Positions 1 to 56,030 of a stretch of 56,030 nucleotides of DNA are shown piece after piece. Source of the stretch: a virus. Every line of letters begins with the position of its first letter. Within the stretch, counting starts at the first letter, position 1. The notes under the pieces were generated by a model. That model was not told the DNA's origin. It did not search any database and saw nothing but the letters and a program-made list of their open reading frames with translations. The translations under genes and the position numbers were made by a program. The DNA lies in IMG/VR virus record IMGVR_UViG_3300035703_000118, positions 1 through 56,030 of that record; one strand, given 5' to 3'.

Positions 1-127
1 GGTAAGCTTCGACTGGGTTTGCCCTGAGCCTCTGCGCAGCCTTTGCAGTCGCTCCTCTGCCGTCAACCTTACCTTTTCTTTTCGCGGGTATCGCTCTCTC
101 ATGGTCGCAATTCTCTTTGCTTCGGAC
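1..127. repeat. 127-bp terminal direct repeat, left copy (circular assembly overlap)
   Basis: Bases 1-127 are identical to bases 55904-56030. An exact 127-base overlap equals a common maximum assembler k-mer, so it most likely marks a circularised contig rather than a biological terminal repeat. The unique genome is then 55,903 bp and is either circular or circularly permuted. Confidence 0.95.
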
Positions 128-492
128 TCTGGGCTTCTTGCCCACCCGTAAGAACCATCGCCACCTGCCGTGCAGTTCAGGCCCTTGTTTTCGTGCCCAT
201 ATGTTCCCATCTTTTCAATCCAGTAGATTTCACGCTCGCAAAGTGCCTCCTGCCCCAGCGTTACTTCTTCAAGGATTTCTTGGATAATGTTGTCTTTGCC
301 GTGTTTTCTGATCCAATTGGAGACCGGAATGTTTCCACGCTTTGTTTCGGCATTGTGAATGTGACCAGCAAGCCGCGAGCGGGGCTTGGCGGATGTGGTC
401 TTGCCGACGTACCTGATTCCGTCTTCCGGGTGACAGGCGCATCTCAGGCCGTATATGAAACCGCCTTTTTCGTGCTTTAGGTATCCAGACAT
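1..492 (-). CDS. GIY-YIG homing endonuclease, N-terminal part (gene cut by contig end)
   Basis: This is the 5' part of a 272-residue protein that starts at ATG 492-490 on the minus strand, runs off base 1 and continues at 55903 down to 55577. The frame was checked across the repeat: Met131 of the full protein lies at base 102, equivalent to 56005. The N-terminal GIY-YIG nuclease core shows Phe12-Ile-Tyr-Gly and Arg27-Tyr-Val-Gly in place of GIY and YIG, then Arg38/Arg40, the metal-binding Glu88 within CEREIYWIEK, and Asn106. A NUMOD3-like SPESEAKRIATM segment follows at 120-131. Such enzymes cut DNA near intron or gene insertion sites and spread by homing. It sits free-standing between the major capsid gene and a head-fibre-like gene. 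Whether the target is in this phage or in relatives is unknown. Confidence 0.88.
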   Translation of the reverse strand, partial: MSGYLKHEKGGFIYGLRCACHPEDGIRYVGKTTSAKPRSRLAGHIHNAETKRGNIPVSNWIRKHGKDNIIQEILEEVTLGQEALCEREIYWIEKMGTYGHENKGLNCTAGGDGSYGWARSPESEAKRIATMRERYPRKEKVRLTAEERLQRLRRGSGQTQSKLT

Positions 493-543
493 AGTGCCAG
501 TGTAACACGCCTCAAAGCGATAAGTGATGCTTCTCCGCAAGAG

Positions 544-573
544 AAAAGCCCCCAGCAAGTGCCAGGGGCTTTT
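544..573. terminator. bidirectional intrinsic terminator after the major capsid gene
   Basis: A perfect 9-bp inverted repeat (AAAAGCCCC at 544-552 and GGGGCTTTT at 565-573) encloses a 12-base loop. A T-tract follows in either direction. It lies 13 bases past the capsid stop and before the homing endonuclease, so it probably ends high-level capsid transcription. Confidence 0.85.
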
Positions 574-585
574 CTTTGGGTTTAT

Positions 586-1740
586 TTAGACGCCAGTCCC
601 AAGACTGTACCCGCCCAAAACCGAGAACCAGGCGATACCCGCGACCGGCATCCGAAGACGCATGTCAATCGAGTCGTTCTGGAACGAACCCTCAAACGGC
701 GACACAGCCGAACCGCCCTGGAAGGTGCCCGTTGCGTTCTCAACCCGAATCTCAGGAGCCTCGTGCCCGCGAAGGCGACCAAGCTCAAGGAAGGGGCGAC
801 GCAGGCCACCCGGACGGGGGACAACGTACCATGCCGTGCCGGTGACGTACTCCGACTCGATAATCTCGATGTTGCCGAAGCCCTGATCCTGGGCGCTGAG
901 GATGAACGAACCGTCCTGCACCTGGATGATGGCCTGAGTCAACTCGAAGCGAGCCGAATCTCCGGCACCAATCGGAACGATGACAGCGTAGCCCGTGCTC
1001 GAACGACCAACGTAGCGGTTGTTGACCGTGCGCAGCGCCATCTGCTCAATCAGCAGGCTGAGCGCGTCGCGGCTGAACGGGGCGTTGGCGACAACCGAAG
1101 CACCCGAGTAGGTCGTACCAGCGTCAAGTTGCTCAGTTGCACCAAGCGCACCGATGAGGGCCGAGTAAACCTCGTACTCTTCGGTGTCGAGCGCCACGCG
1201 AAGCATCTCGCCCGGAAGGTCAGCGAAGAAGCCAGCGGCGTCCTCGTTGATTGACGCTTCCCACGAGTAGCCGGTCTTGAAACCGCGCTTCTTCAGACGA
1301 CCGTAAGCCGCCTCGACGCTGCCAACGGTCGCGTAGGGGTACGGCGCAAGCTCGGCAACGACAGGCGCAATGCCAGCCGGGTTGTCGGGGCCTGCATCGT
1401 CACGCTCAAGACCCTCGAACTCACCGAAGATGCCACGCAGGACAGCCGGACGGAAGTCGGGCAGAACGCGAACGCCAGCGATGCGGTTCCAAGTGCGGGG
1501 AAGCTCAAGGAACTGCGGAATGAACTGAATCTGCGCGAGGAACGCCGCGTTGAAGATGGCGTCCGACGTGGTCACCGTTTCAGCAAGCGTCGCGTTGGCG
1601 ATCTTGTCTCCACGGATTGCAGCCTCCATGAGCTGCTTAACCTTCGCAACCTTGGCCTTGGTAACACCAACACCGGGCTTTGCGTAACCGTCAAGGGTGA
1701 ACTTGTCCTTGAACTCAATCTTGCTCATAGTCTCACTCAT
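586..1740 (-). CDS. major capsid protein (HK97 fold)
   Basis: This 384-residue protein should build the icosahedral head shell. The call rests on position (portal, protease-scaffold and decoration genes directly upstream), on length, and on a mixed alpha/beta composition with the long central segment (about 120-240) typical of HK97-fold capsids. An N-terminal region of about 80 residues is rich in Lys/Val/Ala and could be a delta-domain-like segment. ATG 1740 follows the decoration stop by one base; a second ATG at 1728 (MSKIEF) is an equally possible start, and neither has a strong ribosome binding site. A strong terminator follows the gene. No cleavage site can be assigned by eye. Confidence 0.85.
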   Translation of the reverse strand: MSETMSKIEFKDKFTLDGYAKPGVGVTKAKVAKVKQLMEAAIRGDKIANATLAETVTTSDAIFNAAFLAQIQFIPQFLELPRTWNRIAGVRVLPDFRPAVLRGIFGEFEGLERDDAGPDNPAGIAPVVAELAPYPYATVGSVEAAYGRLKKRGFKTGYSWEASINEDAAGFFADLPGEMLRVALDTEEYEVYSALIGALGATEQLDAGTTYSGASVVANAPFSRDALSLLIEQMALRTVNNRYVGRSSTGYAVIVPIGAGDSARFELTQAIIQVQDGSFILSAQDQGFGNIEIIESEYVTGTAWYVVPRPGGLRRPFLELGRLRGHEAPEIRVENATGTFQGGSAVSPFEGSFQNDSIDMRLRMPVAGIAWFSVLGGYSLGTGV

Positions 1741-1741
1741 C

Positions 1742-2179
1742 TTAGGTCGCGTCCACGAAGTCGCCAATCCAGACCGAGCACTCCGTAGCCGAATCTTCGC
1801 CAATAAAGCGGTCGATTCGTCCGAACGGAGGGTTCGTGCTGGCAGTCAGCGTGAGGCTCGTCACCGTGTCGGTGGAGAGCACGGCGTAAACCGGCGTGTT
1901 GCGCACGGTTGAGGCCGAAGCACCCGTCACCGCAAAGCGGAAAGCGCCGTCGAGGGCAACAGTTGCCTGCGCCGCGTCGAGGCCAATTCCACCACTGGGG
2001 TAGGTGATTTCGTAAGGCCCGAAGGTCTCGGTGCGCTCAGCGTCGCCACGGTCGGTAAGGGCAACCGCAGGAATGCGACCGCTAGCCGAAGTGGAAACAA
2101 GAGGATCGCCCGAAACGACACCCGTAACAACGGGCCACACTTCGGTCTTCGTGTACTTGTGGGTCATGTTCAGTGCCAT
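1742..2179 (-). CDS. head decoration protein (DUF2190-like)
   Basis: This 145-residue protein lies between the protease-scaffold and the major capsid genes, the usual place of capsid decoration or stabilisation proteins in actinophages. It is rich in Thr, Ser, Val and Gly with alternating beta-strand patterns, including a GDPLV turn and a Gly-Pro-Tyr-Glu segment, consistent with a small beta-barrel that binds the outer capsid. Its start overlaps the upstream stop as TAATG, implying translational coupling. No catalytic motif is seen. Assignment rests on synteny and composition. Confidence 0.65.
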   Translation of the reverse strand: MALNMTHKYTKTEVWPVVTGVVSGDPLVSTSASGRIPAVALTDRGDAERTETFGPYEITYPSGGIGLDAAQATVALDGAFRFAVTGASASTVRNTPVYAVLSTDTVTSLTLTASTNPPFGRIDRFIGEDSATECSVWIGDFVDAT

Positions 2180-2553
2180 TAGAGTCGAACCCCCGCAACA
2201 GTCCAGTCTTCGGTCGAAGACGTGAAGCCACGCCCAACCTCAGACTCGTTCAGAACAGCCGACTTGGCCTCGTCGTAAACCTTTTTCGCCTGCTCGATGA
2301 GCGGTGCAACATCTGCACCACTACGCGCCTGCTCGATCAGCGACGCGCGCTGACTGGGCAGAAGCTCCACCGATTCGATCAGCGCACGCTTGGCGTCGAA
2401 AGCCGTAAGGGCCTCCGTCACAGCCGCGTCCAAAGCCTCGGCGTCAACCTTAGCTTGGGCCTCGACCTGCGTCTTGCCGTCGATCTTGGCAATAAGGGCT
2501 TCAACGAGGGTCTTGAGAGCGTTAAAGCCCTCAACGATTTCCTTGTTGTCCAT
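2179..2553 (-). CDS. putative nested capsid scaffold from an internal start
   Basis: An in-frame ATG at 2553 inside the protease gene is preceded by a GGAGAAAG ribosome binding site about five bases upstream, a better site than that of the parent gene. Translation from it gives a 124-residue protein identical to the C-terminal third of the protease fusion. It is highly charged and helical, Ala/Glu/Lys-rich, as expected of a scaffold. The arrangement parallels lambda C/Nu3, where the scaffold is made separately from an internal start. Expression of the short form is inferred, not shown. Confidence 0.6.
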   Translation of the reverse strand: MDNKEIVEGFNALKTLVEALIAKIDGKTQVEAQAKVDAEALDAAVTEALTAFDAKRALIESVELLPSQRASLIEQARSGADVAPLIEQAKKVYDEAKSAVLNESEVGRGFTSSTEDWTVAGVRL

Positions 2554-3096
2554 TATTTCTTTCTCCGTGGACGCCGAGGTGACGCCAGGTTTTTCCGAAT
2601 CAAAACGTGCCGATTCGATAAGACTTTCGATTTGCTCCTGCAAACCAGAGCCTTCAAGGCCGGGTTCGGGAACGAGGTCAACGCTGTTAGCGCGGTGGTA
2701 TTCCATCGTCAGCACGTTGCCCTGGGCATCTTTGCTGCCAGAAACGCTGATACTGGCACCGGCAAGCGGCCCCAACTCATCCAGCACGTCGGCCCACTTT
2801 TTCGTGGCGGGCTGGAGGTCAGCGAAAAGCGCCGCCTCCTCCTCAACCCAATACGCGCCATCGGGGTAGGTACCCACAAGGTCGCGCAGGCTACGATCCT
2901 GCGGCTTGGCGTGTCCAAGAAACGCTTTCGTGCCAGCCGGAATAGCAATGGGGCCGTACTCGCGCAAAACGTCAGCAGAGTAGTAGCCGCTGGAACCCTG
3001 GCCGGGTGTGGCGATCTTTACGCGCCAACGCTTTCCGGCTTTAACCGGCGCGGTTGCGACTTCAGTAAGCATCTCCGACATGATACTCACAATCAT
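2179..3096 (-). CDS. capsid maturation protease-scaffold fusion
   Basis: The 305-residue product has an N-terminal protease-like domain (about 1-150) and a C-terminal helical scaffold domain (about 180-305). Candidate catalytic residues are His62 in FLGHAKPQ and a serine in GASISVSG (about 113-120), fitting a Ser/His head protease. Such enzymes digest scaffold and trim capsid proteins during head maturation. The scaffold part carries its own internal start (see 2179-2553). The gene lies between portal and decoration genes, the canonical location. ATG 3096 and ATG 3081 are both possible starts, and neither ribosome binding site is strong. Confidence 0.75.
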   Translation of the reverse strand: MIVSIMSEMLTEVATAPVKAGKRWRVKIATPGQGSSGYYSADVLREYGPIAIPAGTKAFLGHAKPQDRSLRDLVGTYPDGAYWVEEEAALFADLQPATKKWADVLDELGPLAGASISVSGSKDAQGNVLTMEYHRANSVDLVPEPGLEGSGLQEQIESLIESARFDSEKPGVTSASTEKEIMDNKEIVEGFNALKTLVEALIAKIDGKTQVEAQAKVDAEALDAAVTEALTAFDAKRALIESVELLPSQRASLIEQARSGADVAPLIEQAKKVYDEAKSAVLNESEVGRGFTSSTEDWTVAGVRL

Positions 3097-3126
3097 ATCA
3101 CCAAGCCCGTAATGCTCAGTTTATGT

Positions 3127-4689
3127 CTACTCTTTTAGCGAGTTGGCAACTGCCTCAAACCGCTCCACCAATTCACGCATTTCATCTAAACGAAAACTTT
3201 GCAAAGCGTTCGACAGAATATCGGTTCGCATGTCATTAGCACCGACATCGTTACCGCCCGTGTTGTTGCCGCGCCCCTGATCGGGCGATGCGGCCTGGGT
3301 GTTTATGTCCGTGTCAACATCTTTACGCGGCAATGAAGCCGTGTTGTTCGGCAGCATGACGCCATCAGGAGCCTTGTCGTGCAGTGGTGCCACGTCGAGA
3401 ATGTCGAGGATGTTGGAGCGACCCTCGTCGGCGTGGAGCAGACCAGTGCCCCAGGCGATGATGGAGCGTTGCATTTCGCGGTACGGGTCAGGCTCTTGGA
3501 TGGGGTCAAACCACATCTTCGGAACCGGCATCGAGAAGGCGGAAAACACTTCGGCGTAAAACTCAACCCACTCATCTTGTCGGAAGCGCATGGCGTTGAT
3601 TGTGGACGGCGTAAGCGACTGCGCCGCACCATACGATGAGCCAGCCGCAGCAGAGTCCGACAGAAGCTCGATGTTGGGCACGTCCAGCGCCGCCGCCATC
3701 ATGGCCGCAACGGGGCGTGCTGAAGTGAAGTCGTAGCCTTTACCAGCAGTGTTGATCGCCTGGAGGTCTTGGCCGTCCGTCATCACCGCAGTCTGGCCGT
3801 GGCCGGTAGCGTTTTTCACCTTCGTGGATGTGGCGGTTGCCGCCTTGCCGCTCTTGGTGGTGATCTTGTACAGCATTTTCGACAGCGCCTCATTAACGAC
3901 GCGCCCGTAGCGCATAATCTCCGAATACGCTTCGTACCAGGGCAGTGCGGCAATCGAGTCTGGCAGGCCCATCGGCCAACCCGTTTGGCGGTTAAAACGC
4001 TTCACAACTGCCGTGACGTTAGCCGCAACCGGAACGCGCTCGTTGTTTACAGTGAGGCTCGTTTGGCGCGCACCCGTGAACTTATTGGTGTAGAACCACT
4101 CTTTACGCACCTTGCCAGATTCCGCAGCGGGCCACGTTCGCTGAATGGCCCAAATCTCGTCGGGGAAGTCGGGGTTAAACCGAATGTCGCTAACCTGCTC
4201 CAGCGGGAACGACCGCACTTCATCCAACGACGTGTAGCACAACGCAATCCGCACACCATCCGTGTACGCGCAACGCTCCATCTCAGAATGTGCCGACGCG
4301 CCAAACAGGTTGTCCTGGTTTACTTGCCGCTCATAGAAGCGCCGCAGACGGCTGGGAGCGCCAGCCTTCTTACTCGGCTCGACCCCTTCGATGTGGATGC
4401 CTTTCGCCCACACATACCCGCGCCGCAGGTTCACGCCACGCTGCATGAGGCTACCGCCCACCACGTAGGGGCGAATAGTCTCGGAAATGTCTTTCACTTC
4501 ATCGAGCGTCAGACCTTCAGAATGGTCATTGCCGAGCACGCCGGTAATCAGCGTCCAGCCGCGATCCTCGAATGCAAGAGAGCGCCGAACATTGTCAAGG
4601 CTTTCCCGCAAGTCTTCATTTTCGTTGCGCAAAGCCTCGAATTGTTCTTCGATTGCTTGGAAAGGCGTCGATTCAGGCATAAAACCCAT
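3127..4689 (-). CDS. portal protein
   Basis: A 520-residue protein directly after the large terminase, the standard place of the portal ring subunit through which DNA enters and leaves the head. The N-terminus is a predicted coiled coil (about 10-45). The middle contains mixed alpha/beta segments, and the C-terminal 60 residues are polar and Asn/Asp-rich, likely disordered. Size matches the 450-550 residue phage portal family. AGGTG seven bases before ATG 4689 supports the start. Function rests on order, size and overall pattern. Confidence 0.82.
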   Translation of the reverse strand: MGFMPESTPFQAIEEQFEALRNENEDLRESLDNVRRSLAFEDRGWTLITGVLGNDHSEGLTLDEVKDISETIRPYVVGGSLMQRGVNLRRGYVWAKGIHIEGVEPSKKAGAPSRLRRFYERQVNQDNLFGASAHSEMERCAYTDGVRIALCYTSLDEVRSFPLEQVSDIRFNPDFPDEIWAIQRTWPAAESGKVRKEWFYTNKFTGARQTSLTVNNERVPVAANVTAVVKRFNRQTGWPMGLPDSIAALPWYEAYSEIMRYGRVVNEALSKMLYKITTKSGKAATATSTKVKNATGHGQTAVMTDGQDLQAINTAGKGYDFTSARPVAAMMAAALDVPNIELLSDSAAAGSSYGAAQSLTPSTINAMRFRQDEWVEFYAEVFSAFSMPVPKMWFDPIQEPDPYREMQRSIIAWGTGLLHADEGRSNILDILDVAPLHDKAPDGVMLPNNTASLPRKDVDTDINTQAASPDQGRGNNTGGNDVGANDMRTDILSNALQSFRLDEMRELVERFEAVANSLKE

Positions 4690-4699
4690 TCTATCGCAC

Positions 4700-6322
4700 C
4701 TACATGGGCCAACCTTCAGAGGTGATTAGGTCGTGAAAACCAAAATCGGGGATTTCTTCAGGCTCAATGGCAACGACGCTACCGAGCCTTCCAATCTCAT
4801 CCCGCATGTCTTCGGGAATGTAAAACGAATACCAAGCCGCGTCAGCAAAGTCAGGAGACTTTTTGCCCTCTTTACGCATGTCGGATTTTGACTGAATCTT
4901 GATCCGGTTACGCGCATCGTATTCGTACTGGATGCTTCGCAACTGGTCGATGAAGTCTTCGTCGTCAATGTCGAGGTCAAGCAGTCCTTGGTGCGCTGCA
5001 ATCTTCATGTCGAAAAACGCTTCAGCGCGCGAATTGGTGTACGTCTTGTTTTCTCGCGCCGGATCGCCACCAGCCATCTTGTACAAGTCAAACGTCAAAT
5101 CCCTTGACGCCAAATCCTGAATAACCGCCATGCCAACGCCCGACGAGTCAACTTTCACAAACTGCCCACCGGTAGCCATCGCGAAGTCAATGATGCGGTC
5201 GGCGTTACTCGGATTATCCGGATTATGTCCCGCGAGCGGTGCGCCCTTCCAAATGGCGACACGCCGCACAATCCAGCCCTGCCTGCCCGTAGCAATGGCG
5301 GGCTTGCCGGTTTCGTCGTCAGTCTCCCACACCTCGCCCGACTGGCACGAGTAGATGGAACTAAAGTCACCCTTGTCGCTCCAAGCAATGTCAACGCCCA
5401 GGTGGATTGGCGCATCCGGGTCGGGTAGCACGTAGGCGTTTAGGCAGTTAGTGATGTCGCTTTCGCTGAACACCGTGTTGCCCGAATCGAAAGCCCACTG
5501 GCCGAGCACACGAGCAATGTAACGCGGGTCATCTTCGCCCCACTCTTCTTTGCGCTCGTTGATGTAGTTCCAGCCCGACATACCTTCAGCGCGTGCCGGG
5601 TCAAAGCCCGCCTCGCCCGTAACTAGCGGCGAGTCAAATACGCTAATGTGCATCCGGTTCCACGATTCGGTTTCTTTCACCCAAATCTTCGCCATCTCGC
5701 ACGTCGGGTCGGTCGGGTTGGCGATCAGCAACTGCCGGTTGTGGACACCTGTCGCAATATTTGCGAGTGCTCCAATCATGCCCGCATTCAAGCCCACCGC
5801 CTCGTCGCCAATAGCCAGCAGGTAGGTGGCGTGTACACCCTGGAACGCCACGTCCGACGCCTCGTTCGGCGGCTTGCGGCCCTGCCCAATCAGCACGCCC
5901 GAATCTGTTTTCCACTTCGAGTCGTTTGTCACGTACCCTGGCAACGGGTGGTCGGTCAAGCCTTCGTCGTAGCGCCGCTTAGCAAGCTCGTGGAACTTTT
6001 TGATGTTCGTCCACAAGATAGCGTTCACCTGGTCAACAGTCGGGGCGGTTGATGCCACAAACACTTCATCCAACGGGTGCGTGTCAATCCACCAGCACGC
6101 AGCAAGCGCCGCAATCCACGACTTGCCAACGCCGTGCCCAGCCGCCACCGCCGTCGCACGGTTGTCACGGATCGAGTACAGGATTTCTTTCTGCTTACTC
6201 CAAACCTGCAAGCCCATGAACTCTTCAGCCCACTTCACCGGGTCGTCGCGGTACGTCCATGCTTTAGAGCGTTGTTCGATGCGCCCAGAAGCGATCTGAG
6301 CAATGGCAGAATAACTACCCAT
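4700..6322 (-). CDS. terminase large subunit (ATPase-nuclease)
   Basis: The DNA-packaging motor, 540 residues from ATG 6322. The N-terminal ATPase has a Walker A motif GHGVGKS at 62-68 and a Walker B-like LLAIGDEAVG segment. The C-terminal RNase H-like nuclease shows the expected acidic residues: GVDIAWSDKGDFSS, VKVDSSGVGM and SPDFADAAW. ATG 6322 overlaps the end of the small terminase by 8 bases and directly follows a GAGG sequence; in-frame ATGs at 6331 and 6346 are alternatives. It works with the small subunit upstream and docks on the portal encoded next downstream. cos or pac type cannot be read from the sequence. Confidence 0.93.
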   Translation of the reverse strand: MGSYSAIAQIASGRIEQRSKAWTYRDDPVKWAEEFMGLQVWSKQKEILYSIRDNRATAVAAGHGVGKSWIAALAACWWIDTHPLDEVFVASTAPTVDQVNAILWTNIKKFHELAKRRYDEGLTDHPLPGYVTNDSKWKTDSGVLIGQGRKPPNEASDVAFQGVHATYLLAIGDEAVGLNAGMIGALANIATGVHNRQLLIANPTDPTCEMAKIWVKETESWNRMHISVFDSPLVTGEAGFDPARAEGMSGWNYINERKEEWGEDDPRYIARVLGQWAFDSGNTVFSESDITNCLNAYVLPDPDAPIHLGVDIAWSDKGDFSSIYSCQSGEVWETDDETGKPAIATGRQGWIVRRVAIWKGAPLAGHNPDNPSNADRIIDFAMATGGQFVKVDSSGVGMAVIQDLASRDLTFDLYKMAGGDPARENKTYTNSRAEAFFDMKIAAHQGLLDLDIDDEDFIDQLRSIQYEYDARNRIKIQSKSDMRKEGKKSPDFADAAWYSFYIPEDMRDEIGRLGSVVAIEPEEIPDFGFHDLITSEGWPM

Positions 6323-6830
6323 CCTCAGCATCCAATTCGGCGGCAATCGCTACAAGCGCCCCCCGGAACGTGTCTTCCACTTCGGCGCGCGGAACGCCCG
6401 ACTCTTCCAGGCGCTTCTCCAACTTGCCCAACGTGAAATAGAACGCCCGGTCAACAATGTCCATCAGCACTTTAGCCTGCGCGGCCTGCACCCGGTCAAT
6501 GTCGGCATCCACCTGCGCACGCTGCTTTTCCAGTTGCTCAAACACGAGTCGGATGGCATCAAGGTAGTTCTTCGTCTGGTGGGCGTCCTGACCGGATTCT
6601 GCACGGTCTTTCAACTTGCCCAAAAGGCCCTGAAGCGCGTGGAAACTCAGGCGGTACACCTGAAGCTCGCTAAGCCAGTCCAGGCTACCGGTGAGCCGGT
6701 CAATCTCCAGCGCGACGGAGGCTTCGGTGGTGTGAACTTCATCGGCAATCTCCGCAATGGTGAGGCCTTTGAACGCCAGGTCAAGGATGCGCTTATCTCG
6801 AATGCTCAAGCCCGTACCAGTAGATGCCAT
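6315..6830 (-). CDS. terminase small subunit
   Basis: A 171-residue protein just upstream of, and overlapping, the large terminase. Residues about 10-50 form a helix-turn-helix-like unit (LSIRDKRILDLAFKGLTIAE then EVHTTEASV), followed by long charged helices able to oligomerise, as small terminases do. Its role would be to recognise the packaging site and load the large subunit. A small hairpin lies upstream at 6858-6885. The call is by position plus the HTH-coiled-coil layout. Confidence 0.8.
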   Translation of the reverse strand: MASTGTGLSIRDKRILDLAFKGLTIAEIADEVHTTEASVALEIDRLTGSLDWLSELQVYRLSFHALQGLLGKLKDRAESGQDAHQTKNYLDAIRLVFEQLEKQRAQVDADIDRVQAAQAKVLMDIVDRAFYFTLGKLEKRLEESGVPRAEVEDTFRGALVAIAAELDAEDG

Positions 6831-6857
6831 AGTCAGGCCAGTCTAGCAAAAGAAACA

Positions 6858-6885
6858 GGCCCCCAACCGGTGAAGGTCAGGGGCC
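6858..6885. terminator. possible hairpin between small genes and terminase
   Basis: GGCCCC (6858-6863) pairs with GGGGCC (6880-6885) across a 16-base loop. There is no T-tract. It lies between a small unknown gene and the small terminase and could be an attenuator or a processing site. Confidence 0.35.
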
Positions 6886-6925
6886 GTAGCGCCGTGGCGC
6901 GGAAACGACTTGTCTAGAGCCGGAA

Positions 6926-7168
6926 CTACTCTACCATCTCTGGAAGTTCAACCATTCCGCTCACGGCAAACTCAAACATGCGCTTCGGCTCGATAACTTC
7001 ACCGTCAATACTATGCTCATGCGTCCAAAGTGGCGTGATAAACACCTGCACATCCGGCCCAACCTTATCCATGTGGGCCATCACAAACACGAACGCATCC
7101 TGCACGCTCGGCACCACCTTAGCGTAGCGCGCCGTGTATTCGGTGGGGCTTTCCGACAACTGGATCAC
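6926..7168 (-). CDS. hypothetical protein, 80 aa
   Basis: GTG start; acidic protein with alternating hydrophobic segments (VPSVQDAFVFVMAHMDKVG, DVQVFITPLW) suggesting a small alpha/beta fold. Last member of the leftward small-gene cluster before the terminase genes. No family recognised. Confidence 0.7.
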   Translation of the reverse strand: MIQLSESPTEYTARYAKVVPSVQDAFVFVMAHMDKVGPDVQVFITPLWTHEHSIDGEVIEPKRMFEFAVSGMVELPEMVE

Positions 7169-7169
7169 T

Positions 7170-7400
7170 TTAGACTTCCGTTCGCTCTACAAAAACGTGA
7201 TCGACGTTGGGGCGGGCGCGCACATCCTCCACCAGCCGCTGCAAAATGGCAACATCGCCGGGGTTGGAAATCCACTCATTATCGACCGATTCGCCTTTAT
7301 TGATTGCTTTTGCAAGCCGATCAATCGCCGCCACGAGCGACCGGATGCTGTCACGCGACTGCCGATCCAGCGACACTTCTACGTTTTGTGCTTTAGCCAT
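7170..7400 (-). CDS. hypothetical protein, 76 aa
   Basis: A helical, charged protein; residues about 10-35 (SRDSIRSLVAAIDRLAKAI) form an amphipathic helix. It overlaps the upstream gene by 8 bases and is separated by one base from the next, so it is co-translated within the leftward small-gene cluster. No family recognised. Confidence 0.7.
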   Translation of the reverse strand: MAKAQNVEVSLDRQSRDSIRSLVAAIDRLAKAINKGESVDNEWISNPGDVAILQRLVEDVRARPNVDHVFVERTEV

Positions 7401-7653
7401 TAGAAACTTCCTTCACGTTCCAGGGCATTTCGTCGCGAGTTGCGCCAGCGGGAATATCCCAAAGCAAAGTCCACCCTTCGTTGCTCCATTCGTAAACCTG
7501 ACAGTCCCTAGGAATGCCTCTGCCATAATCGCGAAATAAAATAGCGTTCTTTGCCTGCCCAAGCCCGGTGTGAACCTTCTGAACCGGACGGCGGTCTGGA
7601 ATGACCGTTAGGTATGGAAACGACTTTACTGGCATCAACTTTGGTTGGCTCAC
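7393..7653 (-). CDS. hypothetical protein, 86 aa
   Basis: GTG start with GAGGAGCA embedded in the end of the upstream gene. Contains several aromatic residues near the C-terminus (VYEWSNEGWTLLWDIP), suggestive of a small beta-sheet domain. No family recognised. Confidence 0.7.
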   Translation of the reverse strand: MSQPKLMPVKSFPYLTVIPDRRPVQKVHTGLGQAKNAILFRDYGRGIPRDCQVYEWSNEGWTLLWDIPAGATRDEMPWNVKEVSNG

Positions 7654-7859
7654 TGCTCCTCCTTCATCTTCCTACGCGCCTCAAACGCTGCTTCAACAAC
7701 ATCGAGCGCATCGCCATCTTCGGTAACCTCAAAAAACACGCGCTCCTCGCCAGCAACATCAAGCGACCACACGTTCATGGCGGAACCCGCATCGTGTAAC
7801 GTAATCACAAGCTCGGTGGCCCCATAGGGGTCGTTGCCTTCCTGCATAAACACTTTCAC
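7650..7859 (-). CDS. hypothetical acidic protein ending in EEQ, 69 aa
   Basis: GTG start overlapping the previous stop as GTGA. Strongly acidic beta/alpha protein: LVITLHDAG, VWSLDVAGEERVFFEVTEDG, then a helix ending MKEEQ. The last codons double as the GAGGAGCA ribosome binding site of the next gene. No family recognised. Confidence 0.7.
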   Translation of the reverse strand: MKVFMQEGNDPYGATELVITLHDAGSAMNVWSLDVAGEERVFFEVTEDGDALDVVEAAFEARRKMKEEQ

Positions 7860-8017
7860 GGCGCATCTTCCTCTTCTATGAAGTAGTTATGTGGATTTGG
7901 CTGTGATGCAACCCAAGCGTCAGCATCGTCACGCGCATCAAAAGTTCGGCACGGAACATAGCCGCAACAGTCGCACGCGCAGTCAATCGCGTATACGACG
8001 AAGATCACATCATCCAT
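7856..8017 (-). CDS. small Cys-rich protein, 53 aa
   Basis: The frame from ATG 8017 gives a protein with a cysteine cluster ACDCCGYVPC at 14-23, suggestive of metal binding, and an acidic C-terminus (FIEEEDAP). Its stop overlaps the GTG start of the next gene. It fills what would otherwise be a gap in the leftward cluster. Confidence 0.65.
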   Translation of the reverse strand: MDDVIFVVYAIDCACDCCGYVPCRTFDARDDADAWVASQPNPHNYFIEEEDAP

Positions 8018-8034
8018 GCCCAAAACCTAGCACA

Positions 8035-8232
8035 TCAAACAACATCCGGCACTTCACGGTCAAACAGCCACCGGCCATCCTGCGTCTGGATTTGCAACCA
8101 AGAATCGCCCGCACCCTGCCTTTGTGGCTCTGCGGGCACCATCACGCAGTCGTGGCCTTTACGCCACACCAGCCAATCGCGGCGGGCACCACTAAACGAG
8201 CCACCACAACCGCAGGACTCAGAGGTTCTCAT
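8035..8232 (-). CDS. hypothetical protein, 65 aa, N-terminal Cys pair
   Basis: Starts with MRTSESCGCGG, then a Trp-rich segment. The start codon overlaps the stop of the upstream membrane peptide (ATGA). The Cys-x-Cys could bind metal; no family recognised. Confidence 0.65.
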   Translation of the reverse strand: MRTSESCGCGGSFSGARRDWLVWRKGHDCVMVPAEPQRQGAGDSWLQIQTQDGRWLFDREVPDVV

Positions 8233-8345
8233 AGCGGGTCATCGTCCTGGTCGGTGATTATCGCCAGCGCGATCACCAAGAAGCCGCCGATGAACATGCC
8301 GCCCAAGAGGCCGAAAACGAAGAACACCATAGGGTCATCACTCAT
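8229..8345 (-). CDS. single-pass membrane peptide, 38 aa
   Basis: ATG 8345, preceded by GGTGGAGG. Residues about 6-30 form one strongly hydrophobic segment (VFFVFGLLGGMFIGGFLVIA) flanked by acidic ends, giving a likely transmembrane helix. It overlaps both neighbours by 8 and 4 bases, which supports its being real. Role unknown. Confidence 0.65.
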   Translation of the reverse strand: MSDDPMVFFVFGLLGGMFIGGFLVIALAIITDQDDDPL

Positions 8346-8496
8346 CCTCCACCCCCGTCACGTCAAACGCTTTGACATCCAACAAGTACTCGCGGCCTTC
8401 ATGCCAGAAAATAATCGACGCACCATTACGCTGCGCAATGCCCGACTGCTCAACCAAATCGCCGAAAGCAAACAAGGCTTGGATTTCTGCGCTCAC
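8338..8496 (-). CDS. hypothetical protein, 52 aa (GTG start)
   Basis: GTG 8496 overlaps the upstream stop (GTGA), giving a 52-residue small alpha/beta protein (FAFGDLVEQSG, ASIIFWHEGREYLLDV). A longer version from an upstream ATG would overlap the previous gene by about 60 bases and is less likely. No family recognised. Confidence 0.65.
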   Translation of the reverse strand: MSAEIQALFAFGDLVEQSGIAQRNGASIIFWHEGREYLLDVKAFDVTGVEDE

Positions 8497-8867
8497 AGTT
8501 TGATCCCTTCTGATAGGACTTCGTATTGCCAATCTTGCATTGCCGTGTTCGCGCAAACGTCACCATCACTGTTGCCCCACCACTTGCCTGAAACGTCCGA
8601 CACGAAAATATCCCGAGTGTCGCCGTAAAGGTTGAAACTGTCATTAGACGCAGTAACGCGAATCACCGCACCAACGCCAGTCGGAAGCTCGCGGATCGGG
8701 GTGACTTTTACCATGACACCGCGCTCCATGTATAGGTAGTCGGGGTGATCCGAGGGGGTGCCGTCTTTGTAATTCGAGAGTGACCCACCCAGCGACCACA
8801 TCACCGCCGATACCTCGTCCCCATCAGCATCGGTGAACTGCACCCGGACTTTTTGCCATTCAGTCAT
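8493..8867 (-). CDS. hypothetical beta-rich protein, 124 aa
   Basis: Largest protein of the leftward small-gene cluster. Alternating Val/Thr/Ile and charged residues with aromatic positions suggest a beta-sandwich. It overlaps the next gene by 4 bases. No motif or family recognised. Confidence 0.72.
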   Translation of the reverse strand: MTEWQKVRVQFTDADGDEVSAVMWSLGGSLSNYKDGTPSDHPDYLYMERGVMVKVTPIRELPTGVGAVIRVTASNDSFNLYGDTRDIFVSDVSGKWWGNSDGDVCANTAMQDWQYEVLSEGIKL

Positions 8868-8872
8868 TGCTA

Positions 8873-9046
8873 CTACTCCGCCTCATACGCGGCACCAGTG
8901 ATGCCTCCGGCGACGATAATGGCGATGATCCCGAGCACGCCCGTGTAGCCCCACTTCTCATCTTCCAGCCAAGCCCCAGCCGTGAACGCCGCCAGGGTGC
9001 CCACGATAAGCACCAGCGTCACGGTTGCCATGATTCTTGCAAACAT
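8873..9046 (-). CDS. two-helix membrane protein, 57 aa
   Basis: ATG 9046 overlaps the upstream stop as TAATG, with a GAGGAGCAG ribosome binding site. Two hydrophobic segments, about 5-24 and 36-53, are separated by an acidic loop (LEDEKWG), so a two-pass membrane hairpin is likely. It ends with two consecutive TAG codons. Role unknown. Confidence 0.7.
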   Translation of the reverse strand: MFARIMATVTLVLIVGTLAAFTAGAWLEDEKWGYTGVLGIIAIIVAGGITGAAYEAE

Positions 9047-9285
9047 TACTGCTCCTCCCGAAACTTTTTAGCTATCTTCTTCTGCCGCCTACGAGCCAAA
9101 CGCTTAGCACCCGCCTTGGTCAGCCGTAGCCACGGTTCCGCATTTTCCGCGAAACTCCAAACCAGCGTGCCGAAGGTTCTGCCAATCGTGGCAACCTGGC
9201 CAGTGTTCACTTGCGCTTGCCATCGAACTTGGCCCATGTCATTGACCCACTTAATCGGCTCTGGTACATCTCGCCAATCAACCAT
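9046..9285 (-). CDS. hypothetical basic protein ending in EEQ, 79 aa
   Basis: The N-terminal half contains conserved-looking aromatic positions (DWRDVPEPIKWV). The C-terminal third is very basic (KAGAKRLARRRQKKIAKK), suggesting nucleic-acid binding. The final REEQ codons form the ribosome binding site for the next gene. No family recognised. Confidence 0.7.
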   Translation of the reverse strand: MVDWRDVPEPIKWVNDMGQVRWQAQVNTGQVATIGRTFGTLVWSFAENAEPWLRLTKAGAKRLARRRQKKIAKKFREEQ

Positions 9286-9527
9286 TACTGCTCCTCCATC
9301 ATCTTTTCAATTCGCTCTTTCACTCCACCGGGGCCAGTCCACGTCACCGCAGGAGAAGCATCAACGGCGGTCACAATAGAAGCCACCAGTTCTTCCCGCG
9401 CCTCGCGGATCACTTCGGCAAGCCAGCGGTCGAACGCTTTAGCGTCAGCGGGGTCAGAGATTCCGCCGTCGTTGATCCAATGGCCGTCACGCACTTCTTC
9501 CGTTGTCGGCGTGTATTCGTCGGTCAT
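9285..9527 (-). CDS. YTPT-EEVR family small protein, 80 aa
   Basis: From ATG 9527 the protein begins MTDEYTPTTEEVRDGHW, matching the starts of plus-strand proteins at 21176 (MTDYTPTVEEVREFY) and inside 24582 (DEYTPTVDEVRRDY). It then shares the pattern of a helix beginning FDRWLAEVIREAREEL. It is therefore a diverged paralogue of the duplicated cassette family, placed on the opposite strand. The start uses GGAGGAGCAGTAATG, coupled to the upstream stop. Function unknown. Confidence 0.75.
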   Translation of the reverse strand: MTDEYTPTTEEVRDGHWINDGGISDPADAKAFDRWLAEVIREAREELVASIVTAVDASPAVTWTGPGGVKERIEKMMEEQ

Positions 9528-9724
9528 TACTGCTCCTCCCACCCTGCGTTCGTCGTCAGGCCAGTAGCCAAATGCTCATTAACGACATGGACGTATCCGA
9601 CCGAAAGAGCGTTGACCCTGTAATCCCAGGCCACGCTCACCTTCTGGCAGACATTGCACACAACGTCATAACCGCCACCGGGCTTATTGCGAAGCGTAAA
9701 AGAATCACGCACCACATTGCTCAT
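9527..9724 (-). CDS. hypothetical Cys-pair protein, first leftward gene, 65 aa
   Basis: ATG 9724 has a strong GGAGGGAG ribosome binding site, better than the upstream in-frame ATG at 9793. The protein contains VVCNVCQKVSVAWDYRV, a CxxC pair followed by a beta strand, consistent with a small zinc-binding domain. It is the first gene transcribed leftward from the divergent control region. Confidence 0.7.
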   Translation of the reverse strand: MSNVVRDSFTLRNKPGGGYDVVCNVCQKVSVAWDYRVNALSVGYVHVVNEHLATGLTTNAGWEEQ

Positions 9725-9932
9725 ACCCACTCCCTCCACTAGATGCCCCCAGCCTACAACCACATCGGGCGGCATAGGGGCGCGCACGATCACAGTTGCG
9801 TAACGCTTTGGGCGGCCTTAACGGCGATTTTGTGAGCAAAAAAATTGGCGGCACGGCAACCCGATGTGCCTAAACGCATCGCGGAACCTTTGATGTTGCG
9901 AACGTAGTCAAAGCCATTGCGATCCATGGGCC

Positions 9933-9972
9933 AAAGTTTCGCGCGGGCCTTTAGGGGAAAGTTTCGCGCGGG
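9933..9972. repeat. direct repeat pair AAAGTTTCGCGCGGG
   Basis: Two identical 15-base copies at 9933-9947 and 9958-9972, 25 bases apart (about 2.4 helical turns). They adjoin the GATACCCC palindrome and suggest binding sites on nearly the same face of the DNA. Confidence 0.7.
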
Positions 9973-9986
9973 GGTATGCGAACTCC

Positions 9987-10004
9987 GATACCCCTGGGGG
10001 TATC
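9987..10004. promoter_or_regulatory. operator-like palindrome 1
   Basis: GATACCCC (9987-9994) and GGGGTATC (9997-10004) form a perfect 8+8 palindrome with a 2-base centre. It shares its TACCCC half-site with a second palindrome 37 bases further right. Confidence 0.65.
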
Positions 10005-10011
10005 CGCATAA

Positions 10012-10040
10012 TGCGTATCCTTTACTCGCGCTAGTGTCAA
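10012..10040 (-). promoter_or_regulatory. candidate leftward promoter
   Basis: On the minus strand a perfect TTGACA -35 box at 10040-10035 is followed after 17 bases by TACGCA (10017-10012), a weak -10. CATTAT slightly further on is a spaced-out alternative. It lies between the two palindromes and faces the small-gene and terminase block. Confidence 0.45.
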
Positions 10041-10059
10041 TACCCCCGTTATGGGGGTA
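10041..10059. promoter_or_regulatory. operator-like palindrome 2
   Basis: TACCCCC (10041-10047) and GGGGGTA (10053-10059) are perfect inverted arms around a 5-base centre. It abuts the candidate leftward -35 box. Confidence 0.6.
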
Positions 10060-10113
10060 GCGCGCATGGCGGGGCGTGTGGTATGCGCCCCATGCCGGCA
10101 TTATGAGCCTCCC

Positions 10114-10226
10114 TCACTATTACGCGCGCCCCCTGCAAGCTCGCCCCATAGCACCGATTACGTGCAAAGTCAATGCTTGACTTTCGGCTGCAAGTATGCG
10201 CTGAATATGTCTCACTATTACGCGCG
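10114..10226. repeat. direct repeat pair TCACTATTACGCGCG
   Basis: Identical 15-base copies at 10114-10128 and 10212-10226. A related ATTACGCGGG follows at about 10299, overlapping the rightward promoter. A TTGACT at 10177-10182 between the copies may be another -35 box. Confidence 0.6.
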
Positions 10227-10285
10227 GCCTCGTGCCCATGCGTGCGGGCGTTACCGAACCGTTACACATGGGCGGGGTGAAACAC

Positions 10286-10314
10286 TTGCGCCCGTACCTA
10301 TTACGCGGGATAAT
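10286..10314 (+). promoter_or_regulatory. early rightward promoter
   Basis: TTGCGC (10286-10291), a 17-base spacer and GATAAT (10309-10314) fit a housekeeping-sigma promoter. The predicted start is about 10320-10321, exactly at the first ATG, so the transcript may be leaderless, a common arrangement in Actinobacteria. Confidence 0.65.
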
Positions 10315-10320
10315 CGGGGC

Positions 10321-10488
10321 ATGACTAACAGCACCTGCCCCCTGACCACTGACGGCGCGCACGACATTGCATGGATGGATGCCCCGGCCATGCACTACGA
10401 CGGTGGCAGCGCGCATAGCTTCACGACCCCGCCCATGCGCCGGGGTATCTGTCTCGACTGTGATGCGCGTTTTTTTGACGCGATCTAG
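10321..10488 (+). CDS. small His/Cys protein, 55 aa, possibly leaderless
   Basis: First gene of the rightward arm. ATG 10321 lies at the predicted transcription start, with no ribosome binding site of its own. The protein has several His residues and a C-terminal CLDCDARFF, so it may bind metal. Likely an early host-takeover product by position only. Confidence 0.6.
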   Translation: MTNSTCPLTTDGAHDIAWMDAPAMHYDGGSAHSFTTPPMRRGICLDCDARFFDAI

Positions 10489-10514
10489 TGCCACCCCGCC
10501 CCCTATCCGTCATG

Positions 10515-10551
10515 AGCGGGTAGCGGGCTGAGTGCTACTAGCAAACCCGCT
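10515..10551. terminator. hairpin after the first early gene
   Basis: AGCGGGT (10515-10521) and ACCCGCT (10545-10551) are inverted arms around 23 bases. There is no T-run. It could attenuate or stabilise the early transcript. Confidence 0.4.
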
Positions 10552-10577
10552 AGACACTATCGAGAATGAGGGAACAC

Positions 10578-10766
10578 ATGCGACACGACGCAATTAGCAC
10601 GCGACTCAGCCCCAAGGGGCAAGCGGTATATGACGAATTGGTGGCCGCCCACGGGCTAGACGCTCTCCTGGAGGGCTACAGTCTGCCCCGGTTCTGCTCA
10701 CCCGCCGATATCGTCACACAGGCCATTCTGTGGGGAGACGTTGACGCTGAGGGGGTGCTGAACTAA
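10578..10766 (+). CDS. hypothetical protein, 62 aa
   Basis: GAGGGA six bases before ATG 10578 favours this start over the ATG at 10566. The protein (LSPKGQAVYDELVAAHGLDA) resembles a short helical domain. Stop overlaps the next start as TAATG. Confidence 0.6.
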   Translation: MRHDAISTRLSPKGQAVYDELVAAHGLDALLEGYSLPRFCSPADIVTQAILWGDVDAEGVLN

Positions 10767-10897
10767 TGACCCGCCAACAGTCACAAGCGCGCCGCGACGC
10801 CTACACACTGGCAGAACGTAAGCGCCAACAACGCACGACACAACGACGGGCAGAGCGGGCCGCAAAGGTTCGCGCGCGTGAGAATGGGGGGAAGTGA
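10766..10897 (+). CDS. highly basic small protein, 43 aa
   Basis: The frame from the coupled ATG 10766 encodes a very Arg/Gln/Ala-rich helix (AERKRQQRTTQRRAERAAKV). The charge suggests binding to nucleic acid. Start and stop both overlap neighbours (TAATG and TGATG). Confidence 0.6.
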   Translation: MTRQQSQARRDAYTLAERKRQQRTTQRRAERAAKVRARENGGK

Positions 10898-11061
10898 TGG
10901 AGACGCTAGCAACCCCCGGCCACTCTGCCACTGGATGCACCACTAGCGCACGACCGGGTGACTACTGTCCCAGTGCCTACGAAACGGCCACCGGGCGGCT
11001 CGTGCGACTTGACCGAAAACTAGCGCGCTGGCACGATAGCGCACACGGCATCACCGACTAG
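10897..11061 (+). CDS. hypothetical protein, 54 aa
   Basis: ATG 10897 overlaps the previous stop. Contains YCPSAYETATGRLVRLDRKL and two Cys residues. No family recognised. Confidence 0.5.
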   Translation: METLATPGHSATGCTTSARPGDYCPSAYETATGRLVRLDRKLARWHDSAHGITD

Positions 11062-11078
11062 ACAAAGGACTAAACACA

Positions 11079-11324
11079 ATGAGCAAAAACACAACTATTG
11101 TCGCCCGCGTGGGCCGCACCGAACGCGCCGGGGTCAGTTACTACGGTAACCCCGCCTTTACCGTCGCACTCGTGACCGAGAGTGGAGATATCTCCATCCA
11201 TCGGACTATGAGCAACGCGGGCATATCCTACGCAATCAATAACCCCGAATATCGGGAAGAACTGCACGAGTGGCACCTAACCCCTTCCGGTCGTATCAAA
11301 TTCGCTCGCAAGCTCTCAGACTAG
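11079..11324 (+). CDS. hypothetical protein, 81 aa
   Basis: Beta-rich N-terminus (TTIVARVGRT, AFTVALVTESGDISIHR) and polar C-terminus. Short spacing from the previous gene. No family recognised. Confidence 0.6.
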   Translation: MSKNTTIVARVGRTERAGVSYYGNPAFTVALVTESGDISIHRTMSNAGISYAINNPEYREELHEWHLTPSGRIKFARKLSD

Positions 11325-11338
11325 CGCGCTGCACGGTT

Positions 11339-11364
11339 GCCCTAGAGTCTCACGGTTCTAGGGC
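11339..11364. terminator. hairpin between early genes
   Basis: GCCCTAGA (11339-11346) and TCTAGGGC (11357-11364) form a perfect 8-bp stem with a 10-base loop. No clear T-tract follows; it may be a weak terminator or operator. Confidence 0.5.
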
Positions 11365-11412
11365 TTCCGCGTTGTTCGCTCGAATGACGAAACAATGATG
11401 GAGGGCAAGACA

Positions 11413-11682
11413 ATGCAAACATTCGACACCTACCCGGACACCTACGCACCCAGCGAAACTATCGCCCCGCGTGCCGTTCGGCTCATTCTCTGTGAGGGGC
11501 CTCACGCCGGTATCACGTTCGCTGCAGACTGTCAGTGTGACCGTGAACGGGTGCCAGTATCGACCCGTTACGGCGTTATCGGTACGGCCTACGGCAAGCT
11601 TCACAACACGGGCGGAGGGTGGCGCTTGTGGAAGTCTGCAAGCCCTGCATATCGCGCGGCGCGTGAGTATGTGAGCATCTAA
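11413..11682 (+). CDS. hypothetical protein, 89 aa
   Basis: GGAGGG precedes ATG 11413 at good spacing. The protein looks beta-rich (AVRLILCEGPHAGITFAADC) with two Cys in the centre. Its stop overlaps the next start (TAATG). No family recognised. Confidence 0.6.
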   Translation: MQTFDTYPDTYAPSETIAPRAVRLILCEGPHAGITFAADCQCDRERVPVSTRYGVIGTAYGKLHNTGGGWRLWKSASPAYRAAREYVSI

Positions 11683-11852
11683 TGACCGACTACCGCTCAA
11701 TGCTTCGAAACGCCGGTGTCAATTTTGCGGGTCTGTCGTTCGCTGAGCAAAACAAGCTCATAACGGCGATGCACAATGCGCACACTGTCGGATATTCGGC
11801 AGGGTATCACGCGGCGCTTTCGACCCCCGATTCTTTCGTGCACGGACTGTAA
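11682..11852 (+). CDS. hypothetical protein, 56 aa
   Basis: Reads from the coupled ATG 11682. Helical, His-rich middle (AMHNAHTVGYSAGYHAAL). No family recognised. Confidence 0.55.
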   Translation: MTDYRSMLRNAGVNFAGLSFAEQNKLITAMHNAHTVGYSAGYHAALSTPDSFVHGL

Positions 11853-11862
11853 GGGAGACTTT

Positions 11863-11976
11863 ATGACACTTTATGTTTGCACTTTATGCGAATACAAGAC
11901 CGCGTTTATGTCGGGTGCAATTATGCACGAGAATATCGGGCATAATGGCGCGCTAGTAATTTTGGAGGAACGTTAA
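11863..11976 (+). CDS. single C2H2-like zinc finger, 37 aa
   Basis: ATG 11863 follows a GGGAG ribosome binding site. The whole protein is one finger, C-x2-C-x13-H-x4-H (MTLYVCTLCEYKTAFMSG to HENIGH), flanked by short tails. Zinc binding and nucleic-acid or protein binding are inferred from the spacing. Confidence 0.65.
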   Translation: MTLYVCTLCEYKTAFMSGAIMHENIGHNGALVILEER

Positions 11977-12152
11977 TGTCGCTAATCAAATATCGCGGCA
12001 CAAAACGGTGTGCAATTTGTGGAGTATATCCCGGCGCATCATTTTACGCCATGGGGATATGGCAGAAAGATAAATGTCTAGGCGTTGTTTGCGGCTTACA
12101 CCGTGAGCAATTCGGCAACGTCGAGACTGAGCTACTATCTGGCGTTCACTAA
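11976..12152 (+). CDS. small Cys-pair protein, 58 aa
   Basis: ATG 11976 overlaps the zinc-finger stop, with GGAGG upstream. Cysteines occur as CAIC (12-15) and CLGVVCGLH (34-42), a possible treble-clef-like zinc site. Confidence 0.6.
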   Translation: MSLIKYRGTKRCAICGVYPGASFYAMGIWQKDKCLGVVCGLHREQFGNVETELLSGVH

Positions 12153-12229
12153 TGCGCCTAATCCTCCCCCTGCTATTCGTGGCCCTATATCTCGCTGCTG
12201 CTCATGCTTGCAGTGTCCCCTATTGCTAG
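12152..12229 (+). CDS. tiny signal-peptide-like product, 25 aa
   Basis: ATG 12152 overlaps the previous stop. The product is almost entirely one hydrophobic segment (MRLILPLLFVALYLAAAHAC) followed by SVPYC. It looks like a minimal membrane or exported peptide; expression is uncertain. Confidence 0.45.
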   Translation: MRLILPLLFVALYLAAAHACSVPYC

Positions 12230-12231
12230 AC

Positions 12232-12272
12232 GCTCACCCCCTGCTAGTTGTCTCGACTGGCAGGGGGTGAGC
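12232..12272. terminator. strong hairpin closing the first early operon
   Basis: GCTCACCCCCTGC (12232-12244) and GCAGGGGGTGAGC (12260-12272) form a perfect 13-bp stem. It follows the last small gene by three bases and precedes the long non-coding stretch. There is no T-tract. Confidence 0.7.
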
Positions 12273-12307
12273 TATGTCTAGCGGCTCTCAGTGCCATTCT
12301 AAGCGGT

Positions 12308-12345
12308 TGGCACCCCCTATTGGCTACCTAGTGCCTAGGGTGCCA
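12308..12345. repeat. inverted repeat TGGCACCC / GGGTGCCA
   Basis: Perfect 8-base arms at 12308-12315 and 12338-12345 with a 22-base centre that itself contains CCTAG-type motifs. Confidence 0.55.
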
Positions 12346-12779
12346 CAAAAGTCTCTCAAAATGGCACACGCGGCCATTCATGGCATATTGCTACCGGCCT
12401 ACCCCTAGCATCGTACCGTGGCGCGCTAGTGGCTAGTCTCCACACCGCAATGCCCGCCGATACCGGCCAGGGGCAGCACTCGGAGAGTGTGAGAGCACAA
12501 AAACCCTGCAGATCGAAGGGTGCCCACTAGATCGGTTCAGAGGGTGAGAAACCTAGGAGAACCCTGGATGCGCGTTTGCGTGCCCCTCGTGTGCGCAATT
12601 CCAATAACGTGTTTCGCTATGGATACTACTACACATGAATAGATATATTATTATTGTTTACGTGTTAAGGAAGGTTTAGCACAAAATGGGGCTTATCGAG
12701 GTCTAAAAGACACCTAGCAACCTAGTTATCAACGATATAGCAATCCTGACAGCAGATCGAACCTAGATACTTTTTACAA

Positions 12780-12880
12780 AGCCTATGGATTACACCGGCC
12801 ATGAATAGCAAGTTACGTCATTCCAAATACACAGATTGCATATGCTTTGGAGCCTATGGATTCGACCGGCGATGCATAAG
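12780..12880. repeat. imperfect direct repeat pair (AGCCTATGGATT..ACCGG)
   Basis: Copies at 12780-12808 and 12851-12880 share AGCCTATGGATT, then two differing bases, then ACCGGC and a similar ATG-containing tail; they start 71 bases apart. This fits iteron-like or operator sites upstream of the 13014 operon. Confidence 0.6.
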
Positions 12881-12924
12881 CTTTGCGGGTGCCGCTTGCA
12901 ATATCGAGGTTGCTGGAGTGCGGG

Positions 12925-12958
12925 ATGACCTCGGATGCGCGCGCCCAGAGTAGGTCAT
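12925..12958. repeat. inverted repeat ATGACCT / AGGTCAT
   Basis: Perfect 7-base arms at 12925-12931 and 12952-12958, about 55 bases before the first HTH gene; possibly an autoregulatory operator. Confidence 0.5.
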
Positions 12959-13013
12959 GTGGTAGCATCGCACGACGGCATTTGAGGGCTGTCCACACTG
13001 ACAGGAGGAACAC

Positions 13014-13292
13014 GTGGGAAGAAGAAGCATTCTCGACAGCGAGGCGTTTGGGCGGCTGAAAGGTGAACTTGACATGGCTGCTGAAAACCTGGAGGCCGAA
13101 AAAGCGAGTGCGAAAATCCACCTGGAAAATCTGGCACGCAAAATGGACGCTAAAAAGGCGCGAGCAATTGTGGCCGCTAAAGACGCAGGGTTGAGTGATT
13201 ATGCAATTGGTTTAGCGTCAGGCCACACTTCGCATAATTCACGCCGCGCACTAATTCAGTGGGCATTTGATTTGGAGGCGGGAAATGCCTAG
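13014..13292 (+). CDS. coiled-coil plus HTH small protein, paralogue 1 of 3
   Basis: GTG 13014 has a GGAGGA site. The 92 residues form a long charged helix (about 15-50) followed by an HTH-like unit (VAAKDAGLSDYAIGLASGHT). The next two genes have the same layout with overlapping ends, so the three arose by tandem duplication. The HTH suggests DNA binding and the helix dimerisation. Position next to the repeat-bearing non-coding region hints at a regulatory or origin-binding role, which is inference. Confidence 0.7.
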   Translation: MGRRSILDSEAFGRLKGELDMAAENLEAEKASAKIHLENLARKMDAKKARAIVAAKDAGLSDYAIGLASGHTSHNSRRALIQWAFDLEAGNA

Positions 13293-13575
13293 GCCAAGTT
13301 TGAACGAAAATCCTGTTTATCGGGAAACTCGGGCACGACTAATTCCGGTCAATAAGATCATGGATGAAGCGAAAGCCGAATGCGAACTAATCATGAGGAT
13401 GGCTAAAAGGAAGGTTGAGCAGGAGACCCTAGACGCCTTGGCTTACGGGGTGAGTAATGGTCTTAGCCAATACGCGATAAGTACCCTCACGGGCAAAACG
13501 CGGGCAAGTGACCGGCGTGAAGTTTTTGCACGGGCACAAAAGTGGATTGAGGAACGGAGTACCCAAAATGCCTAG
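13285..13575 (+). CDS. coiled-coil plus HTH small protein, paralogue 2 of 3
   Basis: ATG 13285 overlaps the previous gene by 8 bases. It begins MPRPSLNENPVYRETRARL, closely matching paralogue 3 (MPRPSLDADPQYAEYKARL). A charged helix then leads to the HTH-like GLSQYAISTLTGKTRASD. 96 residues. The high similarity to its neighbour indicates tandem duplication. Confidence 0.75.
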   Translation: MPRPSLNENPVYRETRARLIPVNKIMDEAKAECELIMRMAKRKVEQETLDALAYGVSNGLSQYAISTLTGKTRASDRREVFARAQKWIEERSTQNA

Positions 13576-14095
13576 ACCGTCACTAGATGCAGACCCTCAG
13601 TATGCGGAATATAAGGCGCGGCTGGAACCTCTAAAAGGCATCGTGGAGAAAGCCAAAGAGGATGCGGCGCGCGATGTTGAGCGGGCCAAGCAACGTGTTG
13701 AGGCTGAAATGCTGGCGATCATCCGTGAGGCAATCGAGGCCAACTACTCTCAGTACGCGGTTGGCAAGCTCACCGGTAAAACGCGTTCGGAAGATCAGAA
13801 GCGACTGATTGAGCGCGCTATGGGTGCCGATTGGGTGCCGAAAGGGGGGCGCGAAGTACCTGGCGTGGTCGATGTGGGCGGCTGGCTGTTTGGCCCTGCC
13901 GGTGCTGCTGGCACAACCGAGACCGGCACCCACACGCCTTTTGTGGCCCCTGACGGTACGCGGTACACCGTGGCCTACGGCGACGACAACAAGTGCCATT
14001 GGTACTCTGCAGACGGTACGCGACTGACCTACGACCAGTGTGATGCCCTACTCACCTTTGAGGTCGAGGAGTTTGCTCGCGCTAATGCTTTGTAA
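13568..14095 (+). CDS. coiled-coil plus HTH protein with C-terminal extension, paralogue 3 of 3
   Basis: Starts MPRPSLDADPQY and carries the same helix and HTH-like NYSQYAVGKLTGKTRSED. It then has about 85 extra residues: a Gly-rich linker and a beta-rich domain with repeated DGTRYT/DGTRLTYDQ elements. The extension could be a separate binding module fused to the shared DNA-binding unit. It overlaps paralogue 2 by 8 bases. Function unknown. Confidence 0.75.
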   Translation: MPRPSLDADPQYAEYKARLEPLKGIVEKAKEDAARDVERAKQRVEAEMLAIIREAIEANYSQYAVGKLTGKTRSEDQKRLIERAMGADWVPKGGREVPGVVDVGGWLFGPAGAAGTTETGTHTPFVAPDGTRYTVAYGDDNKCHWYSADGTRLTYDQCDALLTFEVEEFARANAL

Positions 14096-14122
14096 CGGTT
14101 TGGTAACGGTGCCTGTTGGGGC

Positions 14123-14151
14123 TTGCTACCACTAAACCGATACCCTAGATT
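14123..14151 (+). promoter_or_regulatory. candidate promoter for the 14.2-15.4 kb genes
   Basis: TTGCTA (14123-14128), 17 bases, TAGATT (14146-14151), in the intergenic gap before 14204. Spacing is ideal; each box matches consensus at 4 of 6 positions. Confidence 0.5.
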
Positions 14152-14203
14152 GGTTTACGAGGGGCCGGGGATGCTGGCCCACGAAAGTTTGGGAGGACAT
14201 GCA

Positions 14204-14356
14204 ATGGCTGTTGACCAATTCGAGCCGGTGGAGGTTGTCGTGCAGCGCGCCATGAACAACGGGCATCGGGGCATCGGCGGGTTTGGGTACTGCGTCGAAT
14301 GCGGCGCTCGTGCTGGCTCGTACCGGGCGCTGAACAACTGCCAGGGCGGTTGGTAA
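14204..14356 (+). CDS. small CxxC protein, 50 aa
   Basis: ATG 14204 follows GGGAGGA. Contains GYCVECGARAGSYRALNNCQ, three Cys residues in a zinc-ribbon-like arrangement. Stop overlaps the next start (TAATG). Confidence 0.6.
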   Translation: MAVDQFEPVEVVVQRAMNNGHRGIGGFGYCVECGARAGSYRALNNCQGGW

Positions 14357-14637
14357 TGGCAACTCGCATTAGCTTGAGCAACTGCTTTGGCATGGAACCG
14401 ATTTTCGTGCCCGACAACATGCCGCATGACGAACTGCTGCTCGAAATGGAGCGGTTCGCCGCCGAAGCCGATGCCGCTATGGGTAAGTGGATGCCCGACA
14501 ACACCATTGTGGTTCGCGCGTGGCCTAACGACCGCTTTGTTGCCAGTGAATGTGTTGAGTACCGCCACACTCGGCAGCACTACGATGCGGAGACTGTTGC
14601 CGCGCTGATTGCCGAAGATGCGCGAGTGCGCTCGTGA
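14356..14637 (+). CDS. hypothetical protein, 93 aa
   Basis: Coupled start at 14356. Acidic helical centre (MPHDELLLEMERFAAEADAA), then a beta segment (NTIVVRAWPNDRF). No family recognised. Confidence 0.65.
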   Translation: MATRISLSNCFGMEPIFVPDNMPHDELLLEMERFAAEADAAMGKWMPDNTIVVRAWPNDRFVASECVEYRHTRQHYDAETVAALIAEDARVRS

Positions 14638-14780
14638 CCTATAACGGCTACGCAAGCCAAGCGCAGTTCCATGCTGCGATGCGCGCGGGCTGGAAGGTTG
14701 ACCAGGCGCGCCAGGTGATTGCACAGTTGGCACACGGATGGTGTGACCATGAGAACCGTAAATGTAGGGAGGTCAAGTAA
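14634..14780 (+). CDS. hypothetical protein, 48 aa
   Basis: GTG 14634 overlaps the previous stop (GTGA). Contains a helical segment (QAQFHAAMRAGWKVDQARQV) and WCDHENRKC, a possible Cys/His metal site. Stop overlaps the next ATG. Confidence 0.55.
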   Translation: MTYNGYASQAQFHAAMRAGWKVDQARQVIAQLAHGWCDHENRKCREVK

Positions 14781-14968
14781 TGCACAAAGACTACGAAGTG
14801 CAGGTCTGGCACGAAGGTATCGAGTGGCGCGCTGAGGTCTACATCATCACTGCTGCCGGTGAGCGCCTGGACGTGCTGAACACCAACATCCACCACGATT
14901 ACTTGGGCAACGTCATGAGCTACGTTGCGCAAGCGATTAGTGACTACGAGCGGGAGGCGGGCAAGTGA
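14780..14968 (+). CDS. hypothetical protein, 62 aa
   Basis: Coupled TAATG start. Looks like a small beta-beta-alpha unit (YEVQVWHEGIEWRAEVYIIT then AQAISDYEREAGK). No family recognised. Confidence 0.6.
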   Translation: MHKDYEVQVWHEGIEWRAEVYIITAAGERLDVLNTNIHHDYLGNVMSYVAQAISDYEREAGK

Positions 14969-15252
14969 CGACCTTTGGCGTTGTGACTGACTACGAATGG
15001 CAACGCACGCATAAGACTGACCGCCTAACCATTTGGAGCGGGCCGTTCATGTCCAACTACGAGGGCGAGGCAATCTCTCTGCCCAATGGCGCGGGCTACA
15101 TGGTGTACGTCTACCAGTCGGGCCGTAAGGTGCGCGTTTCGTGCCCCAGCCCGCGTGACGACACCAACTACCGCGAGGTGGATGATGCGATCAGCGAAGC
15201 CCTGGATGCCCACTACGCGAAGATGGGCTACGCAACGGTGGTGCCCGCATGA
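14965..15252 (+). CDS. hypothetical protein, 95 aa
   Basis: GTG start overlapping the upstream stop. Beta-rich with many Tyr/Trp residues (AGYMVYVYQSGRKVRVSC) and a C-terminal helix. No family recognised. Confidence 0.6.
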   Translation: MTTFGVVTDYEWQRTHKTDRLTIWSGPFMSNYEGEAISLPNGAGYMVYVYQSGRKVRVSCPSPRDDTNYREVDDAISEALDAHYAKMGYATVVPA

Positions 15253-15443
15253 CGTTCATCAACATCCCCAGCGAGGACGAGTTTACCGTTCACGATAACT
15301 TTTACCGGTTGCCGGAAGGTATGTCTGACCTGGATGGTTGGCTGATTGCAGACGAATGCGAGGCGCGCTGTTCGGTTGACGGCGTGATCGTTTGGGGGCA
15401 GTTTGACGCTGCGCTTGCAGAGCATGGGATTGTGCCGCTCTAA
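15249..15443 (+). CDS. hypothetical acidic protein, 64 aa
   Basis: ATG 15249 overlaps the previous stop by 4 bases. Acidic (DLDGWLIADECEARCSVDG). Last gene before a promoter. No family recognised. Confidence 0.6.
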   Translation: MTFINIPSEDEFTVHDNFYRLPEGMSDLDGWLIADECEARCSVDGVIVWGQFDAALAEHGIVPL

Positions 15444-15451
15444 AGAAACCT

Positions 15452-15480
15452 TTGACAACAAACCCTTTGGGGCGTAGTGT
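15452..15480 (+). promoter_or_regulatory. promoter upstream of the clamp operon
   Basis: A perfect TTGACA (15452-15457) is followed by a 17-base spacer and TAGTGT (15475-15480). It lies in the 82-base gap before 15526 and resembles the promoter at 30043 (TTGACG-17-TAGAGT). Confidence 0.7.
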
Positions 15481-15525
15481 TTACTCATGGCCGCAAACGC
15501 TGGCCGGTAGACGTTAGGAGGATTC

Positions 15526-15705
15526 GTGAAGCTCATCGACAATCAATTCGTGTCGGCTAAAGGCCCGACTGGTGTGTTTGCCAAAAAGGCGCGGGGCCGG
15601 TGGCAGTACCGTACAGAGTCGGGCAACCTGCTCGCTTCGGGCATGGAACCGGCAGCGTTTGTGAAGTCGTTTTGGATGCGGGATGATTTTGAGGGAGGCC
15701 TGTGA
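15526..15705 (+). CDS. hypothetical protein, 59 aa
   Basis: GTG 15526 follows TAGGAGGA. Contains GVFAKKARGRWQYRTESGNL, a small basic beta-type unit. First gene after the 15452 promoter; stop overlaps the next ATG. Confidence 0.6.
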   Translation: MKLIDNQFVSAKGPTGVFAKKARGRWQYRTESGNLLASGMEPAAFVKSFWMRDDFEGGL

Positions 15706-15947
15706 TGGACGTTATTGAAGATGCTGGCGATGTTTCGCTGGTGAATTTCCAGGTCACGGCAAGCGACGCGCTGAGGACAGCGGGCAACCTTTGGGCGGGT
15801 GAAACTCTCCCCGACTGGCGGGAAAACGAATACCTGCGCGGCCAGGTGGAAACGCTGGCAGACTTGTTCGGTTCGCCGTTCGAGTCTGAGCGCGACTGGG
15901 AAGATGTCAAAGACTGGTACGCGGCACGGATCGGAGGTAACGCATGA
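15705..15947 (+). CDS. hypothetical acidic protein, 80 aa
   Basis: ATG 15705 overlaps the previous stop as TGATG. Mostly acidic helices (LWAGETLPDWRENEYLRGQV) and Trp-rich. Directly upstream of, and overlapping, the clamp-like gene. No family recognised. Confidence 0.6.
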   Translation: MDVIEDAGDVSLVNFQVTASDALRTAGNLWAGETLPDWRENEYLRGQVETLADLFGSPFESERDWEDVKDWYAARIGGNA

Positions 15948-16666
15948 GCACCACTACAGCACTGACCATGCCGTTCACAGAGGCGGTTGCGGCGTTCAAT
16001 GCCGTGATGCCGCATATCGGCAAAGACCCGACAACTCGCGTGATTGAAGGAATGTATGTGTCGCCTGAGGGTGCGCTGCTGGCGACAGATCGGTACACGG
16101 TTGGCCGGTACACGCCCGCGTATGACTCGCACGACTACTTCCGTGCCCGATTTGAGGGTGAGAGTTTCCAGGGTGCAATTCTGCCGCTGGATGCGGTGAA
16201 GTTCGTTGCGAAGATGCGAGCTACCCAGTTTGGCGATAAGCGGGATGCGCAGTTCTTTGCAATCCGGTTGACGTTTGATTCGAGCAACGGGCCGGTAGTG
16301 CGTATCCAAGTGCTTTCTGGTGTCAACTGGGAGCGTTACGACGACGCTGAAAGCAACGCGCCTGAAGTTGTCCAGAGTGCGCGGTTTGATTTGATCGGCG
16401 GCAAGTTCCCGCCTGTTGAGCGCCTGTTCCCTGACGACACTACCGAGTTTGGCGCGAGCACGCTGAGCCTGAAAACCTCGTTTCTGGTTCGTGTGGATAC
16501 CGCTGTGAAGTGGCTGGGCGGGCGCTCTGGGTGTGCTCGTTTCCAGTTCACTAAGACCGACAATCCGAACAAGCCGGGGCCGGTGCACGCGCGCGTTTTT
16601 GGTGACATTGGGGGCGCGTCGGGTACGTTCGATGCGCTGATTCAGCCGAATCTTTTGATGCGCTGA
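15944..16666 (+). CDS. sliding-clamp-like protein (DnaN-type fold, putative)
   Basis: The 240-residue product has features of bacterial and phage beta clamps: an opening helix and strand, ALLATDRYTVGRY (compare the DRYR/VA segment of clamps), GGKFPPVERLFPDD (compare the G-x-FP-x-x-x-x-x-P loop), and a hydrophobic C-terminal PNLLMR like the clamp tail. It is shorter than cellular clamps (about 365 residues) but close to short phage versions. A clamp tethers polymerase and other partners to DNA. No phage polymerase is recognised in the window, so it may capture host polymerase or act in late transcription. Confidence is moderate because overall similarity cannot be measured here. Confidence 0.6.
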   Translation: MSTTTALTMPFTEAVAAFNAVMPHIGKDPTTRVIEGMYVSPEGALLATDRYTVGRYTPAYDSHDYFRARFEGESFQGAILPLDAVKFVAKMRATQFGDKRDAQFFAIRLTFDSSNGPVVRIQVLSGVNWERYDDAESNAPEVVQSARFDLIGGKFPPVERLFPDDTTEFGASTLSLKTSFLVRVDTAVKWLGGRSGCARFQFTKTDNPNKPGPVHARVFGDIGGASGTFDALIQPNLLMR

Positions 16667-16866
16667 TGATCTACGTCACGTTCGGACTATACGATTTCGT
16701 CGTGTACCTCAAATGCACGACAGATTGCGGCCAACCGGCGCGAGCGAAACGGCACCGTAGGGGTATCTCACGTAATCCGCTGAAAGCGTGGCGGTTGCTG
16801 CGCAAGTTGCGGCGCGAGTTCTACAAAAGCACCTACTACATGGTTATGGAACGGAGGGCAGCATGA
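16666..16866 (+). CDS. hypothetical basic protein, 66 aa
   Basis: ATG 16666 overlaps the clamp stop. Hydrophobic N-terminus (MIYVTFGLYDFVVYL) then a very basic segment (RAKRHRRGISRNPLKAWRLL), possibly membrane-proximal or nucleic-acid binding. No family recognised. Confidence 0.6.
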   Translation: MIYVTFGLYDFVVYLKCTTDCGQPARAKRHRRGISRNPLKAWRLLRKLRREFYKSTYYMVMERRAA

Positions 16867-17342
16867 TTTTCAAGAGCAAGCAAGTGAACCTCGACCCGAA
16901 CCCCTACGTCAGTGAGATTAGCGGTTTGCGTCGTCCTGCACCGACTGACACGAATCCGTCAATCTGGCGCTACGCCCCACGCCCCGAGTTCGAGCCGACG
17001 CGCGACCCGTACCCTTGGCGTAACCGATACGACGGAAGCCGTTGGGCCGACCCGGGCATAGACCTCGGCGCGGTGATGCCCGGAGCGGGAGTGCTCGACT
17101 GGGCGCCCCGCCGCGATCAGTTCGACACGCCGGTCAACCCAGTGTTGGCGGAGTTCCGAAAGTTGTGGGCTGGTCAAGTTGACATGTTTGACCAAGCCGC
17201 GGAGTTGGCGGATAACCTCGGAGACGTCGATTATCTCTGGGAGTTGCAGCGGGATACTGACTACACGCCCAACGAAGTCACCCACGCCCGTAAAGTCTTA
17301 GAGCGACTGGCGGCTTTTGAATCTAAGGAGGCAACGAAGTGA
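16863..17342 (+). CDS. hypothetical protein, 159 aa
   Basis: ATG 16863 overlaps the upstream stop and follows GGAGGGCAGC. The N-terminal half is Pro/Arg/Trp-rich and probably extended; the C-terminal half is helical and acidic (QVDMFDQAAELADNLGDVDY). Part of the clamp operon. No family recognised. Confidence 0.65.
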   Translation: MIFKSKQVNLDPNPYVSEISGLRRPAPTDTNPSIWRYAPRPEFEPTRDPYPWRNRYDGSRWADPGIDLGAVMPGAGVLDWAPRRDQFDTPVNPVLAEFRKLWAGQVDMFDQAAELADNLGDVDYLWELQRDTDYTPNEVTHARKVLERLAAFESKEATK

Positions 17343-17875
17343 CTGAGTTCGTAGCAAGCAACGGCACGTACGTGTACACGCCGAATGGAGACGATTCGTT
17401 TGGCGTGAACGGCATCTACATGGATGACGAGGAAATGCAAGCCCTCCGTGAGTTCTTCCTGCATGAGCGTGACATCGAGTTGGGTCGGTGGCGGTCAAAA
17501 AAGCACCCGTCATATGTGGTGTACCTGCATGATGACGACCGGGTGCGTGTCGTTCGCGAGTCGGATGGAGTTTCGTATTCCTGGAATCGGCTGAGCGTCA
17601 CGCTCCCGTATGGGCAGGGTTGCGCAGAGCTTCAGTTTCAGCCTGTGGCGCGTGAGTTTTTCACCGCGCATCCTGAGCCGAAACCGTGGCACGACGCGAA
17701 AGACGGCGAAGTGTGGGCGCTCGGGCTGGGCGGCGGATACCACGCGGAATCCGTAGCCGTCACAGGAGGCAAGTTCGTGCATGGTGTGAAGAATGCTGTG
17801 CGCGTTTGGGAGATTACCGATCCCGGCATTGATTACGGCAAGCGCATCTGGCCGGAGGCTAAAGATGCAGACTGA
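17339..17875 (+). CDS. hypothetical protein, 178 aa
   Basis: GTG start overlapping the previous stop. A beta-rich, acidic protein with many aromatics; HPSYVVYLHDDDRVRVVRES suggests a small beta-barrel. The C-terminal half has a Gly-rich loop (GLGGGYH). No catalytic motif or family recognised. Confidence 0.65.
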   Translation: MTEFVASNGTYVYTPNGDDSFGVNGIYMDDEEMQALREFFLHERDIELGRWRSKKHPSYVVYLHDDDRVRVVRESDGVSYSWNRLSVTLPYGQGCAELQFQPVAREFFTAHPEPKPWHDAKDGEVWALGLGGGYHAESVAVTGGKFVHGVKNAVRVWEITDPGIDYGKRIWPEAKDAD

Positions 17876-18131
17876 AGTAAGTCCGAGCGATCTTGTCGGC
17901 GTTGCCGAGATTGCCATGCTGGAAGAGGCTTTTAAGGATGCGCTGAAGTGTCAGATGCAACACGCCGAAGAGTGCACGGTTGAGGTTGTTGCGCGCGGGG
18001 TTTCGTGTATGACGAGCATGAATTTCTGCAAGGTTGCGCAAACCATTCACTTGCTGAAAATGGCAAACGACTATAAGTGTGCTGATTGCACAAGATATGC
18101 GCGTGACTGCTGGCGCATAATCCCAATTTAG
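17865..18131 (+). CDS. Cys-rich helical protein, 88 aa
   Basis: ATG 17865 follows GGAGG inside the end of the previous gene. Seven cysteines occur in spaced positions (ALKCQMQHAEEC, SCMTSMNFC, KCADCTRYARDC), suggesting two metal sites or a helical zinc bundle. No family recognised. Confidence 0.65.
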   Translation: MQTEVSPSDLVGVAEIAMLEEAFKDALKCQMQHAEECTVEVVARGVSCMTSMNFCKVAQTIHLLKMANDYKCADCTRYARDCWRIIPI

Positions 18132-18170
18132 GGTACGCTGAAATGGTTTCTACGACAGAAGGAGGTAAGC

Positions 18171-18539
18171 ATGGTTGAGAAGTATGTGCCGAAGGTTGGC
18201 GACAAAGTACGCGCCACGTTGGGCGAGAACGTGCTAGTGGGGCGAGTAGATGACATTGGCGAGAAGTTCGGAAACTGGGTCAGCTTGCTTCCTGATGGGA
18301 TCGAAGATGTTGAGCCGTACCTTCTGAGCGGTGCCGACGGTTGGCACTTTGAGCAGTTCGTGTCCGTGCCTACGAAGTTTGGGGCAGTCATCCGACGAGC
18401 AGACGGTCGCACGTTTGTACACGCACCGAGCAGGATTGGCGACACGGTGCCATGGTTTGCCAACAGTCGGCACTGGGCGAGTACAGAAAACGCAACCGCT
18501 GGTGGTTTCACTGTCCTGTTCGACGGGGTAGACGAATGA
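18171..18539 (+). CDS. hypothetical SH3-like protein, 122 aa
   Basis: Has the best ribosome binding site of the arm (AAGGAGG, six bases before ATG). The N-terminus (PKVGDKVRATLGENVLVGRV) resembles a KOW/SH3-type barrel start; the rest is beta-rich with Trp residues. No family recognised. Confidence 0.65.
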   Translation: MVEKYVPKVGDKVRATLGENVLVGRVDDIGEKFGNWVSLLPDGIEDVEPYLLSGADGWHFEQFVSVPTKFGAVIRRADGRTFVHAPSRIGDTVPWFANSRHWASTENATAGGFTVLFDGVDE

Positions 18540-18823
18540 GCAACCCGCTCACGCAACTGGTAGTCGAGTTTCAGCACGCCGAAACCGCCCGCGACCGAAT
18601 CATTGCCCGCGCTGAAGTGGAAATCAAAAACGCTGAACACGATTTCCGTGAGCGAATGGCAATCGCTGCGCAAGGTGCCCACACTGCCGGGGTGACGCGC
18701 TACATGGCACAGAAGGTGACCGGCGCACCCGCAAGCCAAGTCAACGAGTGGTTTGGCGACCTGCCGACTGCGAAACCTGGCCGTCGCCGTAAAGACGACC
18801 CGATCTACGGAGGTAAGCAATGA
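18536..18823 (+). CDS. helical HTH-like protein, distant relative of the 13-kb paralogues
   Basis: 95 residues: a long charged helix (ETARDRIIARAEVEIKNAEH) leads to AGVTRYMAQKVTGAPASQVN, the same layout as AGLSDYAIGLASG and GLSQYAISTLTGKT in the 13.0-14.1 kb trio. The C-terminus is basic (GRRRKDD). A DNA-binding role is inferred from the HTH-like unit. Start and stop overlap both neighbours. Confidence 0.6.
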   Translation: MSNPLTQLVVEFQHAETARDRIIARAEVEIKNAEHDFRERMAIAAQGAHTAGVTRYMAQKVTGAPASQVNEWFGDLPTAKPGRRRKDDPIYGGKQ

Positions 18824-19401
18824 GCGAGTTTGAGTACATTGAGTGCCCTGAAGGTCAAGAGCAAGGCCCAGCGATTGAGGGCACAGCGCCCTACTGTGTG
18901 CCCGCCGACGAGGCAAATCCCAGTGCGCCCGTACTGGAAGTGGGCTTGTTGATCTACAAGAAGCTCGACGCCACACTCCCCGCAGCGTGGCCCAATTCGG
19001 GAGAGCAGACGTTTATTGCTGCGCAACCGGGCACGAACTGGTTTACGGTTTTCCCCGGCGAGTTGCCCGCGCATGTGTGCGGTGACGGCTGGGCGGTGCA
19101 GCAGGACGCCATTGAGCATGACGGCAGTTTCGTGTGGCCGCTGACGATTACCTACCCGGACAACGTGTTGTCGAAGGCTGGCGTGTTGAATGCCGCCATT
19201 CACCAGGAGTTGTCGGAGTTGGTTGACGTGCCTGAGTGCGTTACGGTCACGCCCGAGCCGACGCCGCCGCCTACGGCCCCGCGCGAACTTGCGGAAACTG
19301 GCTTTGACCCCTTGACCGGAATGCTTTTTGCCGGTAGTGTTTTCCTTATCGGGGTTGCTGTTCTGGTGGCCCGTTCTCTGCGCAAGGGGGCCAAAGCATG
19401 A
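18820..19401 (+). CDS. LAETG-motif putative surface-anchored protein, 193 aa
   Basis: The C-terminus has the three-part sorting signal of sortase substrates: LAETG (about 157-161), a hydrophobic span (LFAGSVFLIGVAVLVARSL) and a basic tail (RKGAKA). LAxTG is the motif linked to class E sortases, common in Actinobacteria. A Pro/Thr-rich stalk (TPEPTPPPTAP) precedes it, as in wall-anchored proteins, and the upstream domain has four Cys. There is no N-terminal signal peptide, so export would be unusual; it may instead be a tail-anchored membrane protein. Its place in the early arm suggests action on the infected cell surface, for example exclusion of other phages. That role is inference. Confidence 0.65.
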   Translation: MSEFEYIECPEGQEQGPAIEGTAPYCVPADEANPSAPVLEVGLLIYKKLDATLPAAWPNSGEQTFIAAQPGTNWFTVFPGELPAHVCGDGWAVQQDAIEHDGSFVWPLTITYPDNVLSKAGVLNAAIHQELSELVDVPECVTVTPEPTPPPTAPRELAETGFDPLTGMLFAGSVFLIGVAVLVARSLRKGAKA

Positions 19402-19661
19402 CCTACTACAAGTGCGACGACTGCGGTGAAACTTTTGACCGCACCGAAATGGTGTTTGACGAGTCGGGCGAAATCCAAATGTGCCAGACCGATTGGGCTG
19501 ATTTCATGGGCGCACTGGCGTCCGAGGCTTACGCTGACCGTTACCACGACCCGCGCCCCGCTGTCGGTGGCTACGACCCGCACGACCCGAAGCGCCCCGA
19601 CTATGTTGAGCGGCTGCTTGACGCGGCTGACGATTTGCGTAGTGAGCGGGCTTTCGCATGA
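19398..19661 (+). CDS. zinc-ribbon-like acidic protein, 87 aa
   Basis: ATG 19398 overlaps the previous stop. N-terminal YYKCDDCGETFDRTEMVF and MCQTDW give a C-x2-C...C zinc-ribbon-like site; the rest is acidic and helical. No family recognised. Confidence 0.65.
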   Translation: MTYYKCDDCGETFDRTEMVFDESGEIQMCQTDWADFMGALASEAYADRYHDPRPAVGGYDPHDPKRPDYVERLLDAADDLRSERAFA

Positions 19662-19918
19662 CGCGCGGGGGCAACGGCTTGCAATATAGGCTCAACATTG
19701 ATCTGGGTAATTTGCGTGATGCGCTTATCACCTACCTGGAAGATGTTGACGGCGGCTGGTACGACATGCTGAGCAAGGAAGATTTTGTGCAGCGGGTGCG
19801 TATTGCCCTCGATGATCTTGACGAGTCGGAGCTGGGCGCAATGCATGACCAGTACATTCGGGACGACGAAGGCCCGAAACCACACGATTCCAGCACCACG
19901 ACGACAGGGGAGCAGTGA
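19658..19918 (+). CDS. hypothetical acidic protein, 86 aa
   Basis: Overlaps both neighbours. Acidic helical protein (YLEDVDGGWYDMLSKEDFV) with a Thr-rich tail ending TGEQ, whose codons form the GGGGAGCAG ribosome binding site of the next gene. Confidence 0.6.
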   Translation: MTRGGNGLQYRLNIDLGNLRDALITYLEDVDGGWYDMLSKEDFVQRVRIALDDLDESELGAMHDQYIRDDEGPKPHDSSTTTTGEQ

Positions 19919-20172
19919 TGACACGACAGTTTGCCGTCGTATTCAACCCGGACGGCACGCACGTTGTGGAGGCGGTCGGCCCCTTTCGCTCGCCAGAGCG
20001 TGCGCAAGAGGTCATGGAGCGCCTTGAGCGGGCCATCGACTCACACGCGCCAGACGAGTTCCAGGACTTTGCTTGGCGCATCCCGCGAGTGGTGACCTTC
20101 ATCACCGAGCAGGAGGCAATCGACGAGTACGGAGTTGTTCCGCATTCGCCCGATTCCGAGAGCGACCAGTGA
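19918..20172 (+). CDS. hypothetical protein, 84 aa
   Basis: ATG 19918 overlaps the previous stop; GTG 19915 is an alternative. Ferredoxin-like strand-helix pattern (RQFAVVFNPDGTHVVEAVG then a helix). No family recognised. Confidence 0.6.
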   Translation: MTRQFAVVFNPDGTHVVEAVGPFRSPERAQEVMERLERAIDSHAPDEFQDFAWRIPRVVTFITEQEAIDEYGVVPHSPDSESDQ

Positions 20173-20282
20173 GCGCGTGCGGAGTGAAGCATCTGGAGGT
20201 CGGTTACGGCCATTGCCCGAAGTGCTGCGCGATCTGCCGTGAAGAGTTCGCTGCCCCTGTTTCCGGGGAGGGTGACCGATGA
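20169..20282 (+). CDS. tiny Cys-cluster protein, 37 aa
   Basis: GTG 20169 overlaps the previous stop. Contains HCPKCCAIC, a dense Cys cluster, and an early Cys (SACGVKH): a probable single zinc knuckle. Confidence 0.55.
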   Translation: MSACGVKHLEVGYGHCPKCCAICREEFAAPVSGEGDR

Positions 20283-20464
20283 GCGGGTTCAGACTCGAAA
20301 CTGCCCACCGGCACCCTGACCCCGACGACCGCGAATCGCGAGACCTGCCGTGGGATCAACACATCTGTGTCGATCACCGGCCACATTCAGGTAAGGCCCG
20401 CGACTGCATGGTGACGTACCCAGTGCCGACTTCTCCTGATTCCCGCACGGAGGGGGAGTCGTGA
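20279..20464 (+). CDS. hypothetical His-rich protein, 61 aa
   Basis: ATG 20279 overlaps the previous stop. Polar, His/Asp/Arg-rich and probably disordered. The phrase DSRTEGES near the end recurs in altered form (PDSRTIDLEG) in the next gene. No family recognised. Confidence 0.5.
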   Translation: MSGFRLETAHRHPDPDDRESRDLPWDQHICVDHRPHSGKARDCMVTYPVPTSPDSRTEGES

Positions 20465-20640
20465 GCGCGCAAACGTGTGCAGTCTGCGGGCAGGGCGGCT
20501 ACTGGGTGGGGTATGACGAACTTGCTCGCGAAGATCGGTGTCTCAACCACGTTGAGATGATGAGGACAAGCCATCTTGACCGCGCGCCCATCATTCCTGA
20601 TTCCCGCACGATCGACCTTGAGGGGGTTTCTGGTGAGTAA
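20461..20640 (+). CDS. zinc-finger-like protein, 59 aa
   Basis: GTG 20461 overlaps the previous stop. TCAVCGQGGYWVGYDELARE followed by RCLNHVEM gives a C-x2-C...C-x2-H layout. Its end overlaps the start of the duplicated-cassette gene at 20633. Confidence 0.55.
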   Translation: MSAQTCAVCGQGGYWVGYDELAREDRCLNHVEMMRTSHLDRAPIIPDSRTIDLEGVSGE

Positions 20641-21088
20641 CGAAGAACTGATTGCACGGCTGAAGAACCTGTCATTCCACACGTCAAGCCGGGAACTCAG
20701 CGAGATGGTCAGACTTGCTACTGTCGCTCTCGAAGCGCAGTCTGCCCCGCATTGCTCCAACTGTGACTACATGGAGGGCATTGAGGAGGGCATGAAGATG
20801 CGCCCTGCCCCGTTGGTGGCCGACTCGCGGGAGGCGCTGGCGAACGCGCTGGGCGTGGCGCTGGCGAACGCTTACGACGACGATTCCGTTGTGACGGTTG
20901 AGGAGTGTGTGGCCGATACTCTGCTTGCCTCGGGTGTTGTGTCTCTCGCGGCTGACCGTGACCGGGCCGAAGACCCCTACTGTCGCGCCGAGGATTGTCA
21001 GTATCTGAACTGGACTAGCGGCTCCATTCCGACTCACAAGCGCGGCTCGACGTGCCCCAACCCCTACCGTGAGAGCGAGGGCAAGTGA
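20633..21088 (+). CDS. cassette family A, copy 1 (mosaic), 151 aa
   Basis: GTG 20633. It shares the start VSNEELIAR, the middle ALEAQSAP...PLVADSREALA, SGVVSLAADRDRA and the end PYRESEGK with the gene at 24166. It also contains LGVALANAYDDDS, the hallmark of the gene at 22130, so it is a mosaic of two cassette families. A Cys/Asp segment (HCSNCDYMEG) is unique to this copy. It opens the duplicated array around the helicase gene. Function unknown. Confidence 0.7.
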   Translation: MSNEELIARLKNLSFHTSSRELSEMVRLATVALEAQSAPHCSNCDYMEGIEEGMKMRPAPLVADSREALANALGVALANAYDDDSVVTVEECVADTLLASGVVSLAADRDRAEDPYCRAEDCQYLNWTSGSIPTHKRGSTCPNPYRESEGK

Positions 21089-21183
21089 CCGAGGAAGAAG
21101 CGGCAATGATGCGTCTGCGGATCACGGCGCGCTGGATCGCACAAAATCAACCTGAACCTGAGAGCAAGGCCCGCAATGACTGA
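21085..21183 (+). CDS. tiny helical protein, 32 aa
   Basis: GTG 21085 overlaps the previous stop and the stop overlaps the next ATG by 8 bases. One amphipathic helix (EEEAAMMRLRITARWIAQNQ). Small but well embedded in the coupled array. Confidence 0.45.
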   Translation: MTEEEAAMMRLRITARWIAQNQPEPESKARND

Positions 21184-21616
21184 CTACACGCCAACCGTGG
21201 AAGAGGTGCGCGAGTTCTACAGCGACAAGTGGGATTCCTACTTTGACGAGGCGAACACGCGCGATTACATCGAAGGGCGCATCGCTGACTTCGACCGCAT
21301 GATTGCCGCTGTGGAGCGTGCTGCGGCTGTGAAAGCGTTACGGGACTTTGGCGCAGACCTGCTAGAGCGCGTTAAGCCGGTCGTGATGCACGAGGGTTCC
21401 GGTGCAGTGTTCTCTAATAGCCCGAAGGGTGACTCGACGGAGTTCTGGTCGTACTCGAACGCGAGCGCGTACACGATGGCTGTGCTCGAAGTGTTGCGGC
21501 TTCTCAGTGTCGAGCCGGAGCAGATGCAAGCGACCACCTATCACGGCGGGCGCAGTGAGCGTCGGGACTTCCAGACAGCACTGGCCGACCGTATCGAGAG
21601 TGGGGAGCAAGCGTGA
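21176..21616 (+). CDS. cassette family B (YTPT-EEVR), 146 aa
   Basis: Starts MTDYTPTVEEVREFY and contains MIAAVERAAAVKALR and the end IESGEQA, all shared with the C-terminal part of the gene at 24582; a diverged relative lies on the minus strand at 9527. The stretch around 21305-21345 is nearly identical at base level to 24811-24850. The middle (RVKPVVMHEGSGAVFSNSPK) is unique. Function unknown. Confidence 0.7.
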   Translation: MTDYTPTVEEVREFYSDKWDSYFDEANTRDYIEGRIADFDRMIAAVERAAAVKALRDFGADLLERVKPVVMHEGSGAVFSNSPKGDSTEFWSYSNASAYTMAVLEVLRLLSVEPEQMQATTYHGGRSERRDFQTALADRIESGEQA

Positions 21617-21846
21617 GTCGAGAGATTCCGGTGCGGTTCCCGCCACCGCTAGCGCAGACAAAGCGCAACGCCGAAGGGCTGCGCGTGCCCGTCATGCAAG
21701 AGCCTGTTATGGAGTGCGGGCAGACGGTTCGACTTGGCGGCAAGTTGGTGCAATGCATACGACAGGCAGGGCATCCGGTTTATGTGGCTTGGGGCCACAC
21801 GAACGGTTACGACGAGTGGTGTTTTGACGAGGAGGAGCAAGCATGA
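21613..21846 (+). CDS. hypothetical protein with Cys/His sites, 77 aa
   Basis: GTG start overlapping the upstream stop. MECGQTVRLGGKLVQCIRQA and GHPVYVAWGH suggest a small zinc-binding beta unit. The tail DEEEQA encodes the GAGGAGCAAGC ribosome binding site of the next gene. Confidence 0.6.
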   Translation: MSREIPVRFPPPLAQTKRNAEGLRVPVMQEPVMECGQTVRLGGKLVQCIRQAGHPVYVAWGHTNGYDEWCFDEEEQA

Positions 21847-22133
21847 GCACTGTGGATGAGTGGGCCAAGCGAGAAGCGGAGCGCGAGTACCCGGATGCGG
21901 TTGATGGCTCGACGACATTTCGGCTGGATACAGAGCGTCAGGTTTACATGGAGGGGCTTTTGGCCGTGGCCGCTCTGTTGTTGAGCGACGAAGCCGTAGA
22001 AGCGGCGGCGCTGTCCGGGTGGCACCCCGTGGTGTGGTCCGATGTCAGCGAAGTGGTGAGAGAGTCCGAGAGAACACGAGCGCGCGCCGCTCTCACTGCC
22101 GCTTTGACCAAGATCACGGAGGACAAGGAATGA
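21843..22133 (+). CDS. cassette family C (STVDEWAK), copy 1, 96 aa
   Basis: MSTVDEWAKREAE, AALLLSDEAVEA and RAALTAALTKITEDKE are shared with the gene at 24947, and the last 50 bases are identical in both. Mainly helical and acidic. Function unknown. Confidence 0.7.
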   Translation: MSTVDEWAKREAEREYPDAVDGSTTFRLDTERQVYMEGLLAVAALLLSDEAVEAAALSGWHPVVWSDVSEVVRESERTRARAALTAALTKITEDKE

Positions 22134-22399
22134 CCGCACGGGATGAACTGACGCAAGCACTAGGTGTTGCTCTCGCCAATGCTTATGACGATGATTCGGC
22201 GGTGAGCATTGAGGAGCCGGTTGCTGATGCCCTGCTCGCGGCCAATTACAGGAAAGTACCCGACAGAACGGCCCTGCGGCGAGCGATATGGGAAAGGTTT
22301 GCAGTTAGGTTCGGAGAACCTTTCAGCCCGGTTGTGCTTGAAATGACTGACGATGCAACTGACGCAATTTTGGCTTTGATGGATGGGGACAACGAATGA
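22130..22399 (+). CDS. cassette family D, copy 1, 89 aa
   Basis: TARDELTQALGVALANAYDD and the end DAILALMDGDNE recur in neighbours: the start and end in the gene at 25273, the ALANAYDDDS segment in that at 20633. Helical and acidic. It directly precedes the helicase gene. Function unknown. Confidence 0.7.
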   Translation: MTARDELTQALGVALANAYDDDSAVSIEEPVADALLAANYRKVPDRTALRRAIWERFAVRFGEPFSPVVLEMTDDATDAILALMDGDNE

Positions 22400-22408
22400 G
22401 TCTGCTGG

Positions 22409-23860
22409 ATGCTTGACGCCCTCACGCCGCACGAATGGCAAAATCGCGACATCGAAAACCTGCTGTTCTGGGACTGCACAGGCCTGGTTGCGGTGCAAAC
22501 CGGTGGCGGTAAGTCGCTGGTCGCGGTGGAAACCGCGCTGCGTTCAGGGCACCACACTCGCGGGGCAGTGCTGGTGATCGCGCCGAAAAGTACGTTCAAG
22601 AAAACATGGGTTCAGACCTTTGAGCGGCAAGGTGGCATTACGCCCAGGAAGATCAACTCGACCAAAGACGGCAAGCAAGCCGAAATGGATTTGCGGTTCA
22701 ACGAGCCGGGTGTGTACCTCATCAACCACGAGTTGTTTACGCGCCGCGACTGGGCGGGCGTTGAGGTTGAGTTGTGCATCACGGATGAAGCTCACAAGAT
22801 GTCCAACTACCAGATGTTGACGAAAAAGAAGGTCAACTCTGGCGCGTGGAAGTTGACGCATTTTGCAGCGAAGCGCCGCATTGCAATGAGTGCTACACCG
22901 TACCGCAACAACTTCTCGAACATTTGGACTTTGCTGCGTTGGCTTTATCCCGACCAGAATGGCCGAGGTCAGATTGCTGATCGCTCATTCTGGCGGTGGG
23001 TCGAAGAATGGTGCGTGGTCGAAAACGATTACTTCGCGGGCAAAGTGGTGCGCGGCGAACTGGTGCCGGGAAAACTGGTCAGCCAGATTCCGTGCTACAT
23101 CTACCACGCGAAACGCCAGCCGTGTTGCGATTTCCACCCGGAAGGCTTTTTGGCAACCGACGAGCCGGAGCGCATTGTACGCACTGTCGAATTGTCGCCC
23201 GCAATGAAAAAAGCCTACAAGCAACTGGAAGAAGACTATGTTGCGTTCTTGGGCGATAACCCCCTGGTGGTGGAACTGCCCATTGTGATGCGTGCGCGGC
23301 TACGTCAAATGTCGCTGGGCATGATCCAGGTGGACGAGAATGACAACGTGACTTACGCGGTTGACTGCGAAAGCCCGAAGTATGACGATTTGAAAGATGT
23401 ACTAGAGCAGGAAATCCCTGGTGAGCCTGTTTTGGTGGTGACCCACTCGAAGCAGTTTGCGATTGTGCTGGCCGAAAAGTTGCGGCGCGACGGATACACG
23501 GTTGCCGAGTGGCATGGCGACCTGAAGCAGTCCGAGCGGGATGCTGAGGGTGAGCGGTTTGAGGCTGGCGAGGCGCAGATCATGGTTGGCACGATTCAGG
23601 CAATGGGGACTGGCACCGACTTTTTGCAGCGAGTTACCCAGACGATGGTGTGGATGTCACGAACTGACGACAGCACGGACAATGAGCAAGGACTTGGCCG
23701 TCTTGACCGCATGGGAGGTTTGGGGCGCGTTGTGAGCATCGAGATTCAGGCGGAGGGGACTTATGACGCTGGCGTTATGGGCAAGGATTTGCAACACGCT
23801 TTGGAAATGAATCGCACACTTGCCGGTGCATCAAATGTCGGCCAGGCTGACAATGAATGA
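22409..23860 (+). CDS. DEAD/SNF2-type DNA helicase
   Basis: A superfamily 2 helicase of 483 residues. Visible motifs: I QTGGGKS (about 30-36), II ITDEAHKM, III MSATPYR, a WHGDLKQSERD segment, V GTIQAMGTGTDF and VI QGLGRLDRMG, the last two as in SNF2/Rad54-like enzymes. It would translocate on or remodel duplex DNA in replication or recombination. ATG 22409 is the only in-frame start; its ribosome binding site is poor, and a short out-of-frame ATG at 22396 coupled to the previous stop may deliver ribosomes. It is flanked on both sides by copies of cassette families A-D. Confidence 0.9.
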   Translation: MLDALTPHEWQNRDIENLLFWDCTGLVAVQTGGGKSLVAVETALRSGHHTRGAVLVIAPKSTFKKTWVQTFERQGGITPRKINSTKDGKQAEMDLRFNEPGVYLINHELFTRRDWAGVEVELCITDEAHKMSNYQMLTKKKVNSGAWKLTHFAAKRRIAMSATPYRNNFSNIWTLLRWLYPDQNGRGQIADRSFWRWVEEWCVVENDYFAGKVVRGELVPGKLVSQIPCYIYHAKRQPCCDFHPEGFLATDEPERIVRTVELSPAMKKAYKQLEEDYVAFLGDNPLVVELPIVMRARLRQMSLGMIQVDENDNVTYAVDCESPKYDDLKDVLEQEIPGEPVLVVTHSKQFAIVLAEKLRRDGYTVAEWHGDLKQSERDAEGERFEAGEAQIMVGTIQAMGTGTDFLQRVTQTMVWMSRTDDSTDNEQGLGRLDRMGGLGRVVSIEIQAEGTYDAGVMGKDLQHALEMNRTLAGASNVGQADNE

Positions 23861-23873
23861 AGGGGAGGTAACT

Positions 23874-24173
23874 ATGACCATGAACGCAAATAGCTCGCTC
23901 AGCACTTACGGCCAATTGCCGGAATCTTTGGCGTGCGCAGAGCAGGTGGATGGCCTGTACCGCGAAGTGAACATTGCGGCGAACCGCTGGTGGGATGCGT
24001 CCGGTGGCGTCGTCGGCGACATCACTGTTGAGCCGTTCAACACCGATGGCTCGTACCGCATCTGTGTTGTGTATTGGGGTTTCAAGACTTACTTCCCCGA
24101 CCTTGCTGCCGCCGATGGTTGGGTTGAGCGCATGGAGGCGGCTCGCAACCCGAAGGGGGTTCCTGGTGAGTAA
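23874..24173 (+). CDS. hypothetical protein, 99 aa
   Basis: ATG 23874 follows GGGGAGGT. Contains a helix (ACAEQVDGLYREVNIAANRW) then a beta segment (YRICVVYWGFKTYF). It overlaps the second family A copy. No family recognised. Confidence 0.65.
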   Translation: MTMNANSSLSTYGQLPESLACAEQVDGLYREVNIAANRWWDASGGVVGDITVEPFNTDGSYRICVVYWGFKTYFPDLAAADGWVERMEAARNPKGVPGE

Positions 24174-24582
24174 CGAAGAACTGATTGCACGCATTGATGC
24201 CTACTTTGATGGAGGTACACCGATTGACGCGGCAGAGAGTTTGCTGATGCGTGCTCGGGCGGCTCTCGAAGCGCAGTCTGCCCCGTTGGTGGCCGACTCG
24301 CGTGAGGCGCTGGCGCGATGGTTCGCTGAGCGGCGCGGGCATATTGTTCCGAGGTCTGGCGATGTGTTGAACGCTGATGCTCTTCTCACTTCGGGTGTTG
24401 TGTCTCTCGCGGCTGACCGTGACCGGGCGGTCGAAGATGGTTTTGAGTACCGCCGTGTTGCCCCCGGAGGGCGGGTCTGGTTTCCCACGTTTGACGAGCC
24501 GCCGTTGTTGGATGAGGGCTTCACGATGCAACGTCGCGCCGTTGGTGAGTGGCACCCCTACCGTGAGAGCGAGGGCAAGTGA
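24166..24582 (+). CDS. cassette family A, copy 2, 138 aa
   Basis: GTG 24166; VSNEELIAR, ALEAQSAPLVADSREALA, SGVVSLAADRDRA and PYRESEGK match the gene at 20633, with stretches of identical bases. A WFAERRG segment is shared in spirit with WFADRRVGG at 25273. The C-terminal third is unique. Opens the second copy of the array. Confidence 0.7.
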   Translation: MSNEELIARIDAYFDGGTPIDAAESLLMRARAALEAQSAPLVADSREALARWFAERRGHIVPRSGDVLNADALLTSGVVSLAADRDRAVEDGFEYRRVAPGGRVWFPTFDEPPLLDEGFTMQRRAVGEWHPYRESEGK

Positions 24583-24950
24583 TGGCTGCTCGAAATTGCA
24601 TCTGCGACGGCGGCTCGTTCGATATTCGCAGTCGGCCTTTCATCGTCAACGTGCAGTGTGTTGTTCACGGCGCGTTGGGTGGGCACGCTGTGGCGGCTGA
24701 CGAGTACACGCCGACCGTGGATGAAGTGCGGCGGGATTATGCGGCTGGTCGTGACCGTATGGGCTTGGTGATTGACCTCGACACGCACGCCGACTTTGCC
24801 CGGTTCCTTGCCGCTGTGGAGCGTGCTGCGGCTGTGAAAGCGTTACGGGAAGCGGCAGTGATGTTGGAGAACCGACGGGGTAACCTCGCGTACTCATGGG
24901 AGATGGTTCGCGCCGAGGCAGACCTTATCGAGAGTGGGGAGCAAGCATGA
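24582..24950 (+). CDS. cassette family B with Cys-rich N-terminus, 122 aa
   Basis: ATG 24582. The N-terminal 40 residues contain CICDGG and QCVVHG, a possible metal site. The rest matches family B: DEYTPTVDEVRRDY, AAVERAAAVKALR and IESGEQA. So this copy is a fusion relative to 21176. Function unknown. Confidence 0.7.
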   Translation: MAARNCICDGGSFDIRSRPFIVNVQCVVHGALGGHAVAADEYTPTVDEVRRDYAAGRDRMGLVIDLDTHADFARFLAAVERAAAVKALREAAVMLENRRGNLAYSWEMVRAEADLIESGEQA

Positions 24951-25276
24951 GCACTGTGGACGAGTGGGCCAAGCGAGAGGCGGAGGAGCGTTACCCGCCT
25001 GAGCACTATTACGGCAATTTGGATGAGTGTGATGCGGCGCAGGAAGCGGGGTCATGGGGCATCAACCGTTTGGCCGCTCTGTTATTGAGCGACGAGGCCG
25101 TGGAAGCGGGGGAGGCCGAGCAGATGAACCACGCACGCAACATCGTCTTTGATGGCGGCTGTGCCTGCGGTGAGCCGTTTCCGCTGACGCTGGCGGGCAT
25201 CCGGGCGCACGATGTTCATGTGATGCGCGCCGCTCTCACTGCCGCTTTGACCAAGATCACGGAGGACAAGGAATGA
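24947..25276 (+). CDS. cassette family C (STVDEWAK), copy 2, 109 aa
   Basis: MSTVDEWAKREAEERYP, AALLLSDEAVEAG and RAALTAALTKITEDKE match the gene at 21843. A central insertion (VFDGGCACGEPFPLT) with two Cys and flanking His residues differs from copy 1 and may bind metal. Confidence 0.7.
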   Translation: MSTVDEWAKREAEERYPPEHYYGNLDECDAAQEAGSWGINRLAALLLSDEAVEAGEAEQMNHARNIVFDGGCACGEPFPLTLAGIRAHDVHVMRAALTAALTKITEDKE

Positions 25277-25629
25277 CTGATGAGTGGACGCAGGAGCAGC
25301 TGCAGTCTCATGCTTTTGAGAAGGGGCTTGTCGTGACCGCACGGGATGAACTGGTGCAGTGGTTTGCTGACCGTAGGGTTGGCGGTGTCGCTTTGGTTGC
25401 GAGTCCTGAGGACTACGAAACGGCAGAGGCCTTGCACGCGGCGGGTTGGCGGAAGATGCCAAGCCGGGAGAACGTGATTGATCGTTTGCGCGCCGCAGAG
25501 CACGCGCCGATGTACGACCACGACGAACGCGACGGCTCATGCCGCTCGTGCCCGTGGCCGCTTCACATGCTGGCCCCGGAAGACATCGCTGACGCAATTC
25601 TGGCTTTGATGGATGGGGACAACGAATGA
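25273..25629 (+). CDS. cassette family D, copy 2, 118 aa
   Basis: VVTARDELVQWFADRRVGG and DAILALMDGDNE match family D. The centre has a CRSCPWPLH segment, a possible zinc site absent in copy 1. Last member of the duplicated array. Confidence 0.7.
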   Translation: MTDEWTQEQLQSHAFEKGLVVTARDELVQWFADRRVGGVALVASPEDYETAEALHAAGWRKMPSRENVIDRLRAAEHAPMYDHDERDGSCRSCPWPLHMLAPEDIADAILALMDGDNE

Positions 25630-25814
25630 ACCTAGAAGCACGCGCCCTAGCACTCCTTGAAGATGGCGCATCGTACACCGAAACTGCCCGCACAATCGGC
25701 AAATGTCGTAACTGGGTTGCAAGCCGCTTTCCCGGTAGGGGCTGGACAAAGCAGGAGGGCGGCGCGTATGGTTACATGATGCGTAAAGCCAACGAGAGAA
25801 TGGAGTTGAAGTGA
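25626..25814 (+). CDS. small HTH-like protein, 62 aa
   Basis: ATG 25626 overlaps the previous stop. LLEDGASYTETARTIGKCRN followed by WVASRFPGRGW has the spacing of a resolvase/homeo-type helix-turn-helix; the C-terminus is basic. A DNA-binding regulator is likely, with unknown target. Confidence 0.65.
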   Translation: MNLEARALALLEDGASYTETARTIGKCRNWVASRFPGRGWTKQEGGAYGYMMRKANERMELK

Positions 25815-25903
25815 GCGAAGATTCAGGATATGCCTTTCTTGCTGGGCTAATTGCTGGTGCTGTGCTTGTGCTTATTGCGATTTTGATTGGAGGGTTGGGA
25901 TGA
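25811..25903 (+). CDS. single-pass membrane peptide, 30 aa
   Basis: GTG 25811 overlaps the upstream stop. Residues 8-29 form one hydrophobic helix (LAGLIAGAVLVLIAILIGG) behind a short acidic N-terminus. The stop overlaps the next ATG. Confidence 0.55.
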   Translation: MSEDSGYAFLAGLIAGAVLVLIAILIGGLG

Positions 25904-26118
25904 CCACCGCAGAAATCAACGCATACTTGGTTTGGCGTGCGCAGCGTGAAGGCCGACAGGTTGATGTGTCGCCGGAGGCCTACGAGGCACATTTGCTCAT
26001 TGAACGAATCATGGAAATCTGCGTTTCCCTCCATGAAGGGGAGGACGAGATGACTTCCGCACTTTTGGAACTTTACGAACTGACCCAGGAATATCACCGA
26101 CTCGAAAAGGAGAACTAA
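25900..26118 (+). CDS. hypothetical helical protein, 72 aa
   Basis: Acidic helices throughout (LLIERIMEICVSLHEGEDEM, LLELYELTQEYHRLEKEN), possibly a coiled-coil dimer. The start and stop are coupled to neighbours. Confidence 0.6.
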   Translation: MTTAEINAYLVWRAQREGRQVDVSPEAYEAHLLIERIMEICVSLHEGEDEMTSALLELYELTQEYHRLEKEN

Positions 26119-26648
26119 TGCCCCGACCAACGAAAGCCCAACAGATTGCCCGCGAGCAGGATGCCGCAAAGTTGGCCCGCTACCAGGAGCAGGAGGCTAA
26201 GCGCGCCACACGCATAATGGCCGACACGCCTCCGGTGCTCTGGGCGCTTCTGGTGTTGTCAGCGATTGCGTTGCTCACCTCGTTTGTATTTTCCTACTTC
26301 GCCCTCGTGGAAGTTGCAGTGTGGATGCGACCGCCGCAGGAATGGTTGACGCTGCTCGTCCCCGGCTTCATTGAGCTTGTTATCGTGCTCTCTGCCCTTG
26401 ACTACGTTGTGGCGCGAAGCCGTGGTGAGTCGGGGCGCACGCCGTTTTGGATGATGATTGCTATGAGTGCCGTCGCCGTCATTGGTAACGCCGCCCACAC
26501 GTTCTACGAATGGCTTGCCGAGTTTGATGCGGTGCCGTGGGAAGGCTGGCTGGGCGTTGCGCTGTCGGCCATTGTGCCGCTGATTGTCGTGTACATCTCA
26601 AAGCGCATCACGTCCACCGTCTTCAGCGAGCCTATTGTGCTGGACTAA
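26118..26648 (+). CDS. four-helix membrane protein (DUF2637-like)
   Basis: 176 residues. After a charged N-terminal helix (about 1-35), four hydrophobic segments follow at about 38-60, 75-95, 110-130 and 140-160. Short membrane proteins of this build (DUF2637-like) are frequent in actinobacterial mobile elements and phages. Where it acts is the host membrane; what it does is unknown. ATG overlaps the previous stop (TAATG), and its own stop overlaps the WhiB-like gene start. Confidence 0.65.
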   Translation: MPRPTKAQQIAREQDAAKLARYQEQEAKRATRIMADTPPVLWALLVLSAIALLTSFVFSYFALVEVAVWMRPPQEWLTLLVPGFIELVIVLSALDYVVARSRGESGRTPFWMMIAMSAVAVIGNAAHTFYEWLAEFDAVPWEGWLGVALSAIVPLIVVYISKRITSTVFSEPIVLD

Positions 26649-27568
26649 TGTTCACCCCAACTGGCGTGCATGGCGGGGTGATGTATTGCAAGTACGAGCA
26701 CCCCCTGACCGAATCAAACCGCAGGTGGCGTACCGATCTTCGCAGGCAAAACGGCGGGTACTGGGTGTGTCGGATTTGCGAAAAAAACCGCCAGGTTTCA
26801 CGCAACAAGCCCGAATACAAAAAGACCTTACGCAACGCCTCAAAGGGCAAGTTCTGCAATCATGGTCATGCGCTCGAAGGCGACAACATGATGTGGCATA
26901 AAGACGCGCGCCGTGAGGCTGGCGGGTTTTACACCTGCAAGACTTGCTTTCGCACCAACGCATCTAAGCGGCAGGCCAATTACCGCAAGCGCAAAGCGCG
27001 GCAGGAGCATTTCACTTACGTTGGGCCGCGAGAAATGATTGCCGAAGTTGCGCAGCAGATTGTTGATTCTGCGCTGGAAAAGACGGAGGCCGAAAAACTC
27101 GTTACGCTCAAGGCTGGCCTGGTTGCTCATGCTAGACTCATGCGGCGACCGACTTCTGAGCCTGCTACGGCGGAACAGTTTGAGGCCGAGTTCGCCCGAG
27201 CGTCCGACGAAATGTGGAAGGCAGTTGACCGGCTGATGGCTGCTGAGAAGAAAAACCCGCTGGCGCATCTGAACGTGAAGCCCGATGCTGAACGCGCGTG
27301 GGATCGGTTTAATAAGGCGCTGGAAGAGGCGCGGCTGACCGGCGAGAACGTGCCGAACTGTCAGGATCGCCCTGCGGAGTTTGTTGATTACGATGAAGAT
27401 AACTTGCCGACCGCCGATGAGGCGTATAGGCTGTGCCGCGGCGATGAAAATACGCCGAAATGCCCACTGCTGGAACTGTGTGCCGTATATGCCGAACAGG
27501 AGCGCCCCGCTTGGGGCATCCATAGTGGTGAAGTATGGGTCATGGGCGAACCAGTGAACAACGAGTAG
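26648..27568 (+). CDS. WhiB-like Fe-S protein with duplicated Cys-rich N-terminus
   Basis: ATG 26648 is coupled to the preceding stop. The 306-residue protein has two N-terminal repeats of a C-x4-HPL/HAL...G-x-Y-x-C-x2-C type (YCKYEHPL..WVCRIC and FCNHGHAL..YTCKTC), probably zinc-binding. After a helical linker, the C-terminal 75 residues match WhiB/Wbl proteins: Cys in NCQDR, then CRGDENTPKCPLLELC, then the turn PAWGIHSGEVW. Wbl proteins bind a [4Fe-4S] cluster and modulate sigma-factor-dependent transcription. Wbl proteins are usually about 80-130 residues, so this is an unusual fusion. It may reprogram host transcription, which is inference. The family is confined to Actinobacteria and their phages. 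Confidence 0.75.
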   Translation: MFTPTGVHGGVMYCKYEHPLTESNRRWRTDLRRQNGGYWVCRICEKNRQVSRNKPEYKKTLRNASKGKFCNHGHALEGDNMMWHKDARREAGGFYTCKTCFRTNASKRQANYRKRKARQEHFTYVGPREMIAEVAQQIVDSALEKTEAEKLVTLKAGLVAHARLMRRPTSEPATAEQFEAEFARASDEMWKAVDRLMAAEKKNPLAHLNVKPDAERAWDRFNKALEEARLTGENVPNCQDRPAEFVDYDEDNLPTADEAYRLCRGDENTPKCPLLELCAVYAEQERPAWGIHSGEVWVMGEPVNNE

Positions 27569-27580
27569 AAGGAGGATCAA

Positions 27581-27991
27581 GTGAAGAAGAGTTTTATCAT
27601 TGCGGGGGCGCTTGCGACAGGGCTGGCGCTTTCTGGCTGCGCGAGCGACGCATACGTGGTTTCGGATAACCTTTCAAGGGCGGCAGACCAGTTTGAGGTT
27701 GAGCGCCGCATTGTGTTTTTCAACGGCATTACCGACACTTACCTTTTGACCATTGAGGGCCGGTGCTCGATTGAGTCAGACAATGTTGATTCACAACTGG
27801 AGGTCGTCTGCAAGATCGGCCCTGAGGAGTACGTCAAGCATTTCCTTGGCCTCAGCGACAACGTTTCGTACTTTGTTGAGCAACAGGAAACCATTGATGT
27901 CAGCGAGTACAACTACCGCGTCATCTTCAAGCCTGAGTCCATCATCCCGAACATTGACCCGCAGATTTCGGGTCTTGACGCAAACGACTAA
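27581..27991 (+). CDS. lipoprotein
   Basis: GTG 27581 with GGAGGA upstream. A classical lipoprotein signal: MKKS, hydrophobic core (FIIAGALATGLAL) and lipobox LSGC with the modified Cys at 20. The mature 117-residue part is beta-rich and acidic with a Cys pair (GRCSIES, EVVCKIG), resembling beta-sandwich lipoproteins of actinophages. It would be anchored outside the host membrane; superinfection exclusion is a plausible but unproven role. Sits between the WhiB-like and ERF-like genes. Confidence 0.8.
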   Translation: MKKSFIIAGALATGLALSGCASDAYVVSDNLSRAADQFEVERRIVFFNGITDTYLLTIEGRCSIESDNVDSQLEVVCKIGPEEYVKHFLGLSDNVSYFVEQQETIDVSEYNYRVIFKPESIIPNIDPQISGLDAND

Positions 27992-28003
27992 AGGAGGCAT
28001 CAA

Positions 28004-28666
28004 ATGACTGAATACACCGCACCGCACGTCTACACCGCCCTGTTGGCGATCTTCAAGGACATTGAGGTTGATAAGGATGGCACGCTGCCCAGCAATATGA
28101 GTGGCCGCGCCTACGTCACCGCTGGCAATTTGAGCGCCAAAATCAAGGAGCAGTTTGTCAAGCATGAGCTGATCTTCCACCCGGTCTCGGAGCGCATCAT
28201 CCACCACGAGGTTGCGCAAGATAAGACGCAGCGCACACTGATTGCCCTGTCCGTTGAGGGCACCTACCGGATCATCAGCACCAAGGATGGTTCGTTCATC
28301 GAAATCGGTGGGGCTGGTGACGGCCTCGCAACCGCGACGAGTGTGGCAAACAACATTGCGTCAACGAACGCTCTGAAGAACGCCCTGTTGCGCCTGGTGA
28401 TGGCGACTGAAGGCGGCGTTGAGAGCCAGTCGAAGGATGGCATTGGCGAGGCTGATTCTGCGCCCGCGCAGGTGTCGGGTCTTGCCGCCGTGCGCAAGCG
28501 CCTACAGGATGCGTCGAAGGCGGTCGAAGGCCCGGTGAAAGGTTCGGAGTACCTTGACCTGATTCTTGCATCGTCGGAAGGGGACTTGTCCTCGAAGACC
28601 CTGAAAGACATTTGGGGCGACGAGCAGGCGTTGACCGTGCTTGAGTCGCTGGTGGCTAAGGCGTGA
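28004..28666 (+). CDS. ERF-family single-strand annealing protein
   Basis: 220 residues with an AAAGGAGG ribosome binding site. The N-terminal 150 residues follow the ERF pattern: AYVTAGNLSAKIKEQFVKHE, FVKHELIFHPVS, RTLIALSVEGTYRIIS and GDGLATATSVANNIASTNAL, where ERF proteins have a G-DKA-sensitive helix. The C-terminal part is a linker plus small helical domain. It should anneal complementary single strands in phage recombination, supported by the exonuclease (29174) and SSB-like (30111) genes close by. Confidence 0.72.
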   Translation: MTEYTAPHVYTALLAIFKDIEVDKDGTLPSNMSGRAYVTAGNLSAKIKEQFVKHELIFHPVSERIIHHEVAQDKTQRTLIALSVEGTYRIISTKDGSFIEIGGAGDGLATATSVANNIASTNALKNALLRLVMATEGGVESQSKDGIGEADSAPAQVSGLAAVRKRLQDASKAVEGPVKGSEYLDLILASSEGDLSSKTLKDIWGDEQALTVLESLVAKA

Positions 28667-28788
28667 GTTGGTTCATCGGTTTTGAGCGCCGGTTCGAGTT
28701 TGACTTCCTGCGTGAGCCTGGGTTCTGGGAGGTTCACATTGGGTGGCTGTACTTCGGTGCGGTTGACCTAGGGTTGCATCATGCCTAA
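28663..28788 (+). CDS. small aromatic-rich protein, 41 aa
   Basis: GTG 28663 overlaps the ERF stop and the stop overlaps the next gene by 8 bases. Very aromatic (SWFIGFERRFEFDFLREPGF, HIGWLYFG). No family recognised. Confidence 0.55.
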   Translation: MSWFIGFERRFEFDFLREPGFWEVHIGWLYFGAVDLGLHHA

Positions 28789-29173
28789 AGCAAATTCGCT
28801 CAAGTTGGTGCCGTATGCCGACGTTGGGATTTGGAACCGAGAGCGCGGTTACTACCAAAAAGTGCGTCGCCTGCTGGAGTACACTTACGGAGCGCCCGGT
28901 GAGCAATCCGAGACCGGCTACGGCGAGGGCGGAAGCAAGATTGACTGGCGACCCAACGAGCCATTCCATGCAACCCTGCGCATCGACAGGCTGGAGCGTG
29001 GGCGGAGTGCGGCGCGCTTCTGGTTTGTTGATGACACGCTCGAAATCGAGTACCCGTTTTTCGGCCAGGGGCTTGTCGAAATGTTGTCGAAAGCAAACAT
29101 GCAGGGCGGCGTAGTCGAAGGCACTTGGATCGCCGTGAAGCGCGGCGCAAACTACGGAATCGAGATGTTGTAA
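28781..29173 (+). CDS. hypothetical recombination-module protein, 130 aa
   Basis: Lies between ERF and exonuclease genes with immediate contacts to both. Beta-rich with Arg/Gly content (AARFWFVDDTLEIEYPFF). A DNA-binding accessory role is possible from position only; no family recognised. Confidence 0.65.
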   Translation: MPKANSLKLVPYADVGIWNRERGYYQKVRRLLEYTYGAPGEQSETGYGEGGSKIDWRPNEPFHATLRIDRLERGRSAARFWFVDDTLEIEYPFFGQGLVEMLSKANMQGGVVEGTWIAVKRGANYGIEML

Positions 29174-30046
29174 ATGACTCGCGGCCCAGCCCTGGCACAA
29201 TACTGGAGCGCCGAAGAAAACGACGGACGCGGCTATAAACGCCCCAGCACTGGTGAGCAAGTACCGGGTGTGACATCCATCACCGGCCTGGTTAACAAAG
29301 ACTTGGCGCAGTGGGGCGCAGACCTTGCAACCCGCTGGATGTCTGAGCACTGGTTTCAGTGGAATCCCGGCCAACGCTCCGAAGAGTCTGCGTTCAATTC
29401 GGCGCGCTACAAGTGGAAAGATTACCGCAACGAGCGAGGCCAGGTTGGTACGAACGTCCACAACTACATCGAAGACTTGCTCCTGGGCAGGAATCCGCTC
29501 TTTGAGTTTTTGGAGCCGGAAGAACAACGGCGCGTCTTGCAGTTTGAAGACTTCTGCTTCCTGACCGGCTTTGAGGCTACGGCCACCGAGCGGCAAGTGT
29601 GGGGCGGTTCATACGGCGGCACGCTGGATGCTCATGGCTGGATGTATTCGGAGCGCCTGGGGCGTAAAGCTCATGGGCTGTTCGATTGGAAGACTTCCAA
29701 GCGTGCGTATTTTGAGTACATGATGCAACTCGCTGCACTGAAGAATGCCGACTTCCAGTTCATTCAGCGCCCGCAAGCCGAGGCTGACACTAGCCCGCTG
29801 GTCAAAGACGGTAAGACGACTCACTGGGCTGAAGTGCCAATGCCGGAAGTGGAGACAGCTTGGATTGTGCATCTTACTGACGACAACTGGGCGGTTCACG
29901 AGTTGACGGATGAGGAGATGCACTTGTCTCGATTTGCCGCGTACACTGAAGTTTGGTGGGCGGAGAAGCGTCTGAAAGAAACGCTGGGCGCGCGGGGCCA
30001 GAAACTTGATCGCCCCGTAGACTGGTTTGATCCGAAAAAGGATTGA
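29174..30046 (+). CDS. Cas4/RecB-like (PD-(D/E)XK) exonuclease
   Basis: 290 residues. Motifs of the family are visible in order: GTNVHNYIEDLLLG (His of the N-terminal motif), GTLDAHGW (Asp), GLFDWKTSK (the D/E-x-K core) and YMMQLAALKNA (the QxxxY-like motif region). Phage members degrade one DNA strand to produce single strands for the annealing protein encoded at 28004. Only one base separates it from the upstream gene. Followed by a promoter at its very end. Confidence 0.8.
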   Translation: MTRGPALAQYWSAEENDGRGYKRPSTGEQVPGVTSITGLVNKDLAQWGADLATRWMSEHWFQWNPGQRSEESAFNSARYKWKDYRNERGQVGTNVHNYIEDLLLGRNPLFEFLEPEEQRRVLQFEDFCFLTGFEATATERQVWGGSYGGTLDAHGWMYSERLGRKAHGLFDWKTSKRAYFEYMMQLAALKNADFQFIQRPQAEADTSPLVKDGKTTHWAEVPMPEVETAWIVHLTDDNWAVHELTDEEMHLSRFAAYTEVWWAEKRLKETLGARGQKLDRPVDWFDPKKD

Positions 30047-30071
30047 CGCATAGCAGTTCTGGCACTAGAGT
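30043..30071 (+). promoter_or_regulatory. promoter for the SSB-like gene and downstream genes
   Basis: TTGACG (30043-30048, overlapping the exonuclease stop), a 17-base spacer and TAGAGT (30066-30071). Same style as the promoter at 15452. Confidence 0.65.
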
Positions 30072-30110
30072 GGTGCTAGACTTACACCCTCGAAAGACAA
30101 GGAGATTTAC

Positions 30111-30500
30111 ATGACCATCAACCCGAACAACTACACTGGCGTGAGCGCCACCATCGTCGGCTGGGCCGCGACAGACCCTCGACCGCCTGCATACGACAAG
30201 GATGGCACCAAGGGCGTCATCGAGGTGCCCATCGCCCACAATGAGGGCTACACCAAGGACGGCGAGTTCGTGAAGACTGGCACCACTTGGTACTCGGTGG
30301 TTGCCGCTGGCGATGCCGCGAACGAACTGAAGCGCATCAAGAAGGGCGACAAGATTCGCGTGGATGATGCAAAGCAGGAGGTTCGTGAGTTTGAGACTGG
30401 CGGCGAAAAGAAGCTCGGCATTACGCTGCGTTTCGGCAAGGTCACCGTTCTGGACGCCAAGGGCGGCGCGTCAGCCGCAGATGCAGACCCGGTGTTCTGA
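30111..30500 (+). CDS. single-strand DNA-binding protein-like
   Basis: 129 residues preceded by AAGGAG. Pattern of an OB-fold: ATIVGWAATDPRPP strand, TWYSVVAAGDAANELKRI (compare W-x-x-V-x-x-x-G-x-x-A in SSBs), KKGDKIRVDDAKQEVREF and GITLRFGKVTVLD. It ends in a short acidic tail ADADPVF, reminiscent of the SSB C-terminal tip. It would coat single-stranded DNA during replication and recombination. Its own promoter just upstream fits high expression. Confidence 0.75.
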   Translation: MTINPNNYTGVSATIVGWAATDPRPPAYDKDGTKGVIEVPIAHNEGYTKDGEFVKTGTTWYSVVAAGDAANELKRIKKGDKIRVDDAKQEVREFETGGEKKLGITLRFGKVTVLDAKGGASAADADPVF

Positions 30501-30715
30501 TGCCTGAGTTCCGCGTAACTCTTGCTCGCAAGATTGAGGGTAGTGAAAACCCCAATTCTGCCCAGTTTGACGAGTCGGATGCTTTCCTTATCTCCACTTT
30601 TCGGGCAAGCGACGAAAAGATTGCTGGGGTAAAGGCCCTCGACCATTTCCGAGACACCTTTGACTGGCATCCCGACTGGGTTGTCGCTGGCGTTGAGATG
30701 GTTGACGACGATTAG
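30500..30715 (+). CDS. hypothetical protein after SSB, 71 aa
   Basis: ATG 30500 overlaps the SSB stop. Small alpha/beta protein (PEFRVTLARKIEGSENPNSA, then helix, then VVAGVEMVDDD). Last gene before the structured non-coding gap. Confidence 0.65.
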   Translation: MPEFRVTLARKIEGSENPNSAQFDESDAFLISTFRASDEKIAGVKALDHFRDTFDWHPDWVVAGVEMVDDD

Positions 30716-30727
30716 TTTGTGGAGTTG

Positions 30728-30757
30728 CCCGCCATTTTCAGGGGTGGAGGTGGCGGG
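30728..30757. terminator. perfect 7-bp hairpin after the SSB operon
   Basis: CCCGCCA (30728-30734) pairs with TGGCGGG (30751-30757) across 16 bases, 13 bases after the 30715 stop. It could terminate or protect the SSB transcript; no T-run is present. Confidence 0.45.
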
Positions 30758-31086
30758 ACACAATTTCATGGGGGTAGCGGTTTCTGGAATACGGAATGCG
30801 CGCCAATTCCGAGAAGTCCATCTTGGTCGAGCCATCGGTGAACGGGACTGACTGTAATCGTGTCAGGCGAAACCGGAGGAAAAGGACAAAAGCATCTGGC
30901 CCGGATGCAGTGACCGTTAATTCTAGATGAGTACGGCAACCCGTTGCGAAGACGGGAGGGCACCTAACTTCATAAGAGTCGCTGGATAACCGGGAACGCC
31001 AGCGGTCAGTGCAAGTGCAAGCCACCCGGCGCATTTATGCACGCACGAAAGGAAGCCCATCCTGCTTAGCGGCAAAACGGGCACAA

Positions 31087-31190
31087 CCCCCACCACTGGT
31101 AGGCAGCGGTTCAAGCCCGCAACGCTTCGGTTGGTCTAGAAGGGCCGAAAGCCAATGGCGACTGTTGAGGTTCAAATCCTCAGTGGGGGA
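31087..31190 (+). ncRNA. tRNA-like acceptor and T-arm structure
   Basis: CCCCCAC (31087-31093) pairs perfectly with GTGGGGG (31183-31189). Directly inside lies a standard T-arm: TGAGG, loop TTCAAAT, CCTCA (31166-31182). A second T-arm-like element is at 31106-31120. The interior (72 bases) does not fold into a normal D-arm and anticodon arm, there is no CCA, and the length is 104 bases, so it is not called a functional tRNA. Confidence 0.4.
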
Positions 31191-31377
31191 CGATATGACA
31201 TACACAACCGACGTGAAGATGGGGCGCTAGACTGTAAACTCTCTCAACTGGAAGGCGGGCAGAAACATTAAGCACCTTGACCAGCGGGAGTTTCTGACAA
31301 AACTGTTCAGCGGCCTAGACTTCGGCTACGTTCAACTTGTCACCAGCCCCACCACTGGGCCGGATGTAAAGTTCAAC

Positions 31378-33477
31378 ATGCCGCGCACCTACGACCTGTT
31401 CACGGGTTTCGGTGACTTTTTAGAAGACGCTAAGCGGCTTTCCGTGGGTGACTTGTGTTTCGCGGTTGCAGCATACGGTCAAGAATACCGGCGCAAGAAT
31501 GACCCCGAAGCGAAGACCCGCGTCGTGTATGCCGATGTGGACGGCCTTGACCCTAAAGATTTCCGGGTAGCACCCACATTCCTTGTGTCGTCTTCCCCCG
31601 GACACTGGCACGCTTACTGGTTGCTGGAAGATTTCGTGCTCAACGATGAGGCCGCAGAAATCTCCACCGCCATTGCCAAGGCGCACGGCTTGGATGCTTC
31701 AAGCGGTATTGCCACCAAACTGCTGCGGGTGCCGGGGAGCGTGAACACTAAGTATGCCCCTGCGCATACAGTTCAGGCGTACCAGAATGTTGAAACGCTC
31801 TACACGCTGGAGCGACTGGCGTCCTTCTATCCGCTGGGCGCTGTCGAGGCTTACGATTCGGTCGAGTTGCAAGCGCCGGTTGAATGGCCCAACTATTTTG
31901 ATGCGCTCGCAGAAATCCCTGCCGACAATCGCATCCAAATGCTCATGGAGTGGGACAAGCGTACCGCCGATGACCCAGAGAAACGTAGCGAGCACCGCTT
32001 TGAGTTGATCCGGTTGCTCATGGAGAAGACGCACCTCACCCCTGAGCAGATCGCTGTCGTTGTTTGGCACGCGCCAGTCTCCGACCATTTCCGTGAGCAA
32101 GACCGGCCCATTGAGCATCTGTATAAGTTTGATGTGGCGAAAGCTCTCGGCAAGCAGGTGGAGCCGACCGAGTTGGAGCGGTACGAGCCTGAAGAGGCCG
32201 TCACTGATGTGCAGTTCATCACCGCCGAAGAGATGATTGCCGTCTACGAAACCCCCGGCTTTTTAGACAAGTGGCGTGAAATCAACTACGCCAACCTGCA
32301 TCCGAAAACGCCCGACCAGTACGTGCGGATCAACGGCTACGCGCTGCTGAGTGCGGCTCTGGGTAACAAGGTTACGGTGATGCCTCCAGGCACGTCGCGC
32401 GCTGTGTTCTGCAACTTGTACGTGCTCAACGTCGGGCAAACCACATCGGGTAAATCTGAGGCCCTGTTTATTCTGAAGCGGTTTATCAAGGCTTATAGCG
32501 AGAAGGTGGGCTATGAACTGTTTGTCGGCTCGTCAGCCACGTCGGAAGGTCTTATCAAGGCCCTGAAGGGCTACGACAAGCGCACGGCTCTGCTCATCAC
32601 CGAAGAAGTGTCGGGCAAGTTCCGCTCGTGGGCGAACAGTGCAAACATGGCGCACGCTCGTGAGACTGAGCTTGAATTGTACGACAACTATTTGCCGAAA
32701 AACTTGCGTGCCGGTGATGGTGCTGGCTCGGTGGAGAACGTTCACTTGTCGTTTTCGCAGTACATGATGGGTGTGGATTCAGAAGTGGAAGGCTTGCTTG
32801 ATCGCGGCTTTCTACGTTCCGGCTACCTGCCGCGTGTTCTCGTGGTGAAAGGTGAGCGCAGCATCTTTGACGCCTCCGAGCAGTTGGAGATTCCGCAGGG
32901 TGACCCCGACAAAACGCAAGACGTTGACCCGATTCCCGGCATTTGGGCTGAATCTTTTGCCGAGTCGATTCGCCGCAACAGTCGTCACGAGCAGGGCCGC
33001 TTTGGCTACATGGTGATGCAGTTTGAGGATGATGCCTGGTCGCGCTTTTTGCAGTTCCGTGCGAGCCTGCTGAAGTTTGCGGAATCCCACGAAGACCCGG
33101 ATGTGGTGCGTCCGATGGCGATTCGTTTTGCAATCAGTGCCCAGAAGATGATGGCGTTGCTTGCTTATGAGCGCGCTGCGGGTGTTGTGCAGATGATTGA
33201 CGTTTTGCGCGTGCTGGCCGACTGCGAAGATTTCTGGGGCTGGAGTATGGACTTAGTGCAGGGCGTGTCCGATTCGGCGTTTGCTCGGATGCAGGATGAG
33301 GTGCTAACGTGGCTGATTGCCCGCAACCGTAAGGCGCGTCTGGTGGACTTCCACACCCGCTACGCCTCGTGGACATTGAAAGAACGTAGTGATGTGCTCG
33401 AAAGTCTGATGGCTCGTGGCGTTGCTGCGGTTAGGACTAGCGATAAAGGATCGAAACACTTGGAGATGGCAGAATGA
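31378..33477 (+). CDS. primase-helicase (RepB/AEP-like primase with DUF3987-like ATPase)
   Basis: 699 residues from the first ATG. The N-terminal part looks like an archaeo-eukaryotic/RepB-type primase: VVYADVDGLD with paired acidic residues, SSSPGHWHAYWLLE, and LLRVPGSVNTKY. The C-terminal ATPase has Walker A GQTTSGKSEA (about 352-361) and a Walker B-like RTALLITEEVSG. It should synthesise primers and unwind DNA at the phage origin. The same frame stays protein-like upstream (RNIKHLDQREFLTKLFSGLD) back to an in-frame TAG at 31228, with no ATG, GTG or TTG in between, so the true N-terminus is probably longer and the real start is unresolved (see findings). Confidence 0.8.
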   Translation: MPRTYDLFTGFGDFLEDAKRLSVGDLCFAVAAYGQEYRRKNDPEAKTRVVYADVDGLDPKDFRVAPTFLVSSSPGHWHAYWLLEDFVLNDEAAEISTAIAKAHGLDASSGIATKLLRVPGSVNTKYAPAHTVQAYQNVETLYTLERLASFYPLGAVEAYDSVELQAPVEWPNYFDALAEIPADNRIQMLMEWDKRTADDPEKRSEHRFELIRLLMEKTHLTPEQIAVVVWHAPVSDHFREQDRPIEHLYKFDVAKALGKQVEPTELERYEPEEAVTDVQFITAEEMIAVYETPGFLDKWREINYANLHPKTPDQYVRINGYALLSAALGNKVTVMPPGTSRAVFCNLYVLNVGQTTSGKSEALFILKRFIKAYSEKVGYELFVGSSATSEGLIKALKGYDKRTALLITEEVSGKFRSWANSANMAHARETELELYDNYLPKNLRAGDGAGSVENVHLSFSQYMMGVDSEVEGLLDRGFLRSGYLPRVLVVKGERSIFDASEQLEIPQGDPDKTQDVDPIPGIWAESFAESIRRNSRHEQGRFGYMVMQFEDDAWSRFLQFRASLLKFAESHEDPDVVRPMAIRFAISAQKMMALLAYERAAGVVQMIDVLRVLADCEDFWGWSMDLVQGVSDSAFARMQDEVLTWLIARNRKARLVDFHTRYASWTLKERSDVLESLMARGVAAVRTSDKGSKHLEMAE

Positions 33478-34109
33478 GTAGCCCCAAGGACATTTATCAC
33501 ATTGAACCAATAGAGTCAAAGTTCGCCCAGGCCCTTGTGGTAGAGAATCATTACCTGCACCGCCGCGCTCAGTGCATGTTTGCTTTTGGGCTATTCGAGG
33601 GTGAAGAACTTATCGGTTGCGTCATCTGGGGTAAGCCCGCATCTCCCTGGCCCTGTCGCGGCATCTGTGGCCCGGAAGAAGCCGATCACGTTTTGGAGTT
33701 GACCCGCCTCTGGATTGATGACAAGTCTGTAAAGAACGCCGAGTCTTTTTTGATCGCATCGAGCATCAAGATGCTACCGGAAAAGTATGACATTTTGCTT
33801 TCCTATGCCGAGATTCAGCAGGGCCACGTTGGCGTTGTTTACCAAGCAACCAACTGGCTTTTTACCGGCATGTCTGACAAAAACCTCGAATGGTGGGTTG
33901 ATGGCAAGCCACTGAAGCACTCTCGTCACGCTTTTGACGAACTGGGTGGCGTCGCTGAGGCCAAGAAGCATTATGGTTCGCGCATGGAAAAGATGGAGCG
34001 ACCCCGGAAGAATCGCTACATCATGTTTCGAGGGTCAAAGAAGAGGAAGAAGGAACTTATGTCAAAGTTGCGCTACAAGCCAATGCCGTACCCCAAGGCC
34101 GAGCAGTGA
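33474..34109 (+). CDS. Mom-like DNA modification protein
   Basis: 211 residues, overlapping the primase gene by 4 bases. The family of phage Mu Mom is suggested by ALVVENHYLHRR near the N-terminus, the GNAT-like core (FGLFEGEELIGCVIWGKPA), LELTRLWIDDK, and YDILLSYAEIQQGHVGVVYQ. Mom converts adenine in DNA to a carbamoylmethyl derivative and protects phage DNA from host restriction. The tail is very basic (RGSKKRKKELMSKLRYK), suited to DNA binding. The next gene, overlapping by 4 bases, is an adenine methylase. Identification is by motif pattern. Confidence 0.75.
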   Translation: MSSPKDIYHIEPIESKFAQALVVENHYLHRRAQCMFAFGLFEGEELIGCVIWGKPASPWPCRGICGPEEADHVLELTRLWIDDKSVKNAESFLIASSIKMLPEKYDILLSYAEIQQGHVGVVYQATNWLFTGMSDKNLEWWVDGKPLKHSRHAFDELGGVAEAKKHYGSRMEKMERPRKNRYIMFRGSKKRKKELMSKLRYKPMPYPKAEQ

Positions 34110-34867
34110 AACCACCGTTTCCCTACTATGGGGGCAAGCAGAGAATCGCAGAGAAGATCATCGAGACCTTTCCGGCGCACGGGCACTACATTGAGCCTTT
34201 CGCTGGCGGGCTGAGCGTGCTCTTGGCTAAAGAGCCGAGCAAGCACGAGACCGTCAACGACCTCGACAAGTCCCTGGTGACTTTCTGGCGCGTGTTACGA
34301 GAGCGGCCCGAAGAACTTTACAATGCGTGCCTGCTGACGCCGTGGTCGCGTTCAGAGCAAAAGACTTCTACCGACCTTGATGTGCCCGATGAACTGGAAG
34401 TTGCTCGCAGGGTTTTTGTGGCGCTGACCCAAGGGCGCGGTGCTCGGCTGAGCAATACGGGTTGGCGCTTTGTGTCCGATCCGAAGTCACCCACACCCAT
34501 GTCCCGCTACCGGGACGGCTATGTTTCGCGCCTTATGCCCGTTGCCGAGCGGTTGCATTCTGTCACCCTGGAGTGCCGTGATGCGCTTGATGTTATCAAG
34601 ACTTACGGGCGAAAGGGCGCGCTGCTGTACGTTGACCCGCCCTACCTTGCCGAGACTCGCTCTGGGACTGGCTACGGGGTCGAGATGGAAGATGTAGATT
34701 CCCACCGCGGGCTTGCCGAAGTTTTGCGTGCCACTGAAGCCAGCGTCTGCTTGAGTGGGTATGACTCGCCACTGTACGCGGAACTGTACCCCGGCTGGAA
34801 TCGGCTGGAAATCAAAGCTCGCGCCAACTCGGGTAGTCGAACCGAAGTGTTGTGGATGAACTACTGA
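34106..34867 (+). CDS. D12-class (Dam-like) adenine-N6 DNA methylase
   Basis: 253 residues with a GTG start. The AdoMet-binding motif PPFPYYGGKQR lies at 2-12 and the catalytic motif IV DPPY at about 175-178 in LLYVDPPYLAE; an intermediate HYIEPFAGGLSV segment is also typical. It transfers a methyl group to adenine N6, probably masking restriction sites. Coupled to the Mom-like gene, so both modifications may act together on phage DNA. Size matches the Dam family (250-280). Confidence 0.88.
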   Translation: MKPPFPYYGGKQRIAEKIIETFPAHGHYIEPFAGGLSVLLAKEPSKHETVNDLDKSLVTFWRVLRERPEELYNACLLTPWSRSEQKTSTDLDVPDELEVARRVFVALTQGRGARLSNTGWRFVSDPKSPTPMSRYRDGYVSRLMPVAERLHSVTLECRDALDVIKTYGRKGALLYVDPPYLAETRSGTGYGVEMEDVDSHRGLAEVLRATEASVCLSGYDSPLYAELYPGWNRLEIKARANSGSRTEVLWMNY

Positions 34868-35172
34868 TGGAGCCTAAGCCCCTCCCCTACATAACCCGCC
34901 AACCGCTGACGGATTCTGACCGGCAAAACATCCGGCTCGCCAAGCAAGAAGTCACTGACTTGCTTGTGCGCCTAGTCCCGTGGAGCACCGAGGAGCACGC
35001 GCTGGCGTTTGGCTACACACCGGAAGATAACGATTTACCCACGGGGGCTACTTTCCATTGCGTACAGATGGCGCACCACACTACACTGGTTGAAGCGATC
35101 CGGCGCGTGTTGCTACCGGATGATACTTGGGATGACACCGTTTGGGCGGTGCAGATGATGGGAGGCAAGTGA
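34867..35172 (+). CDS. hypothetical protein, 101 aa
   Basis: ATG 34867 overlaps the methylase stop. Polar alpha/beta protein with a central helix (NIRLAKQEVTDLLVRLVPWS) and a Cys/His pair (FHCVQMAHH). The C-terminal MMGGK codons form the next ribosome binding site (GGGAGGCAAG). Confidence 0.6.
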   Translation: MEPKPLPYITRQPLTDSDRQNIRLAKQEVTDLLVRLVPWSTEEHALAFGYTPEDNDLPTGATFHCVQMAHHTTLVEAIRRVLLPDDTWDDTVWAVQMMGGK

Positions 35173-35546
35173 TGGGCGAATATGCAGAGTATGAACTCGC
35201 TCGCCAATATCCAGAAGTTTTTGGCGAACCCCGCAATGGCCGTCGTTGGCGAGATATTGAGGCACCCGTAACGGCTCTCCCGGTTGTAAGAATTGGAAAT
35301 TACCGCTTCAAGGGCCTGACCAGTGGAGAAATTTCCGCCTACGCCCCCGGAGTGCGTATGACCAAAGATTCGGAGCCAGACTTGAGTTGGGGCGAGATGA
35401 TTACACGTAGTGTAATTTCAAAGTCTTTTGCTAAAGGTCACCCGCGAGAACTTGTAGCCCAGCCCGACACAACCAGGGCAGACGTAGATCGAAAAGCAAG
35501 GATTTGGTTGGCCTGGAAGGGCATTGAGATGATGGGAGGTAAGTGA
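35172..35546 (+). CDS. hypothetical protein, 124 aa
   Basis: ATG 35172 overlaps the previous stop. Mixed alpha/beta (VVRIGNYRFKGLTSGEISAY) and a helical C-terminus ending EMMGGK, the same SD-encoded tail as its neighbour. No family recognised. Confidence 0.6.
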   Translation: MGEYAEYELARQYPEVFGEPRNGRRWRDIEAPVTALPVVRIGNYRFKGLTSGEISAYAPGVRMTKDSEPDLSWGEMITRSVISKSFAKGHPRELVAQPDTTRADVDRKARIWLAWKGIEMMGGK

Positions 35547-35719
35547 TGGGCTGGGTAAGGATTTCCATTGACCGCAAAGGCATAAGCCATGAGGTTGAGT
35601 TTGAGATGCGCGAAGAGCGCAATATTTCTGGCGAGTGGCACACGGACGATTACGAGGTATTGCTTGCTTCTGCGGTGAAGTCGATCAAGGCATCCATTGA
35701 TGCGTCGGATGGCAAGTGA
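35546..35719 (+). CDS. hypothetical protein, 57 aa
   Basis: ATG 35546 overlaps the upstream stop. Strand-strand-helix pattern (WVRISIDRKGISHEVEFEM). No family recognised. Confidence 0.55.
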   Translation: MGWVRISIDRKGISHEVEFEMREERNISGEWHTDDYEVLLASAVKSIKASIDASDGK

Positions 35720-35967
35720 TGCACGAAGAAGTCTGGCAGGACTACCGGGAAATCTTTGGCCGCGGCCCGGAGCCGTGGCGTAACCCGTTGGGGGCACTGC
35801 GCTTGACGCTGACGGGCAACCCGGAGCACGTTGATGTCATGCGAGCACAGGCTGAGTGTGAAGAGTTGACGCGCATCATCAACGAGCATGTCCCTTTTGA
35901 CAAGTTGACGGCAATCACCGAACTGCGCAAGCTCGGATACACCGTAGAGCCGGGAGACAATTCGTGA
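35719..35967 (+). CDS. hypothetical helical protein, 82 aa
   Basis: ATG 35719 overlaps the upstream stop. Mainly helical (HVDVMRAQAECEELTRIINE). No family recognised. Confidence 0.55.
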   Translation: MHEEVWQDYREIFGRGPEPWRNPLGALRLTLTGNPEHVDVMRAQAECEELTRIINEHVPFDKLTAITELRKLGYTVEPGDNS

Positions 35968-36209
35968 CGGCGTTCAACGACCAGTATGTCCGTGGCCGCA
36001 TGGCTCAGTTCCTTTTTGAGCGCGGCTACCCCGTGAACGACATTGCGGAAGATGGCATAAGCGAGGAAGGCTACTTTGCGTTTCTCAAAGACGATGATGG
36101 CAAAAGGATCATAAACCGCATAGAGGGAACTGTCGAGCGAGAAGAGCGCCCTTGGCGACACCCCGAACACTGGGTTGGCTTGGAGCGCATTATGAGAGGG
36201 GATTGGTGA
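35964..36209 (+). CDS. hypothetical protein, 81 aa
   Basis: GTG start overlapping the upstream stop. Small acidic/basic mixed protein (AEDGISEEGYFAFLKDDDGK). No family recognised. Confidence 0.55.
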   Translation: MTAFNDQYVRGRMAQFLFERGYPVNDIAEDGISEEGYFAFLKDDDGKRIINRIEGTVEREERPWRHPEHWVGLERIMRGDW

Positions 36210-36388
36210 TGCACGACCGACGCATCTGGGCTAGGGGCCTCACGAAAAACGAAGTGGGCAAGCCGATCACTGTTGACGGCCATCGCTACTTCCTGCGCAG
36301 CGCCGAACACTATGACGGACGCACCGTGTTGACGGTTGTGGCGACCGTTGAGTTGCAGCATGATGCGGAGGTGATTGTGCATGAGTGA
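36209..36388 (+). CDS. hypothetical beta-rich protein, 59 aa
   Basis: ATG 36209 overlaps the upstream stop. Three predicted strands (KPITVDGHRYFLRS, RTVLTVVATVELQ). No family recognised. Confidence 0.55.
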   Translation: MHDRRIWARGLTKNEVGKPITVDGHRYFLRSAEHYDGRTVLTVVATVELQHDAEVIVHE

Positions 36389-36638
36389 GCCAATCAAAAT
36401 TGGTTACATCTGCGAGAAGTCTGGAGGCCATGCTGTTTTCTATGGTATGGAAGATTCTTGCGGCTCACATGATACGGCGGATATTGTTATCGTACCTACT
36501 GGCGGTAATGGGCGCGAGATTGACTACGCCAAGGTTGCTAAAGACCTAGCCGACTGGCTTGCCCGCCTTGAGCGAGATGCAGAAAAGTGGCGCTGGGCGC
36601 AGTACGATGCGTCTATGGCTGGCGATAATGGACGATGA
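36381..36638 (+). CDS. hypothetical protein, 85 aa
   Basis: ATG 36381 overlaps the previous gene by 8 bases. N-terminal IGYICEKSGGHAVFYG, then a helical C-terminus (KVAKDLADWLARLERDAEKW). No family recognised. Confidence 0.6.
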   Translation: MSEPIKIGYICEKSGGHAVFYGMEDSCGSHDTADIVIVPTGGNGREIDYAKVAKDLADWLARLERDAEKWRWAQYDASMAGDNGR

Positions 36639-37173
36639 AGAACTCGACCTAGAGCCGGAAGAGCCGCAGGAGATTGCACCCCGTGACTTCCAGTTGCGCT
36701 CTAAGCCGCACGTCACCACACCCCCGGAAGAGTTGGCCCGCATTTTCGGCAAGCGCGACACGCTGGAAGACAAGCGCCTGCGGCTGGAATCTACTGCTCG
36801 CCCCAAGAGGGTGATTCAGGCTGCTCAGGAGGTTGCACCTGAGTTGCATATCAAGCGCACGAAGACCGGCGCGTGGAGCACGGCGAGCACCTGGGGCAAG
36901 ATCGTGACGCAACTGGAGGCGCTGGGCATCCCCTACAAGGTGGGCGAAAGCCACTACTTTTCAGGCGACGAAGTGAAAGCCATTATGGGCAAAGTAGAGG
37001 GCAAGCAGACGAAGCGCGTCACCGACTACGTGCTGATTCCCGGCACCGACCAGATGCATGTGTGGTTGAACTTCCCATGGAAAGGTTCACTTGCTGCGGT
37101 GCGGGGTTCTGAGGTATCGTGGGCGAATCGAGTGTATAGCTCGACGGAATGGATGGAGGAGATGGTTAAATGA
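36628..37173 (+). CDS. hypothetical DNA-associated protein, 181 aa
   Basis: ATG 36628 overlaps the previous gene by 11 bases. Acidic N-terminus (DDEELDLEPEEPQE), basic middle, then a domain with helices and strands (GKIVTQLEALGIPYKVGESH). Directly upstream of the RuvC-like gene with a 4-base overlap. A role in DNA metabolism is possible from position only. Confidence 0.65.
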   Translation: MDDEELDLEPEEPQEIAPRDFQLRSKPHVTTPPEELARIFGKRDTLEDKRLRLESTARPKRVIQAAQEVAPELHIKRTKTGAWSTASTWGKIVTQLEALGIPYKVGESHYFSGDEVKAIMGKVEGKQTKRVTDYVLIPGTDQMHVWLNFPWKGSLAAVRGSEVSWANRVYSSTEWMEEMVK

Positions 37174-37619
37174 TCTACCTAGGCATTGATCCGGGCAAAA
37201 GAAGTGGCATTGCATTTGTTATGGCCGACGACGATGCGGTCATTCTGATGAACACGAAAGAAGTTTACGGCGGCGAAGAAGGCTTCGTGGCCTGGTGGGG
37301 GGACGCACGCACGGCGCTGACCGCCATCCCCATGAGGATCGTCTATGAAGGCTTTTCCACACGCGAGGGTAAGCACGGGGTAGATCACACGCCCGAGCGC
37401 GTCATTGGGGCACTGAAGGCTTTAGCGAACAGAGATGGGCTGAGCATTACCGAGCGACCGCCTGCGGGTCGTAAACGCCAAATGCCGGACGCTGCGCTGA
37501 AGCGACTGAACCTCTACGTGCCCGGTGAGGCTAACAGGAATGTGCGCGAGGCGGTGCGTCACGTTGCGTCGCATCTCAAGACCATGAAGAACCCGGTTGT
37601 CCTAGACGCATTCCGGTGA
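37170..37619 (+). CDS. RuvC-like Holliday junction resolvase
   Basis: 149 residues. RNase H fold motifs: the first strand YLGIDPGKRSGIAFV with the catalytic Asp at 7, VYEGFST with the Glu of the middle motif, and a C-terminal helix (NRNVREAVRHVASHL). Such enzymes resolve branched DNA before packaging. It is the last gene of the rightward arm and is followed by the convergent terminator. Confidence 0.85.
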   Translation: MIYLGIDPGKRSGIAFVMADDDAVILMNTKEVYGGEEGFVAWWGDARTALTAIPMRIVYEGFSTREGKHGVDHTPERVIGALKALANRDGLSITERPPAGRKRQMPDAALKRLNLYVPGEANRNVREAVRHVASHLKTMKNPVVLDAFR

Positions 37620-37624
37620 CAGCA

Positions 37625-37662
37625 AAAGCCGCCCAGAGCCGTTATATGCCCTGAGCGGCTTT
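37625..37662. terminator. bidirectional terminator between convergent arms
   Basis: AAAGCCGC (37625-37632) and GCGGCTTT (37655-37662) with A- and T-runs at the ends. It separates the rightward early arm from the end of the leftward structural arm. Confidence 0.75.
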
Positions 37663-37715
37663 GCTAGATCAGCCACCTACCTCTCATTACTTACGTGGAA
37701 TGAGGGCGAGGCGCG

Positions 37716-37931
37716 TTACTCTCCTGCGCTGTAAAACTCTTTGTACTGCTTGTCGGTGATGGCGTTCGGCACGCCAGCGACAATGCCACCAGTTCCGAGC
37801 GCAGCAATGGCAACCCAAATCCACTCTTCGGGCGTCACAACGCCATCGGTGAGCGCGCCAGCAAGGGTGACGAGGGCGGGCACAATGAAAGCCGCAATGG
37901 CCTTCCGGTACTGAGAAATCTTGTCAATCAT
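37716..37931 (-). CDS. holin-like membrane protein, 71 aa
   Basis: ATG 37931 follows AAAGGAGAAACC. Two hydrophobic segments (about 11-31, AIAAFIVPALVTLAGAL, and 38-58, WIWVAIAALGTGGIVAGV) are joined by an acidic turn; the charged C-terminus ends YSAGE. The layout is that of small actinophage holins, which permeabilise the membrane to start lysis. It lies at the end of the late block with the endolysin gene 2 kb upstream. Confidence 0.65.
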   Translation of the reverse strand: MIDKISQYRKAIAAFIVPALVTLAGALTDGVVTPEEWIWVAIAALGTGGIVAGVPNAITDKQYKEFYSAGE

Positions 37932-37941
37932 GGTTTCTCCT

Positions 37942-38022
37942 TTATTGGCAACTCTCGCACGCGAGGGCTTCCATAGGGTCAATGGGGCAGGCGTATCCGT
38001 CAACGGTGTTGGTTTCGTTCAT
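37942..38022 (-). CDS. micro-protein with Cys cluster, 26 aa
   Basis: ATG 38022 overlaps the upstream stop (TGATG). Contains Cys12, Cys22 and Cys25 (ACESCQ), a possible metal site. The next gene's ribosome binding site starts at its stop. Confidence 0.45.
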   Translation of the reverse strand: MNETNTVDGYACPIDPMEALACESCQ

Positions 38023-38213
38023 CAATCCAGTTTAGCACTTGACTCTTCACGCTCGCGCCCGCATTCCACGCAATAGGTGACGAACTCAGGAGCCTCAGAA
38101 GTCCAGGTGTGCAGCCCGTCAGAAGAGTTGGCGCACGAATACTCGAAGTCGCTCAAAGGGGTCGTACCCCAGTCACAATTGTCATCCGACCAGTCGATGT
38201 ATGCGGTTGCCAT
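38022..38213 (-). CDS. hypothetical zinc-ribbon-like protein, 63 aa
   Basis: Acidic, Trp-rich N-terminus (WSDDNCDWGTTPLSDFEYSC) and TYCVECGRERE near the end give four Cys in two pairs, suggestive of a zinc ribbon. Just downstream of the phosphoesterase gene. No family recognised. Confidence 0.6.
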   Translation of the reverse strand: MATAYIDWSDDNCDWGTTPLSDFEYSCANSSDGLHTWTSEAPEFVTYCVECGREREESSAKLD

Positions 38214-38284
38214 TTCTACATCTTACCGTAAACGATAATAAGGACGGGCCTTACTTTCACTTAGGGACATAAATGTAGGTACGG

Positions 38285-39541
38285 CTACATTATGCGCAAG
38301 TTCTCCCAAGCGCCATCTTGCGCCGTGAACGTCAACATGCCAGAACGGGAACTCTCACCAGTCTTGTTTGTGAACCACGAGCTACCGTTGTCGCTGGCGG
38401 GGGAAACCATGAGCCAGCGCGCGTCACCAGACTGCTGCACGCGCAACGAGTGGAAGTGTCCAAACAGGGCAATGTCAGCCTCGCTAAGCGGCAAGCGCCC
38501 ATGGGATTGTCCCTGCCAGAACTTGCTCAAACCGTCAGCCGAATTGGCGAGGTGTCCGTGGGACATGCCGATGGCGGTTCCAGCGACCCGCAGGCAGAGG
38601 CTTTCATGCGGAAGTTCGGGTACGATTACGTCAACATTGGACAGCGCAGTAGAGTGCTTCACCACATCGCGCAGTTGCTCGGCAATCTCAATGCCGTAGT
38701 CGTCTAGCACATGATTTTCGGGAGACTTCGGGCCGATGCGAACCGAGCCGTGGTTTGAGGGCACTGCCGCGTAAGTCAACTTTGGCGACAGGGGTGCAAG
38801 AGTTTTGATGCCCTCCAGAAGTAGGCGGCGTGCGAGCCTGATCTGCTCGGTGAGCGCAAGGGTGTTGGTGCCGCGCTGGGACGATGTGGAATTAATGTTC
38901 TCAACCGAATCGCCAAGTTCGGCAATGAGGATTTCGCTGGGCTGGTATTCGCGGCAGAACGCTTCGGCTTTGGCCCACGACTGCATGACGCGCTCGGTCA
39001 GGTCGTGGTGGTCGAGTCCGTAGTCGCCTTTACCGGCTTGCAAGTCGGAGGGGCAGATGATGAATGCGCCACTGGTTGATTTTGACCAGTCGGTGCGTTC
39101 CGGCTTGTAGGTTTCGATGTTGGCGAGCAGTTCGTCAAGATCGGGTGCGGCAACTCGCGTGCCCGTTTTGGGCGTGGCCGACATTCGGTTGGAGAACATA
39201 TCCACGCCGTAGGCAATGGAACGGATGGAGATGGAAAAGTCGTCAGGGTTGTCACCAGACGATTTAATCCAAGCGCGAGCATCATCCAGCGTGACCGGTC
39301 GGTCGCGCACTGCCTCAACGCTGCGAGAGCCGTCAGAGGACTGCTCGGTGGTTTCTGCTGGCTTGCGAAAGCCGCCAGGGGTGACAATGGACTCTCCCGC
39401 CGCACGCAACTTCCTGTGCTTTTGGATGAAGGTTTTGCCAGTTCCCCAGCGGTGAGCAACTTGCTGGTTGCTGAGGTTCAGATTGTCTAGGTCTGAAATG
39501 AAAGCCTGATTGCCAAAAAGTCCGTCATGCTTGTGCGCCAT
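38285..39541 (-). CDS. HTH-linked metallophosphoesterase
   Basis: 418 residues. The N-terminus (about 18-50, LNLSNQQVAHRWGTGKTFIQ) looks like a helix-turn-helix. The C-terminal two thirds shows calcineurin/MRE11-type motifs in order: PSDLQAG (D-x-H variant), AELGDSVEN (GDxxE), SNHGS (GNHD variant), SHGHLAN and GHFHS. Such enzymes act as nucleases or phosphatases; the HTH suggests a DNA substrate. It sits oddly at the end of the late block after lysis genes. The Gln and Ser replacements in two motifs are as seen in many phage members. Confidence 0.78.
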   Translation of the reverse strand: MAHKHDGLFGNQAFISDLDNLNLSNQQVAHRWGTGKTFIQKHRKLRAAGESIVTPGGFRKPAETTEQSSDGSRSVEAVRDRPVTLDDARAWIKSSGDNPDDFSISIRSIAYGVDMFSNRMSATPKTGTRVAAPDLDELLANIETYKPERTDWSKSTSGAFIICPSDLQAGKGDYGLDHHDLTERVMQSWAKAEAFCREYQPSEILIAELGDSVENINSTSSQRGTNTLALTEQIRLARRLLLEGIKTLAPLSPKLTYAAVPSNHGSVRIGPKSPENHVLDDYGIEIAEQLRDVVKHSTALSNVDVIVPELPHESLCLRVAGTAIGMSHGHLANSADGLSKFWQGQSHGRLPLSEADIALFGHFHSLRVQQSGDARWLMVSPASDNGSSWFTNKTGESSRSGMLTFTAQDGAWENLRIM

Positions 39542-39595
39542 TGACGCCTCCCTTAGTCGGGGTAAGTCTACACTAGGCGTTGAGAGTGTAAAGCG

Positions 39596-39910
39596 TCATG
39601 CCCCGTACAACTGATTGAGCAACCCCAGCCCAAATCCGGCAACTGCCACAATGCCGAGGGCGATAGTCCAGCCGTTGACTTTGGGCGGCTTGGATTCACG
39701 GATCGCTTTGATGTCGCCTTTCATCTCGGTGACATCCTGCTGAAGTTTGCTGATAACCAAGTCCTGTGCAGTCTCTTTAGAAGCCTGAACTTTCATTGCC
39801 TCCCCGAAGAACTCCATTGTGACGTTGATCCTCTCAAACTGCTGCGCAATGAATACTGCGTCAACTTGCACGGTTTCGCGCGGTTCGTTGGGGCTTGAAG
39901 AGGATTGCAT
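39596..39910 (-). CDS. coiled-coil protein with C-terminal membrane helix (holin-like)
   Basis: 104 residues. A long helix (about 20-75) able to form a coiled coil is followed by one hydrophobic segment (WTIALGIVAVAGFGLGLL) at the C-terminus. Tail-anchored proteins of this type next to endolysins often act in lysis as accessory holins or antiholins. Assigned by layout and context. Confidence 0.55.
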   Translation of the reverse strand: MQSSSSPNEPRETVQVDAVFIAQQFERINVTMEFFGEAMKVQASKETAQDLVISKLQQDVTEMKGDIKAIRESKPPKVNGWTIALGIVAVAGFGLGLLNQLYGA

Positions 39911-39988
39911 GGTTTTCTTTCTGTCGGGGTTTCACGCTACCAATTTTACAGGATGGCGTGACTTGTCCTCACCTTGGGGGACTGGCTA

Positions 39989-40759
39989 TTACTGAACGGT
40001 GCGGGGCTTGTTGACGTTGGCGTTGACGCCCGCAAAGTCATCTTTCAGCGCGTCGTTCACGGCCCGTGCAATAACCTGAGGGCTTGCCCCGCCAGTCGTG
40101 GTGCCTGCCGTGTAGCGCGCAATAAGGTCGGCCCACGCCTTGTCCGACACGGGCGTGTGCGGGCCATACGCGGCTGAGAGCGGCACGGCGATGTCGTTGT
40201 CGCGCTCCCGCGTGTACAGCATCACCGGGTTCACCGGCTCCCCGAGCGTGGCGTACTCCGACTTGCCGAAGATGACGCCACCACTTGAGTCCAAGGTGGA
40301 CTTCTTGACGATGTTTAGGGGCATATTCTTTTTCCTAACTGTGGCAGGTTTTGCTTGTCCGAACGGGATAGTGAAGTACGGCTCCGGGTCAACACGAACA
40401 CCGTCGAGAAACACGTCGGTGTGCAGGTGAATTCCATCAACCTGCGTGCCGGTATTGCCCATGCGACCGATGAACGTGACCCCTTGCACGAGGCGTTGGC
40501 CGACGACGACGACAATGCCGTGCTTCGGGAAGTGGGCTTGGCGCACCACAATGCGGGGGTTGATGCGAATGAGTAGGTAGTAGCCGACGAGCGCATTCCA
40601 GCCGATATTCTCGACAACACCGTCTGCGAGCGCGAATACCCGCTGTGAGGTTTCCGGGTCGTCCTCAAGCCACCCGTGGTCGAGGCCGTTGTGGAAACCG
40701 AAACGGGGGCGCGGGCCATACCGAACCGTGATTGGCCCAGGCACGGGGTGCATGAACAT
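39989..40759 (-). CDS. M23 metallopeptidase endolysin
   Basis: ATG 40759 is coupled to the upstream stop (TGATG), giving 256 residues. The zinc ligands of LytM/M23 peptidases are visible: His23 and Asp27 in GFHNGLDHG (HxxxD) and His111/His113 in GIHLHTD (HxH). Residues 1-130 are the peptidase; the C-terminal half lacks a recognised wall-binding repeat. It would cut peptide bridges of the cell wall. Its place right after minor tail genes leaves open a tail-tip role in entry rather than, or besides, lysis. Confidence 0.8.
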   Translation of the reverse strand: MFMHPVPGPITVRYGPRPRFGFHNGLDHGWLEDDPETSQRVFALADGVVENIGWNALVGYYLLIRINPRIVVRQAHFPKHGIVVVVGQRLVQGVTFIGRMGNTGTQVDGIHLHTDVFLDGVRVDPEPYFTIPFGQAKPATVRKKNMPLNIVKKSTLDSSGGVIFGKSEYATLGEPVNPVMLYTRERDNDIAVPLSAAYGPHTPVSDKAWADLIARYTAGTTTGGASPQVIARAVNDALKDDFAGVNANVNKPRTVQ

Positions 40760-41559
40760 CAGACGAGGCCCTTCACCGTCAACCGGTTCACGGTCACGTT
40801 GCCCGAACCGGCAAAAATCGTGAAGCTGTTGTACGCCGTCAGCGTGCGATGCAACCCCGACACGTTGTACAAACCCGTTGCGGAAGTCATCGGGTTGGTT
40901 GATGCAACTCCTGCAATGTTCCACATTGTCGCGTCTGTAGTGTTCGGAGTCGTGACCATGATCTGCCCAACGTGACGCGCATTGATCGCACCAATACCTG
41001 ACGACACTTGGACTTCTGCCGCATTCAAAGACTGAACAGCGGCGGCAGTTGCGTTCACTGCCGTGAAACGCTGATTGTCGTATGCAGTCGTCGCGTCTGT
41101 TGCGTCTACCGCAAATCGTGCGTTCAAACCCGCAGCGGCAGATGTCGTCACGTCGTAGTCAATTTGAAACACGCGAAACGTTGACGGGAACGCGTCCCGA
41201 GTTCGCACCAACGCAACGGAAGAGGAGGTGACAACGCCAGCGGCGGAAACCGAGCCGTTGGTTACGGATGAGGGAACTACCTGAACAAGCCCCCCCGCGT
41301 AGTACGGGTTCCAGGCGGTTGTGTAGCGGTAGGTCACATCTGTATCTTGCTGGTAACCCCAGTCGCCCTCCGCCATGCCAGTCTGGGCGGTTCGAGCCGC
41401 CGCGTTTGCCCACACAAAAGACTGGATTTGCCTCGTGTCGTTGACCTTTGAGTCCAGCGCGTCTTGCACCGAAGTCGCCACGGCTGCGCTAATTGCCTCC
41501 GCGCTCATCGCCGTTGACGAATCGGCGTAGTAAATGTTATCCGGGCTGGTGGTTGGCAC
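40759..41559 (-). CDS. minor tail / receptor-binding-type protein
   Basis: 266 residues, GTG start overlapping the upstream stop. A helical N-terminus (AEAISAAVATSVQDALDSKV) is followed by AAARTAQTGMAEGDWGYQQD, a sequence type frequent at the base of phage tail fibres. The remaining 180 residues are Ser/Thr/Val-rich beta structure, as in adhesins. Host-cell recognition is inferred from pattern and position at the end of the tail module. Confidence 0.65.
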   Translation of the reverse strand: MPTTSPDNIYYADSSTAMSAEAISAAVATSVQDALDSKVNDTRQIQSFVWANAAARTAQTGMAEGDWGYQQDTDVTYRYTTAWNPYYAGGLVQVVPSSVTNGSVSAAGVVTSSSVALVRTRDAFPSTFRVFQIDYDVTTSAAAGLNARFAVDATDATTAYDNQRFTAVNATAAAVQSLNAAEVQVSSGIGAINARHVGQIMVTTPNTTDATMWNIAGVASTNPMTSATGLYNVSGLHRTLTAYNSFTIFAGSGNVTVNRLTVKGLV

Positions 41560-41687
41560 TACTGGCTCCTTGAATTGGTTTGGGCCTGAAGGATTGCAAT
41601 TTGGCGACGCATTTCTTCTACGACCCGCTCAAGTTCGGCAATGTACCGACCTTCTGCGCCTGTCCATTGGATTCCGTTGAGCGCCAT
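41559..41687 (-). CDS. small coiled-coil protein, 42 aa
   Basis: ATG 41687. One amphipathic helix (IAELERVVEEMRRQIAILQA) behind a short N-terminus. The stop TAG overlaps the GTG of the next gene. Possibly a tail assembly accessory. Confidence 0.6.
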   Translation of the reverse strand: MALNGIQWTGAEGRYIAELERVVEEMRRQIAILQAQTNSRSQ

Positions 41688-41708
41688 ACAAACAATTCTA
41701 CCAGTTGA

Positions 41709-43928
41709 CTAAAGCCCCTTATGGGGAATGATGTCCTGGTCTTCGCAGAGGTAGCCAAGCCATTCCGCGTCGTGATCCCCCACTGTTTTTCCGCTCCAGG
41801 TGGCGTCAAAACTGTCAACAGTAACATGCCGCACGCATTCAAGCGTAGTTTTCGTTCTGCCGATAGCCGCACTTGTTACCCTGTAATCGCAGTTTTGGTA
41901 CTTAATGAGAGAACCGGCCACAAGCCCCAGACCGTCAACATCCTGGGTGGGGATTGCGATACTCAAAGAAAGCCTTGGCCCAGAACCGTCAAGACTCGCC
42001 CAAATCCCAGAATCGTAGGCTTGCTCAACCGTGTTGATAAATGGGTTTGTAATGCTAAACGCGACTTGTTGCTTTACCTTTTCGGGGTCTGCGCCAGTGA
42101 GGAGGCTTACTGTCGCTGGGTTGGCGACGACACCAGTGCCAAAGAGGCTGAGGGCCGCGTATTGATTCTGTCCGTCCGAAACCGCCATTGAGTACGGCGC
42201 GGTCGTGGAGGGGATTTGCTCTCGTGGGCCAACCATTGTTATCTCAATTGCGCCGGGGTTGTTTTGGTCTATTGCTACCGAAACGGAGCCGCCGTAGTCT
42301 TCCCACTGGCCCGCGACAATGGGTAGGCCAGTTGAGTCGATAATGAAATACGTCCCCTGGCCGGGGATGAACGCGGTTGTGCGAGTGGGCTGGATGATGG
42401 CTGTGAGATATGCGTCACTCTGAACGGTGGTTCTATTGGTTTCCGCAGCGTTTACCGAGATGATGCGGTTGTCATCCGAGCGCGCACTGTAGACTTCCGC
42501 ACTAACCGTCGAGTCGTAACTGAGGGGAAGGTTTGCTCCGCTAGCATCGTAGGAGATGGTTTCCACCGTTGCGCTTGCGTTGCTGTGGCGAATGTCAATT
42601 TGCCTGCCAGCCTGAATGTTTGTGGGCGAAACCGTGGGAGACCCTTCATAGTTGCTGAGGTCTATCTGCTGGCTCAGTGAGCGGCGCACAGTTATGACGT
42701 TGTTCACCAGGGCTATTTCCCAGTTGGTGCCATCTGCATTGTTGACCGCGCACGACATCTGAAGCCACTCCCACACACCGCCCCGCCAGCCTTCGGACGG
42801 AGGTGCGAGAATGGCCGTGGGCGCGTCTATCCCGCTACTCAACTCCCACTCTGCTGCGGTTTGGTTGGTGTAGTTTGTGTCGTAGTCCATCCACAGCGCG
42901 CGAGTGCGACCGGTGATCTGCCACGGCCCGACTTCTGGGGTGAAAGTTGCAGAGTCAACAAGAAGGTTCACAGAGGTCGAGTAGTCAGAAGTGTTACACA
43001 CTCGTACATTGAGCTGGGCGTTGCCGTCCGACTTGCCATAGTCCATAAAGACGGCAAGTTCTGAATCCCGGTCGAGGGCCGCGATGGAGGTTGACCCGGA
43101 AATTGTATTTTCGATTCCACCGGACATCGAAGCGCCAGTAAAAGACAGCGTATCTGCCGACCAGTCGAGGGTGACCGTGACGAAAAAGCCGGTGCCCTCG
43201 TTGGAGCTTCGTGGGCCACCGCTGAAGTAGATGCTCCAGTTGTCTCCATTGGAAATGCGGGCCTTACAGGCCAGTCTTGAAAGACCGGGCATGGGGACTC
43301 CGCCCGATGGTGCTGGAGAAAAGTTGGAGCCAGCAATTGACTGCATCCAAATCTTGTTGCTACCAGACACAAGCGCGGGGTTGCTTGCGGCTACGTAGTG
43401 CCAGCGCGGCTGATATGTCGCTCGCCTAAAAAGGGAGCCGTCGCTAAAGGCGACAGTGAAGTTGCCGAAAGACGGCGACGATTGCGCGCCACTGGCGTCA
43501 AAACCGGCACCGTGGCCGTTAAGGCTCCAAAAGACGCCACTGGTCTTAGAACACAGGTTGGTGCCAAGCATTTGCTCTGCCAGCTCAACCGCAGCGGGCA
43601 CCGAGCCGCTAATCATTGGCGGCATGGAGCGAACCGCGTCGTAGCGAGCCAGCAGGGTGTCCTGTACGCACGCAATGCGTTGCCCAGTCTTAGTGACGCT
43701 TCGGATGATGCCAGACACATCTCCCAGCGCCAAAGGGGTCGCGGTTGCTTCATTGTTGATGAGCAACACGCCCTCGCCAGCATCCACACCTGCATACGAA
43801 ACGGAGCCGGTTCCGCCCGCGCGCTCGTTGGGGTTGACCGGTGTGGCGTATTCCATAACCTGCCATCCAGGTTCAATGTCGCCTAGAGCACCAGAGCCAA
43901 CCGTCGTGACTGCCATTCCATTAGTCAT
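41709..43928 (-). CDS. minor tail protein (large)
   Basis: 739 residues from ATG 43928, coupled to the upstream stop (TAATG); a TTG nine bases upstream is less likely. Beta-rich with repeated Ser/Thr/Gly/Asn segments, long, and situated after the distal tail gene, as expected of a tail-tip or baseplate hub protein. No enzymatic motif was seen. Homology to a specific family could not be judged by eye. Confidence 0.7.
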   Translation of the reverse strand: MTNGMAVTTVGSGALGDIEPGWQVMEYATPVNPNERAGGTGSVSYAGVDAGEGVLLINNEATATPLALGDVSGIIRSVTKTGQRIACVQDTLLARYDAVRSMPPMISGSVPAAVELAEQMLGTNLCSKTSGVFWSLNGHGAGFDASGAQSSPSFGNFTVAFSDGSLFRRATYQPRWHYVAASNPALVSGSNKIWMQSIAGSNFSPAPSGGVPMPGLSRLACKARISNGDNWSIYFSGGPRSSNEGTGFFVTVTLDWSADTLSFTGASMSGGIENTISGSTSIAALDRDSELAVFMDYGKSDGNAQLNVRVCNTSDYSTSVNLLVDSATFTPEVGPWQITGRTRALWMDYDTNYTNQTAAEWELSSGIDAPTAILAPPSEGWRGGVWEWLQMSCAVNNADGTNWEIALVNNVITVRRSLSQQIDLSNYEGSPTVSPTNIQAGRQIDIRHSNASATVETISYDASGANLPLSYDSTVSAEVYSARSDDNRIISVNAAETNRTTVQSDAYLTAIIQPTRTTAFIPGQGTYFIIDSTGLPIVAGQWEDYGGSVSVAIDQNNPGAIEITMVGPREQIPSTTAPYSMAVSDGQNQYAALSLFGTGVVANPATVSLLTGADPEKVKQQVAFSITNPFINTVEQAYDSGIWASLDGSGPRLSLSIAIPTQDVDGLGLVAGSLIKYQNCDYRVTSAAIGRTKTTLECVRHVTVDSFDATWSGKTVGDHDAEWLGYLCEDQDIIPHKGL

Positions 43929-44812
43929 TAAGTCCAAGCTCCAACTTCTGTAAGCGTAGTGCTCAACGCCTTGCGGGGCGGGTTGATGTACGAATAGGTT
44001 TCAGGGCGGGCATTGTCGGAAAACTTCAGGCCCGTGTGCCCCTCGCCGGGGATGTGGCCCCCCGTCAGCGTTGGAGTCGTTCCGGTGGGCCACAGTTGCG
44101 CCATCGCGGAGGCGATTGTCAGCGTGGATGCGCCGCTACTTGACCGGGTGAAGTAAACTTCTACGGCCTGATATGACGAGCCTGCAAAGGTTGCGTTCAT
44201 GCGGGTGGAGGCGGTGGGGTCGAGAAGAGTCAGGTTGCTCGTGCTGGCGTAGGTGCCGTCCGTATTGACTGGTCGAACCTGCACAACGCCATTACCCGTT
44301 GCACTTCCCGAAAAGCCCAAGTGAAGCGTGTGTGTGGGCGGAATGACGATAATGCACCGATAGGGCATTTCTGGTGCGCCCGTACCGTCCGTCAGGTTGA
44401 AAAGCGCCGAACGCAAAGGTTGATCGTAAGAGTTTGCGCTCGTGTCAGCGTAGCCGTTGTGGTGCACGCTAATACCGGGCCAGCCCAATTCCACCAGGCC
44501 GGGGGAGGCCCAATGCGCGGGCAAGACGTTGGACTCAAAGATGTACGGGTCGGCAAAGTAGATAAGGCCAGTGCCGTAAAAGCCGGATGCAAACTTGTTG
44601 AAGACATTGAGGCCTTCACTACCTTTCAGCGGCGCGTTAAACTCAAACTGGTACTGCTTGTGGAACGCGCTGGAACGCTCAATGGCCGTTCCGCCATTCT
44701 CGAAAAGCATGGAATCAACAAAGCCAACGTTGATTGCTTCGCCACCGGCAAGGGGTGCGGGAACCCACTGCATTTTCTTGGTAGGGACTCCGAACCATAA
44801 TTGCTTAGCCAT
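43928..44812 (-). CDS. distal tail (Dit-like) minor protein
   Basis: 294 residues immediately after the tape measure, coupled by TAATG. This position is typical of distal tail proteins that close the tail tube. Residues 1-110 have the mixed beta pattern with conserved aromatics of such N-terminal domains (QYQFEFNAPLKGSEGLNVFN). The C-terminal half is beta-rich and Ser/Thr-rich, like a carbohydrate-binding insertion. Function inferred from order. Confidence 0.7.
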   Translation of the reverse strand: MAKQLWFGVPTKKMQWVPAPLAGGEAINVGFVDSMLFENGGTAIERSSAFHKQYQFEFNAPLKGSEGLNVFNKFASGFYGTGLIYFADPYIFESNVLPAHWASPGLVELGWPGISVHHNGYADTSANSYDQPLRSALFNLTDGTGAPEMPYRCIIVIPPTHTLHLGFSGSATGNGVVQVRPVNTDGTYASTSNLTLLDPTASTRMNATFAGSSYQAVEVYFTRSSSGASTLTIASAMAQLWPTGTTPTLTGGHIPGEGHTGLKFSDNARPETYSYINPPRKALSTTLTEVGAWT

Positions 44813-47800
44813 TACGGCTGGCCCCCCATCGCAACCATCTGCTTGTTTCCTTTGTTTGAGGCCCGTGCAATCTCTACCGAGTCTACCGCAATCACGACAT
44901 CGCCCGATCCGCCAGCGGCACGCAGTATGGCGCGATCCGTGGGAGACAATTCCACCATGAGCGCACCGCCGCCCCGAACCGGGCCGCCGCCAGCATAGGA
45001 TGCGCCACGACTAGACGGCATTTGACCGCCAAGCGCGTTCATGTATGAAGGCTTCGGCAAGCCCGTCGCCTGGTTGACGCCAGACTTCGGCACGACGTAC
45101 TCGCCCTTGTGGACTACACCGGCAGGGTCGTACTTGCCGCCGCGACCCGTGTAGCCACCCGTGTAATACTGACCCGAGTTGTAGAGGTCACTGAGCGACC
45201 TTGCGCGATCGCCGAAAAGCACTCTTCGGGAGGCCGGTTCTGCCGGATTTGAGGCGATGGCGAGCGCGGATTGAATGGATGCCAAGATTGCCGCACCGCG
45301 AGCTTGCTTTTTGAGCGCATCACTATACGCCTCACTGAAGCCAGCGCCCGCAGCCCCGCCAGCCGAGCGCGCTTGGGCGACGAACTCGTTGAGGGCCTGG
45401 AGCGCAGGGTTGACGTTTGCTGTCACCGTGATGTTGCGCGGCACGTTAGCAATTACCGTCGAGAGGTCATCGAACGATGCAATGTACGGTTGCAGTTGTG
45501 TGTTGCTAAACCCGAGGGCTTGCGCCTGCGCCAAGAACTCCGCCCGTGACTTGTTGACGGCAGCGTTCAACTCCGACTGGTCGGCACCGCCAGCGGCAAG
45601 CGCGGTGATGTAATCTTCGTAGTTTTTGATGAGGCCAGTCAGCACGCTACGGTTCTGGCGAGCGGCTTTCGAGTTGCCTTGCAGTTCCGTGGAGGCGTCG
45701 GCCTGCGTTTCGGCAATCTTTTCGTTTAGTTCAGCGATTTCGCCGCGCAACACATCGCCACGCAAGGTGTCACCGTATGCGTCTGCCACTGACAGGAAGT
45801 ATTCTTTGATGGAGCGGTCGGCGGTGAGTTGCTGGATTTCGATTCGCGCGTCACGGATGCGCTGAGCAAGAGCATCCCACGAGTCGGCCACGTCATCGAC
45901 CGCCAACTGCGATCCGAAGCGAATGTCAAAAGAACGGCTAAAAACACTCGACAGGTCGTTGGCGTAGTCCACAAGCGTGCGAACTTGGCGTCCAGCGCCA
46001 CCGGCTGAAGACCCAACGCCGTCGAGGGCAGAGGCATAGTCTTCGGCCCCGCCCGTTGCCGTTGCGTAAGGGTTTGTTACTGCGGCAGGCCCCTGATTCG
46101 GGTTCTTGAAAGAACTAGACGCTGGGCCTTTAGTCCTTGCAACTTTTGCTCCGCCAAAACCTCCACTGTTGAAGAATTGGAATATGCCACCTAGCGGCCC
46201 CGCCAAAATGCTTGCGGCCATTAGTTCCATGTTGCGACGGATGTTTGCCGTAGATTGCGCAGCCTGGGCTTCGGTCTGCCCAAGGGCTTGAGAAACCCCG
46301 TTGTACCATGCGTAGAACGATCCGAGGTTTTGGTCTAAGGCGCGACTCATGTCTTTGCCGCCGTTGAGCACAATGTCGGTAAGTCCGATGAAGGCGGTTG
46401 CGACAAGGCCGATAAGCCCGAGTCGAGCGGCAAGTCCACCTATTGCCCCATTGAGGGCCAACATGGAAAATGCGGCCCTATTGCCAGAGGCGGAAACAAA
46501 GCCAAGAGTTGTTGCCATCGTGCCCAGCGAAGCGATGATCCCCGTTCCGCCGAGCGCCAGAGAAGCCGTCTTAATGGCAAACAGTGAAGCAACGGTTAGT
46601 GCCGCTGCCGCGCGAACCGCCGCAAGTGCGCCAACCAGTATAAGCAGTGCGCTGGCGGCACGGAATAGGGTTTGCCCCACCGGCGATCCCGCGATTTCGG
46701 TAAGCGCCCCAAAGAACCCAGCCATCGCCGGTAACGCGGTGCGCAGGAACTCCAAGAATGGCTGTCCAGCAGTTGCCAGGAAACGCCCAATAGAGTTGAG
46801 GAGCAATTGAAATTGACTCGCCACATCATCGAGCACAACGGCGAACGCTTGGTCGAGGAAGAGGCCCTTTTCAAACGCAGTCTGAGCGTTACCCATGTCC
46901 TGCTCGACCTGGTTCAAGTTTTGGCTCAGACGCCGGAATGTGTCAGTAACGCGCAGTTGCGCAAGGCCAAGGCGCTCAAGCGACGCGGTAACAGCAACAT
47001 TGTCGCCACGTATGTCATTCAAGCCCTCAACAAACCCGCGCAACACTTCTTCACCTTGGCCGTTACGCACCATTGCCTCAAGTTGCTCAGAGGTGACGCC
47101 TACAACCGTGGCGAAGTCGGAAAGCCGTTGCCCACCATCAGCGACCGCCAAGTTCAGCGTTCCGAAGAAGGTTTCCAGCGAACCGCGAGACTTTTCAGGT
47201 GCCACACCAAGGGAGGCGAGCGACCCTGCAAGACCAACCACTTCGGCCGCAGTGAACCCAGCGCCCGATGCGGCGGCGGCGATTTCTTTGGTGACCGAAA
47301 TGAGTTGCGCTTCAGTCGTGTTCGACTTGCTTGCAACAAACGCAATTGCTGAACCCAAGTTTTCGTACTTGGCGGCAGGTACGTCAAGAAGCTCACCGAT
47401 GCGACCGAACGCAAGTGCCGACTCTTCCGCAGAGATGCCCGACAGCCGGGAGAACTTCGCAACGGTGTCGGTAAACGAAACCAAGTCGGCCTCAGCAATG
47501 CCCAACTGCGCACCGAGCGAGCCGATCTTTGTCAACTCTTGGAAAGTCAGCGGTAGGACTTCCGAGAGGTCAAGGAATTGCTCGCGCAAGCCTTCCAGGC
47601 CCGCACTTGAGCGCCCAGCCGAGTCAAGGGTGGTGCGCTCAATCTCCGTGAAGGCAGTCTCATAGCGCGCCGCAAACAGGCTTGTCGCCGTGACAGCACC
47701 GAGGGTTGCTGCGGAGACTGCGGCATATGTGGTGGCTACGTCGTAGAGGGCGTAGCGGGTGCGAATGAGGTTGCCCTCTTGCGCCGCGAGCGACGCAGTG

Positions 47801-48105
47801 TGGGCCGCAACGCCGGAAGTGGCGCGCTCCTGGTGTCTTAGGTAGTCCTCGTAGATGCGGTTCTGAGCATCCCAAGCTTTTTCGGCTTTCTTTAGCGCGC
47901 GCTCTTGCGCAAGGGTGTCATTGGTTGAGCCGACAATTGCCTTACGGGCATTGTTGAGGTTCTTGTCAATGGCATCGACTTGCCTACCAGTAAGGCCAAC
48001 GGAACTAGCAAACTTAATGTTCGCGTCAATCGCCCGGTCTATCGCGGCGACGTAATCTCGAACGTCGGCTGAAATCTGAGCTTCCATATTGAAGTCGTCA
48101 GCCAC
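44812..48105 (-). CDS. tape measure protein
   Basis: The longest gene: 1,097 residues. N-terminal helices (FNMEAQISADVRDYVAAIDR) with many Ala/Gln/Leu heptads, a central hydrophobic block (about 480-610, with segments such as ALLILVGALAAVRAAAAL) and a C-terminal Gly/Ser-rich part are characteristic. It sets tail length and may form a channel in the host membrane. It follows the chaperone genes, as in nearly all siphoviruses. Confidence 0.93.
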   Translation of the reverse strand: MADDFNMEAQISADVRDYVAAIDRAIDANIKFASSVGLTGRQVDAIDKNLNNARKAIVGSTNDTLAQERALKKAEKAWDAQNRIYEDYLRHQERATSGVAAHTASLAAQEGNLIRTRYALYDVATTYAAVSAATLGAVTATSLFAARYETAFTEIERTTLDSAGRSSAGLEGLREQFLDLSEVLPLTFQELTKIGSLGAQLGIAEADLVSFTDTVAKFSRLSGISAEESALAFGRIGELLDVPAAKYENLGSAIAFVASKSNTTEAQLISVTKEIAAAASGAGFTAAEVVGLAGSLASLGVAPEKSRGSLETFFGTLNLAVADGGQRLSDFATVVGVTSEQLEAMVRNGQGEEVLRGFVEGLNDIRGDNVAVTASLERLGLAQLRVTDTFRRLSQNLNQVEQDMGNAQTAFEKGLFLDQAFAVVLDDVASQFQLLLNSIGRFLATAGQPFLEFLRTALPAMAGFFGALTEIAGSPVGQTLFRAASALLILVGALAAVRAAAALTVASLFAIKTASLALGGTGIIASLGTMATTLGFVSASGNRAAFSMLALNGAIGGLAARLGLIGLVATAFIGLTDIVLNGGKDMSRALDQNLGSFYAWYNGVSQALGQTEAQAAQSTANIRRNMELMAASILAGPLGGIFQFFNSGGFGGAKVARTKGPASSSFKNPNQGPAAVTNPYATATGGAEDYASALDGVGSSAGGAGRQVRTLVDYANDLSSVFSRSFDIRFGSQLAVDDVADSWDALAQRIRDARIEIQQLTADRSIKEYFLSVADAYGDTLRGDVLRGEIAELNEKIAETQADASTELQGNSKAARQNRSVLTGLIKNYEDYITALAAGGADQSELNAAVNKSRAEFLAQAQALGFSNTQLQPYIASFDDLSTVIANVPRNITVTANVNPALQALNEFVAQARSAGGAAGAGFSEAYSDALKKQARGAAILASIQSALAIASNPAEPASRRVLFGDRARSLSDLYNSGQYYTGGYTGRGGKYDPAGVVHKGEYVVPKSGVNQATGLPKPSYMNALGGQMPSSRGASYAGGGPVRGGGALMVELSPTDRAILRAAGGSGDVVIAVDSVEIARASNKGNKQMVAMGGQP

Positions 48106-48147
48106 GCCAGCCCCTACCGATTGAGAATTAAGTCTTAGACCATTCTA

Positions 48148-48576
48148 TCAGTCGGGACTTGCCTGTTTGGCGATGTAATCATAGTAGTCGTCACGAGTCG
48201 GCAATTCACTAACGGCCGAATCCGGCACGGCGCGCACAAACTCATATTCGCCGTCTTTCAAATCCTTCTTTTTCTTCTGACGCTCTTTACGGCGCTTAGA
48301 CAACTCTTTATCGGCATAACACACATAAGTGTCAACCTCAAAGCGAATTGCGCTATCGGGATTGCGACACAGCCAAACGGGGTTGCCGCACTTATCACAC
48401 ATCTCTGAATTGAGGCGCGAAAAAGCAACGGCAAACTTGTGATCCCATTCAGACCAATTAGAGTTAGGTTTCTTCAGCGCAAGAATGTGCGCGCTAGGCC
48501 GCAAGCCCAATTCGATTGCAGACTTCAGATGCTCCATGTAGCGTGCTCCTGGTTTTGAGGCCAGAAGCTGAATCAA
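48148..48576 (-). CDS. tail assembly chaperone, frameshift product part
   Basis: 142 residues from TTG 48576, but this frame is more likely reached by -1 frameshift from the upstream chaperone (see 48573-48579). It contains MCDKCGNPVWLCRNP, a Cys-rich site, and a lysine-rich stretch (SKRRKERQKKKKDLKDG). The fused form would correspond to the lambda G-T type protein binding tail tube and tape measure. Located directly before the tape measure gene. Confidence 0.75.
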   Translation of the reverse strand: MIQLLASKPGARYMEHLKSAIELGLRPSAHILALKKPNSNWSEWDHKFAVAFSRLNSEMCDKCGNPVWLCRNPDSAIRFEVDTYVCYADKELSKRRKERQKKKKDLKDGEYEFVRAVPDSAVSELPTRDDYYDYIAKQASPD

Positions 48577-48579
48577 AAA
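48573..48579 (-). other. putative -1 ribosomal frameshift site (T5 run at the stop)
   Basis: On the minus strand the upstream chaperone ends GAT TTT TGA. The five consecutive T allow the Phe tRNA on TTT to re-pair one base back, and the next codon is then TTG in the downstream frame. Such slippage makes the long chaperone. TTG initiation at 48576 is the alternative. Confidence 0.65.
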
Positions 48580-49223
48580 TCTGCGTCGATAGCCCCACGC
48601 AGGTAGTCGTCAGTGATTGACAACTTCAGGGCCATAGACCACAACTTGCCGAACTCAATGGTCGGCCATTTGTCGCGGAAATCAGCCACGTCCTCGTGCG
48701 TGAATCCGGCGTGCTGAATGTGGGCTGCAATAACGCGATCCTGGTAGAAGTCGTCGCGCTCCTCGGCAAACGTGGGGTCGTCGGGCGTGCCAGCCGGGGG
48801 CAGCGGGTAGTCTTTGCGCACATCGTTTCGGATGCGCTTGATGGCGCGCTTGCCCAAACCACGGAACTCGAACGTCACCGCAGAGGCTTCAATGGCCTCA
48901 CGCAGTTCAGCACCTTCGGCCTCCAGCGATTCCAGGCGGGGCTTCAGCGCCAGAATGCGTGCCTCGTATTCGGCATCCTCTTCGCTAATCTGACGAGCCG
49001 ATTCGGCCTTCAGCGTGCGCAGCGCCTCATTGTGCTTCTCAAACGCCAAGTTGATGCGCTTGTTCGGATACACGGTAACCGTGTCCGACACGTCAATGTC
49101 TTCGGCCAGAATCTTGCGCACGGCATCCGGGTCTGAGGCGAGGCGCTTTTTGATTTCTTCAGCGCCGCTAATGGCGCTTTCGATAATCTCGTTCTCGTTG
49201 ATGCCGTCGTTGTCCGTTGACAT
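48573..49223 (-). CDS. tail assembly chaperone
   Basis: 216 residues from ATG 49223, which follows a strong AGGAGG site; the in-frame start at 49253 lacks one. Acidic and helical (ESLEAEGAELREAIEAS), with a C-terminal region typical of tail chaperones (TIEFGKLWSMALKLS). It keeps the tape measure soluble while the tube assembles. It overlaps the next frame at a slippery T-run. A terminator upstream lowers its level relative to tail tube. Confidence 0.8.
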   Translation of the reverse strand: MSTDNDGINENEIIESAISGAEEIKKRLASDPDAVRKILAEDIDVSDTVTVYPNKRINLAFEKHNEALRTLKAESARQISEEDAEYEARILALKPRLESLEAEGAELREAIEASAVTFEFRGLGKRAIKRIRNDVRKDYPLPPAGTPDDPTFAEERDDFYQDRVIAAHIQHAGFTHEDVADFRDKWPTIEFGKLWSMALKLSITDDYLRGAIDADF

Positions 49224-49243
49224 TAATCCTCCTAAAAGACTTT

Positions 49244-49277
49244 GACCCGCCAACCCATTAAAGTTGGGCGGCGGGTC
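49244..49277. terminator. hairpin between tail tube and chaperone genes
   Basis: GACCCGCC (49244-49251) pairs with GGCGGGTC (49270-49277) and the stem extends inward through AACCC/GGGTT-type pairs with one bulge. On the minus strand AAAGTCTTTT follows. A partial terminator here would give much tail-tube but little chaperone message. Confidence 0.7.
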
Positions 49278-49299
49278 TTAGTCTAGCAGGTTTGCTGGT

Positions 49300-50055
49300 C
49301 TAGCTCACGGTTGCGGCAAGCACATCGGGCGTGCCCGAAGCGCCGTAACTCACGGTCACGTTGACCGGCCCGCCAGTGGCAACGGCGGTCACGACGCCGT
49401 GGTTGGAAACCGTCACGACCGCAGGGTTGGCGCTGACGTAGGTTGCACGCGAGCGGATTGACTTCCCATCGAGTGTGGGAAGAAGCACTAGGCGGTCACC
49501 CACCGCCATCGTGTCCGTCGCCGGGATGCCCAACACGGCAGAGCCGGAAGCGACCATCGTGTTCGTGTAGAGCAGACCTTGAGGCAGGAAGTTGACTTGG
49601 AACTTCGTGGACGTGTCACCCGAGGTCAAGTCAGCGGTGAACGAAACAGTAACCTTGTACACGCTGATGTTGTCAGCCGCAGCAAACACCTGAGTAGCGG
49701 GCTTCTCGGCAATGCGCGTGACTAGGTAGCCCGTCACGCCCGACGTGCGGAACGCCTCAAAAGCATCCACATACACCGAGTCGGTGGCCTGGTTGTTCTT
49801 GTCGCGGAAGAAGTCAAGCACGGCCTCATAGTTGCCCGAGCCACGGCTAACCGCGTTGCCCAGGTCGGTGAGTGCGCGGTCTTCAATGTCGTCAGAACCG
49901 GTGGAGCCAAGCGCATAATCTTCCCAAGCGATAGCACTTGACAGATCAAGGCCATCGTTGTTCAGTTCAGTTGCGCTAGGGAACTCAGGGTTGGTGAGGT
50001 CGGCTTCAAGAATCCACGCAACCTTCACGTATCCGTTAGCAGTTTGCTTAGCCAT
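49300..50055 (-). CDS. major tail protein 2 with C-terminal Ig-like domain
   Basis: 251 residues. Residues 1-170 match the neighbouring tail protein in pattern (NYEAVLDFFRDKNNQ; compare NYEAELDGFRNKTGT), followed by SVTGYLVTRI-like strands and FQVNFLPQGLLYTN. Residues about 175-251 form a BIG2/Ig-like domain (ATDTMAVGDRLVLLPTLDG, VVTAVATGGPVNVTVSYGA), which often decorates the outside of phage tails. Probably the tube subunit displaying surface domains. Confidence 0.8.
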   Translation of the reverse strand: MAKQTANGYVKVAWILEADLTNPEFPSATELNNDGLDLSSAIAWEDYALGSTGSDDIEDRALTDLGNAVSRGSGNYEAVLDFFRDKNNQATDSVYVDAFEAFRTSGVTGYLVTRIAEKPATQVFAAADNISVYKVTVSFTADLTSGDTSTKFQVNFLPQGLLYTNTMVASGSAVLGIPATDTMAVGDRLVLLPTLDGKSIRSRATYVSANPAVVTVSNHGVVTAVATGGPVNVTVSYGASGTPDVLAATVS

Positions 50056-50585
50056 TACGCGACCACGCTCACATTCGTGTAGATTTCGCCCTGCGGCTTA
50101 AACCGAGCGCCGAAGTAGGTAAGACCGCCATCTTCGGCAATGTCCGTGCCGTAGTCGGTCTCGAAAAGGAAGGCCGAGATGATGTCGTTTTCGGCAATGA
50201 CTTCGCCCTGCAACTTGTCCACGCGCTTGATGAGCCAGTATTCGCGGCCCACCCCGTTGAAGAGGTCGTAGAACGTGTTGTAGTAGGGGGTGTCAGTCGT
50301 GCCGGTCTTGTTGCGGAAACCGTCAAGCTCCGCCTCATAGTTGCGGTACGTCTGGGTCTCGACGCTTGCAATGTCGCACAAACTTTGCGTGTCGTCCGTT
50401 GCGGGGTCGGTCTCGTTCAGCGACTCGCCGCTGTCGTCCGTAATGGCGCACGAAATGTCGAGGATGAGGCCGTCAGCAACATCCAGTGCGATGTCGGCGG
50501 CGCTCGGCGCGCTCCAGTCGGTGCGGGCCTCCGGAAATGCGGCCCAGATTGAAATATGGCCCCTCAGTACCTTTTGCTCCGCCAT
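50055..50585 (-). CDS. major tail protein 1 (tube paralogue)
   Basis: 176 residues; shares NYEAELDGFRNKTG, YWLIKRVDK and FGARFKPQGEIYTN with the next gene, so the pair arose by duplication. It lacks the Ig-like domain. Two tandem tube genes could form a mixed tube, or one could be a tail-terminator-proximal ring. The start overlaps the upstream stop. Confidence 0.78.
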   Translation of the reverse strand: MAEQKVLRGHISIWAAFPEARTDWSAPSAADIALDVADGLILDISCAITDDSGESLNETDPATDDTQSLCDIASVETQTYRNYEAELDGFRNKTGTTDTPYYNTFYDLFNGVGREYWLIKRVDKLQGEVIAENDIISAFLFETDYGTDIAEDGGLTYFGARFKPQGEIYTNVSVVA

Positions 50586-50812
50586 TAGCCGCTTACCTCA
50601 TCAAAATCAGTCACAGGGGACTCCTTGGTAGTCTTGTCCTCCGCAGGAGCCTCGGACTTCTTGGGGTAGACCTTTTTGGCAATAACAACCTTGTCGGACT
50701 CTTCTTCGTCCTCAAAATACAGTTCGAGGTTTTTGCCGAGTTTCCGGTGCGAAATGATATTTAGGGGATAGTCCCTAATCACTCCGGTGACAGTGTTGAT
50801 TGCTAAAGGCAT
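50585..50812 (-). CDS. small tail-associated protein, 75 aa
   Basis: Begins with a short beta segment (PLAINTVTGVIRDYPLNIIS), then an acidic/basic tail (KSEAPAEDKTTKES) that is probably disordered. Small proteins of this sort commonly precede tail tube genes. Exact role unknown. Confidence 0.6.
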   Translation of the reverse strand: MPLAINTVTGVIRDYPLNIISHRKLGKNLELYFEDEEESDKVVIAKKVYPKKSEAPAEDKTTKESPVTDFDEVSG

Positions 50813-50838
50813 GAGTCCAGTTTACACCATGGGGTGTA

Positions 50839-51270
50839 TTATGCGTCGGTGAGATTAGCCCAGTACAAAAAGTAGACTTCACTAACGTACACTGTCGGTT
50901 TCGACTCAACGACTTGGCTGAACTGTCCCCCACCAATCAGCCGCAACGGCCCCGTATTATTCGACACCGAATATCCCGTGCCCACTTCGGCAATCTTGCC
51001 AGCGATTTCACGCGCCACCTTGCCGCTGGAAGCCACCGCACTCAAAACGACACGCTGGCTAGTGGGCTGCTTCTCCTCACCAGCCACACTCCGCCCCTGA
51101 GTGGTTGCAACCGGCGAACCAAAGTCGATAACGACATAGGGCACGAGGATGTTGTTCGTCCACGGCATGTCACCGGGTTCCGGGTAGCCATCTTCAAGCA
51201 CGTCTTGCGCAAGCTGAGTGCGGAAATATGCGGCCAGTGCTTCCTGGTCTGCGTAAGGGTTAACCGTCAT
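50839..51270 (-). CDS. tail terminator / tail completion protein
   Basis: 143 residues in the slot between the HK97-gp10-like protein and tail genes. Pattern of tail terminators: N-terminal helices (DQEALAAYFRTQLAQDVLED), then VPYVVIDFGSP, QRVVLSAVASSGKVAREIAG and a final strand VYVSEVYFLYW. Such a protein caps the tail tube at the head-proximal end. Confidence 0.68.
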   Translation of the reverse strand: MTVNPYADQEALAAYFRTQLAQDVLEDGYPEPGDMPWTNNILVPYVVIDFGSPVATTQGRSVAGEEKQPTSQRVVLSAVASSGKVAREIAGKIAEVGTGYSVSNNTGPLRLIGGGQFSQVVESKPTVYVSEVYFLYWANLTDA

Positions 51271-51692
51271 TTGCCGAACTCTGCTTTCATTCTCGCCATA
51301 AACTTTTCACGCACAACCACATATGAGTCGAGCAGGCTGCGCGCTTCAGGCACACCGTAGCCTTTTTCTTGAATCTCAAAGTATTCAAGAATCTCTTTCA
51401 GCCAGCCCCATCGGCCTACGATCAGGGTTTTTGACTCTTTTTTCGTGTCAGAAGAAATGGCTTTCATCATGTCGCCAGAATCGTTGCGTCCAGCACTATT
51501 ACCGATGTTACGCCCGAAGCGGTAGCGTCCATAAGGTGTGGTCGCTTTGTCAAGGAAGTCGCGTTGGATTTCTTCGCCCTCTTTTACGCTTTCATCAACG
51601 ATGGCAAAAGCCTTTAGCGGGATTTCACGCTTCCGTTTTTGCAACTCCGCGATAAGCGCCTGCGGGCTACCTTTCGTGTACTTGACTCCCAT
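51267..51692 (-). CDS. head-tail joining protein (HK97 gp10-like)
   Basis: 141 residues. The pattern VDESVKEGEEIQRDFLDKAT then TPYGRYRFGRNIGNSAGRND, and a C-terminal helix, is that of HK97 gp10/minor-capsid-type joining proteins. It lies between stopper and tail terminator genes. Coupled at both ends. Confidence 0.68.
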   Translation of the reverse strand: MGVKYTKGSPQALIAELQKRKREIPLKAFAIVDESVKEGEEIQRDFLDKATTPYGRYRFGRNIGNSAGRNDSGDMMKAISSDTKKESKTLIVGRWGWLKEILEYFEIQEKGYGVPEARSLLDSYVVVREKFMARMKAEFGK

Positions 51693-52114
51693 TAGACGAC
51701 ATTTTCTACGTTCACAGTCGCCTCAATGGTGGTCGTTGCGCGCCAAGACGAGTTGACTTCCGAATCCACCGCAAACAAGTAGCCAAGCAGTTCCGGGTTG
51801 CGCTCAGCAGCAGTCACACTAATCAGCCAGCCGCGCTTGATGCGCCCACTATACGAGTCACGAGGTATTTGCACTCGGATGCGAACTTCACCGCTAGGAT
51901 TACCGCCACCGCGCGTATCAACGGAAAGCCGCACGGGCTGCACGCGCGCCGGAATGCCCGAAGCCACCACGGACGAGCCGGTGTTGGTGTACTCGTTGGT
52001 GTCCACGTCAAAATCTGATGTAACGAGCGAAGGGTCAAGGATGCTCACCGTTGCGTTCATAAAAGTGGTGCTGACGTTGGCAATTTGGTCAGCCCAGACG
52101 ACCTGCTCTTTCAT
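51692..52114 (-). CDS. head-tail stopper-like protein (DUF6093-like)
   Basis: ATG 52114 overlaps the upstream stop as TGATG, giving 140 residues; a longer reading from 52180 would overlap the upstream gene by 67 bases and is rejected. Beta-rich (TVSILDPSLVTSDFDVDTNE, IPARVQPVRLSVDTRGG), with the pattern of the actinophage head-tail stopper family. It would plug the head until tail docking. Confidence 0.68.
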   Translation of the reverse strand: MKEQVVWADQIANVSTTFMNATVSILDPSLVTSDFDVDTNEYTNTGSSVVASGIPARVQPVRLSVDTRGGGNPSGEVRIRVQIPRDSYSGRIKRGWLISVTAAERNPELLGYLFAVDSEVNSSWRATTTIEATVNVENVV

Positions 52115-52554
52115 CAGGGAATATACCCAATCGGCCAGGGCCAGCGCGTAATCGGCACCGGGCCAAGCTCGGGGGGCCACTCGTATTGCTTGCCCGTGTC
52201 AACAATCAGGAAACCCTCATCGCCTTCCGCATCTGCCGCCTCGCCTTGGGCAAACATCTGCCGCGCTTGTTCGCGGAACTGTTCGGCACGCTCACGCATG
52301 TCCACTTGCAGATCGTAGTCCTTGACAGTCTGCGCTTGGTCTGCGGCCTGTGTGGCGAGAGCATTGAGGGCCAAGCCTGCGGCGCGGTAGATGTTCGTGT
52401 TGAGCAGCAGGTAGCCGTCAATTTCGTCGTCACTGAAAAAGGCGTAGTTGCCGACACCCTGGTTGACCCCAGTGGCGTTAGTGTCGCCCACCAAAAGCCG
52501 GAACTTTCCGACATCGGTAGTGAAAACTGGGGGGAAGACGCCGGAAGTTGACAT
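52114..52554 (-). CDS. head-tail adaptor
   Basis: 146 residues. A start with LLVGDTNATGVNQG and FFSDDEIDGYLLLN is typical of head-tail connectors of the gp6/gp15 type (helical bundle). The middle helix (MRERAEQFREQARQMFAQGE) fits. First of the connector genes. Confidence 0.75.
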   Translation of the reverse strand: MSTSGVFPPVFTTDVGKFRLLVGDTNATGVNQGVGNYAFFSDDEIDGYLLLNTNIYRAAGLALNALATQAADQAQTVKDYDLQVDMRERAEQFREQARQMFAQGEAADAEGDEGFLIVDTGKQYEWPPELGPVPITRWPWPIGYIP

Positions 52555-52581
52555 GAGACTATTCTACAGCGTTGGCGATTC

Positions 52582-54059
52582 TTAGATAAAGGTGGTATTG
52601 ACCATCGCGCCAGCGGCAGTTGCCGTCGTGTCTGTATTTGCCGCCGCCCCTGTAATTGCCATAGCAATTCCCGTCGCAAAACGTTCACCCATTGGCCCGA
52701 AGTCGCTGATAAATACGGCACCTGCCAACACCGGAATAACAAGCACCGGCACCGCAGATGCAAGGGTTGGGGCCGTCGTCTGGTTATACAACTTTACGAA
52801 AATTGGCGATGCGGTTTGGTTGAAAATGGAGATGTTGTAAACCGTGCCAGCAGATGCCTTCAGAAATGAAGTATTCGTAGTCGTGGTGGTAATTGTGCGA
52901 GTAGTCGTTGGCGTTGCGGGCGTGTTCGTCGTCGTGCCCGCGCTAGTCAGCGAGCCACCAACCGTGAACGTGCCGGAACCCGTCACCGCGCCAACAATGT
53001 TCGACCCTGCCGCCAAGCGCGCGTCAAGCGTGTGCATGGAGGGGGCTTGACGCTGATCCTGAATGACCACATCTTGCCCCGCGAAGTTGGCAATCGTCAC
53101 AGAGCCAATAGTCCATGTGGTCGTAGAGGCTGGGTTGGTTGTACCGTTGACGCTGCGCAGTTGCAAGTAAAGGTTTTGGTCGTCGGGCACATTGACGGCA
53201 CGATAGGCGCGGTCGGTAATGTTGGGCGACGTTGCCGAAGTAACAACTTGATCGGATACGCGCGCACGGGCGTCATTGCCGCTAATGATGATCGCGTGGC
53301 CGGGGCTTACGGTCGTGTTGATGGTCAGGGTCGTGTCAGTGTCTTTCCATCCGTACCGTTGGTTGTTGTAGGTGGCGGCTGTTGCCGTGGTGCCGCTGTA
53401 CACAACTTGGTAGTACGACCAGCCGAACGCGCTGACGGTGCCCGTGCCCGCCGAGCCGCCCGCAATGGTCAGAGTAATGACGTTGCTGGCAATAGATGCG
53501 ATGGTGGCACGTTGCGACGGAAGGGTGCCCGTACCCGAATACCCGCCAACGGTGAATGCTTGACCCACGCTCATCTGAGTCGGAACCGAAGGTAGGGTTA
53601 CCGTCATTGATGTCGCGCTGGCAATTGTGGCCGCTAAAGCATCGCCCAAAACGTCAACAAGTTCGACAATGAAGCTCTGGTTGGCGATTCTCTGTGACAG
53701 GAAGCTCGCGCAACTAAGCCGGACGCCACCCGAGTAGGTTTCCAACCCCCGCAAAATAATTTCTTGGTTTGCGGTCGTACCTGTAGTGATAACTAGGTTC
53801 CCGCCACCCTGGCTGACACCGACACCCGCGCTACGAAAAACAATGCTGAGCATGTCCGTATCGACTGCGTTTGCGGCGACAACTTTGCTAAAGCCCAGTC
53901 GATGCTGGCGCTGGGGAACTGACTGAACCGGAACTGCGGTAGTGAACTCAGTGGGGATTGTGTCGGCTGCAATCAGCGGCGGCGTTTTAGCATCAATGGA
54001 CTCAACGGCAACCTCCGTGGCCGCACTTGAAGTTTCAAGATTCTGAAATACGGATGGCA

Positions 54060-54060
<1 letters not shown>
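52582..54060 (-). CDS. structural decoration / fibre-base protein, 492 aa
   Basis: A long beta-rich protein, Thr/Ser/Ala/Val-rich, with a Thr-only linker (TPTTTRTITTTTTNTS). Its last 95 residues (FLKASAGTVYNISIFNQTAS, PVFVKLYNQT-like, GFGPMGERFATG-like) form a distinct C-terminal domain of a type seen on phage structural proteins. It sits between the collagen-like fibre and the connectors. Likely on the virion surface; exact role unknown. Confidence 0.6.
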
Positions 54061-54744
<684 letters not shown>

Positions 54745-54752
<8 letters not shown>

Positions 54753-55089
54753 GAGTTACATCCTGAGTCCACACGGTGCGCCCTTGAAGGAAGGTGCGCT
54801 CAATGGGGCCATTGATGCCGCGCAAATCCATGAAGCCATCTGAGCCAAGAGACTGCGCTTGACCCGAAGTCATGGTTAGGATAATCACGCCATTGGCTTT
54901 GTCGCTCTGGTCAACCGTGAAGGCCACGAACTCTTCATCGCTACGGTTTTTGCGCCACTGTGCGCTAAACGTCCAAGCGGAAAGGTCTACCGGGTCACCT
55001 GCGGGTTCTGGCTCGGTGCGGAAACGGTATTCCAAATAAACGCTGTCGCCTGCGTAAATTGGGATGTCGCTAACGGTTGCCGGTGCCAT
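54745..55089 (-). CDS. virion-associated beta-sandwich protein, 114 aa
   Basis: Starts [20 protein letters not shown] and continues with [20 protein letters not shown], the pattern of small baseplate/fibre-anchor proteins that precede collagen-like genes in actinophages. All-beta with a few turns. Function by context only. Confidence 0.6.
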
Positions 55090-55132
55090 GAGAGCCTTTC
55101 GTTGCCTAGAAACAAGTTTATCAGGCGCAAAA

Positions 55133-55199
55133 GGCCCCCTCGGAATCTGCCCGAAAGGAGAAGGAGGGAAAAACTTTCGGGTGACTCTACGAGGGGGCC
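55133..55199. repeat. nested inverted repeats
   Basis: An outer pair GGCCCCCTCG (55133-55142) / CGAGGGGGCC (55190-55199) encloses an inner pair CCCGAAAG (55150-55157) / CTTTCGGG (55174-55181). Both are perfect, giving one long stepped hairpin. It lies upstream of the 55089 gene and may be a processing site, attenuator or protein-binding cruciform. Confidence 0.75.
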
Positions 55200-55242
55200 G
55201 CGAGCGGGAAGGGCACTCGCTTTATTACATCCTAGCACGCCA

Positions 55243-55276
55243 AAACGCCCTGGGATTTTCAGGCCCCAGGGCGTTT
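55243..55276. terminator. strong terminator after the head-fibre-like gene
   Basis: AAACGCCCTGGG (55243-55254) and CCCAGGGCGTTT (55265-55276) form a perfect 12-bp stem with a 10-base loop. It separates the head-fibre-like gene from the next structural genes. Confidence 0.85.
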
Positions 55277-55309
55277 AGCGTTACCTTGTCGGGTATAACC
55301 CTATTTGGA

Positions 55310-55525
55310 TCAGGAGAAGAAGGGGCTGGCCTTCAGTTCCGTTACCAAGGTATTCAGGTAGGTGCGAACAGCCGCGAGGTCAGCAAACGACCCCGGAACG
55401 GCAGTAAGCGCCTGAACCTGCGCAGTCGGAACCGGCAGGTTGCCCACGATAACCAACGGCTCAGGATCGTGCGTGGCCGGATTGGTTGCCGACTGCGTAA
55501 GCACGACGGGCTTGGGTGAAGTCAT
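55310..55525 (-). CDS. head-fibre-like small protein, 71 aa
   Basis: Pro/Thr/Val-rich N-terminus (KPVVLTQSATNPATHDPEP) followed by a C-terminal helix (SFADLAAVRTYLNTLVTELK) of the type that trimerises small head-fibre proteins. It follows the capsid and homing endonuclease genes and is ended by a strong terminator. Role inferred. Confidence 0.6.
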   Translation of the reverse strand: MTSPKPVVLTQSATNPATHDPEPLVIVGNLPVPTAQVQALTAVPGSFADLAAVRTYLNTLVTELKASPFFS

Positions 55526-55576
55526 GGTGTTGTCCTAACGTTAGGTGGTGCGACTAGTCGTTTCCAGTTTACCGCA

Positions 55577-56030
55577 TTACTCCACCCATTTGTATCGCTG
55601 CCCGGAAATCACCCTCCCGACCTGAGAGTTGGAAATGCCCAAAGCATTTGCTATCCGATACCTACCAAGCCCAGATCGAGACATTTGCCTAATAGTCAAA
55701 ACTTGCTCTTTGGTCAATTCGGCCTTTTTTTGAGCGTGCGAAATAACGGTTTTCGGCCTATCACTAGGCCAAGGGACGTGATTCCAGCGAGAGTTTGTTG
55801 CGATGGAAGATATAAGGCTCTTTGATACAAAAAACTGCTGGGCCAATACAACTTGCGATTCCCCATCCCAAATCCTTGCTTTGATTTCTAAAACCTGATC
55901 TTCGGTAAGCTTCGACTGGGTTTGCCCTGAGCCTCTGCGCAGCCTTTGCAGTCGCTCCTCTGCCGTCAACCTTACCTTTTCTTTTCGCGGGTATCGCTCT
56001 CTCATGGTCGCAATTCTCTTTGCTTCGGAC
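55577..56030 (-). CDS. GIY-YIG homing endonuclease, C-terminal part (gene continues at 1-492)
   Basis: Continuation of the endonuclease that starts at base 492 across the contig junction; bases 55904-56030 duplicate 1-127. An ATG at 56005 is internal, not the start. The part shown has two DNA-binding repeats, each with a helix-turn-helix: LTEDQVLEIKARIWDG...SQVVLAQQFFVSKSLI and LTKEQVLTIRQMSRSGLGRY...ALGISNSQVGRVISG, each ending in a W-containing strand. Paired repeats of this type give homing enzymes a long recognition site. Full length is 272 residues. Confidence 0.88.
   Translation of the reverse strand, partial: SEAKRIATMRERYPRKEKVRLTAEERLQRLRRGSGQTQSKLTEDQVLEIKARIWDGESQVVLAQQFFVSKSLISSIATNSRWNHVPWPSDRPKTVISHAQKKAELTKEQVLTIRQMSRSGLGRYRIANALGISNSQVGRVISGQRYKWVE
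55904..56030. repeat. 127-bp terminal direct repeat, right copy
   Basis: Identical to bases 1-127; see the left copy. One copy should be removed when the sequence is circularised. Confidence 0.95.

Follow-up and report, generated by a model that had tools for sequence, protein, structure and literature searches.

The window, by which we mean the whole stretch of DNA analysed here (56,030 bases, from a virus record), carries helicase- and exonuclease-like genes in a rightward block that runs from about 13 to 37 kb, and in this block lies a gene for a 193-residue protein ending in a LAETG sorting signal (Table 1). An earlier note, made from the DNA alone, had called it a phage early protein; the virus record and the helicase and exonuclease genes bear out the phage origin, while "early" follows from the position of the gene only. 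The GGAGG ribosome-binding site, the in-frame TAA and the ATGA overlaps fix the start of the gene and leave neither an upstream extension nor room for a signal peptide. The best hydrophobic 11-mer at the amino-terminus scores 0.28, against at least 2.2 in nine of ten complete host LAxTG proteins (20 loci, of which the ten cut by the locus edge were left out); one host protein, L255, has no evident signal peptide. The 156 residues that precede the motif (the N-tail) contain 23 Asp/Glu and 4 Lys/Arg, giving a net charge of -19. With 4.1% Lys/Arg the protein has the lowest content of the 25 listed window ORFs, and it contains four cysteines. PHROGs, Pfam and PADLOC searches and a PDB sequence search gave no credible match for the window protein, and no sortase gene was found in the phage record. 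The gene downstream (19398-19661) is small and its product contains cysteine.

Table 1. Features at the LAETG locus, in window coordinates
Feature	Position	Strand	Remarks
Upstream 95-aa gene	18536..18823	+	ATGA overlap with the LAETG gene; co-conserved in L007 (62% aa)
GGAGG ribosome-binding site	18809..18813	+	consensus; GGAGG and ATG kept in L007
In-frame TAA	18814-18816	+	closes the frame upstream of the ATG
193-aa LAETG protein without signal peptide	18820..19401	+	relative at L007:257-877 (-)
N-terminal head, C9 and C26, aa 1-33	18820..18918	+	fast-evolving; 14/31 aligned residues identical to L007
All-beta domain, aa 34-142	18919..19245	+	common to N-termini of Microbacteriaceae LAxTG surface proteins; model pLDDT 85.9
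Pro/Thr stalk, aa 141-156	19240..19287	+	dN/dS 0.053 versus L007
LAETG sortase motif, aa 157-161	19288..19302	+	exact match in sequence; followed by FDPLTG
Hydrophobic span, aa 168-184	19321..19371	+	mean Kyte-Doolittle 2.59; modelled helix 164-190
Basic tail RSLRKGAKA, aa 185-193	19372..19398	+	4 K/R, no D/E after the transmembrane segment
Downstream 87-aa zinc-ribbon-like gene	19398..19661	+	ATGA overlap; Zn_ribbon_8 17.1 bits, below cut-off; L007 86% aa

The carboxy-terminus contains all the elements that the earlier note had described, namely the LAETG motif, the Pro/Thr stalk, the hydrophobic span and the basic tail, with exact coordinates, and together they form a sorting signal that is beyond chance. 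A regular expression for L[AP]xTG followed by a transmembrane segment and a basic tail finds 0 of 7,336 background ORFs of at least 60 residues, taken from 154 unrelated loci (1.34 Mb), about half of which were fetched for carrying a LAxTGxD-like DNA word. When the last 60 residues of the window protein are shuffled, such an ending arises in 63 of 200,000 shuffles. The curated sorting-signal models all score below cut-off, the best being NF041528 (strep_LAETG, 14.9 of 30 bits), and NF058583 (cut-off 65 bits) does not match the window protein at an E-value of 10. The motif alone is cheap: the DNA pattern LAxTGxD...RRR occurs in 83 stretches of viral contigs, 80 of these loci were examined and none ends in a sorting signal, such endings being rare in the viral contig collection under this pattern. 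The regular expression, which is blind to tails of more than 18 residues and so missed Chepli, Morrigan and SadLad, found no sorting-signal protein in CMP1 (40,000-58,652), CN1A (1-50,000) or Alleb (30,000-62,684). Its matches in short ORFs of Pan2, Bricole and PermaG are spurious, and a first match in Pickles13 was rejected as not being a sorting-signal protein.

A search for relatives with the same carboxy-terminus, which the earlier note had proposed, led to one close relative. It was located through a codon pattern for LAETGFDP on the 30,980-base contig IMGVR_UViG_3300037882_000980 (L007), which encodes a 206-residue homologue with a LAETG ending, no signal peptide and a GGAGG ahead of it. 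The contig aligns with stretches of the window from 8.0 to 20.3 kb in conserved order, and both neighbouring genes are kept (62 and 86% amino acid identity). Between the two proteins, identical residues number 14 of 31 for the head, 61 of 106 for the domain and 34 of 37 for the part that begins with LAETG, with dN/dS values of 0.51, 0.455 and 0.265, respectively, and of 0.053 in the stalk. The dS is 0.14 in the sorting-signal block and 0.89 in the domain, so that the conservation of this block could be owed in part to a recent exchange; in addition, the relative was found by its motif, which makes the motif agreement in part a matter of ascertainment, and for both reasons we do not lean on the identity to L007 alone. 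Scans with other peptides returned only the L007 contig again, and no homologue without L[AP]xTG was found in them. In the phage collection, tblastn found no homologue with the whole window protein, its carboxy-terminus or its amino-terminal part, nor with the host domain of L051; three matches to Dinoroseobacter phages (E-values 7-10), one to Bricole (E=10) and one obtained with the L007 protein (E=2) were judged to be chance. A first scan of genome contigs gave no confirmed relative, and the annotated phages contain no detectable homologue of the window protein.

The domain formed by residues 34-142 has its counterparts in bacteria. A profile of the window and L007 proteins matches L051 (Micrococcales bacterium 72-143) with an E-value of 1.5e-26 and L067 (Paraoerskovia marina) with 1.4e-25; both loci came from a genome-contig scan with a codon pattern taken from L007 and modelled on a similar motif, in which the matches listed were mostly to unrelated bacteria. 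The proteins they encode are large and carry a Sec-type signal peptide; that of L067 has LAETG...ARRRRA as its ending, and L051 reaches a LALTG at the end of the locus. In the family of G001, nine of 398 genomes match the four-sequence profile A3; this family is taken as Microbacteriaceae because it contains the Curtobacterium genome G003. Among ten domain-bearing host loci (nine of this family and L138), with open frames of 539-1,068 residues, eight have an evident signal peptide as judged from the printed amino-terminus, while L140 and L143 allow no verdict; seven end before the carboxy-terminus, and the three that include it all have LAxTG. By these profile matches, the domain is homologous to the amino-terminal domain of secreted Microbacteriaceae LAxTG surface proteins. 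Compared with these unnamed proteins of Microbacteriaceae and Paraoerskovia (L051, L067 and L137-L146), the phage form consists of one domain plus the sorting signal. Conserved motifs of the domain are YKK.D, N-S-G, CG.GW.VQQD and VP.C; in profiles A3 and A4 the cysteines that correspond to residues 87 and 140 of the window protein never vary, as would befit an extracellular disulfide. The full-length structure model is poor (pLDDT 65.4), while the domain alone gives a good, all-beta model (pLDDT 85.9, pTM 0.78). Foldseek searches of the PDB and of viral models gave no match at an E-value of 0.001 or better, and the likeness to beta-sandwich receptor domains (best VIA-align Z 3.8, r.m.s.d. 4.5, 71 aligned residues) is not meaningful. 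The domain (L137, L139-L146, L051 and L067, with no Pfam match in the window and L007 copies) deserves a family entry.

Proteins with the same general build recur in phages of Microbacteriaceae. The regular expression and tblastn led to Pan2_57, Cassita gp92/Lifes gp90, PermaG gp46 and relatives; including the window and L007 proteins, 22 were compiled and measured, the last L[AP]xTG serving as reference point. All 22 keep L[AP]xTG, have an N-tail whose net charge is negative (-1 to -22) and carry two to six Lys/Arg after the transmembrane segment, with the reservation that the queries included the motif, so that its conservation is partly ascertained. The absence of a signal peptide that the earlier note had remarked on likewise recurs, in 21 of the 22. 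The signal-peptide-less N-tails measure 22-55 residues in 18 of the 22 (only 22-32 in several family members), 74 in Pan2_57, counted from a GTG supported by a ribosome-binding site, 156 in the window protein and 169 in L007. The exception is Burro gp24 (L274:272-652), where a hydrophobic amino-terminal segment (score 3.67) precedes a similar head; it is a weak homologue (tblastn E-value 0.04) and a natural comparison for export. Positions 2 and 3 of the motif vary (A or P, and E, N, T, P, A, V or K, respectively) while L, T and G are invariant, a pattern consistent with what a sortase would require. The head motif ECKDxYVxxCNP is conserved within families. NCBIfam sorting-signal models score above cut-off for four of ten phage proteins scanned, namely Milani gp44 (NF058582, 34.3 of 27 bits) and, with TIGR01167 (cut-off 15.9 bits), Zepp gp42 (23.8), Morrigan gp43 (21.7) and L264 (17.3), and for none of five in another set that included the window protein. 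Triscuit gp17 matches 35 Microbacterium phage records at an E-value of 10, 25 of them at 1e-3 or better; 16 of the 35 records were read, as were three of the six in another match set (Cassita, Lifes and PermaG). Neighbours of the phage sorting-signal genes include DNA-metabolism genes (MazG, helicase, RecA-like and methyltransferase). A profile of seven of the phage proteins (A5) matches 214 of 398 host-family genomes, and at the 20 loci read the matches are to ordinary LAxTG/LPxTG carboxy-termini of larger proteins. The annotated starts of Pan2_57 (L002:13250-13642) and Lifes gp90 (L004:8873-9067) differ from the starts supported by a ribosome-binding site, and the basic stretch added by the annotated Pan2_57 start is probably not translated.

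The small Microbacterium phage proteins (PermaG gp46, Milani gp44, Triscuit gp17, Zepp gp42, FireCastle gp45, which is annotated as a "cell wall binding protein", and others) share with the window protein the absence of a signal peptide, an acidic N-tail containing cysteine, L[AP]xTG, the transmembrane segment and the basic tail, but lack the window domain, and no homology is detectable beyond this general architecture. Other phages also encode complete sorting signals, as in gp33 of the Curtobacterium phages Ashes, Moss and Mysterium (LAYTG) and gp23 of Listeria phage P35 (LPPTG); unlike the window protein, these have ordinary amino-terminal signal peptides. The NCBIfam entry NF058583 ("LAXTG motif-containing small protein") and some host ORFs resemble the window protein in having LAxTG without a signal peptide, but they are chromosomal and only 46-69 residues long; such tiny ORFs lie on host-family chromosomes at L285:6031-6195 (-), 54 residues, L286:3052-3261 (-), 69 residues, and L287:2872-3012 (+), 46 residues.

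Sortase substrates are generally taught as requiring a signal peptide as well as a sorting signal. Judged by its sequence, the window protein looks built to work like such a canonical substrate; since a signal peptide was tested for and is absent, it is not one. In Actinobacteria, class E sortases take LAXTG substrates, for example the chaplins (PMC5148588). The window protein is like these in its LAxTG, hydrophobic span and basic tail, and differs in being phage-encoded and in having no signal peptide. A class E sortase, which the earlier note had named, is near-universal in the family from which the inferred host comes, 37 of 40 G001-family genomes scoring above the cut-off of NF033747, and a sortase was found in none of the six phages searched. 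For a C. acnes phage an Ltp-like gp41 is described, in an abstract that does not mention sortase (PMC11480721).

With no signal peptide and with basic residues after its single transmembrane segment, the window protein would, by the positive-inside rule, lie with its amino-terminus outside and its carboxy-terminus inside (N-out/C-in). This is the orientation that sortase needs. With the basic tail holding it, the hydrophobic span would insert in this orientation and serve as reverse signal anchor and sorting signal in one, and the acidic, Lys/Arg-poor N-tail would be passed across the membrane. The host class E sortase would then cut between the threonine and glycine of LAETG and link head plus domain to the infected cell's peptidoglycan. 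Once anchored, the protein would most likely alter the cell surface; natural guesses are that it masks receptors or excludes superinfection. We regard the chances that the window protein is such an N-out/C-in protein, anchored by host sortase E with its sorting signal doubling as reverse anchor, as evenly balanced, and judge its export and anchoring as a whole in the same way.

Translocation is the weak step for the window protein, with an N-tail of 156 residues and a domain predicted to fold. Short N-exo tails insert via YidC without a signal peptide; the insertase limit is near 50 residues in mammals and probably lower in bacteria, and N-exo tails above it require a cleavable signal peptide (PMC13261788). 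The YidC substrates MifM and Pf3 coat likewise have a single transmembrane segment and a hydrophilic N-tail outside, stated to be acidic for MifM; acidic residues of the MifM N-tail matter, but the authors doubt a general electrostatic role (PMC8920935). The window protein has the charge pattern of such substrates, but its N-tail is much longer than theirs and about three times the quoted insertase length (about 50 residues or less), so that the insertion route strains: either Sec exports the protein although a classical signal peptide is missing, or the protein remains in the cell. The short phage members, by analogy, fit known YidC insertion. The export route, which the earlier note had called a puzzle, is indeed one for the long N-tail of the window protein. 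We know of no link between N-out YidC substrates and sortase. Tentatively, and at somewhat less than even chances, Microbacteriaceae phages as a group may use a signal-peptide-independent entry to sortase, the window/L007 lineage exporting a folded domain that with the head exceeds 150 residues.

The protein could instead be bound to the membrane and never exported, domain and sorting signal having been acquired without a signal peptide in the window/L007 lineage, so that the amino-terminal domain faces the cytoplasm. Neither the window protein nor that of L007 has a signal peptide and the N-tail lies far above the quoted insertase limit, but the basic tail after the transmembrane segment predicts C-in and hence N-out, and the lowest Lys/Arg content of the listed window ORFs, together with four cysteines, also speaks against it. 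The head, moreover, diverges while motif, stalk and tail are kept, and the short-tailed sister phage proteins share the architecture; we consider this fate rather unlikely. It is more doubtful that the protein acts as a decoy, occupying the host sortase during infection and lowering surface display by the host, with the cargo secondary. A decoy needs neither conserved heads, such as those with ECKDxYVxxCNP within families, nor the window protein's own domain (dN/dS 0.455), although the motif is invariant where heads vary, the phages searched have no sortase of their own (0/6) and the N-tails of 22-32 residues make the idea possible for the shortest members.

The signal peptide may have been lost by gene decay, or be hidden by a frameshift in the contig, as might be suspected from the signal peptides on the host homologues of the domain; this we disfavour as very improbable, given that the window has a consensus ribosome-binding site, a stop in frame ahead of the ATG and the ATGA overlap, and that the independent L007 contig likewise has a ribosome-binding site, an ATG and no signal peptide, the upstream gene being intact in both. 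That a tail-anchored phage membrane protein resembles a sorting signal by chance is scarcely credible: the curated models do score below cut-off for the window protein, but none of the 7,336 background ORFs has such an ending, the domain is homologous to one in true LAxTG proteins, and the ending recurs in 22 compiled phage proteins. The earlier note's interpretation, a phage protein attached to the host wall, is partly supported. Beyond that note, the domain belongs to a family of secreted LAxTG host proteins, the architecture is common to many Microbacteriaceae phages, and their short N-tails suggest N-out insertion, a route that the note had not taken into account.

Sortase substrates, N-out proteins without signal peptides and the NCBIfam entry NF058583 are known already; searches of the open-licence literature, judged by title and the beginning of the abstract, listed no description of a phage class of sorting-signal proteins without signal peptides, or of a long, domain-bearing member. 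A recurrent phage class with a sorting signal only would reveal a more direct path to the cell wall and point to a strategy for re-dressing infected actinobacteria. Phages such as this one, whose hosts are soil and water bacteria, may have a shortcut for bringing their proteins to the host surface. Signal-peptide-independent entry, if true, would uncouple anchoring by sortase from the Sec signal peptide. Tests of the class are already feasible, since Microbacterium foliorum NRRL B-24224 is the host on record for many of its phages (PermaG, Milani, Triscuit and Zepp).

Pan2 (L002, ON968453.1), recorded as a Pseudanabaena phage, is the sole phage record that matches the 12-30 kb region of the window in DNA (80.9%, one gene). 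It is filed under a cyanobacterial host; the only other tblastn matches of its LAxTG protein are to Curtobacterium phages, and the window helicase has matches in phages of Clavibacter and Microbacterium as well as in Pan2. The recorded host of Pan2 may be wrong.

Follow-up and report, generated by a model that had tools for sequence, protein, structure and literature searches.

The region upstream of the primase-helicase gene in the IMG/VR virus record IMGVR_UViG_3300035703_000118 contains a tRNA-like acceptor stem and T-arm, an imitation of one half of a tRNA, and a covarying tRNA-like unit occupies the same position, between the genes for the single-stranded DNA-binding protein (ssb) and the primase, in related phages. 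Our reading is that the region holds a divergent tRNA-like element, composed of a putative pseudoknot and the acceptor/T-arm unit, which precedes a primase gene starting with ATT, recurs at the ssb-primase junction and serves in RNA processing, in masking of the primase ribosome binding site (RBS), or in both; taken as a whole, we give this reading about even chances. The DNA analysed (the window) comprises 56,030 nt, i.e., positions 1 to 56,030 of the record, and the gap in question is 662 bases long, extending from the stop codon of a 71-aa open reading frame (ORF) to the ATG at 31378. The following features were distinguished in and around it.

30111-30500, + strand: SSB gene, its product sharing 54% identity with the SSB of Microbacterium phages BarnCat and Cassita; gene order as in Pseudanabaena phage Pan2
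30500-30715, + strand: 71-aa ORF (taken from the ORF list) with stop codon TAG at 30713-30715; it has a positional counterpart in Pan2 and is the last gene before the RNA gap
30728-30757, + strand: stable hairpin CCCGCC..CAGGGGTGGA..GGCGGG directly 3' of the stop codon (z -4.25)
31050-31082, + strand: putative H-type pseudoknot AGGA-A-GCCC-A-TCCT-(15 nt)-GGGC, found by scan (4% of shuffles were as good)
31083-31086, + strand: A-rich linker ACAA from the pseudoknot to the acceptor strand (AACAA, ATAA, CAA or ACA in relatives)
31087-31093, + strand: acceptor 5' strand CCCCCAC, 7/7 Watson-Crick pairs with 31183-31189
31094-31100, + strand: D-loop-like motif CACTGGT, containing GG and lacking a D stem, aligned with (A)CTGG, (A)ATGG or ACGG of 13 relatives
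31100-31165, + strand: variable arm, in which GCCCGC (31115-31120) and CTTC (31125-31128) can pair with the primase RBS (31251-31260)
31166-31182, + strand: T-arm TGAGG-TTCAAAT-CCTCA (5/5 pairs), the sole 5-bp T-arm on both strands of the window
31183-31193, + strand: acceptor 3' strand GTGGGGG, followed by ACGA (relatives end in ACGA or ACAA)
31195-31260, + strand: block conserved with Pan2 (local score 53, shuffle maximum 36.5), containing the -10-like TAGACT at 31228-31233
31252-31258, + strand: Shine-Dalgarno (SD)-like AAGGCGG, seen directly in the sequence (AAGGTGG in Pan2)
31267-33477, + strand: primase-helicase with the proposed start codon ATT at 31267 (PHROG 10514 DNA primase; Pfam DUF3987 and RepB_primase)

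The acceptor and T-arm that the preliminary description of this DNA had noticed at the 3' end of the region are real: GTGGGGG (31183-31189) lies directly 3' of the T-arm and pairs at all seven positions with CCCCCAC. A strict T-arm-plus-acceptor search found this unit once in 56 kb, both strands included, and in dinucleotide shuffles of the gap any such unit appeared in 6 of 3000 cases and a perfect 7-bp acceptor in none of the 3000. Measured against a canonical tRNA, the unit has the 7-bp acceptor stem and a T-arm with a TTCRANY loop, while its D-arm and anticodon arm are not canonical. ARAGORN (tRNA/tmRNA) detected 0 genes in the gap at normal thresholds; runs allowing introns, relaxed thresholds or tmRNA mode produced mutually inconsistent fragments, and these only when loosened. 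Rfam cmscan of the gap, with E up to 10, returned chance matches to miRNA, lncRNA and plastid-leader families and no tRNA, tmRNA or intron family, so that the covariance-model search for a group I intron, tRNA or tmRNA suggested earlier ended without a match. The tRNA-like end is neither an intron nor a tmRNA but a distinct upstream element. A permuted tRNA was rejected on inspection (the matching half is absent).

The 0.5-kb stem-rich region described around this end holds in a weaker form than claimed, the 515 nt being modestly more stable than shuffles (z -1.86). The hairpin at 30728-30757 is the sole strongly stable local structure in the gap, and the segment 30722-30757, with its CAGGGGTGGA core, is common to the window and Pan2 (L001:3426-3461; local score 40 vs. 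a shuffle maximum of 36.5). DNA pattern searches with the TAGACTGTA block and with this 5' hairpin gave no useful relatives.

Related loci were obtained with an alignment of 12 primases, which yielded 176 relatives in IMG/VR, of which 80 were kept. When one or two primases served as queries against IMG/VR, and in a search of a bacterial and archaeal genome set, no relative was confirmed; a plasmid search gave one partial primase match only. Some members of this phage group carry a real tRNA in place of the element. In Pan2, the nearest relative (69-71% identity over the primase), the gap contains a canonical tRNA-Asn. Just upstream of the primase there is a tRNA-Leu(CAA) in Microbacterium phages BarnCat and Cassita and Curtobacterium phage Yappy, four tRNAs (Leu, Pro, Asn and Gln) in Stenotrophomonas phage Jojan60, and two tRNA annotations each in Arthrobacter phages Anansi and Molivia; a tRNA-Leu occupies the same spot in L043, L046 and L048. 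A T-arm, perfect in L022-L042 and L044, is found about 15-140 nt upstream of the primase in L022-L042, L044 and L046; tRNA prediction is absent there in L022-L042 and L044, and L046 carries its T-arm in addition to the tRNA-Leu.

The layout shared by these relatives is, from 5' to 3': (i) the stop codon on the ssb side, (ii) an H-type pseudoknot, (iii) an A-rich linker, (iv) the acceptor strand, (v) an (A)CTGG-type motif, (vi) a hairpin with a pyrimidine-rich loop, (vii) the T-arm, (viii) the second acceptor strand, (ix) ACGA or ACAA, (x) the RBS and (xi) the primase. The unit is 64-107 nt long in the window and its freshwater relatives. In an alignment of 13 sequences, from which the window was left out, compensatory changes occur in 11 of the 15 pairs of the tRNA-like unit, doubly changed cells number 34 as against 10 in shuffles, and 88% of the cells are paired, compared with 69% in shuffles and 41-55% with the partners slid; the T-stem is 100% paired, and four of its five pairs covary. 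The pseudoknot of the relatives covaries as well: by a scripted count of pairing cells, 50 of 52 are paired in stem S1 and 64 of 65 in S2, with double changes (0 of 2000 shuffles), and RNAalifold agrees with this structure. In Pan2, a pseudoknot and a mini tRNA-like unit behind the tRNA-Asn were sought by eye, and the scan did not confirm the pseudoknot.

The unit is concentrated at this junction. A strict form lies within 650 nt upstream of the primase in 19 of 56 non-redundant primase loci (20 of 56 when tRNA predictions are included), against a background of one strict unit in 909 kb taken from elsewhere in these loci. Canonical tRNAs are part of the count, and units whose acceptor has a mismatch, e.g., L029, L031 and L034, escape it. 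The remaining 36 loci lack a strict unit, and many of them belong to distant clades. Rfam searches with the tRNA-like units of sixteen related loci matched ordinary tRNAs only.

The window unit occupies the coding strand of the ssb-primase interval, as in the relatives, and its parts follow in the order AGGA-A-GCCC-A-TCCT-...-GGGC, ACAA, CCCCCAC, CACTGGT, arm, T-arm, GTGGGGG and ACGA. Its putative pseudoknot has the order and position of the covarying pseudoknots, with stems that differ in sequence; by itself it is weak evidence of membership, 4% of shuffles being equally good. The best match in the window to a covariance model built without the window sequence is the unit itself (31089-31193; 20.4 bits; E 0.05 in 716 kb and 5.6e-5 in the gap). 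With the same model true tRNAs score 15-29 bits, a range that the window unit does not exceed, so the score marks the unit as tRNA-like rather than as a member of this particular family. Because the model cannot separate the unit from true tRNAs, family membership rests on layout and position, by which the window unit is probably a divergent member or copy of the covarying tRNA-like element of primase leaders.

The primase frame was confirmed to be open from 31231, behind an in-frame TAG at 31228-31230, with no ATG, GTG or TTG between 31231 and 31378; that TAG is preceded, in frame, by the ATGs at 31195 and 31219. Upstream of 31378 the protein-like stretch is indeed coding, the window and Pan2 sharing the pattern QREFLT..FSG.D.G...LV. 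The shared N-terminus begins upstream of the ATG at 31378 (window NIKHLDQREFLTKLFSGLD, Pan2 IISNISQREFLTTIFSGID), and in the majority of more distant primases the start lies a few residues N-terminal to the corresponding aromatic position, part of an (E/D)F motif. A comparison of homologous N-termini had been proposed as a check on the start, and since the homology to Pan2 runs back to about 31267, past 31378, the latter codon is not the start. Of the options raised earlier, a non-standard start at ATT 31267 is the one supported by this comparison: AAGGCGG precedes the codon by 8 nt, and the homologous codon of Pan2 is ATC (L001:3884), five codons before the shared QREF and 5 nt after AAGGTGG. 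ATT 31267, a very rare start codon, is the best candidate for the primase start, and initiation from it is what we infer from the comparison. The annotated GTG start of the Pan2 primase (L001:3875, Pan2_39) overlaps its own SD. This annotation is probably wrong, and ATC 3884 appears to fit better.

Weak start codons recur in these primases, as TTG is the likely start in L022, L024, L036 and L044 and is annotated in Yappy. The infC gene starts with ATT in Escherichia coli and with ATC in Streptomyces, the annotated GTG of Streptomyces sigR has been doubted, partly for its bad position, and the non-canonical starts of infC and sigR (GTC) are repressed by IF3 (PMC5472188). The phage primases resemble these genes in the proposed weak ATT/ATC start behind an SD and, like sigR, in a badly placed annotated GTG; they differ in being phage replication genes, with a start codon predicted by sequence comparison. 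They offer a comparative example of ATT/ATC initiation in phages, a setting in which starts are misplaced by gene callers.

Complementarity between the arm and the primase RBS is most evident in L031-type loci, in which the loop CUUCUUCUCC and GGAGAAGAAG at the RBS are perfect complements. When nine non-redundant loci are taken together, the pairing of each arm with its own RBS exceeds swapped pairing (permutation p 0.007), most clearly in L031, L036 and L040; it is weak in L029, L034 and L038. The window arm could form a duplex of -22 to -24.3 kcal/mol with the primase RBS, a value reached by 19% of other window stretches and therefore not significant. With its similarity to the 3' end of 16S rRNA, the arm would suit SDs generally.

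We propose that in transcripts reading through from the ssb side the tRNA-like fold would be recognised by tRNA-processing enzymes, and that RNase P would cut 5' of the acceptor strand, separating the ssb and primase messages. Where the unit adjoins the RBS, as it does in one clade, the pyrimidine-rich arm may also mask the primase SD, and the element and the weak start codon together would keep primase output low or timed. Processing and masking both fit and may coexist. Processing fits because the acceptor and T-arm alone are common to all forms, whose middle part varies from that of 64-nt units to that of full tRNAs, and because real tRNAs substitute for the element; the acceptor-T helix is a minimal substrate of bacterial RNase P.

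Two further routes to the primase start had been considered in the preliminary description. Amber read-through at TAG 31228, from the ATG at 31195 or 31219, would make use of a frame that is continuous except for the TAG. However, in Pan2 the aligned TAG of the conserved TAGACTGTA lies in another frame and the primase frame is closed by an in-frame TGA at 3869, the window and Pan2 differ in their alignment by a 1-nt indel immediately 3' of the TAG, and the primases of relatives start further downstream; read-through has a negligible probability. The whole block 31195-31260 is not coding, since its alignment with Pan2 contains 1- and 2-base indels, and the supposed amber codon is the first half of the TAGACT hexamer, which is better read as a -10-like hexamer with a possible promoter role. 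A sigma-70 scan found no full promoter at 31228-31233. A promoter at 31228, if real, would yield primase transcripts without the element, which counts against the explanation that we prefer. The stem-rich 0.5-kb gap and the missing usual start codon would also suit a self-splicing intron joining a distant start codon to the primase, but group I and II covariance models found no match in the gap in the Rfam cmscan, even at E 10, homologous primases need no additional exon (distant ones have no extra N-terminal exon), and the Pan2 gap contains an intact tRNA. We regard splicing as extremely improbable.

The remaining alternatives concern the nature of the tRNA-like unit. It may be a decayed or unusual tRNA gene, e.g., a tRNA-Leu (CAA), in a tRNA hotspot and without a role for the primase, as suggested by the real tRNAs in the same gap of Pan2, BarnCat, Yappy, Jojan60, L043 and L048, by a CAA-like loop seen on inspection at window 31110-31116 (TTCAAGC) and by the long variable arms, typical of class II tRNAs. 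The non-canonical D-arm and anticodon arm, with ARAGORN fragments appearing only at loosened thresholds, speak against it, as do the relatives, which keep the unit with compensatory changes and without a tRNA prediction, a pattern that a decaying gene would not show; we consider this origin unlikely. The unit could also be a trans-acting small RNA, a tRNA mimic or decoy cut from the ssb-primase transcript and linked to the primase through shared transcription only. A tRNA-like end is suited to excision by RNases P and Z, and the unit of BarnCat, Yappy, L046 and the window is set apart from the primase RBS by either a tRNA or some 60-340 nt; in the L031-type clade, by contrast, the unit lies directly at the primase start with its arm complementary to the RBS, and a small RNA seems to us a rather poor prospect. 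The cores of attP sites commonly correspond to the 3' half of tRNA genes, and the acceptor/T-arm might be such a site, copied from a host tRNA 3' end. However, the unit includes a 5' acceptor strand of its own, its stems covary from phage to phage, it adjoins ssb and primase, and no integrase was found among those window proteins that were scanned (part of the set), which makes an attP origin very improbable.

The leader element that we favour resembles tRNA-like structures and the tRNA-like domain of tmRNA in its acceptor/T-arm helix, its TTCRANY loop, its GG-containing D-loop-like motif without a D-stem and its nearby pseudoknot; unlike tmRNA, it has no tag ORF and no ARAGORN or Rfam tmRNA match, and it stands just upstream of a phage primase. 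Mitochondrial tRNA punctuation and the phage C4 RNA are known cases of tRNA punctuation and of RNase P substrates in phage mRNAs. The element is similar to these in being a minimal acceptor-T helix between cistrons that real tRNAs can replace, and differs in its 3' tail (ACGA instead of RCCA), in the RBS-complementary arm of one clade and in that its cleavage is predicted. Phage tRNA genes are usually read as codon-supply genes, and here tRNAs and covarying tRNA-like RNAs invisible to ARAGORN share one fixed place before a replication primase. Given this shared place and the covariation, it becomes testable whether phages employ the tRNA shape to switch the processing or translation of replication genes.

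STAXI is a tandem pseudoknot near ssb genes with UUCG loops (PMC2864571). It resembles the present case in being a pseudoknot near genes for single-stranded DNA-binding proteins, whereas the pseudoknot here is a single H-type one with no Rfam match. The yjdF riboswitch has a tRNA-like fold and regulates translation (PMC9142559). It shares with the element a tRNA-like shape in a translational leader; the element differs in sequence, in its phage primase context, in having no known ligand and in having no Rfam match. STAXI and the tRNA-like yjdF riboswitch come closest to the present case and differ from it in layout and gene context. By our searches the RNA family is absent from Rfam 15, and the open-licence literature yielded no account of a phage primase with a tRNA-like leader. 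Dozens of distantly related phages have either an RNA of this sort or a true tRNA at this site, which points to an undescribed means of controlling a replication gene. The wider proposal, that this is a new class of phage leader RNA in which an H-type pseudoknot and a tRNA-like domain control the primase through a cut by the host's tRNA-processing enzymes, with an arm mimicking the 16S rRNA anti-SD and masking the RBS where the unit abuts it, and in which real tRNAs and copies interchange in evolution, is offered tentatively, as a possibility that falls short of even chances.

Very short tRNA-like units (about 45-55 nt) were observed in the same gap of other clades (L045 and L059, each with its T-arm at 3163). 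They consist of an acceptor, one D-like hairpin and a T-arm, without an anticodon arm, and similar T-arms occur in L057 and L074. In Jojan60, a T-arm and an acceptor ending in ACCA (L012:2272-2350) lie between the annotated tRNAs and the primase; this ARAGORN-negative unit is partly under an annotated hypothetical CDS.

An H-type pseudoknot of the form (S1)GG-GTGCG-N-(S1')..AACGCACA was recognised in at least 120 viral stretches, mostly without a tRNA-like unit (L102-L180 from IMG/VR, e.g., L103, L110, L125 and L165, and also L022-L046). S1 has at least 4 bp in 75 of 83 inspected matches, and most matches have a stop codon a few nucleotides upstream and a small ORF a short distance downstream, with up to three copies per locus. 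Rfam searches of ten loci with this pseudoknot, and a search of bacterial and archaeal hosts with one exact 25-mer of the wider motif, gave no match. The wider pseudoknot has the appearance of a separate, so far undescribed leader motif of phages.

Directly after the window primase, a gene at 33474-34109 encodes a Mom-family DNA modification protein (Pfam Mom, E 5.7e-42), downstream of which a D12-type DNA methyltransferase is encoded at 34106-34867.
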